Shown piece by piece: positions 1-36,495 of a stretch of 36,495 nt of DNA. The position numbers and the translations under genes were made by a program. The stretch comes from Draconibacterium sp. (GTDB lineage: Bacteria; Bacteroidota; Bacteroidia; Bacteroidales; Prolixibacteraceae), in the NCBI GenBank assembly GCA_027011835.1, contig JALUZN010000106.1:1-36495 (forward strand). The letters are read 5' to 3'. Under the pieces are notes generated by a model that was given only the letters and a program-made list of their open reading frames with translations, was not told the DNA's origin and made no database searches. Positions within the stretch are counted from its first letter, which is position 1; every line of letters begins with the position of its first letter.

Positions 1-989
1 GCTGTAAAAAGGTTATTATGAACCTTATAGTTTGTACAGTTTTCGCCTGCACTATAATCCTCTAATCGAAGGCTGGCATTGGTAAAGTTATTAAAGGTTG
101 AATTTTTTATCTCAACATTATTCGAAAACCGACCCCAAATACCGTATTTAGGCCCCCTGTTATACGAGGATGAAGTTGAGAAATCAAAATCGTAATTACC
201 GTCAAATGTACAATTATCAAATACAATATCTTCAGAGATATTATCACTGATATCACCAATGTAGACTGCCGTATATGCCCCTTCTCCCAGGTCTAAATTT
301 GTTAAATTGATATTTTTACTATCTCTTAAACTGATACCATAAAGATTTCCTCCGGTAATTTTTATGTTTTCAATATCTACATATTCAATATGAGAAATGG
401 AAACAGCAAACTGTGCATATGAACACTCAATTTTTAAAGTACTTGGATCTACTGTTGAATACAAAGTAAGCAGCTGAGTTGATTTTTTATAGTTGAAGAC
501 TACTCTGTCGGGAACAGTGGTTCCAACATTCCCTACTGTTGGAGTTCCTAAAACCTCGCTGTCATTAATATAGAGTCTCTCAAGATTAAAATATTGATTC
601 CAGGTAGAGCCAATTACAGTTGCATTAATAGTGGCTTCCCAAATATTAGAGCCTTTATCTGTCCATGAAATTTCTGTATTATCAAAGGTTGCCATGGCAC
701 AAATTTCGGGTAAATCGCCGGTTCCGTAACTGGTATAGGTAATAGGATTACCTGACACTCCGCTGGAGCTAATCGTTAAACTTTGGCCATACCAAACGTC
801 TCCTCGTTTTAAATGAATTACATCTCCGGGTGAAAAAGTTGTTCCAGTTATTTTACTTAAGGTTTTCCATGCTGTACCTTCCGTTAGACCATCATTCGTA
901 TTGTCGCCTGTGGAATAGCTCACATAGTAATCTGTGGCAAACAAATTACCGGTAACAAACAACATTACAAGTAGTAAAAAATGTTTCAT
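1..989 (-). CDS. Secreted right-handed parallel beta-helix (pectate-lyase-like fold) protein, C-terminus cut by window edge
   Basis: Open minus-strand frame from ATG at 989 to the window edge; translates as MKHFLLLVMLFVTGNLFATDYYVSYSTGDNTNDGLTEGTAWKTLSKI..., a signal peptide plus repeated N/I/D beta-helix rungs. Absent from the ORF track because it runs off the edge. Confidence 0.8.
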   Translation of the reverse strand, partial: MKHFLLLVMLFVTGNLFATDYYVSYSTGDNTNDGLTEGTAWKTLSKITGTTFSPGDVIHLKRGDVWYGQSLTISSSGVSGNPITYTSYGTGDLPEICAMATFDNTEISWTDKGSNIWEATINATVIGSTWNQYFNLERLYINDSEVLGTPTVGNVGTTVPDRVVFNYKKSTQLLTLYSTVDPSTLKIECSYAQFAVSISHIEYVDIENIKITGGNLYGISLRDSKNINLTNLDLGEGAYTAVYIGDISDNISEDIVFDNCTFDGNYDFDFSTSSSYNRGPKYGIWGRFSNNVEIKNSTFNNFTNASLRLEDYSAGENCTNYKVHNNLFT

Positions 990-1250
990 AATAGGTTTTG
1001 TTTTAAATAGTTAATTAATTATAAGGATACATAAAAAACAATTGAACCTGTAACTAATTTCCCCTTTAGAAGAATGTTGTAGTATTACGAATAGAATACT
1101 TGTAGCTTCCGTAGGTTCCAAAACAGGACAATTATATATTGTTCAATCACGTTTATTTTACATTGTACCTAAAAATCCAAATTGTTTTTTTTTGAGCCGG
1201 GTTTAACTCCGGCAATACAACAAAAGCTATTTAATCATGGCCAATTTGGT

Positions 1251-1367
1251 TTAACTCCAATCAAAAATATTTTCATCCTTTGTCTCTCGGGCAATCTCCT
1301 CCCTTAAGTTTAAATATTTTAAGCTAAAATAAAGTAACTCGCCCATGTACAGTGGTTTGTTATTCAT
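1251..1367 (-). CDS. Possible small protein of 38 aa (MNNKPLYMGELLYFSLKYLNLREEIARETKDENIFDWS)
   Basis: Short ORF in an otherwise gene-poor region, protein-like composition, purine-rich AAAGAAAGAGAAAAT just upstream of ATG. Weak evidence. Confidence 0.25.
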   Translation of the reverse strand: MNNKPLYMGELLYFSLKYLNLREEIARETKDENIFDWS

Positions 1368-2157
1368 ATTTTCTCTTTCTTTGTTTTTTATGCCACCTCA
1401 ACGAGTCGGCAATCCCTTCCTTTTCGGCTTTGTAAAGATAATGCCATATCGTTTATTTTTATTTGTCATCCACTTTTGGCTATTTTTGCAGGAACAATTA
1501 TAAATCAATAAATAAAATATCCGATGTTCCTGCTGTTTAAATATGCCTTTCCCTATCGCATTGTCTCTCCAACATGTTAATATTTTAAATAGTGTCGACC
1601 ATTTCACTCACTTATCACACTATTTCTTTTTTTAAATTCTGGAGCACTATTTGAGCCAGATTTTAGTCCACAGCCCGAAGACTATATTCTTAATTCCGTT
1701 ACTGACTCCTCACCATAGGCCTTTTGTCCATTACAAATATAATTTTTTTGGTATCATTACTATATATTTATTTAAAAAATCAACTTGGGTTTTCTTTACG
1801 GGGATATTTATAAGTGGTTAAACTTACTGACAGCTAGGTCGATAGCTTTTGTGATTTTTAATAAAAAATTTGAAACACCTAAAATCGAAGTAGTTTTATA
1901 GTATCCTTATTAAGAGAGTACAAAGGATTTATGAATCATCGTTAGAGATTAACTTTAATTCTCCCGGTCAGGAATTTTCTCCTTATTGTGATTCATTAAC
2001 GAATCTATAAAAGCCAAAACTGCAAAAAGGGTTAGTTTAGTCCGAAATAAAAGACATAACCGCAAAGTTTTGCCCTGACTGTTTTCTTATACAGAGGGGA
2101 CAACATGCTCCGAAACGTTTGGTAGCCCGGCCCAAATAAAAACTGAAATCCATTTTT

Positions 2158-2205
2158 AGGGGGCAGTATCAGCTGAAATGTCAGCCGATTTATTAACCGA
2201 AAACC
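2158..2205. mobile_element. Possible degenerate insertion-sequence end (IS21-like terminal motif)
   Basis: AGGGGGCAGTATCAGCTGAAATGTCAGCCGATTTATTAACCGAAAA resembles the repeated GGGGGCAnTATnAnCnGAAAT motifs at ends of Bacteroidota IS21-family elements (recalled, not searched). No transposase ORF nearby. Confidence 0.25.
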
Positions 2206-2364
2206 TATTTGGAATAAGAATATGTTTCATTTTTCTCAAAATAGCTATCTTAACAATAACACATTTATTGCATTAAAACCGGTCGGAATTTTAGAATCTT
2301 TCAATTTCACCCCGCAATTTATATCTTTGTAAATTATTGCAAAAAGCATTCATAAAGAGACGAA

Positions 2365-4089
2365 ATGGAAAAAATCTGGAATTTAAAAAAACAAGGCGAC
2401 CAAAACGAAGTAAAACACCTGTCGGCAGCGCTAAATGTAAATATGGTAATTGCCCGGTTGCTTGTTCAGCGAGGGATAAAAACCTTCGATGAAGCAAAAT
2501 CTTTTTTTCGTCCCAGATTAAGCGACCTCCACGATCCATTTCTGATGAAAGATATGGATAAAGCTGTTACCCGCATTGAAGAGGCAATTGCAAAACAGGA
2601 GAAAGTTATTATTTATGGCGATTACGATGTTGACGGAACAACGTCGGTTGCACTTATGTACTCGTTTCTGAAATCGCGAATTGATAATATTGAATATTAC
2701 ATTCCCGACCGATACAGCGAAGGGTACGGGATTTCGCCCAAAAGTATCGACTATGCAATCGACAATGGTTATACACTGATAATTGCTTTAGATTGTGGAA
2801 TTAAAGCAGTCGAAAAAATTGCCGGTGCCAAAGAGCGCGGCCTCGACTATATTATTTGCGACCATCACAATCCGGGAGACGAGGTTCCGCCGGCAGTGGC
2901 CGTTTTAGACCCAAAACAAACTGATTGCAACTACCCTTACAAAGAGCTGTCAGGCTGCGGTGTTGGGTTTAAACTGGCGCAGGCATTTTGTCAGAAAAAT
3001 AATTTGGAGCAGGAAGAGATTTACGATTTACTCGACCTGTTGGTGGTTAGCATCGCTTCCGACATTGTTCCCATTACTGGAGAAAACAGGGTTTTGGCTT
3101 ATTACGGTCTTAAGAAATTGAATTCGAACCCCGGAATTGGATTGCAAACCATTATAAATCTGGCCGGGATTAGCGGCACAGAAATTACAATTAGCGATAT
3201 TGTTTTTAAAATAGGTCCCCGGCTAAATGCATCGGGAAGAATTGAACACGGGAAAAAATCGGTACAAATTCTGGTCTCCGAAGATGAGGAGAAATCGAAT
3301 GAAATTGGTGCCGAAATTGATTCGTTCAATGAAATTCGTAAAACACTCGATCGCGACATTACTCAGGAAGCTCTCGACATGATTGAGAACAATGCAGAAC
3401 TGCAAGAGATGAACAGTACGGTTTTGTATAACCGCGACTGGCACAAAGGTGTAGTAGGAATTGTGGCTTCGCGTGTTACCGAGAAATATTATTGCCCAAC
3501 AATTATTTTAACCGAGTCGAACGGACTGGCTACCGGCTCGGCACGCTCGGTACGCGATTTCGATTTGTACGAAGCAATAGGGCAGTGCAGCGATTTACTC
3601 GAATCGTACGGCGGACATATGTATGCTGCCGGACTAACAATGAAAATTGAAAACATTCCGGAGTTTAAACGGCGGTTCGAGAAAATTGTAACCAACCAAA
3701 TTACCGATATGCAACAAACTCAAACCATTGAGATTGATGCAAAAATACCGTTAAGCGAAATTACACCTCGCTTTTACCGCATTTTAAAACAGTTTGCTCC
3801 GTTCGGCCCACACAATATGGCACCGGTTTTTGTTACCGAAGATGTGTTCGACGCCGGAACAAGCCGGCTGGTAGGGAAAAACAAAGAGCATTTAAAACTC
3901 GACCTCGTTGAACCTGATGTAAACTCAGGCATTTTTGCCGGAATTGCTTTTAACCAGTCCGATGCTTTTGATTTAATAACTTCGGGACTCCCTTTCGACG
4001 TTTGTTATTCGATTACCGAAAATGAATACCGCGGAAAACGAAACCTGCAACTTTTTGTTAAAGACATTAAAAAGAGGGATATTTTTTAA
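2365..4089 (+). CDS. recJ: Single-stranded-DNA-specific exonuclease RecJ
   Basis: DHH-family motifs: IIYGDYDVDGTTSVALM, LDCGIKAVEK, ICDHHNPGDEVP, GPRLNASGRIEHG, and C-terminal GGHMYAAGLT. Confidence 0.96.
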   Translation: MEKIWNLKKQGDQNEVKHLSAALNVNMVIARLLVQRGIKTFDEAKSFFRPRLSDLHDPFLMKDMDKAVTRIEEAIAKQEKVIIYGDYDVDGTTSVALMYSFLKSRIDNIEYYIPDRYSEGYGISPKSIDYAIDNGYTLIIALDCGIKAVEKIAGAKERGLDYIICDHHNPGDEVPPAVAVLDPKQTDCNYPYKELSGCGVGFKLAQAFCQKNNLEQEEIYDLLDLLVVSIASDIVPITGENRVLAYYGLKKLNSNPGIGLQTIINLAGISGTEITISDIVFKIGPRLNASGRIEHGKKSVQILVSEDEEKSNEIGAEIDSFNEIRKTLDRDITQEALDMIENNAELQEMNSTVLYNRDWHKGVVGIVASRVTEKYYCPTIILTESNGLATGSARSVRDFDLYEAIGQCSDLLESYGGHMYAAGLTMKIENIPEFKRRFEKIVTNQITDMQQTQTIEIDAKIPLSEITPRFYRILKQFAPFGPHNMAPVFVTEDVFDAGTSRLVGKNKEHLKLDLVEPDVNSGIFAGIAFNQSDAFDLITSGLPFDVCYSITENEYRGKRNLQLFVKDIKKRDIF

Positions 4090-4096
4090 TTGAATT

Positions 4097-4735
4097 TCAG
4101 CTAACGCCAATCACTTCTTTTATCATACTTAAATCGGGAACAACTACTGCACCGGTATTTTTTAAACGCTTCTCCGACTGGTGTCCGTGTGCAACAAGAA
4201 TGCAATTTATCTCCAATGCTTTGGCAACTTCATAATCGTGAATTGTATCGCCAATCATCCAGGTCTCCTCTTTTTTTATCGAATGGGTTAAAAGAAGCTG
4301 CTTCCCCCGTTCAATTTTCGACTCGGCATGATGGTTATTCAACCCGAAAACTTCTTCGAAAAAACCAAAAACAGAATTCTGTTTTAAAGTACGTTCCAGC
4401 ATATTTTGTTCCATCGCCGAAAGCACAAACTGCCTGACGTTTTTTTCTTTAAACTGCAACAGAGTTTTACCTGCCAGTTTATGAAGTGTACAAATGTCAA
4501 CTCCTTTGTTATAAATATGGATAAACTCTTTTGCAGGAATTGCAAACTCCTCCTTTTCAAAATTAAAACCTATGGCTTTGTAATAATTCTGAACCGGAAA
4601 AGTAAACACTTCTTTATACGTTTCAGTGGTTAATAGAGCAAGGTTACGTTTTTTTAGCAAACTATTTATGGCCGAAACACAAAACTCAACATCGTTTAAT
4701 AATGTCCCGTTCCAGTCCCAAATAATAGTTTGCAT
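4097..4735 (-). CDS. HAD-superfamily hydrolase (phosphoglycolate phosphatase-like)
   Basis: Motif I IIWDWNGTLLND; motif III/IV region ERGKQL...WMIGDTIHDYEVAKAL. Confidence 0.88.
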   Translation of the reverse strand: MQTIIWDWNGTLLNDVEFCVSAINSLLKKRNLALLTTETYKEVFTFPVQNYYKAIGFNFEKEEFAIPAKEFIHIYNKGVDICTLHKLAGKTLLQFKEKNVRQFVLSAMEQNMLERTLKQNSVFGFFEEVFGLNNHHAESKIERGKQLLLTHSIKKEETWMIGDTIHDYEVAKALEINCILVAHGHQSEKRLKNTGAVVVPDLSMIKEVIGVS

Positions 4736-5899
4736 CTACTCTTGGGTTTTTAATTTATTGATAACCGGATTGGCGTATAGCTTTAAAAATCGCTCCTGAA
4801 TATTTGTTATTGGGAAATCGATATGAATTAGTGCCTGATCAATCATTGTTTTAAAACGCTTCTCCTCGGCATGGGTATACTTATTTTTAAACCGGTGTTC
4901 CTGCATCAACATATCGTAAGCAATATAGTTGTTTGGCCAAAGCTTAAAATTGAGATAAATATGTTTATCTATTAATCGGGCAATCTCTTCTATCTGGCTA
5001 TTTTGTTCCGCTTTCGATTCAGCCTCCTTAAAATCGATTTTTAACGGGCTGCCAAAATTAAACTGAATTCGTCCCTTCGGATTAAACATTCCCATCGACA
5101 TGCTTTTCAGGTCATCTTTACTGGTTTTCTTTTGCCCGTAATGCTCCATTTTTATCAACTCTTTCATCTTTGCCAGGCCACACGGCTCAATCTCGTACGA
5201 AATGGAAACAGGAACAATATTCAGCTCGTTAAAACCTTCCGAAATACTTTTTTTATTGCTCAAATTAAGCATTTTTAAAACACTCGGTTGCGTTTTGTCG
5301 TCGCCGTCTTTTGTACGTCCCTCGCGTTGTGCAATCCAGCTCGACATATTATCCTCGAGAATCGACTTTCGAATATATGCCGAAACTTTCTTCGAAGCTA
5401 ACATCAACTCACGTGGTGGCAGCCCTCGTTTTATAATAAATGCACGATTTAATTTTACGGCATGTTCAATCCAATCGTAAAGCAGCAAATTGTCGCCAAT
5501 AGCTATTTGCGTGGTATTTAACCCCTCCTCAAAAATCAAATAATTTAACAGTCCTGCATCGAGAACAATATCGCGGTGGTTCGAAATAAAAAGGTATGCC
5601 TTCTCTTTGTCAAGTTTTCCAACTCCTTTACATTTTACTCCTTCCGATGTGTTATTTATTATCCATCGTAACAAATCGTATATTACAGTTCCCTGAAACT
5701 GCTTAATACTTCGAACCATTCGCAGCTGAAGTTTCACCATCTGCACCTTTGGCCGAACTTTAAAAACATGCATTAAAACATCGTCTAATGCGTGGTCTTT
5801 TAACATCAGTTTTATTTTCGACTTAACCTCTTTATCGGTGTACGGACGAATATCATCAAAATCAAATTCAGACATGCTATTTTTTTTGTGAATGAACAA
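4736..5899 (-). CDS. Glycerol-3-phosphate/1-acylglycerol-3-phosphate acyltransferase family protein
   Basis: PlsC-like SNHRDIVLDAGLL (NHxxxxD-type) and QREGRTKDGDDKTQ motifs. Confidence 0.83.
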   Translation of the reverse strand: MFIHKKNSMSEFDFDDIRPYTDKEVKSKIKLMLKDHALDDVLMHVFKVRPKVQMVKLQLRMVRSIKQFQGTVIYDLLRWIINNTSEGVKCKGVGKLDKEKAYLFISNHRDIVLDAGLLNYLIFEEGLNTTQIAIGDNLLLYDWIEHAVKLNRAFIIKRGLPPRELMLASKKVSAYIRKSILEDNMSSWIAQREGRTKDGDDKTQPSVLKMLNLSNKKSISEGFNELNIVPVSISYEIEPCGLAKMKELIKMEHYGQKKTSKDDLKSMSMGMFNPKGRIQFNFGSPLKIDFKEAESKAEQNSQIEEIARLIDKHIYLNFKLWPNNYIAYDMLMQEHRFKNKYTHAEEKRFKTMIDQALIHIDFPITNIQERFLKLYANPVINKLKTQE

Positions 5900-5915
5900 A
5901 GTAAAGAATTCAAAA

Positions 5916-7949
5916 CTATATTTTCAACCTTAATTGAAATTTTAACTCGGTTTTATTGTTCCCTGCAATTTTATTATTTCCCGAGCTAATAAATTCACGG
6001 TCGTTCCACATTGTGTTTGCCACTTTAAACCAGAAGTCGAGATTCTCCGAAATTTTACACCTCAAATTAAGATACGTACGAAACCCCTTGCCGTAATAAG
6101 CCGGAATTGAAAACGTATAAAGAAGATCGTTTTCGTAAGCATAAATGCGCGAATAATAGCTGTCGGTGTTAAACCAGGCAACACGCGCCGAAACATTCAG
6201 AGGCATCTTTTCAGGCGAAAACTGCACATCCTGAAAGATTACGACCCCGTTCTCTTTTTTTGTTCCCTTATAAAAAACATGTTCAATTCGTGTTTTTAAA
6301 GTAACACTTTCGCTTGGTTTATACTGAAAATGCAACCTGATTTTACGAAGCTGAGCAGGCAAATTTACATACCTTTCGTTTTCAATAAATTTATGCTCTT
6401 TCACTTCGTTTTTATAACGGAGATAGAACCCAAACCGGCGCGAAAAAGTAAAATCGGCCTGTGCAAAAATATCCCACCCCTGCGAAGGGCCTGCAGTATA
6501 ATAGTTAATCCACCCCGAATGATAAAAATCGGAATAGGCCGAAAGCGTAACAAATTTCACAGGAAGAATCTTTGTGCCGAAAAAGATACCGGTTTCATTA
6601 TTTGCAGCACTTCCTTCGGCAAAGGTATTCGACCAGTACGCATGGTAGTTTTTGTCGAAATGGCGAAAAAGAACCGAAAAACTTAACCGGTCGGTTAATC
6701 GGGCAACAGCACCCTGCACCACCGCTTTCCCTGTCGATTTCGACATGGCCGCTTCGCCAAAAAGCTGATATTTCCCTTTGCTGAAAAGATAATCTACACC
6801 ACCGGTAAAATTTTCTGTCCCTCGAAAACGATATTGATTATAGAGTTGCGAGGCTCGAAAAAAAAGCATATTAAAATGCTGATACGAAACTGTTGCGCCA
6901 ACTTTTAAATGGTTGAAATTCCAGGTCAGTATTCCGCCAATATTTCTATCCTGAACAGAATGTTTATCGGCAATTTCGTTTTTTGTTCGGTGGTAACCCG
7001 AAGTTTGCAAGCTCGTAAAAAACGGGCGAATTGTATCTGTCTGAATCACGTTTCCATCGACATTTTTTTGCGAATAGAAAACAGAAATTCGTGCATCGCC
7101 AAACTTTAAGGTAGTTGCAACTCCTCTGAAAAACATATTCTCTTCAACCGAAGTAAACGGTCGTACTCCGCGGTTGGTTTTCGAAATATTTAAAATATCC
7201 TCTGTTTTTCCCATCGAATATTCCTGCCACAAAACCAGCCCCTGCCCCGAGCGAACAATAAAATCGCCAACTGTAATATTCTCGATAACCGGACTAATAT
7301 TTACACTTAAATGGGCCGAGTAAAAATCGAACCCGTTTTTATTCGAGCCCTTAAAAAAAGCTTCGCCCGGGTCTTTTTCGGCTGTAAATCCCACCGAGAA
7401 TTTATCGCGCGCAACAAAATGGTAACGTGTATAATAACGAAACCGGTTTCCCTCGTAGCGAGTTTCGCCCTCGTTGTCTGGCAAATATCCTTTTGCTTTT
7501 TGTGCCAACCCTAAACCGCGCATTAAAAGTTGATGTCGCCCGTATTTTAATGCAGTCGCAAGGCTTTCTTTTTTTTGCTGCACCTCGCCAAACCGTATAA
7601 AAGGTGCAATTTGCTTCAACAAGTCGGGCGAAAAACCATCGATGGTATTCAACTCGTAAATAGAATACGCCGGGCCAAATTCGTTAATATAACTGAGCAG
7701 TTTATTAATTTGAATGTCGTTTAAAACATACAGCCTCGAAAGTTCGGCCTCGTTTGTAGCGTTTATATTTATGGGATTTTCGGCAAGCTCTTCCAAATCT
7801 TCTATTATTAAACCCACGTCGGTACCCGGTTTTAAATTTGCCAGTTGCCCCTCAACTATCGACTCGATAATCCGCTCCGATTCGGTTTTTTGTGCCACCA
7901 CCGACAAAAAAGAAAGAAGTAAAAAAAGTATGAGTATTGACTTTTGCAT
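5916..7949 (-). CDS. Helix-hairpin-helix domain protein with large outer-membrane beta-barrel-like C-terminus
   Basis: Signal peptide; ENPININATNEAELSRLYVLNDIQINKLLSYINEFGPAYSIYELNTIDGFSPDLLKQIAPFI (ComEA/HhH-like); the remainder is alternating aromatic beta-strands ending LKFQLRLKI. Confidence 0.75.
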   Translation of the reverse strand: MQKSILILFLLLSFLSVVAQKTESERIIESIVEGQLANLKPGTDVGLIIEDLEELAENPININATNEAELSRLYVLNDIQINKLLSYINEFGPAYSIYELNTIDGFSPDLLKQIAPFIRFGEVQQKKESLATALKYGRHQLLMRGLGLAQKAKGYLPDNEGETRYEGNRFRYYTRYHFVARDKFSVGFTAEKDPGEAFFKGSNKNGFDFYSAHLSVNISPVIENITVGDFIVRSGQGLVLWQEYSMGKTEDILNISKTNRGVRPFTSVEENMFFRGVATTLKFGDARISVFYSQKNVDGNVIQTDTIRPFFTSLQTSGYHRTKNEIADKHSVQDRNIGGILTWNFNHLKVGATVSYQHFNMLFFRASQLYNQYRFRGTENFTGGVDYLFSKGKYQLFGEAAMSKSTGKAVVQGAVARLTDRLSFSVLFRHFDKNYHAYWSNTFAEGSAANNETGIFFGTKILPVKFVTLSAYSDFYHSGWINYYTAGPSQGWDIFAQADFTFSRRFGFYLRYKNEVKEHKFIENERYVNLPAQLRKIRLHFQYKPSESVTLKTRIEHVFYKGTKKENGVVIFQDVQFSPEKMPLNVSARVAWFNTDSYYSRIYAYENDLLYTFSIPAYYGKGFRTYLNLRCKISENLDFWFKVANTMWNDREFISSGNNKIAGNNKTELKFQLRLKI

Positions 7950-7960
7950 TTGCTTGTTTC

Positions 7961-8776
7961 TTACAATTTAATTTGAATTGAAACCGATGGTGTTACACCC
8001 AAATTTCCGTGATAGCCAAATCCAATATCGGTGGTAATATTGCCAAAACTGTAACCAATTCCGGCCGTATAATTTACCGGCTTCCCCGAAATGCCAAAGC
8101 GCAATGCAAGATTTTCCACCGGAGAAAATTCAATGCCGGTTTTCAAAATAAACGGGTTTTTCAAATCTTTTTCGGTTTCAACGGTTACCAAAATTGTTTT
8201 ATCGAAACAGTAGTGGCCACCCAACCTGAAAATAGTTGGCGACTTTTGTTTTCCCTCGTTGGTTTCTATTCCGTTTGCAACAGGGTTAAAAACGTGCGCT
8301 CCCAAAAACAGTTTTTTTGTTGGCGAATAAACCACACCAATCTCGACAGTGGCAAAACCAAACGCCTTCCTGTTTTCGGGCAGCCGCTGCGAAAAATAGT
8401 CGAGCTGAACTGCTGCCGAGAACTTTCCGGAAAGCTGTTTGGAAAAAGAGAGTCCCACTTTATTCTCTTTAAAAGCTCCCTTCCCAAACTGATAAAAGCT
8501 AAATCCGAATGTTCCGGCAGAAACCGGCAAAACAAGCGATGTAGCAGCCAAAGAGAGTTCGTCGACTAAATATCTCGATTCAAAAAAAATACCCGCCGTA
8601 AAACCATTTATTCCTGCAATTGAAGCTTGATTATGAAAGGTACTCCAAACATCGGGAATAGTGACAAATGCATTAGAAAGTGCCAGCGAACGTGCGCCAA
8701 CCGGATGATTTTCGGTGGCTAAAAGTGATGCCAACCAAACAAAAATGAGCACGAAGGTTAAAAAAGTTTTTTTCAT
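7961..8776 (-). CDS. PorV/PorQ-like outer-membrane beta-barrel protein
   Basis: Signal peptide; VGARSLALSNAFVTIPDVWSTFHNQASIAGI is typical of the PorV/PorQ family N-terminus; beta-barrel-like C-terminus. Confidence 0.7.
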   Translation of the reverse strand: MKKTFLTFVLIFVWLASLLATENHPVGARSLALSNAFVTIPDVWSTFHNQASIAGINGFTAGIFFESRYLVDELSLAATSLVLPVSAGTFGFSFYQFGKGAFKENKVGLSFSKQLSGKFSAAVQLDYFSQRLPENRKAFGFATVEIGVVYSPTKKLFLGAHVFNPVANGIETNEGKQKSPTIFRLGGHYCFDKTILVTVETEKDLKNPFILKTGIEFSPVENLALRFGISGKPVNYTAGIGYSFGNITTDIGFGYHGNLGVTPSVSIQIKL

Positions 8777-8781
8777 AAAAA

Positions 8782-8811
8782 AGAAGAGATTCCTATTTAT
8801 TTACCTCTTCT
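8782..8811 (-). terminator. Rho-independent-type terminator downstream of purE
   Basis: Minus strand AGAAGAG-16nt-CTCTTCT stem followed by TTTTTT. Confidence 0.5.
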
Positions 8812-8833
8812 AAAGTACAAAAAAATAACGTAA

Positions 8834-9340
8834 TTAATTCGTTTTAAAATTATATTTTACTTTCGAAAGCTCATCGTTTGCTTTTACAATTTTCTGTTTT
8901 AAACTCTCTTTATATTCAATTAGTTTTTGCATTAATGCTTCGTCGCCGGTGGCCATCATTTGCACGGCAAGAATGGCGGCATTCAACGCACCATTAACAG
9001 CAACCGTTGCAACCGGAATTCCGGGAGGCATTTGTAAAATTGCCAAAATCGAGTCGACCCCCGAAAGTGTGGCATTTATCGGAACTCCAATAACCGGAAT
9101 CGGAGTCATTGCAGCAATCACGCCCGGCAGGTGTGCAGCCATTCCGGCACCTGCAATTATTACTTTAATTCCATTCTCTTTTGCACTTTTTGCAAAAACC
9201 TCCACCTCTTCGGGCGTGCGGTGTGCCGATAAAGCATTCATTTCGAAAGGAATTTCAAAATCCTCAAAAAATTTAGCTGCCTTTTCCATCACTCCCAAAT
9301 CGGAAGTGCTCCCCATAATAATGCTCACTTGTGGTTTCAT
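8834..9340 (-). CDS. purE: N5-carboxyaminoimidazole ribonucleotide mutase PurE
   Basis: VSIIMGSTSDLGVMEKAAKFFEDFEIPFEMNALSAHRTPE and AGMAAHLPGVIAAMTPIPVIGVP are PurE signatures. Confidence 0.96.
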   Translation of the reverse strand: MKPQVSIIMGSTSDLGVMEKAAKFFEDFEIPFEMNALSAHRTPEEVEVFAKSAKENGIKVIIAGAGMAAHLPGVIAAMTPIPVIGVPINATLSGVDSILAILQMPPGIPVATVAVNGALNAAILAVQMMATGDEALMQKLIEYKESLKQKIVKANDELSKVKYNFKTN

Positions 9341-9622
9341 AGTATAAAATTAAATTGAACAACCCGAACGGTACAACTTCCCCATTCATTCATCAGTATG
9401 TAAATATTTCAAAATTATAATTTTCGGTATTTTTCCCTCTGCAAATTAATAGCAAACTGCCAAAACTTAAAATTCAATATTATTTCAGCCATAAATTGTT
9501 CCCCGTTTTGCTTTTTATATTTTCTGTAAACCGAATTGTTTTGTTATTTTGTACCTTTTAAATTCGAAAAAAAACAAAATTACAGCAATTTAGCAACTTA
9601 TAAAAATCAATCTTTTGAAATT

Positions 9623-10165
9623 ATGAAACAGGTTAAAGTACACGACAAAACATTTAAACTCTATATTCCTCACGAAAAAATTAGTGCAGTAGTTGAAGAG
9701 ATGGCCGATAAAATGAACGAGGAACTTGTAGGTAAAAATCCTCTGTTTTTGTGTATTTTAAACGGGTCGTTTATGTTTGCGGCCGAGCTTTTTAAACGAA
9801 TTGATTTAATTGAAACCGAAATCTCTTTTGTAAAATTATCGTCGTACGAGGGCGACAGCACCACAGGAAAAGTAAAACAACTAATAGGGTTAAACGAAGA
9901 CATTACAGGACGAACTGTTGTTATTCTTGAAGATATTGTTGATACAGGAATTACAATGGTGAATATAAAAGCTCAATTGGCAAAAATGAATCCCAAAGAG
10001 GTAAAAGTGGCTACGCTCTTACTGAAACCCGATTCGTTACAAAAAGAGATTAAATTAGACTATGTGGGGCTGGAAATTCCCAACGATTTTATTGTTGGCT
10101 ATGGTTTAGATTACGATGGACATGGTCGCAATTTAATAGATATTTATTCAGTTATTAACGATTAA
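9623..10165 (+). CDS. hpt: Hypoxanthine phosphoribosyltransferase
   Basis: PRPP-binding motif VVILEDIVDTGITM and LCILNGSFMFAAEL. The ATG at 9623 (MKQVKVHDKTF) is preferred to the ORF-track start at 9536. Confidence 0.93.
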   Translation: MKQVKVHDKTFKLYIPHEKISAVVEEMADKMNEELVGKNPLFLCILNGSFMFAAELFKRIDLIETEISFVKLSSYEGDSTTGKVKQLIGLNEDITGRTVVILEDIVDTGITMVNIKAQLAKMNPKEVKVATLLLKPDSLQKEIKLDYVGLEIPNDFIVGYGLDYDGHGRNLIDIYSVIND

Positions 10166-10179
10166 AAACCGAACTTAAA

Positions 10180-10752
10180 ATGTTAAATCTTGTTTTATTT
10201 GGCCCCCCGGGAGCGGGAAAAGGCACACAGGCAAACTTCCTTAAAGAAGAATACGGACTTATTCATTTGTCGACAGGCGACCTGTTACGAAGCCGGATTG
10301 CCGAAGGTACTGCCCTGGGAATTGAAGCAAAACAATATATGGATAAAGGAGAACTCGCTCCCGATAATATTGTAATTGGAATGATTAGAAACACACTAAA
10401 AAAACATCCCGATGCAAATGGATTTATTTTCGACGGGTTTCCAAGAACAGTTCCGCAAGCCGATGCTTTAGACGAAATGTTAAACAAAAACAATGTCCCG
10501 GTTTCGGGAATGTTAAGTTTAGAAGTTGAAAAAGAGGAATTAATTAAGCGATTGCTTAACCGTGCACAGATTTCGGGCCGGGTCGACGACCAAAATCAAG
10601 AAGTGATTAAAAACAGAATTAACGTTTATAACGAAAAGACTTTCCCTTTAATCGAGTACTATAAATCTCAAAATAAATTCTACGCAATTAACGGAATGGG
10701 GACCGTCGACGACATTTCCCGCCGCCTAAAAGAAGTTGTCGATAGATTTTAA
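10180..10752 (+). CDS. adk: Adenylate kinase
   Basis: [35 protein letters not shown] and [16 protein letters not shown]. Confidence 0.96.
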
Positions 10753-10784
10753 TCGTTAATAAAAACATTTCTTATCACAGAAAA

Positions 10785-11774
10785 ATGGCTGAATCGAATT
10801 TTGTTGATTACGTAAAAATTCATTGTAAATCGGGGCACGGCGGAGCAGGCTCGCACCATATGAGGCGCGAAAAGTTTATTGCCTACGGTGGCCCCGACGG
10901 TGGCGACGGTGGAAGAGGCGGCCATATAATTGTGGTTGGAAACAAACAGATGTGGACATTACTGCACCTGAAATACAGAAAACATATAAAAGCCGGAATT
11001 GGCGAACCGGGAGGAAAACAGCGCAGCTCGGGTGCCGATGGCGAAGATATTTACCTGGAAGTGCCTTTGGGAACCATTGCAAAAGATGCAGAAACCGGCG
11101 AAGTGCTGTTTGAAATATCGGAAGACGGCGAAGAGCACATTTTGGCAAAAGGAGGAAAAGGCGGCTGGGGAAACGACCATTTTAAAACAGCCACCAACCA
11201 AACTCCGCGCTATGCTCAACCCGGCGAAGAAGGCTTTGAAGGTTGGCGGATTCTGGAACTGAAAGTTTTGGCCGATGTAGGACTTGTAGGATTTCCAAGC
11301 GCAGGAAAATCAACTCTCTTGTCGGTAGTGTCGGCAGCAAAACCAAAAATTGCCGAGTACCATTTTACAACGCTGGTTCCAAACCTTGGCATTGTGGGAC
11401 ACCGCGAACAACGTTCGTTTGTTATGGCCGATATTCCCGGAATAATTGAAGGTGCCAGCGAAGGGAAAGGACTGGGATTGCGGTTTTTACGCCATATTGA
11501 AAGAAACTCGATGCTGCTGTTTATGGTTCCGGCTGACAGCGACGACCACCTGAAAGAGTATAAAATTCTGATGAACGAACTTGAAAAATACAACCCTGAG
11601 CTGTTAGACAAGCAACGTTTCCTCGGAATAAGCAAAGCCGACATGCTCGATGAAGAGCTGATGAGCGAAATTAGTGCCGAATTGGAAGGAATTCCTCATC
11701 TGTTTTTTTCATCGGTAACCGGGCAAAATATCCAACAATTAAAAGACAAAATCTGGGAAATTCTGAATAGTTAA
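10785..11774 (+). CDS. obgE: GTPase ObgE/CgtA
   Basis: Gly-rich Obg fold ([14 protein letters not shown]), G1 [12 protein letters not shown]3 [10 protein letters not shown]. Confidence 0.96.
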
Positions 11775-11778
11775 ATAA

Positions 11779-12471
11779 ATGGAGTGGCTTCAAAACATAA
11801 TCGAATTCGACAAAGAGCTGTTTCTCTATTTAAACAGTTTTCACACCAGTTTCTGGGACACAATTATGTTGATGATAACCCGCAAGGAGACGTGGGTTCC
11901 TCTCTACCTCATCATCGTTTACTTTTTTATTAAAAACTACCGGAGTAAATCGGTTTTAGTTATCCTTTTCTTGGCGTTAACAGTTGTAGCCAGCGACCAG
12001 ATTTCGGTGTTAATTAAAGAGTCGGTACAACGACTACGACCTGTTTACGAGCCGTCAATCGAGCATTTGGTTCACAATGTTTTTCGCAAAGGCGGATTAC
12101 ACGGATTTGTGTCGTCGCACGCTGCCAATATGTTTGCAATTTTTGGGTTTACATCGCTTATTTTTAAAAATCGAAGATACCTCTTTCTGATGTTGTTCTG
12201 GGCACTGGCAATCTCGTATTCGCGTATTTATGCAGGCGTACATTACCCACTCGACATTTTGGGAGGTGCCACTTTAGGATGGCTGATTGCCTTTGCTATG
12301 TACAAATTAATGATGTTTATTGAGAACCATTTTTTTATTGCAAAATCGCCAAAAATTGAAAAAACAAAACTCTCAAAAACCAATTTCAAAATAGTATTTC
12401 TGGTGTTTAGCGTTTCCGTTCTCTCGTTCACTATAATGACCTATATTCTTCACCATTACAACTATTTATAA
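11779..12471 (+). CDS. PAP2-family membrane phosphatase
   Basis: KESVQRLRP, SSHAANMFA, SRIYAGVHYPLDILGG phosphatase motifs plus several transmembrane segments. Confidence 0.9.
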   Translation: MEWLQNIIEFDKELFLYLNSFHTSFWDTIMLMITRKETWVPLYLIIVYFFIKNYRSKSVLVILFLALTVVASDQISVLIKESVQRLRPVYEPSIEHLVHNVFRKGGLHGFVSSHAANMFAIFGFTSLIFKNRRYLFLMLFWALAISYSRIYAGVHYPLDILGGATLGWLIAFAMYKLMMFIENHFFIAKSPKIEKTKLSKTNFKIVFLVFSVSVLSFTIMTYILHHYNYL

Positions 12472-14258
12472 TGGGCACGCCAGCAGTTGATTTTTACACC
12501 GAAAAACTCGAAGTATATTCAACAAAACTCACTTCAATAACACATAAAGTACGCCGGTTTGGTTGGTATCGGTTTCTTACTTTTCTATCGATTTTTGCTC
12601 CCGTTTTTATTTTTGGATGGAACAGCCAAATAACCTTTGCCATCTCCTTTTCGGCAATTATTCTCTTTTTCTTTTTGATTAAAAAGAACCTTCAACTCGA
12701 AAAAAAGAAGAGAAAATATATCGAGCTTAAAAAGCTGGCTGAAGACGAGTTGCTGGCACTTCAACACTCGTTTACGCATTTCGCAAATGGAAAAGAATTT
12801 TTAGATACCAACCACTTTTTTTCGTACGATTTAGACCTTTTTGGAGAAGGTTCGCTGTTCCAGTTTTTAAATCGCACTTCAACCATAAACGGCAAGCAAC
12901 TTCTGGCAAACCGCCTCACTCATCCGTCAACCCAAAAAGAGGAGATTGAAAAAAGACAACAAGCTGTTGAAGAGCTGTCACTTATTCCAAACTGGCGAAT
13001 TCATTTTCTTGCCAACGGAAAACTGTTTCACGAAACAGAGCAGATGAGTGCCGAAATAAAAACGTGGGCAACCGATGAGCTGCCATTGCATAACAAGTCA
13101 AAAGTTAAGTGGCTAATTCGTATTCTGCCAATAGTAACAGTGCTTTCGGCAGTTCCTGCAATCCTCGGAATTTCAAATCTTTACCTTGCAACTGCTGTAC
13201 TTCTGCAATGGATATTCATCTATTTCTTTTGGAAAAGAATCACTCAATATTTCTCCTATTTCGGGCGAAAATCGGAACTACTCGGGAAATATATGCAGCT
13301 TTTACAATTTATTGAGGAGCGTAAATTCAGCTCTGAATATTTAAAGGAAATTCAACAAAAAGTTTTAAAACCGGAACGCGCAAGCCTTGTTTTTAAACAG
13401 CTGAAAAGTTTGGTAAAAGAGTTGGAATACAGGCAAAATTTAATTGTTGGTATTTTTCTGAATTCGTTTTTCTTGTGGGATATTCGTTGTATTTATCGCC
13501 TCTGGAACTGGCACAGGAGAAATCGTAAAAAAGTGGCTGTTTGGGTCGATGTAATTGCCGAATTCGATGCACTTATTAGTTTAGCTAATTTTGCCAACAA
13601 CCACCCGGCATTTACATTTCCAAACATACACGACGGTGGTTTTCTGTTACAGGCAGAAGAGTTGGGGCACCCGCTTTTAAAAGCCGAAAAACGAATTTGC
13701 AACAACATAGAAATTGCCGGCTGGTCGAAAGTTGTAATTGTTACGGGTGCAAACATGGCAGGAAAAAGCACGTTTCTTCGAACCGTGGGCGTTAACCTTA
13801 TTTTGGGGCGGCTCGGCGCTCCGGTTTGTGCCGAAAAAATGACTTTAACACCCATTCCCATTTACACAAATATGCGAACAACCGACTCGTTGCTAAAAGA
13901 CGAATCGTATTTCTTTGCCGAGCTAAAAAGGCTAAAAGGCGTTTTAGAGCGACTGCGAAACGGCGAACGCATCTTTGTCGTTCTCGACGAAATGCTGAAA
14001 GGAACAAATTCAGTCGACAAACTAAACGGCTCGAAAGAGCTGATAAAGAAACTAATTGAGTTAAAATCGGTTTCGCTTATTGCCACACACGATTTAAAGT
14101 TAAGCGAAATGGAAAAGAATTTTCCACAGCAAGTTTTCAACAAATGTTTCGAAATTAAGATTGAAAACAATGAAATGATTTTCGACTACAAACTTAGCGA
14201 CGGGGTTACAAAAACAATGAATGCTACATTTTTAATGAAAAAAATGGGGATTATTTAA
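12471..14258 (+). CDS. Membrane-associated MutS-like ATPase
   Basis: Two hydrophobic hairpins in the N-terminal half; MutS core and ATPase with Walker A VTGANMAGKSTFLRTVG and Walker B VVLDEMLKGTN. Start overlaps the previous stop (TAATG). Confidence 0.88.
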   Translation: MGTPAVDFYTEKLEVYSTKLTSITHKVRRFGWYRFLTFLSIFAPVFIFGWNSQITFAISFSAIILFFFLIKKNLQLEKKKRKYIELKKLAEDELLALQHSFTHFANGKEFLDTNHFFSYDLDLFGEGSLFQFLNRTSTINGKQLLANRLTHPSTQKEEIEKRQQAVEELSLIPNWRIHFLANGKLFHETEQMSAEIKTWATDELPLHNKSKVKWLIRILPIVTVLSAVPAILGISNLYLATAVLLQWIFIYFFWKRITQYFSYFGRKSELLGKYMQLLQFIEERKFSSEYLKEIQQKVLKPERASLVFKQLKSLVKELEYRQNLIVGIFLNSFFLWDIRCIYRLWNWHRRNRKKVAVWVDVIAEFDALISLANFANNHPAFTFPNIHDGGFLLQAEELGHPLLKAEKRICNNIEIAGWSKVVIVTGANMAGKSTFLRTVGVNLILGRLGAPVCAEKMTLTPIPIYTNMRTTDSLLKDESYFFAELKRLKGVLERLRNGERIFVVLDEMLKGTNSVDKLNGSKELIKKLIELKSVSLIATHDLKLSEMEKNFPQQVFNKCFEIKIENNEMIFDYKLSDGVTKTMNATFLMKKMGII

Positions 14259-14269
14259 TAAAAATAATT

Positions 14270-14354
14270 CCTCGAGGCTCTGCCTCGGGGTTCCATATTT
14301 TCTCCCCTGAAACTCAGGGGAGATGTCATCCGTCAGTTGACAGATGACAAAGGG
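14270..14354. repeat. REP-like element: consecutive hairpins
   Basis: CCTCGAGGC-tct-GCCTCGGGG (14270-14290), TCTCCCCTGA-aac-TCAGGGGAGA (14301-14323, perfect 10 bp) and TGTCATC-12nt-GATGACA (14324-14349), followed by AAGGGG. Confidence 0.6.
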
Positions 14355-14519
14355 GTATAATAAATCGTCAGTTTTTCTGTTTTTCAACAACATATACAAC
14401 CCAAATAACTATTCGGTTTTTATTCAATATTTTTCAACTTTATTTTGTTAGTTACTGCTTGGCGAAAACCGCATAATTACAGAGTTGTTTGATTATATTT
14501 GTCACAAATTGCATAAGTT

Positions 14520-16355
14520 ATGACTCAACAGTACGACGAAGGAACGATAAGAACATTAGACTGGCAGGAACATATCAGGAAACGTCCGGGAATGTATATT
14601 GGGAAATTGGGCGACGGTTCTACTGCCGACGATGGAATTTATGTACTTCTGAAAGAGGTACTCGACAATTCGGTTGACGAATTTATGATGGGGTACGGGA
14701 AAAGAATTACCGTAGAAATTGATCAGGATAAAGTTTCTATTCGCGATTATGGCCGAGGAATTCCGTTAGGGAAACTGGTAGATGTTGCAAGCAAAATGAA
14801 CACCGGAGCTAAATACGATTCGAAAGTGTTTAAGAAGTCGGTGGGACTGAACGGCGTAGGTATTAAAGCGGTAAATGCACTCTCGGCTAATTTCGTAATA
14901 AAAGCCGTTCGCGAAGGAGTTGCCAAAGAGGTTTTCTTTAGCCGTGGAATTAAAATCGACGAAAAAGATTACACGGGAGTTGAGGAGGAGAATGGTACAA
15001 GTGTAAGTTTCGTACCCGATCAAACCATATTTAAAAAGTTCAGGTACATTAGCGACTATGTGGTTAATATGCTAAAAAACTATACGTTTCTGAATGCAGG
15101 ACTAACCATAGAGTTTAACGGCGAGAAGTACTATTCGAGAAACGGATTGCGCGATTTGCTCGAAGAAAATATGGACCACCATCCCATTTATCCGATAATA
15201 CACCTGAAAGGTGAGGACATTGAGGTGGCAATAACGCACGGAAATCAATACGGCGAAGATTACTACTCGTTTGTTAACGGGCAACACACAACACAGGGAG
15301 GAACACATTTACAGGCATTTCGCGAGGTGATTGTGAAAACCATCCGCGAGTTTTACAAAAAAGATTACGACCCCTCCGATATTCGCGCATCAATTGTTGC
15401 AGCAATAAGTATTAAAGTTGAAGAGCCCGTTTTCGAATCGCAGACAAAAACAAAGCTGGGCTCGAAAGATATCGGTCCGGAAGGTCCTTCGGTTCGAGCA
15501 CATGTCTCCAACTTTTTACACAAAGAGTTAAACAACTTTTTACATAAAAATCCCGATACTGCTGAAGTTCTGTTACGCCGGATTGTTGAGTCGGAACGCG
15601 AGCGGAAAGCCATTTCGGGAATAAAAAAATTGGCCAAACAGCGGGCAAAAAAATCGAGCCTTCATAATAAAAAGCTGCGCGACTGCCGCATTCATTTTAA
15701 CGGGAAAAAAGAGGGAAAAGAGGAGTCGAGCATATTTATTACCGAGGGCGATTCGGCAAGCGGCTCCATTACTAAATCGCGCGATGTAAATACACAAGCA
15801 GTCTTCAGTTTAAAAGGAAAACCGCTAAACACTTTCGGATTAACAAAAAAGGTAGTTTACGAAAACGAAGAGTTTAACCTGCTTCAGGCAGCTCTAAACA
15901 TAGAAGAGAGCTTGGAAGATTTACGCTACAACAAAGTAATTATTGCCACCGATGCCGACGTTGACGGAATGCACATTCGGCTGTTGCTAATTACATTCTT
16001 TTTGCAGTTTTTCCCTGAACTCATAAAAAAAGGGCACGTTTACATTTTGCAAACACCGCTGTTCAGAGTTCGAAATAAGAAAAAAACCTACTACTGTTAC
16101 TCGGAAGAGGAAAAAGAAAAAGCAATACTAAAACTGAAAGGGAAACCGGAAATTACACGGTTTAAAGGGCTGGGAGAGATTTCGCCCGACGAATTTAAAC
16201 ACTTTATTGGCAACGATATACGACTCGACCCGGTTGTTTTGAAAAAACATGAATCGGTAGCAGAAATGCTCGAATTTTACATGGGAAAAAACACACCAAC
16301 CCGGCAGGAGTTTATTATTGATAACCTATATGTTGAAAAAGATGAAGTTGCATAA
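14520..16355 (+). CDS. parE: DNA topoisomerase IV subunit B (GyrB/ParE family)
   Basis: [68 protein letters not shown]. Confidence 0.92.
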
Positions 16356-16382
16356 AACCATTTAGAGGAAGAATAACAATAG

Positions 16383-19046
16383 ATGTCAGAAGAGAATTTA
16401 AATAACGAAGAGATTCAGGATGAGATTGTACCTGAAGAGGAGATTCAGAAAGAGGGCGTAAAAGACACAGTTACCTATCTTTCGGGAATGTATCGCGAAT
16501 GGTTTCTCGATTACGCTTCGTATGTAATTTTAGAGCGGGCTGTTCCATACATTAACGACGGGTTAAAGCCTGTGCAACGCCGTATTATGCACGCCATGCG
16601 CGAAATGGACGACGGACGCTACAACAAAGTGGCCAACATAATAGGGCAAACCATGCAGTACCACCCGCACGGCGACGCATCGATTGCCGATGCAACCGTA
16701 CAACTCGGGCAAAAAGAGCTGTTGATTGACACACAGGGAAACTGGGGAAATATTCTTACCGGCGACAGCTCGGCTGCTCCACGGTATATCGAAGCGCGCT
16801 TGTCGAAATTTGCGTTAGAAGTTCTGTTCAACCCCAAAACCACCGAATGGAAACTTTCGTACGACGGACGTAAAAGAGAACCGGTAACACTTCCCGTAAA
16901 ATTTCCCCTTCTTCTGGCACAAGGTGTCGACGGAATTGCGGTTGGACTGGCATCGAAACTGTTCCCGCACAATTTTAACGAATTAATCGACGCTTCAATA
17001 GCATATCTGAAAAATAAAGATTTTGAGCTGGTTCCCGATTTTCCGACAGGAGGTTCGGCCGACTTTAGTAAATATAACGACGGGTTACGTGGCGGCTCGG
17101 TAAAAGTGCGTGCAAAAATCGAAAAACGCGATAACAAAACACTAGTAATTACAGAGGTTCCCTACGGGAAAACTACGTCGTCGTTAATCGAATCGATTAT
17201 TAAAGCCAACGATAAGGGCAAAATAAAAATTAAAAAGATTGACGATAACACCGCTGAATTTGTCGAAATCATAGTTCATTTGGCATCGGGCGTTTCGTCC
17301 GACAACACCATCGACGCACTTTACGCTTTTACCGATTGCGAAATGTCGCTGTCGCCCAACTCGTGTATTATTGAAAACGACAAGCCGCTGTTTATTGGGG
17401 TGAAAGAGATTTTGCGCCGCTCGACCGACAGCACACTGAAATTATTAAAACTGGAGCTGGAGATAAAAAAATCGGAACTCGAAGAGGCCTGGCACTTCTC
17501 TTCACTCGAAAAAATATTTATTGAAGAGCGCATTTATAAAGACAAAAAGTTCGAGGACTCGGAAAATATGGATGCAGCCGTTGCACACATCGATAAACGA
17601 CTCGACCCGTGGAAACCAAAATTGAAACGCGAGATAACCCGCGAAGATATTTTGAAACTGATGGAAATAAGAATGGCTCGCATTCTTAAATTCAATAAAG
17701 ATAAAGCCAACGACCACCTTTTAGCCATTGAAGATGAAATTGCAGAAGTAGAAAAAAACATTAGTAACATTGTTCCGTTCACCATAAAATGGTTTCAACA
17801 CCTGAAAACAAAATATGGGAAAGGCCGCGACCGGAAAACGGAAATTCGTAGTTTCGAAAACATTGTGGCTTCGAAAGTTGTGGTTCGGAATGAAAAACTA
17901 TACATCGACCGCAAAGAGGGTTTTATTGGTACCGGACTAAAAAAATCGGAATTTATTTGCGACTGCTCCGACATTGACGATATTATTATTTTCCGCCGCG
18001 ACGGGTCGTATTTTATCACCAAAGTCTCAGACAAAGCATTTATTGGTAAAAATCCGCTACACATTGCTATTTTCAAGAAAAACGATAAACGAACCATTTA
18101 CAATGTGGTGTACCGCGATGGAAAATCGGGCTACTCGTATATGAAACGCTTTTTTGTTACCGGTGTAACGCGCGACAAAGAGTACAACCTTACCAAAGCA
18201 ACAAAAGGCTCACGAATTATCTATTTCTCGGCAAATCCTAACGGCGAAGCCGAAGTTTTAAAAGTTGTTTTAAAACCAAAACCACGAATTAAGAAACTTA
18301 TTTTCGAAGAAGATTTGAGCGAACTGGCAATTAAAGGACGCCAGAGTATGGGAAATATTTTAACCAAATACGATGTCCATAAAATATCGATGAAGGAGAA
18401 AGGTATCTCTACTTTGGGTGGACGTAAAATTTGGTTCGACGAAGATGTATTACGACTAAACGCCGACTCGCGCGGTAAGTTTCTTGGCGAATTCTCGGGC
18501 GAAGATAAAATTCTTGTTCTTTATAAAAAAGGAGAATACCAACTCTACAATTACGACCTGAGCAACCATTTTGAACAAGATATTCTTACCATCGAAAAAT
18601 TCGATAAAAGCAAAGTTCTTTCGGCCGTTTATTTCGATGCTGAACAAAAATACTACTACGTAAAACGTTTCGAAATAGAGGAGATAGAAGGAAAATCGTT
18701 CTCGTTTATCGGAGAAAATCCCGACAATAAACTGGTAAGTGTAACGTGGGTACGTTACCCGCGACTGGAGTTGGAATTTGGTGGTAGAAACTCGGAACGC
18801 GAAAATGAAATAATAGAAGTTGCCGAATTTATTGGGGTAAAATCGTGGAAAGCAAAAGGGAAACGACTGACAAATTACGAAGTTGAAAACATTAAAGAGA
18901 TTGAACCGATAATAAAAGACGAAGACGATAAACCGGAACCGGAGGAAAGCGAAAACCAAGAGGCAAAAAGCATCGATGATATTCCATTTGAAATAACCCG
19001 GCCAAAACCGGAAGACGAGAATCCAAATCAGATGTCGTTGTTTTAG
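16383..19046 (+). CDS. parC: DNA topoisomerase IV subunit A (GyrA/ParC family)
   Basis: YASYVILERAVPYINDGLKPVQRRIMHAM, MQYHPHGDASIADATVQLGQ, SAAPRYIEARLS around the catalytic Tyr; immediately downstream of parE. Confidence 0.93.
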   Translation: MSEENLNNEEIQDEIVPEEEIQKEGVKDTVTYLSGMYREWFLDYASYVILERAVPYINDGLKPVQRRIMHAMREMDDGRYNKVANIIGQTMQYHPHGDASIADATVQLGQKELLIDTQGNWGNILTGDSSAAPRYIEARLSKFALEVLFNPKTTEWKLSYDGRKREPVTLPVKFPLLLAQGVDGIAVGLASKLFPHNFNELIDASIAYLKNKDFELVPDFPTGGSADFSKYNDGLRGGSVKVRAKIEKRDNKTLVITEVPYGKTTSSLIESIIKANDKGKIKIKKIDDNTAEFVEIIVHLASGVSSDNTIDALYAFTDCEMSLSPNSCIIENDKPLFIGVKEILRRSTDSTLKLLKLELEIKKSELEEAWHFSSLEKIFIEERIYKDKKFEDSENMDAAVAHIDKRLDPWKPKLKREITREDILKLMEIRMARILKFNKDKANDHLLAIEDEIAEVEKNISNIVPFTIKWFQHLKTKYGKGRDRKTEIRSFENIVASKVVVRNEKLYIDRKEGFIGTGLKKSEFICDCSDIDDIIIFRRDGSYFITKVSDKAFIGKNPLHIAIFKKNDKRTIYNVVYRDGKSGYSYMKRFFVTGVTRDKEYNLTKATKGSRIIYFSANPNGEAEVLKVVLKPKPRIKKLIFEEDLSELAIKGRQSMGNILTKYDVHKISMKEKGISTLGGRKIWFDEDVLRLNADSRGKFLGEFSGEDKILVLYKKGEYQLYNYDLSNHFEQDILTIEKFDKSKVLSAVYFDAEQKYYYVKRFEIEEIEGKSFSFIGENPDNKLVSVTWVRYPRLELEFGGRNSERENEIIEVAEFIGVKSWKAKGKRLTNYEVENIKEIEPIIKDEDDKPEPEESENQEAKSIDDIPFEITRPKPEDENPNQMSLF

Positions 19047-19196
19047 TTCAAAGATTCGCGTTTAAAGTTAAAGCGGATATTCAAATTAATTACCGCTGCA
19101 ATACAGATTTATTGGTTCGGCACATTTTTATAGATACCTCATAAATAGAGAATTACAAGGCAGAAGACAATTGTTGTGATTTATTAATAATCAGAT

Positions 19197-19220
19197 CTTT
19201 GCGACTTTGCAGCTTTGCGA
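19197..19220 (+). repeat. Short tandem octamer repeat (3 x CTTTGCGA-like)
   Basis: CTTTGCGA CTTTGCAG CTTTGCGA directly upstream of the shikimate kinase gene. Confidence 0.6.
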
Positions 19221-19253
19221 GAAACAAAAATTTAACGAAGTATTTAGATTACT

Positions 19254-19757
19254 ATGAGAATTTATTTAATTGGATATATGGGAAGTGGTAAATCGTATTT
19301 GGGACGCAAACTCTCGAAATATTTAGGGTTACAATTTGTCGACATGGACCACTACATCGAAAAGCGAAACCACAAAACCATTCCGCAGATTTTTGCCGAA
19401 GAGGGCGAACCCGAATTCAGAAAAAAAGAGCGTAAAGCACTGGAAGAACTTTCGGAATTTACCAACATTGTTATTGCTACCGGCGGCGGTGCTCCCTGCT
19501 TTTTCGACAATATTGATTTGATGAACAAAACCGGAAAAACCATTTACCTGAATATCGACCCAAAAATTTTAGCCGAAAGATTATTGAAATCGAAAACAGA
19601 ACGCCCATTAATAAAAGGAAAATCGAAACCCGAGTTAATCGATTTTATTGACGACACGTTAAAACAACGCCACAACTTTTATTCGCAGGCACAACTCCAA
19701 ATTACCCACCCCGATATTAATATGGAAGAGGTAAAAAAAATGGTGTCGGAAATATAA
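19254..19757 (+). CDS. aroK: Shikimate kinase
   Basis: LIGYMGSGKSYLGRKLSKYLGLQFVDMDHYIEKR, EPEFRKKE, IATGGGAPC. Confidence 0.95.
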   Translation: MRIYLIGYMGSGKSYLGRKLSKYLGLQFVDMDHYIEKRNHKTIPQIFAEEGEPEFRKKERKALEELSEFTNIVIATGGGAPCFFDNIDLMNKTGKTIYLNIDPKILAERLLKSKTERPLIKGKSKPELIDFIDDTLKQRHNFYSQAQLQITHPDINMEEVKKMVSEI

Positions 19758-19778
19758 TCTCCTCAAACAAACAGGAGA
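19758..19778. terminator. Small intergenic hairpin between converging aroK and PBP genes
   Basis: TCTCCT-9nt-AGGAGA; no strong T tract. Confidence 0.3.
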
Positions 19779-19805
19779 GTCCAAGAACTATCCGAGTCAA
19801 CTATC

Positions 19806-22154
19806 TTAAAAGAAATCGTCAAAATCGTCCTCTGTTTTCTCTTTGTCTTTGCCGTCGCAATCTAAATTTATATCGAAATGGAGAGGTTTCTTAAACTCCA
19901 TATCTTCGGTAATTCCCAGCGACTTGTCGGCAAGAACCTTTTTATAAAAATAGCCCCAAATTGGAAGTGCCATATTTGCACCCTGCCCGCTCGATATGGT
20001 TCTGAAATGGATACTTCGTAAATCGGCACCGGTCCAAACTCCGGCCGACAGTTTTGGCGTAACTCCAATAAACCAACCGTCGGAATGATTTTGTGTAGTA
20101 CCGGTTTTTCCCGCAATTGGCATCGTAAATTTTCCATAATTATCGCGATAACGAAGTCTTCTTCCTGTTCCTTCGTCAACAACCGCCTGCATTAAATTCA
20201 ACATTAAATATGCCGTCTGTTCATCAATTGCTTCGTGTTTCTCGGGATGAAAAGTTGCAATTACATTTCCATGCCTGTCTTCAATACGGGTAACAAAATA
20301 GGGTTTTATAAATACGCCAAGATTTGCATAGGTATTAAAAGCGCCAACCATTTCGTAAAGTGTAACATCCGAAACGCCAAGAAACATTGAATGAACCGGG
20401 TCTATGGGGCTGTACACGCCCAGTCGTTTCATTATTTCTACCACGGCACGTGGATTAAACTGTTTTAGCACCCAGGCCGAAATCCGGTTTTTCGAGTTGG
20501 CCAGCCCCCATTTTAAAGTTACCAGTTTTCCATCCATTTCAGGGTCAACGTCGGCATCTTTAGGCTCGTAAATCGAGCCGTCGGGTTCCTGAAACTGCTG
20601 ACTTACGTACGGAACTTTTGTACACGGCGTATATCCGTTTTGCATAGCAAGCGTGTATAAAAATGGTTTCACAGTCGACCCCACCTGTCGTTTCCCGTCT
20701 TTCACCATATCGTACATAAAGTATTTATAATTGGGCCCGCCAACGTATGCTTTTACTTTTCCGGTTTCGGTATCCATAGCCATAAACGACGACCGGAAAT
20801 AATGCAAATACCATTTTATCGAATCGAGAGGAGTCATTGTGGTATCTATTTCACCATCCCACGAAAACACAGTCATTTCGACCGGTTTTTTGAAATTAGC
20901 TTTTATCTCATCAAAATTCATCCCTTTTTTCTTTAAAACGCGGTAACGCTCGCTTTGACGGATGGCTCTGTTCAATAAACTATTTACTTCGTTGGCACTC
21001 ATATTGTTTGCAAACGGCGGATTTTTCAAGTCTTTCATACTTCCGTCGAAAAGAGGTTGCAGGTCGTATCGCAAATGCTTTTCTATTGCTTCAACAGCAT
21101 ACCGTTGCATTCTTGAGTCGAGTGTTGAATATATTTTTAACCCGTCGGTATATAAATTATAATGCTCGCCGTTTGGTTTTACATTTTTATTACACCACCC
21201 AAAAAGCGGATTGTTTTTCCACTCTTCGCTATCTTCAATAAATTTTTGCCCTTGCCACGATGCATAGTTTTTTCGTTCGGGCTTTTTTGCCGTTAGCGTT
21301 AAACGCAAATACTCTCTAAAATAGGGAGCCGGCCCAAGTTTATAATCAACTTTCCTGTAATTTAAATCGAGAGGAAGTTGTTTTACCGAATCGCAAACTT
21401 CTTTTGAAATGAAATTGTATTTTTCCATCTGGTCGAGCACAACATTCCGGCGTTTTAAAACCAGTTCGGGGCGGCGAACAGGATTATACAACGACGAGTT
21501 TTTTGCCATACCAACCAACATGGCCGACTGGTGAAGCTGAAGCGAGTCGGGCGAGATATTAAAATATACGTTGGCTGCCGATTTAATTCCAACGGCGTTA
21601 TTCAGGTAGTCGTATTTATTGAGGTACATTAAAATAATCTCCTCTTTGGTATAGCTGCGTTCCAGTTTTACCGCAATTACCCACTCTTTAAATTTTCGTA
21701 ACACCAGCTCTATTTTATTCGAAAAACGGTCGCGCGGGAAAAGCATCTTTGCCAACTGCTGACTCAACGTACTTCCACCGCCACTACTCGAGTTGCCGGT
21801 AACAATTCCTTTTGCCACCCGCATCAATCCACGTAAATCAATTCCCGAATGAGAATAAAAACGAACATCTTCGGTGGCAATAAGTGCATTTATTAAATGA
21901 GGTGGTAAATCTTTGTAATCAACATAAGTACGGTTTTCGTGAATAAAATATTTATCCAAAACTTTCCCGTCTTCCGAAAATATTTCCGATGCCAATATAT
22001 TTCGTGGGTTTTCTAGGTCTTCAAAACTTGGCATAAAACCCAGCTTTCCGTTTGCAATTAAAAAGAAAAACAGAAAGCCTCCTGCAATAAACAGCAGCAC
22101 AACCGACCAAAACCAAATAATATACTTTTTGAAATTTATTTTATTCTCTGCCAT
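19806..22154 (-). CDS. Class A penicillin-binding protein (transglycosylase/transpeptidase, PBP1A-like)
   Basis: GT51 motifs EDVRFYSHSGID and GGSTLSQQLAKMLF; transpeptidase QVGSTVKPFLYTLAM, KTGTTQNHSDGWFIG. Start MAENKINFKK at 22154 preferred over the track start 22193. Confidence 0.93.
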   Translation of the reverse strand: MAENKINFKKYIIWFWSVVLLFIAGGFLFFFLIANGKLGFMPSFEDLENPRNILASEIFSEDGKVLDKYFIHENRTYVDYKDLPPHLINALIATEDVRFYSHSGIDLRGLMRVAKGIVTGNSSSGGGSTLSQQLAKMLFPRDRFSNKIELVLRKFKEWVIAVKLERSYTKEEIILMYLNKYDYLNNAVGIKSAANVYFNISPDSLQLHQSAMLVGMAKNSSLYNPVRRPELVLKRRNVVLDQMEKYNFISKEVCDSVKQLPLDLNYRKVDYKLGPAPYFREYLRLTLTAKKPERKNYASWQGQKFIEDSEEWKNNPLFGWCNKNVKPNGEHYNLYTDGLKIYSTLDSRMQRYAVEAIEKHLRYDLQPLFDGSMKDLKNPPFANNMSANEVNSLLNRAIRQSERYRVLKKKGMNFDEIKANFKKPVEMTVFSWDGEIDTTMTPLDSIKWYLHYFRSSFMAMDTETGKVKAYVGGPNYKYFMYDMVKDGKRQVGSTVKPFLYTLAMQNGYTPCTKVPYVSQQFQEPDGSIYEPKDADVDPEMDGKLVTLKWGLANSKNRISAWVLKQFNPRAVVEIMKRLGVYSPIDPVHSMFLGVSDVTLYEMVGAFNTYANLGVFIKPYFVTRIEDRHGNVIATFHPEKHEAIDEQTAYLMLNLMQAVVDEGTGRRLRYRDNYGKFTMPIAGKTGTTQNHSDGWFIGVTPKLSAGVWTGADLRSIHFRTISSGQGANMALPIWGYFYKKVLADKSLGITEDMEFKKPLHFDINLDCDGKDKEKTEDDFDDFF

Positions 22155-22184
22155 GAAATAAATTGATTTAATTATCGCAGCAAA

Positions 22185-22399
22185 TATACTCAATTCAGAT
22201 AGGTTTTTGGGAATTGAATAAAGCGAAATCGCAAATATGCAACAGAATGAGAAAAATAGGCGAAGTTATTTTTATACACAACAAAGCTAAACACTACACA
22301 GTAAGAGGTTATTCCAATGTCTTTCCGATGAAGCTGCAAGCAAAAAATGAGCATAATTCCGATGTATGTTGCAACCAAAACCTATCTGAATTGAGTATA
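22185..22399. repeat. Perfect 23-bp inverted repeat pair flanking a 169-bp segment
   Basis: TATACTCAATTCAGATAGGTTTT (22185-22207) and AAAACCTATCTGAATTGAGTATA (22377-22399). Confidence 0.85.
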
Positions 22400-22561
22400 A
22401 TACCAAGTTAATCTCGTATTACCATATTGAATTTATTTGCATAATCTCACCGTTAAAATATTCCAATATAGCTATGGCTCTGCCGAAATATTTTAACTCA
22501 ACCTTGCACAAAATAATTTAATTCAATTATACGGCAATTCAAAGTTAAATTGGTATAATAC
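22395..22561. mobile_element. MITE-like palindromic element
   Basis: Imperfect terminal inverted repeats GTATAATACCAAGTTAA ... TTAAATTGGTATAATAC and internal perfect 11-bp inverted repeat GTTAAAATATT/AATATTTTAAC (22452-22462 / 22487-22497). Confidence 0.5.
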
Positions 22562-22847
22562 AAATATAGACGACATTAATTCCCATTTTACTTCAAGAGG
22601 TCATAAAAGTGTTGGTTGAATTAAATTGATACTTGCCTAATATTGTGGTCTTTATCAGATTAAATTTATTTGTGAAAAATGATTTACAACTTTGGTTTGA
22701 TAATCCGTTCGGGCGCGAAGAAAGTCTTCCCCAAAATAAAAGGAGAGGGGTTCTATTTTTGTTTTGGATAAGTTTAATCAGTAAACTCAACAAAAACGTT
22801 GTACATTTATGCATTGAAAATTATTTAGAACAGCATTGCTTAAAAAA

Positions 22848-23378
22848 ATGAATAAAACTTATACGAAACAATTTGAAGCATATAAAATCCTCCGCAATGA
22901 GATTGACTCTTTATCTGTTCAACTTGAGCGAGAGCATGTTGGACAGATGGTTTGTAAAAAGGGTTGCGATATGTGTTGTATGGATTACAGCATTTTTCCT
23001 GTTGAGTTTTATTCAATAATAAACGATTTAAAACGCGAAGGATTGAACCCCGAAATATCGGAAACGCAAAATAAAAATGAGTGTATCTTTCTGAAAAATC
23101 ATGTTTGTTCTATTTACGAGCAACGACCGGTTATTTGCCGTACACACGGGTTGCCACTGCTTTTTATGAATGAAAACAGCGAGTGGGAGCTTTCGGCTTG
23201 TGAGCTTAATTTTACCGATTTCGATTTCGGTAATTTTACTATAGAAAATACATACCCGCAGGATAAATTCAACAGCAAGCTCTTTTTGTTAAACAAAGAA
23301 TTTGTTTCTGAATTTAAAATAAAGAAGTTTTCTGAATTTGATTTGATTCCGATAAAGGATTTAATAACAGAACTTTAA
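22848..23378 (+). CDS. YkgJ-family Cys-cluster (putative Fe/Zn-binding) protein
   Basis: KKGCDMCCMDYSIFP ... ECIFLKNHVCSIYEQRPVICRTHGLPL. ATG at 22848 is more likely than the upstream TTG at 22836. Confidence 0.8.
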   Translation: MNKTYTKQFEAYKILRNEIDSLSVQLEREHVGQMVCKKGCDMCCMDYSIFPVEFYSIINDLKREGLNPEISETQNKNECIFLKNHVCSIYEQRPVICRTHGLPLLFMNENSEWELSACELNFTDFDFGNFTIENTYPQDKFNSKLFLLNKEFVSEFKIKKFSEFDLIPIKDLITEL

Positions 23379-23409
23379 TTCCTACTTATTAACCGATAAT
23401 CTAAAAATT

Positions 23410-23829
23410 ATGAAACGTACAATTTTTTTTCTAATGGCAATTTTGCTCTTTTTCAGAGTAGATGCACAATCGCACAAAAAACTTACTGATAATTCAAATA
23501 AACTTGCTGTTTTATGGACCAGCGGAAATCCCGATGTTGCCGAGAAAATGTGTTTTATGTATACTTATAATGCAAAAAAACAAGGATGGTTCAACGAAGT
23601 AACTCTCATTGTTTGGGGTCCGTCGGCAAAATTATTAACCGAAAATAAAAAGTTGCAAGACTATGTGAAAAAAATGATTGATGCAGGTATAAAAGTAGAG
23701 GCCTGTGTTGCTTGTGCAAATATGTATGGTGTAAAAGATGAACTTACTGCTATTGGAATAGATGTGAAAGGGATGGGAGTGCCACTTACAAAATATTTAA
23801 AAGAGGGGTGGAAAACACTTACTTTATAA
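23410..23829 (+). CDS. Secreted DsrE-family protein
   Basis: Signal peptide plus DsrE-like LAVLWTSGNPDVAEKMCFMYTYNAKKQGWFNEVTLIVWGPSAKLL ... VEACVACANMYGV. Confidence 0.75.
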   Translation: MKRTIFFLMAILLFFRVDAQSHKKLTDNSNKLAVLWTSGNPDVAEKMCFMYTYNAKKQGWFNEVTLIVWGPSAKLLTENKKLQDYVKKMIDAGIKVEACVACANMYGVKDELTAIGIDVKGMGVPLTKYLKEGWKTLTL

Positions 23830-23833
23830 AGAA

Positions 23834-23864
23834 AAAAAGCATCCGCCAACCGACGATGCTTTTT
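23834..23864. terminator. Bidirectional intrinsic terminator
   Basis: AAAAAGCATC-11nt-GATGCTTTTT, 10-bp stem between converging genes. Confidence 0.75.
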
Positions 23865-23884
23865 ACTTATAAAAACTGTATTTT

Positions 23885-24106
23885 TCAATATTCATCTTCG
23901 TTAAAAAAGAAATCATCTTTGCTCGGATAATCCGGCCAAATATCCTCGATACTTTCATACATCTCTCCTTCGTCTTCAATTTCCTGAAGATTTTCAATCA
24001 CCTCTAACGGCGCTCCGGAGCGAATTCCAAAATCAATTAATTCGTCTTTTGTTGCCGGCCATGGTGCATCTTCCAGTTTCGATGCCAATTCAAGAGTCCA
24101 ATACAT
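23885..24106 (-). CDS. DUF2795-like small acidic protein
   Basis: MYWTLELASKLEDAPWPATKDELIDFGIRSGAPLEVIENLQEIEDEGEMYESIEDIWPDYPSKDDFFFNEDEY; characteristic conserved Bacteroidota small protein. Confidence 0.7.
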   Translation of the reverse strand: MYWTLELASKLEDAPWPATKDELIDFGIRSGAPLEVIENLQEIEDEGEMYESIEDIWPDYPSKDDFFFNEDEY

Positions 24107-24249
24107 TTGTTTAATATTTTACACGGTTAAACTCACTTTTTTCGATGCCGCGAATATAATAAAAAAATGAAATTAACAAACAAAAATTTTGATGTGTTTT
24201 CCGATTAAAAAAATATCAGAAAATTATTGTGAAAATGGTTGAATAAATT

Positions 24250-24804
24250 TTACTGCTCTTTCGCCCAAATTGTCTCTTTTAGGTTTTTGTCAGTAGCAAT
24301 TTTACGGGCTAGAACAAACAAAAAATCAGACAGGCGGTTGATGTATTTTTGTATTTCCGGTTGCACGTTACCGGTGTCGGCAAGTTCAACAATTCTTCGT
24401 TCTGCTCTGCGGCAAATTGTTCGTGCAATGTGGCACTGGGCAACAGAAATCTCACCTCCGGGCAGTACAAATCCGGTTAGTTTCGGCAGCTCTTTTTCGT
24501 AAGTATCGATGGCATCTTCGAGCTGCTTAATGCTGCTGTCGGTAATTTTTAAATCGGATGTAAATGCATCGCCTTTTTCATCTGAAGCCAACCTCGAACC
24601 AATATTAAAAAGTTTGTTTTGAATTTGAATTAACTGATTGTTAATTTCTTCGGAAATAGCAAGCGATCGCAAAAACCCGATTGATGCATTTAGTTCATCA
24701 ATTGTTCCGTATGCTTCCAGTCGCAGGTCGTATTTTTTTACACGGTTGCCGCCCACCAGTCCGGTTGTTCCATTGTCACCGGTTTTTGTATAAACTTTTG
24801 CCAT
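24250..24804 (-). CDS. Cob(I)yrinic acid a,c-diamide adenosyltransferase, PduO type
   Basis: VYTKTGDNGTTGLVGGNRVKKYDLRLEAYGTIDELNASIGFLRS and CRRAERRIVELA. Confidence 0.93.
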   Translation of the reverse strand: MAKVYTKTGDNGTTGLVGGNRVKKYDLRLEAYGTIDELNASIGFLRSLAISEEINNQLIQIQNKLFNIGSRLASDEKGDAFTSDLKITDSSIKQLEDAIDTYEKELPKLTGFVLPGGEISVAQCHIARTICRRAERRIVELADTGNVQPEIQKYINRLSDFLFVLARKIATDKNLKETIWAKEQ

Positions 24805-24809
24805 AAAAT

Positions 24810-25517
24810 TTAATAAACTGGGTTTTCGTTAATTATATCCGATTCAACTTCGCCGTCTTTTAGTCTGATAATGCGGTGTGCATGCTCTGCAATATCCTCT
24901 TCGTGGGTAACCATAACCAGCGTATTTCCTCTTTTATGAATGTCGGCAAAAAGTTTCATTATCTCTTCCGAAATTTTCGAGTCGAGGTTTCCTGTGGGTT
25001 CGTCGGCAAGTAATAGTGCCGGATTATTTACCAATGCACGAGCTATGGCAACCCGCTGCCGTTGTCCACCCGAAAGCTCATTGGGGCGGTGTGTCATCCT
25101 GTCCGCCAGTCCAACATCTACCAGTGTCTCTTCAGCCATCTGTAGTCGTTTCGATTTCCGTATGCCTGCATAAACGAGTGGGAGCATTACATTTTCTAAT
25201 GCTGTATTTCGCGGTAATAAATTAAACACCTGAAAGATAAAACCAATCTCCGAGTTTCTGATTTCGGCCAGTTTATCGTCTGTCATCCTGCTTACGTCTT
25301 TCCCGTTCAAAATATATTTCCCGCTTGTTGGTGTGTCTAAACAACCTATAATATTCATTAATGTGGATTTCCCCGACCCTGAAGCTCCCATAATGGCTAC
25401 ATATTCACCTTTGTAAATATCGATAGAAACCGAACGTAGCGCGCGAACCACCTGTGTGCCAACCTGATAGTTTTTTACAATTGATTCTAAATGGATGATT
25501 TTCTCTTTTTTGCTCAT
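24810..25517 (-). CDS. ABC transporter ATP-binding protein (MacB/LolD-like)
   Basis: Walker [16 protein letters not shown], signature [16 protein letters not shown], Walker [13 protein letters not shown]. Confidence 0.93.
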
Positions 25518-25719
25518 GTGTTTAATTTTTTAATCAGTAGAATGATTGCCGGTTAAATTACAATATTGTTGTGAATTAATATAACGCATAAAAACTGGTT
25601 TTCGTATTTTTTCTAAATACAGAAAATCTCTACCAGCTGAAACAAAAATTATGCCCGTTTAACTTAATTTTTTATTTTTCGTGCTTTTTTCGGAGAAAAG
25701 GTTTGAGTATATTTGTTTT

Positions 25720-27822
25720 ATGGCAGAATTCCTCGATCAGGAGATAAAATATTTACCGGGAGTGGGGCCGAAAAGGGCGGAACTTTTGTATAAAGAGTTA
25801 AAACTGAAAACTTTTCGCGATTTAATTTATTACTTCCCCTATAAATATATCGACCGAACAAAATTCTACTCTATTTCCGAAATTCATGCGCAAATGCCCT
25901 ACATTCAGGTAAAAGGGAAAATACGCTCTTTTGAAAGTGTTGGGACAGGAAGGAAGGAGCGGTTAACAGCAAATTTTTACGACAATACAGGAAGTATTGA
26001 ATTAATTTGGTTTCGAGGTATAAAATGGCAAAAAGAAAATTTAAAACTGAATAAAGAGTATGTTGTTTTTGGAAAACCTTCGCAGTTTGGAAAACGATTA
26101 AATCTGGTTCATCCCGAGATGGAAACACTGGAAGAGCAGCAACTAAAACCTGCCGGGCTTTTTCAAGGGTACTACCACACTACCGAAAATATGAAAAAGA
26201 GTTTTCTGAATTCGAGAACAATCAACAAAATTCAACTTACTCTTATTCAGCTTGCTAAAGGGAAAATTAGGGAGACTCTTCCTGCCCGGCTTGTGGAGCG
26301 ACTGAAACTGTATTCACTCGAAAAATCGTTAATTGCCATTCATAAACCTGAAAACACAATCGAATTGAAAAATGCAACATTCAGACTGAAATTTGAAGAG
26401 TTGTTTTTTATTCAACTGAAAATACTTGCCTTAAAACATAAGCGCGAAAAGAAGTTTAAAGGCTTCTATTTCAAAAAGGTGGGATATAATTTCAATAAAT
26501 TTTATACCGATTTTTTACCTTTCGAACTTACCGGAGCACAAAAAAAAGTTATTAAAGAGATAAGGGTTGATGTGAACCGGGGTACACAAATGAACCGGCT
26601 TTTGCAGGGCGATGTTGGAAGCGGGAAAACATTGGTGGCACTTATGATTATGCTGCTTGCCATGGATAACGGATTTCAGAGTTGTTTAATGGCCCCTACC
26701 GAAATTCTTGCTCAACAACATTTTCAGTCGCTCTCTAAATTTTTAGATGGAATGAATGTTCGAATTGAACTGTTAACCGGATCGACAAAAGCAAAAGAGC
26801 GAAAAGGATTACATGCTGCTTTGAAATCGGGAGAGATTCAAGTGTTAATTGGTACGCATGCATTAATTGAAGATGTGGTTGTTTTTAAAAACCTCGGGTT
26901 GGTGGTTATCGACGAGCAGCACCGGTTTGGTGTGGCACAGCGAGCAAAACTCTGGAAGAAAAACGAACTCATTCCTCCACATGTTTTGGTTATGACGGCG
27001 ACACCCATTCCGCGAACGCTGGCAATGACCGTTTATGGCGACCTCGATGTGTCGGTAATCGACGAGTTGCCTCCCGGCAGAAAACCTATTCAAACCATGC
27101 ATTTTTTTGAGAATAAACGTGGGCAATTGAATAACTTTTTACGACAGCAGCTTGCAAAAGGGGCACAAATATATATTGTATTTCCACTTATTTCAGAATC
27201 GGAAAAAATGGATTTGAAAAATCTGGAAGAGGGATACCGTCATATTACTGAGGTTTTCCCTGATGTTAAAGTGGGTATGGTGCACGGCAAAATGAAACCG
27301 GCGATAAAGGAGAGTGCTATGCAGGCTTTTAAGCGGGGCGAAACGCAAATAATGGTGGCAACAACCGTTATTGAAGTTGGTGTTGATGTGCCGAACGCAA
27401 CAATTATGGTTATTGAGAGTGCCGAGCGGTTTGGCCTTTCGCAGCTGCACCAACTGCGGGGCAGAGTAGGGCGGGGGGCAAATCAGTCGTACTGCATTTT
27501 AATGTCGTCGTATAAAATTGGCAGCGAAAGTAAATTGCGGCTCGAAACAATGGTGCGTACAAACGACGGATTCGAAATTGCCGAAGTTGATATGAAATTA
27601 CGAGGCCCGGGAGAGATTGACGGGACTCAACAGAGTGGAATAGGATTCGACCTTAAAATTGCTAACCTCGGGAAAGATGGCGAGATTTTACAACTGGCAC
27701 GAAATGTTGCCATCGATATTCTGGATGATGACCCGGTTCTGCAAAAGGAGGAAAACAGGCTCTTGTTAAGTTATTTAATGAGTTCGAAAGAGACTAAATT
27801 CAGTTGGAGTTCGATAAGTTAA
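25720..27822 (+). CDS. recG: ATP-dependent DNA helicase RecG
   Basis: LPGVGPKRAELL, RLLQGDVGSGKTLVAL, VIDEQHRFGVAQRAKL, MTATPIPRTLAMTVYGDLDVS. Start MAEFLDQ at 25720 preferred over 25681. Confidence 0.96.
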   Translation: MAEFLDQEIKYLPGVGPKRAELLYKELKLKTFRDLIYYFPYKYIDRTKFYSISEIHAQMPYIQVKGKIRSFESVGTGRKERLTANFYDNTGSIELIWFRGIKWQKENLKLNKEYVVFGKPSQFGKRLNLVHPEMETLEEQQLKPAGLFQGYYHTTENMKKSFLNSRTINKIQLTLIQLAKGKIRETLPARLVERLKLYSLEKSLIAIHKPENTIELKNATFRLKFEELFFIQLKILALKHKREKKFKGFYFKKVGYNFNKFYTDFLPFELTGAQKKVIKEIRVDVNRGTQMNRLLQGDVGSGKTLVALMIMLLAMDNGFQSCLMAPTEILAQQHFQSLSKFLDGMNVRIELLTGSTKAKERKGLHAALKSGEIQVLIGTHALIEDVVVFKNLGLVVIDEQHRFGVAQRAKLWKKNELIPPHVLVMTATPIPRTLAMTVYGDLDVSVIDELPPGRKPIQTMHFFENKRGQLNNFLRQQLAKGAQIYIVFPLISESEKMDLKNLEEGYRHITEVFPDVKVGMVHGKMKPAIKESAMQAFKRGETQIMVATTVIEVGVDVPNATIMVIESAERFGLSQLHQLRGRVGRGANQSYCILMSSYKIGSESKLRLETMVRTNDGFEIAEVDMKLRGPGEIDGTQQSGIGFDLKIANLGKDGEILQLARNVAIDILDDDPVLQKEENRLLLSYLMSSKETKFSWSSIS

Positions 27823-27827
27823 AAAAA

Positions 27828-27848
27828 GGCTGCCAAAAATTGACAGCC
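27828..27848. terminator. Bidirectional intrinsic terminator after recG
   Basis: AAAAAAAGGCTGCCAAAAATTGACAGCCTCTTT: GGCTG/CAGCC stem flanked by A and T runs, between converging genes. Confidence 0.65.
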
Positions 27849-27868
27849 TCTTTGTAAATTATTTTTTT

Positions 27869-28372
27869 CTATAGTCCAAACAATATTTTTGCACCAATTT
27901 GCAGATACCCTGAACCAATTGCGTACTTCACTTCTGGTGCAATTGCCAGTTTATCGCTCATTGCTATTTTAGTGCCAATACCAAGGTTTAAACCCACCGA
28001 TGAACTTGAGTAATTTCCACCATAAGAGCCAAATGCTCCTAAATCAACCGTAGGGATTTTATAACTGGCAAATAAAACATTCAACCCAGCAATACCATAT
28101 ATTTTTCCAAAACTGGCTTCTGTAAAATTGTAGTGGGCATCTAAATCTAAAGCACTCCAATTTAAGTACCCTTTCTTAAGAAAATAAGTAAATCCGGCTG
28201 CTGCATCCCAGTCATCGTTAATGGCATATTCTCCGTTTACAGAGATTCCAATGTTACTTATACCTGTTGCGTAAGCAACGCCACCACCGATACTAATTTG
28301 TGCATTTGCCTCATTAAAAGAAAATAACGAAACAATTGCAATTGCTACTAAAACTTTAAGTAAATTTTTCAT
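27869..28372 (-). CDS. Small outer-membrane beta-barrel protein
   Basis: Signal peptide (…FSFNEANAQ), beta-strand-rich, ends QIGAKILFGL. Confidence 0.7.
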   Translation of the reverse strand: MKNLLKVLVAIAIVSLFSFNEANAQISIGGGVAYATGISNIGISVNGEYAINDDWDAAAGFTYFLKKGYLNWSALDLDAHYNFTEASFGKIYGIAGLNVLFASYKIPTVDLGAFGSYGGNYSSSSVGLNLGIGTKIAMSDKLAIAPEVKYAIGSGYLQIGAKILFGL

Positions 28373-28484
28373 AATTAAATGTTTAAATGATTAATATTAG
28401 ATATTATTTGCAATTTTTTTGCAATGTTAATATTTTTAATGTAAAATTAATTGATTATAATTTTTAGTTTTCAACTGTAAGTTA

Positions 28485-29690
28485 TTAATAAATTATTTTC
28501 ACCAGTTCGAATACAAAGAAATGTCCAAAATCTCCAGGTGTATCTTTTATTGCTTTTGCAACTATTCCAGGCTTATCGTTTATCATCCATAGTTTAATTT
28601 TCTCGTCGAAATCGCCGGTAGCCTCAACAACCGTGCAATTAAAAGTGCCTGCCGGAGTTGTAATTTCTTCCTCGCCTGCAACCCTGAACGAGTTATCTTC
28701 GAACGGAAAAATTGGATTGTTGGAGTCCGATTTAATTACGGGCATCTCTTCGTCGTCGGAAATAGAAGTCCTGTCGATGCCTTTAAAAATGTTATCGAAA
28801 GTAACGGTTTCGTCATCGCTGTCGACAGCAATATTTGCCGTTAATGTTTTCGTTTCGAATGCATCGATATTGGTGTTTAGAACATTAAAATTATACACCA
28901 GCTGTTTCACCTTACTTAGCGATTCTAATATGCTATAATAATCTTCCCAAGGTAATTTTTCAATGTCTTCCGAATATTTATAATCTCCGTTTTCGTCGTA
29001 AAAATCGTCTTCCGAGAATGTGAGTCGCTCTATTTTTATATCGGGTTTTTCGAATTTTGTAAAGCTGAAAGTTTCCTCTTTGTTTTCAAGTTTTAACTCT
29101 GTTTTATTTATGGCAACTATTTTATTTTGCCCGCGAAATTTCCTTCCCGAAGTCGTTATTATAATGGTTTTATCGGTTCCATTATAAATCCATTCGCCTT
29201 TACTTTTCGAGTTCGAACCGTCTGAACTTTCAGATGATATAAATTTGTTTGGAAGTGTGAATACAATTGAATATACAACTCCGTCAATATTCCCGGTTTT
29301 CCAGATTCCTTCGAGTCCCGAGTTCTCGTTTTCAGCTTTTATCTTTTCCTCGTCGAGTTTTATAAAGAACATTTTTACTTTCGGCCCTTTTAAAATCAAC
29401 TCTTCAGCATTAAGCTTTTCAACTTTTCTTTCTCCTGAAAACTCTTTAATCATTTCCGATTCGATGGTGAAAAGTTTCTTCTTTTTGTCGTACTTCCAGG
29501 TGCCAAAAACCGTGCCTCCCATTTCGGCATATCCGTCTTCTCTGAAATTCACATCGCTATAAACATCTTCTGTTTTTTCGCCCATTTCAACTTTTGTAAA
29601 AAGCCACTTACCGGTTACCGGTACATTTTTCGCTATTAAACCGGTTGAACCCAGAAGAACAATAAGTAGTAATAAATAAATTTGTCTCAT
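28485..29690 (-). CDS. Secreted lipocalin-like/hypothetical protein
   Basis: Signal peptide; repeated GKWLFTKVEMGEKTEDVYSDVNFREDG...-type lipocalin-like segments. Confidence 0.5.
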   Translation of the reverse strand: MRQIYLLLLIVLLGSTGLIAKNVPVTGKWLFTKVEMGEKTEDVYSDVNFREDGYAEMGGTVFGTWKYDKKKKLFTIESEMIKEFSGERKVEKLNAEELILKGPKVKMFFIKLDEEKIKAENENSGLEGIWKTGNIDGVVYSIVFTLPNKFISSESSDGSNSKSKGEWIYNGTDKTIIITTSGRKFRGQNKIVAINKTELKLENKEETFSFTKFEKPDIKIERLTFSEDDFYDENGDYKYSEDIEKLPWEDYYSILESLSKVKQLVYNFNVLNTNIDAFETKTLTANIAVDSDDETVTFDNIFKGIDRTSISDDEEMPVIKSDSNNPIFPFEDNSFRVAGEEEITTPAGTFNCTVVEATGDFDEKIKLWMINDKPGIVAKAIKDTPGDFGHFFVFELVKIIY

Positions 29691-29712
29691 AATAATTATT
29701 TTTGCGTCCGTT

Positions 29713-30795
29713 TTACCATCCTAAAATCAGGCATTTTGCTTTGCCTTTTGGTGTTATTTCTATTTTTAAACGATTCTTGTTTTGAACAAAATCGAAATCA
29801 TCTTTTAGCAACTCGTTTGTTTCGGCAGAATACTTTTTTATTGTTCCATCGGAATTAAAGACAACGTATCGAAAATTAAATCCGTTTTTGTCGATTTCGT
29901 TTATCTGCAACTTTCCAAAACTTCCATCGTTAGTTTCGAAAATGGCCGTTGAATAACGAGGCAGTTCTGTCTTGTCGCTCAACAAAAACTGCTGTTGCGA
30001 TTTTATTAAGCGGTTGTCTATTTTGTTATAATCGTTATCTCCTTCAATAGTCACTTTCTCTCCATTTGGAGTGAAATACTCGAAATTGTCGCAGCTTTGC
30101 AGACTGCCTGTGCTGAACGTTACTTTTGTGTTGCCCTTTGTTTTGCTGTCATTTTTTGTGGTATTCGAAAAATCAAGTTCAAGCCCCGAATATCCCTGAT
30201 AAGTGTCGGACGAGATATATTTTACATCTTGTGGAATAGCGAATTTTTCAGCAGGAATATCGATATTAATTTTAATACGGGTTGCTTTTTCAACCATCAT
30301 TGTCATAAAAAAAGTTTCGCTTTTTAGTGCAACACCATTCCACGACAGCTTTTTAGCTTTTCCTGCTTTCCATACTTTGCACTCTTTTTCCAAATAGTTT
30401 TCTGTCCCAACAGCTTTAAACCCTTCTGCTTTAATAAGTGCTTCCGAAACATCAGTACATTTTCTATCCTGATTTAGGAGGTAGTAATTGTACGTTTCGT
30501 TTCGTCCGATGGCGACCTCTTTTTTCTGAAGATTGATTGTGTACGCTTTGGTTCCAATCAGGATAATTATTTCGTACTCTTTCTCTTCATTTCCTCCAAA
30601 ATTCAGCTGTTTGTAAATATAATCAGCCTGTTTGTACCCCCAGTCGTCGATGTATTTTACGTGTGTTCCTTTCATCGACGCTTCGTATTTATACTCGATA
30701 ATTGCCGATTTAAAAGGGAACAATTTTACCTTCTGCTCTTGGGCAAAAGGTGTTAACGATGTAAAAACGAGGATAAGAAGGAGTGTAATCTTCAT
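29713..30795 (-). CDS. Secreted hypothetical protein
   Basis: Intact ORF with signal peptide MKITLLLILVFTSLTPFAQEQKV (start at 30795 preferred). Confidence 0.55.
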   Translation of the reverse strand: MKITLLLILVFTSLTPFAQEQKVKLFPFKSAIIEYKYEASMKGTHVKYIDDWGYKQADYIYKQLNFGGNEEKEYEIIILIGTKAYTINLQKKEVAIGRNETYNYYLLNQDRKCTDVSEALIKAEGFKAVGTENYLEKECKVWKAGKAKKLSWNGVALKSETFFMTMMVEKATRIKINIDIPAEKFAIPQDVKYISSDTYQGYSGLELDFSNTTKNDSKTKGNTKVTFSTGSLQSCDNFEYFTPNGEKVTIEGDNDYNKIDNRLIKSQQQFLLSDKTELPRYSTAIFETNDGSFGKLQINEIDKNGFNFRYVVFNSDGTIKKYSAETNELLKDDFDFVQNKNRLKIEITPKGKAKCLILGW

Positions 30796-30829
30796 TCTGC
30801 TTTTTTGAATTCCAGCTGGCAACAACTTT

Positions 30830-31309
30830 TTATTTGTTGTAATATTTGTCGTATTTCGCCTCTATTTCGTTCATTCGTTTTTCGAAACTTAGTTCAACCT
30901 GTTCCAGCGCTTTTAACTGCGTATCGTTAATTATGCCTTGCTCTTCTTTACTTTTTGCATAGTTGTCGAATTTCTCTAGAGTTGCTGCCATTTGTGTGCT
31001 GTTCGAAATAAATTCAACGGCCATTTTTGCCATTTTCATTTTGTCCATCAGCGTTAGGTCTTCGTCTTCTTTATTTAAAACATCTTTCCCGTCAACGGCA
31101 ATTCGTTCAATGTTATCAGAGAATTCGTTAATTGCTTTTTCCGACGATTTAACAAGGTCGACCAGCTCTTTATCGCCCTTAATTTCATTGGGAATTTCTA
31201 TTTTTAGCGGTGGCAGAAAATCGGCATCTCTTTTACGGCCGCTTGAGCACGATGTAATAAAAATGGTAACTAAAAAGAGTGCGATTAAGGTTGTTGTAGT
31301 TCGTTTCAT
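30830..31309 (-). CDS. Putative lipoprotein of unknown function
   Basis: MKRTTTTLIALFLVTIFITSCSSGRKRD lipobox-like Cys; helical remainder. Confidence 0.65.
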   Translation of the reverse strand: MKRTTTTLIALFLVTIFITSCSSGRKRDADFLPPLKIEIPNEIKGDKELVDLVKSSEKAINEFSDNIERIAVDGKDVLNKEDEDLTLMDKMKMAKMAVEFISNSTQMAATLEKFDNYAKSKEEQGIINDTQLKALEQVELSFEKRMNEIEAKYDKYYNK

Positions 31310-31399
31310 TTTTTGGTTTGCTTAAGTTTTAATAATAATTTTCCTGATACACTATAAAAGTGCATCGAAGATGTTTTGATATTTTTGTTTTTTTTAAGT

Positions 31400-32677
31400 T
31401 TAGAATTTTACAAACTCTACGCGTCTGTTGTTTGCTTTTCCTTCGGCTGTTCCATTGTCGGCGATTGGTTTGCTCTCGCCCCAACCGGTATATTTTAGGC
31501 GGTCGGCAGAAATACCCATACTAATTAAACGTTCCATAACTACTTTTGCCCGGGCTTTCGACAGCTCCAAATTGCTGGCTTCGTCGCCGTCGCTGTCGGT
31601 GTGCCCTTCAACGCTGAATTTTAAGTCGGGTTGTTTTTGCATCAACTTGTAAATGCGATTGATGGGTCCCAAACTTTCTGGTTTGAGTGTAGCCTTGTTT
31701 ACGTCGAATTTAATGCCGTTGACAATAATTTTGCCATCGGATAAAACACGGTCATAATATTTAACACCACCTTTAGCAATGCGGAAGTTTTTAAGAAACA
31801 TATTGTCGTTTCCTGCTTCGACTGTTATTCCTGTTGGATTAACTTCTAAATGCGGAATGTTAATTAAACGAGTATCGTTAAAATATGCTTTGAATTTTCC
31901 TTTCGTATAGGCAATGGAAATATGTTTCCACGAGCCTTCCTTTTCTATCGTCCAACCTACATTTTCCGTTCCGGGGTAATATTTCTCTGACTCACCAAAT
32001 TCCAATGAATGAGGCATTACAGTTAAAGCTTCGTGTGCAGCAGAATTCCTATTGTTCTTTTGATCTCCTAAATAAACCCAAAATCTATTGGCGGTAGAAC
32101 CTCCTTTAGAAAACCACACATCAAATTCAATAGTAAAAATATCGGGGAGGTAATCTTCTTTAGAATTTTTTAAATAAGGTACAATGTATGACCTGTCACT
32201 AATAAACATAATTACAGTTTCACCATTTAATTCGCCTATTTCTACATTACCTTTGTATAAATCCCAACGCGAAGGAAACTCGCCGTTTTCTTCATCGGCA
32301 CTTGGTCCGTCTTCAAAAATAACCTCGTCGCCCGGAACAAAATCGAATTTATCCCATTTTACAGTTGCCGGTGCCGGTGCCGCTTTTTGTGCTGCTGAGT
32401 TTTCGGTTTGTGCTGCTGCACTGTTTTGTTGTGTTGATTGCTGTTGTTGTTCGGCTTGATTGTTGCCTTTTTTCTTCTTTTTCTTCTTTTTAAAAAGGCT
32501 GCCAATGCCCTCCTCCAATTTGTTAAAAGCTTTGTCTATGGCCTCGTCGGCATGTTGGTTGGCTCTTCTGTTTGCCTGGTCATTAACTTTTTTCTTAACA
32601 TCGACTTCTACTTGTGCTGATGATGAGAGAGTAAAAAAAACAAAAATGGAAAGAATAAAAATTAACTTGGTTTTCAT
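31400..32677 (-). CDS. OmpA-family protein with central LamG-like domain
   Basis: C-terminal FSVEGHTDSDGDEASNLELSKARAKVVMERLISMGISADRLKYTGWGESKPIADNGTAEGKANNRRVEFVKF; signal peptide; K- and Q-rich low-complexity linker. Confidence 0.9.
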   Translation of the reverse strand: MKTKLIFILSIFVFFTLSSSAQVEVDVKKKVNDQANRRANQHADEAIDKAFNKLEEGIGSLFKKKKKKKKGNNQAEQQQQSTQQNSAAAQTENSAAQKAAPAPATVKWDKFDFVPGDEVIFEDGPSADEENGEFPSRWDLYKGNVEIGELNGETVIMFISDRSYIVPYLKNSKEDYLPDIFTIEFDVWFSKGGSTANRFWVYLGDQKNNRNSAAHEALTVMPHSLEFGESEKYYPGTENVGWTIEKEGSWKHISIAYTKGKFKAYFNDTRLINIPHLEVNPTGITVEAGNDNMFLKNFRIAKGGVKYYDRVLSDGKIIVNGIKFDVNKATLKPESLGPINRIYKLMQKQPDLKFSVEGHTDSDGDEASNLELSKARAKVVMERLISMGISADRLKYTGWGESKPIADNGTAEGKANNRRVEFVKF

Positions 32678-32777
32678 TGTATTCTGTATTAATGGTTTTT
32701 TGTATTTTGTAAATATAAACAGATAAAATTAGTTATTTAATTGAAAACTGAAAACGTTTGGTTTAAATTTGAATCCG

Positions 32778-33113
32778 TTATTTTTTTAGCAGAATTTGTA
32801 ACAGCATTTTCCTCTTTCTTGTCGATGTTGGTATTTCTGTTTTGTCGGTTAAATAGAGTGTAAATGAATTTTGCTTGTCGATTTTTGTAATGTGCTCGAG
32901 GTTTACAAGATACGACTGGTGCGAACGGAAAAAAGAGGCTCCTGCGAGCTGTCTCTCGTATTCTTTAATATTTTTCGAAACCATTATTGGTTCACGGTTA
33001 ACTAAATAAAAAGTAGTATAGCTGTTTTCGCTTTTGCAATACAAAATGTTTTCGAGCAGAATAAAATGTATTGCATCGTTTGTGTTTAAAACAATACGCT
33101 TGCCGTTTGCCAT
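32778..33113 (-). CDS. Stand-alone LytTR DNA-binding domain protein
   Basis: ILYCKSENSYTTFYL...FFRSHQSYLVNLEHITKID...IPTSTRKRKML; no receiver domain. Start MANGKRI at 33113 preferred. Confidence 0.85.
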   Translation of the reverse strand: MANGKRIVLNTNDAIHFILLENILYCKSENSYTTFYLVNREPIMVSKNIKEYERQLAGASFFRSHQSYLVNLEHITKIDKQNSFTLYLTDKTEIPTSTRKRKMLLQILLKK

Positions 33114-33220
33114 AACTGTTTTTGTTTCGAATATAAAGAACAATTATTTATAAACTCGCTAAGAATTTGAAACCGTTGGACTTGAGTTTGAATTCGACCT
33201 GAAATCAGAAGAATATAAAA

Positions 33221-33970
33221 TCAGAGATTGCTTAAACGTTTAATCAGAGATTTCTTTTGTCTGATTGAAACAGGAATCTCTCTTTTATTTTTCATAATAA
33301 CAAAACCTCCATCTGACTTATCGACCTTTTTAATGAAATTAAGATTGACCAAATAGGATTGATGTGTCCTGAAAAAATTGTACTCGTTTAATAACTCATC
33401 GTACTCTTTTATGCTTTTCGATACTGTAATCTTTTCGTTGTCGGTTAAATAAAATGTGGTGTAGCTGTTGTCGCTTTGGCAATAAAGAATGTCGGCAATA
33501 TCGACAATGTTTAACGATTCGGTAGTTTTTAGTACCAGCTTTTTGCTTTGTGTCTCTTTTTTAAACGACTCCATTAAAATGTCGGATTGTACCGATGTGT
33601 CTGATTTTGCTTTTATCTCGTTAACGGCACGTTTTATGGCGTGTTGGAATTCAATTTCGTTAACCGGTTTTAGAATGTAATCGAGCGCACTGTATTTTAT
33701 TGCTTTAATGGCATACGAGTCGAATCCGGTAATAAAAACCACTTTAAAAGTGTATGGACGTAATTTTTGCAGAACTTCAAATCCTGTTCCTTCTTTAATT
33801 GCAATGTCGAGCAGAACTAAGTCGGGTTGATTGTGGTTGATTGTGTCGACTGCACTGCTAACCGAGTTTGCAATGCCAACTACTTTAATCTCAGGGAAAT
33901 ATTCGGCAAGTAGTTGTTTGTTAACGTCCTGCAGGGTTGGTTCGTCGTCTATAATTACGGCTTTAATCAT
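33221..33970 (-). CDS. LytTR-family response regulator
   Basis: Receiver VIIDDEP...DLVLLDIAIKEGTGFEVL...FITGFDSYAIKAIKYSALDYILKPV plus LytTR domain. Confidence 0.94.
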   Translation of the reverse strand: MIKAVIIDDEPTLQDVNKQLLAEYFPEIKVVGIANSVSSAVDTINHNQPDLVLLDIAIKEGTGFEVLQKLRPYTFKVVFITGFDSYAIKAIKYSALDYILKPVNEIEFQHAIKRAVNEIKAKSDTSVQSDILMESFKKETQSKKLVLKTTESLNIVDIADILYCQSDNSYTTFYLTDNEKITVSKSIKEYDELLNEYNFFRTHQSYLVNLNFIKKVDKSDGGFVIMKNKREIPVSIRQKKSLIKRLSNL

Positions 33971-35879
33971 TGTTAATTATTGGAAGGCTTAGTATTACTT
34001 TTACTCCGGTTTCACCTGTTTTGTTGTCATTTAAATTAATCAGCTCAAATTTAAAATCTTTCTTGTATTTCTGCTGAATTAGCTTTCTTCTTTTTTCAAA
34101 AATTATTGTTGCCATCGATTTGTGCTCCCCATTTTCCTTGTCAGTTTTCTCAATGCCACGCCCGTTGTCTTCAATAATAAAATCTATATGGTCGCCTTTG
34201 TCGGTAATTGTAATCCTTAACAATCCGCCGTTCTCAATATTTGCAAAGCCGTGTTTTATCGAGTTCTCAACAAAAGGTTGAATCAACATCGGAGGGATTT
34301 TTATAAAATCAATTTCCAGCTCTTCGTTGTAATTTATTTCGAAATTAAAATTGTTGTTTGTTCGCATTCTTTCCAACTCAATGTAGTTTGTCAGCATCTT
34401 TATTTCGTCGGCAAGTGGAATTACTTCGGTAGCCGAGTTGTTTAGAATGGCCCGCGTTAGTGTGGCAAATTTCGATAAAAATTCGGAGGCTTTTTTTGTG
34501 TCGTTCCGAAGCATAAAGTTTTGTATAGACCCCAACACATTAAAGATAAAATGTGGGTTCATTTGAGCTCGCAAAATTTGTTGTTGCAATATATTCTGTT
34601 TTAGTTCGGCCTGTTTTTTCCTTATTTGAAGAATGTATATAATTAATCCAATTAACAACAAAAGAGCTACAACTATAATAACTGCTGCTTTTATTCTGTT
34701 GTTTTTTAGTTTGTTCTCGGTGGTTAGCAGTTCAATTTTTTGCTCTTTTTTCTTGGTTTGGTAGCTAATCTCCAGGTCAACAATTTTGGTGCGAATCTCT
34801 TTGTCGCGAATCGAGTCGGACAGTAATTTATATTTCTCATTCCAAAAAAGTGCCTCTTTAAAATTTCCGCTTTTTTTCTGAATTTGATATAAAATTCTGA
34901 ATGTTCGCATCATTTCGTCGGGGTAATTTTCTATTTTTTTATTTTGAGCGGCAAGCATGGCATATTTTTTTGCTTCACTTAAATTGTTTTTTGCCAGAAA
35001 GAGTTCAGCCAGTAAATTGTTGTCGTAAATATTTTGGTAGCCTTTCCCGTTCCGGTAGGTTTGCCCTAGTTTTGCCGATTCCAGTGCTTCGTCGATTCTA
35101 CCTAAATTTTTTAAAACGGTTGCCCTGTTACTTAATGCAACTCCAATTGCCCGATTGTAATTGTTCTCTCTCCCAATTGTCATTAGTGTATCGTAATAGA
35201 GCAGTGCCTGTGTGTAATTTTTATTGCTCTCGGCAATTCCGCCCAAATCGTTATAAATTGCAGCAACGGCCGCTGTAGATGCATATTTTTCGTTGTGAAT
35301 TAATTGGTAAGCTTTCTGTACATATTCTTCCCACTTCTCTTTTTCATCTGCCGATTTGTAGACTTCTCCAACACGCTGGTAAAAATAGGCCATGTCTGTA
35401 GAGTCGTTTAATAACTCTTTTATACGAATTGCCGAAATTGAATAGTTGGCTGCTTTCAGGTATTTCCCAATGTCGGCATACTCGCTGCCTATGTTAATTA
35501 AAATACCCGGAATTCTTGTGCTGTCACCGCTTAAAAAACCTGCATTTAAAGCAATGGTGTAGTAATAAATTGCCGAATCCGACTTGCCCATATAACTGAA
35601 ATTCGATGCGAGGTAATTGGTTATTGTCGAAATGGCTTTCTGGTTATGAATGGCTTCTGCATAAACCCAAGCGGTACGCAGAGCATTGTTGCTTTGCTGA
35701 AATTGGTTGTTGTTGTCGTAATACTTGGCTAGTTTATACCAGTTGCGTGCTAATGCCAAGGTGTCTTTGTTTTGTTTTGCATCATTTATTTTATTCCGAA
35801 ACTCAACAATACTCTGACAATATAAATTGCTAATAAAAACGAGGGAGAGAAATGTAAAAATCAGACTTTTCCGTTTCAT
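33963..35879 (-). CDS. TPR-containing LytS/YehU-type sensor histidine kinase
   Basis: Signal peptide, TPR-like repeats, TM segment AAVIIVVALLLLIGLIIYIL, His_kinase motif LRAQMNPHFIFNVLGSIQNF, ATPase PPMLIQPFVENSIKHGF and IIEDNGRGIE. Overlaps the response regulator start. Confidence 0.94.
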   Translation of the reverse strand: MKRKSLIFTFLSLVFISNLYCQSIVEFRNKINDAKQNKDTLALARNWYKLAKYYDNNNQFQQSNNALRTAWVYAEAIHNQKAISTITNYLASNFSYMGKSDSAIYYYTIALNAGFLSGDSTRIPGILINIGSEYADIGKYLKAANYSISAIRIKELLNDSTDMAYFYQRVGEVYKSADEKEKWEEYVQKAYQLIHNEKYASTAAVAAIYNDLGGIAESNKNYTQALLYYDTLMTIGRENNYNRAIGVALSNRATVLKNLGRIDEALESAKLGQTYRNGKGYQNIYDNNLLAELFLAKNNLSEAKKYAMLAAQNKKIENYPDEMMRTFRILYQIQKKSGNFKEALFWNEKYKLLSDSIRDKEIRTKIVDLEISYQTKKKEQKIELLTTENKLKNNRIKAAVIIVVALLLLIGLIIYILQIRKKQAELKQNILQQQILRAQMNPHFIFNVLGSIQNFMLRNDTKKASEFLSKFATLTRAILNNSATEVIPLADEIKMLTNYIELERMRTNNNFNFEINYNEELEIDFIKIPPMLIQPFVENSIKHGFANIENGGLLRITITDKGDHIDFIIEDNGRGIEKTDKENGEHKSMATIIFEKRRKLIQQKYKKDFKFELINLNDNKTGETGVKVILSLPIINND

Positions 35880-36147
35880 CTACATTGTTAATTGTGGCTG
35901 CTAAAGATAATAAAAAGAGCTTTATTCATTCCGTTTTGTCGGTTTTTCCACTTTAATTCATTTCTCCTTGAATAAATAGTTTGTTTAATCTTACTATCAT
36001 GTTGATAATCGTTGAAATACCTAAATGTCCATAATTGTGTCAGATAGTTGATATTAATAGTGTATTTTTTCTGTGTCTTATATTTTCCTAAGAGACTCCT
36101 TCGGAACAATAATTTATTATTTGAATGAATACAAAATTTAATCGATA

Positions 36148-36155
36148 TATGTTTG
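36148..36155 (+). promoter_or_regulatory. Candidate Bacteroidota -7 element (TAnnTTTG) upstream of the tandem array
   Basis: TATGTTTG at 36148-36155, with TTTG at 36120-36123 (24-nt spacing, somewhat longer than the usual 19-21). Confidence 0.3.
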
Positions 36156-36173
36156 ATTTGAAAAATAGTTGCA

Positions 36174-36210
36174 TAAATTTATAAAAGTATAAAATACTTT
36201 TATAAATTTA
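36174..36210. promoter_or_regulatory. Perfect 17-bp inverted repeat with 3-nt loop immediately upstream of the array
   Basis: TAAATTTATAAAAGTAT-AAA-ATACTTTTATAAATTTA. Confidence 0.8.
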
Positions 36211-36225
36211 CTCACACTAATTTTT

Positions 36226-36351
36226 ATGAAACGAGCATGGTCGACACAACACAAAAGTTTATGTGTAAATTGTGCATGCGAGTTCCATGGGTCAAGAATT
36301 ACAATTTCGACTTGTATGTTTATCTGTTTGAGTTACAGTATTTTAATTTAA
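36226..36351 (+). CDS. Repeat-unit small ORF, copy 1 (41 aa)
   Basis: ATG to TAA: MKRAWSTQHKSLCVNCACEFHGSRITISTCMFICLSYSILI. Below the ORF-track length cutoff; coding status unproven. Confidence 0.4.
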   Translation: MKRAWSTQHKSLCVNCACEFHGSRITISTCMFICLSYSILI

Positions 36352-36361
36352 TTATATACGA

Positions 36362-36487
36362 ATGAAACGAGCATGGTCGACAAAACACAAAAGTTTATGT
36401 ATAAATTGTGCATGCGAGTTCCATGGGTCAAGAATTACAATTTCGACTTGTATGTTTATCTGTTTGAGTTACAGTATTTTAATTTAA
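36362..36487 (+). CDS. Repeat-unit small ORF, copy 2 (41 aa)
   Basis: MKRAWSTKHKSLCINCACEFHGSRITISTCMFICLSYSILI; same length, Q8K and V14I relative to copy 1. Confidence 0.4.
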   Translation: MKRAWSTKHKSLCINCACEFHGSRITISTCMFICLSYSILI

Positions 36488-36495
36488 TTATATAC

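Follow-up and report, generated by a model that had tools for sequence, protein, structure and literature searches.

A 136-bp repeat at a Draconibacterium contig end: probable tandem copies of a small non-autonomous element that inserts at ATGAA, mostly at start codons

Hairpins and guide sequences are features of the single-strand transposition of the IS200/IS605 family (PMC6006769). Of the TnpA subclasses listed there, 1.2 is rich in Bacteroidetes and has no known REP partner, and 2.6 has atypical flanking structures (PMC6006769). The Bacteroidota have no Shine-Dalgarno sites, and structure at the start affects their translation (PMC6847099). The repeat described here lies at the right edge of a window, that is, the whole analysed stretch of 36,495 nt, from Draconibacterium sp. 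(contig JALUZN010000106.1 of assembly GCA_027011835.1). Its two units are probably a small mobile DNA element, non-autonomous and present here in tandem, perhaps moved by a single-strand mechanism like that of IS200/IS605, and the element is apparently undescribed.

The first-pass annotation of the window reported a near-identical 136-bp tandem unit, and this is borne out. The two head-to-tail units are identical at 132 of 134 positions (98.507%, BLAST over 134 nt), and Tandem Repeats Finder returns a single array at 36226-36495 with a period of 136, 2.0 copies and a score of 526. The sharp left border placed at the ATG at 36226 is exact; complete copies elsewhere all begin at ATGAAACGAGCATG, with differing left flanks. 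The head of unit 1 pairs with the 3' arm of its P1 helix (Table 1), a pairing seen as covariation at the family level, and the TTCCAT of this arm can pair either with the left ATGAA or with the ATGAA that follows. The lack of the last 2 nt of unit 2 was initially put down to a break inside a longer tandem array. It is correct that the contig broke because of the repeat, but the longer array as the cause does not stand. Copies in the same genome finish with either GA or TT directly before ATGAA, and a further contig (C298) likewise stops at unit position 134. Since both contigs stop where the GA and TT copies diverge, the contig end is a fork in the assembly between diverging dispersed copies, and not necessarily a run into a longer tandem array. 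There are at least two units at this locus.

Table 1. Coordinates of the element units, their parts and a possible remnant in the window
Feature	Position	Strand	Basis
Unit 1, full-length class I element (136 bp); starts with ATGAAACGAGCATG, finishes with TATACGA, next ATGAA follows	36226..36361	+	R1 46.9 bits, E=1e-6
Unit 2, tandem element lacking its last 2 nt at the contig end	36362..36495	+	98.5% identical to unit 1; R1 48.7 bits, E=4.4e-7
Head of unit 1, ATGAAACGAGCATG, with the left copy of the target (ATGAA) and the 5' P1 arm	36226..36239	+	(nearly) invariant in the family alignment
Unit 1 3' arm of P1, CATGCGAGTTCCAT	36275..36288	+	sequence; family covariation
Unit 2 head: the right ATGAA of unit 1 is the left end of unit 2	36362..36375	+	sequence, BLAST
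Unit 2 3' arm of P1, CATGCGAGTTCCAT	36411..36424	+	sequence
Possible decayed remnant: 18-nt match to the right end of the element, directly before the ATGAAACC start codon of ORF 8834-9340 (AIR-carboxylase-like)	9342..9359	-	blastn E=0.9 alone; abuts an ATGAA start codon like intact copies

Elsewhere in the window, the 18-nt match at 9342-9359 may be a decayed copy of the element. As a separate observation, a LytTR-only protein (32778-33143) adjoins a full LytTR response regulator with a similar LytTR domain (33221-33970), both on the reverse strand, and a TPR histidine kinase (33963-35879). The LytTR-only protein looks like a tandem duplication minus the receiver domain.

In the genome from which the window comes (G000, 538 contigs), there are 25 matches to the two-unit query, of which approximately 20 are substantial; these are of the 136-bp class and are on separate contigs. 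Every complete copy has ATGAAACGAGCATG at its left end and borders directly on a second ATGAA at its right end; nearly always, a gene begins at this second ATGAA. The genes behind these copies include those for FolK, acetate kinase, RidA, a carboxylase subunit inside an operon, lipoproteins and unknown proteins, among others. At one copy the ATG of the gene is now ATA and an in-frame ATG is supplied by the element. Several copies are truncated, with only the 3' part retained. Across the family, tandem doublets make up approximately 10% of copies (24 of 205) and the longest run seen is three. The right-edge unit is a dispersed, usually single mobile element placed at gene starts.

The initial description of a recently amplified repeat that is not a CRISPR, an rRNA or tRNA, an IS end or a protein repeat is therefore supported by these data, but the tandem-array system (ncRNA, peptide or guide array) proposed with it, with partner genes beyond the contig end, is refuted for the family and has become very unlikely here. 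A near-identical head-to-tail pair at a contig end does invite this interpretation. However, the copies are dispersed and mostly single, with doublets as infrequent as stated and runs never above three, assembly forks between dispersed copies account for the contig ends, and no partner gene travels with the element. The reading frame that a multicopy peptide array would need is broken: frame 0 (MKRAWSTKHKSLC...; the youngest copies read MKRAWSTKHKSLCINC...) is interrupted by stop codons or frameshifts in several G000 copies and in nearly all relatives. A Pfam search of the unit reading frame gave no match and no internal ORF is present in the element. It is more improbable still that the assembly has artificially duplicated one unit. 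The position at a contig edge in so fragmented a draft genome would be consistent with such an artefact, but the units differ at 2 positions and doublets are found at interior positions in other genomes, including genomes of one contig.

The flanks of five G000 copies, joined without the element, were searched for within the genus and empty sites were identified at the RidA locus and at further loci. At the RidA locus, genome G019 (89% identical) is contiguous, reading ...AATAAAAACATGATT followed directly by ATGAAAAAAATT..., and the occupied site in G000 reads ...AATAAAAACCGAATT, then the element (ATGAAACGAGC...TTTACAA), then ATGAAAAAAATA..., placing the element exactly between ATGAA copies. 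The copy at the acetate kinase gene is common to G000 and G019 and is missing in G001 and others. Elements of different classes have reached one and the same start codon in separate events in G000 and G027, and in G094 a minimal unit is lodged inside another element at an internal GATGAA. As for an element with a fixed target, there is an ATGAA at both borders and there are empty sites; the aligned ends contain no inverted terminal repeat. It is almost certain that this is a mobile element that inserts at ATGAA.

An ATGAA is present 22-85 nt past the tail in 205 of the 221 copies that have a head, a tail and enough downstream sequence, although the head/tail pattern search favours intact copies and some genomes contribute many of them. 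The distances cluster at 27-34 and 71-74 nt. With gene calls made as simple ORFs, an ORF of 60 or more codons starts directly at the ATGAA in 133 of the 205 ATGAA-bordered copies, 11 have an ORF start within 45 nt, 18 lead into another element and 42 are without an ORF start. The right-hand ATGAA is mostly the start codon of a gene in the same direction as the element. Relative to intergenic ATGAA in contigs of a similar type (186 start codons against 524 other intergenic), gene starts are enriched with an odds ratio of 7.07 (p=1.8e-29). In the 15 nt to the left of the element, 71% of copies score like a native start-codon context or initiation region, compared with 27% of intergenic ATGAA, so the left ATGAA is usually the former start context of the gene.

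A search with the head identified a shorter class of approximately 90-100 nt, with the same head, fold and right border as the 136-bp class and with the tail GCGAGTTCCAT. Allowing no more than 1 mismatch, this short class is in 36 of the 37 genomes of the genus, usually with 10-60 copies in each, and a reversed-pattern control gave 0-3. In the order, the exact head is present in at least 16 of 149 genomes, with 185 exact heads in G094. A covariance model, R1, was made from 58 short-class copies, leaving out the 136-bp class I copies. It recovers both window units (Table 1) although their class is absent from the model, and it has matches in at least 53 of the 149 genomes of the order and at least 29 of 300 genomes of the phylum, other classes included. 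The copy counts for most genomes are likewise lower bounds, coming from patterns or from a model search that scored no more than 13-27 candidates per genome. In the genomes of named species, a gapped pattern finds the element in Draconibacterium, Maribellus, Mariniphaga, Sunxiuqinia, Marinilabilia, Anaerophaga and Thermophagus, and also in Paludibacter, Proteiniphilum, Dysgonomonadaceae, Tannerellaceae, Odoribacter and a Cytophagales bin. The plasmid and phage records contained no match to the element.

Variants of the element were also seen. In G094, a composite of approximately 145 nt, amplified as a unit, consists of the minimal element (ATGAACCGAGCAT..ATGCGAGCTCTATACGACC..) inserted at the internal GATGAA of a normal element (loci L111, L130, L131, L134, L140, L144 and L146), and a standalone copy of this minimal inner part is found in L128. 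Sibling heads ATGAAACCATCATG, ATGAAACATTCATG, ATGAAACCTCCATG and ATGAAACACACATG are found in L068, L108, L309, L116, L127, L122 and L250, often beside normal copies, and some of them run on into a common CACTAATTTTCTTGTCTTGTGTCTTGATTC tail; these are possibly a second element family at the same site. Near position 256 of L364 (G102), a locus with a subclass 2.6 TnpA gene, there are ATGAA-bordered direct repeats beginning ATGAAACAACCATGAGAACCTTAAAGTTCTCACACC. One copy of the element is on a 4.6-kb contig labelled as viral (L148, IMGVR_UViG_3300011323_000053), which may be chromosomal contamination.

The P1 helix of the element pairs ATG-A-AAC-GA-GC with GC-GA-GTT-C-CAT and contains tandem G·A mismatches that are (nearly) invariant across the Bacteroidales alignment. 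Outside the Bacteroidales, AAAC/GTT has become AAAT/ATT by compensation (ATGAAAT/ATTCCAT), and one form there has an extra matched pair (ATGAAATC/GATTCCAT). Behind the head is a small hairpin, P2, with changes on both sides. The P4 helix pairs CATnnn with NNNATG, the ATG being the right-hand start codon, and its variable positions are paired in 175, 162 and 171 of 205 copies, against shuffle means of 85, 102 and 139. Unaided, RNAalifold returns exactly the six P4 pairs. The covariation score of the whole structure is 0.248 in the 58-sequence alignment, against 0.073 when shuffled and at most 0.074 when slid. Both helices share one CAT segment, which can close either P1, through the left ATG, or P4, through the right one. 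P4 is weak in the class I copies, which include the window units.

A helix of this kind could belong to a cis-regulatory RNA leader under selection, in which the CAU of P1 switches between an upstream AUG and the start codon of the gene, turning translation on or off for a regulon. The siting at start codons is consistent with this, as are the presence of the start AUG in a covarying P4, the sensitivity of translation in the phylum to start-codon structure (PMC6847099), and the folding of ten single sequences into P1 and/or P4, with z mostly -1.5 to -3.5 and one at 0. However, P4 is no better kept at gene starts, where it is complete in 79 of 118 copies, than at non-gene sites (33 of 48, p=0.86), and it is complete in 15 of 20 copies before another unit. 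The downstream genes, folK, ackA and ridA among them, are unrelated, and the orthologous genes of relatives are mostly without the element. There is, then, a conserved helix with the start codon, but neither a preference for gene sites nor a consistent gene association, and selection as a regulatory leader is improbable. Being kept equally at gene and non-gene sites, P4 belongs to the element itself and not to its location at a gene, which speaks for a role of the pairing in movement; P4 is probably for mobility rather than regulation. It is complete in 117 of 163 copies with perfect heads and in 10 of 23 with decayed heads. An effect of the element on translation is likely, because the Bacteroidota are without Shine-Dalgarno sites and are sensitive to start structure (PMC6847099). 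Another route to mobility is through RNA, by reverse splicing or by template switching with a reverse transcriptase, targeting AUGAA in transcripts or R-loops. This would explain both the start-codon bias and the sense orientation at gene starts, it would suit an RNA-like fold with covariation, and the G000 copies that are truncated 5' and intact 3' could also point to RNA-templated copying. Against this, no reverse transcriptase was noticed nearby, 20-25% of copies are at non-gene ATGAA, some of them before terminators, and the truncation may be ordinary decay. Spread by such an RNA route is rather unlikely.

For the mobile DNA element, movement as single-stranded DNA in the manner of IS200/IS605 is proposed, although an HUH-type mechanism is a tentative suggestion with somewhat less than an even chance of being right. 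The hairpin foot reads ATGGAA on the bottom strand and can base-pair with TTCAT, the target, as well as with TTTCAT, the end of the element itself, like the guide and cleavage sites of IS200/IS605. Cleavage at TTCAT, with insertion of the element on the 3' side of this site, would be the work of a trans-acting enzyme. Gene starts may be favoured because ATGAA is a common start and the element brings its own AT-rich leader, so that the gene is left unbroken in bacteria that do not use Shine-Dalgarno sites. A tandem pair would result from the insertion of one copy at the ATGAA that ends another, and the pairing with the start codon may change translation as a side effect. The hairpin and the CAT/ATG pairing are observed, with covariation, and their role as a guide is a proposal. 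Position 4 of the ATGAA is mismatched in the proposed guide pairing, which would therefore be insufficient alone to specify the full pentanucleotide. For a guide that pairs with the bases left of the target, the signal did not exceed that of shuffles.

No mobilising enzyme was found among the Y1 candidates checked and no Y1 gene is consistently flanked by the element. TnpA_Y1 subclass 1.2 is present in 40 of 53 element-positive genomes and 48 of 96 negative genomes, but its absence from G094 excludes it as a required partner. Subclass 2.6 has 22 element-positive genomes among its 32 carriers, but it is absent from G094, which has the highest copy number, from G080 and from other high-copy genomes. 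The flanks of 30 subclass 2.6 loci contained no credible element matches, the element is nearby at just two of approximately 30 other Y1 loci, and it is absent from the flanks of the RAYT-like gene of G000. No longer autonomous version with the same ends was seen; there are three long head-tail spans, of 187, 405 and 1813 nt.

It is conceivable, if doubtful, that this is a new phylum-wide class of mobile elements for start codons, having a bistable hairpin with a CAU that pairs with the left or right ATG and an enzyme linked to no element so far, and re-setting the translation of hundreds of Bacteroidota genes while it spreads. For a parasite of compact genomes, it is an unusual lifestyle to land exactly at start codons and leave the gene unbroken. 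The element can also readily supply new gene leaders where, as in this phylum, initiation does without Shine-Dalgarno sites. Although common, with copy numbers that reach at least 185 in a genome, it is missing from Rfam, where no match was found, and from the literature searched (subscription journals and ISfinder being outside the scope), where no such element is described and its diagnostic strings occur in no relevant context. The enzyme that recognises ATGAA and the hairpin is the puzzle that it poses. For annotation, the ATGAAACGAGC head creates a false upstream start.

The element shares features with several known systems. Start-codon-sequestering leaders, such as riboswitches, thermometers and candidate motifs including Bacteroidales-1, also have a covarying helix with the start AUG, but they differ from the element, which matches no Rfam family, is mobile with empty sites and has a helix that is not favoured at gene sites. 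Like MITEs and the pneumococcal-type repeats BOX and RUP, the element is short, non-autonomous, dispersed and near genes; unlike them, it has no DDE-type terminal inverted repeats and its target belongs to the pairing structure. The REP/REPIN/RAYT (TnpA_REP) sequences are similarly short, high-copy and intergenic, with an imperfect hairpin, and are possibly moved in trans by a single-copy TnpA. However, the element lacks the GT[AG]G foot, having ATGGAAC / GTTTCAT instead, is found before start codons rather than 3' of genes, has an exact ATGAA insertion site and, in contrast to a REPtron, does not flank RAYT genes. The ends of IS200/IS605 and its non-autonomous derivatives (HUH/Y1 TnpA) share with the element the lack of terminal inverted repeats, a short fixed target, a fixed orientation and an imperfect hairpin beside a short sequence that is able to pair with the target and the end. 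The element is not assigned to either IS200/IS605 or REP because neither a Y1 partner nor REPtron-like flanking was found when these were sought. It differs from IS200/IS605 in that a single hairpin appears to serve both ends, with no tnpA/tnpB version found, and in its 5-nt target, ATGAA, which is mainly at start codons and is accompanied by an extra covarying triplet across the right junction.
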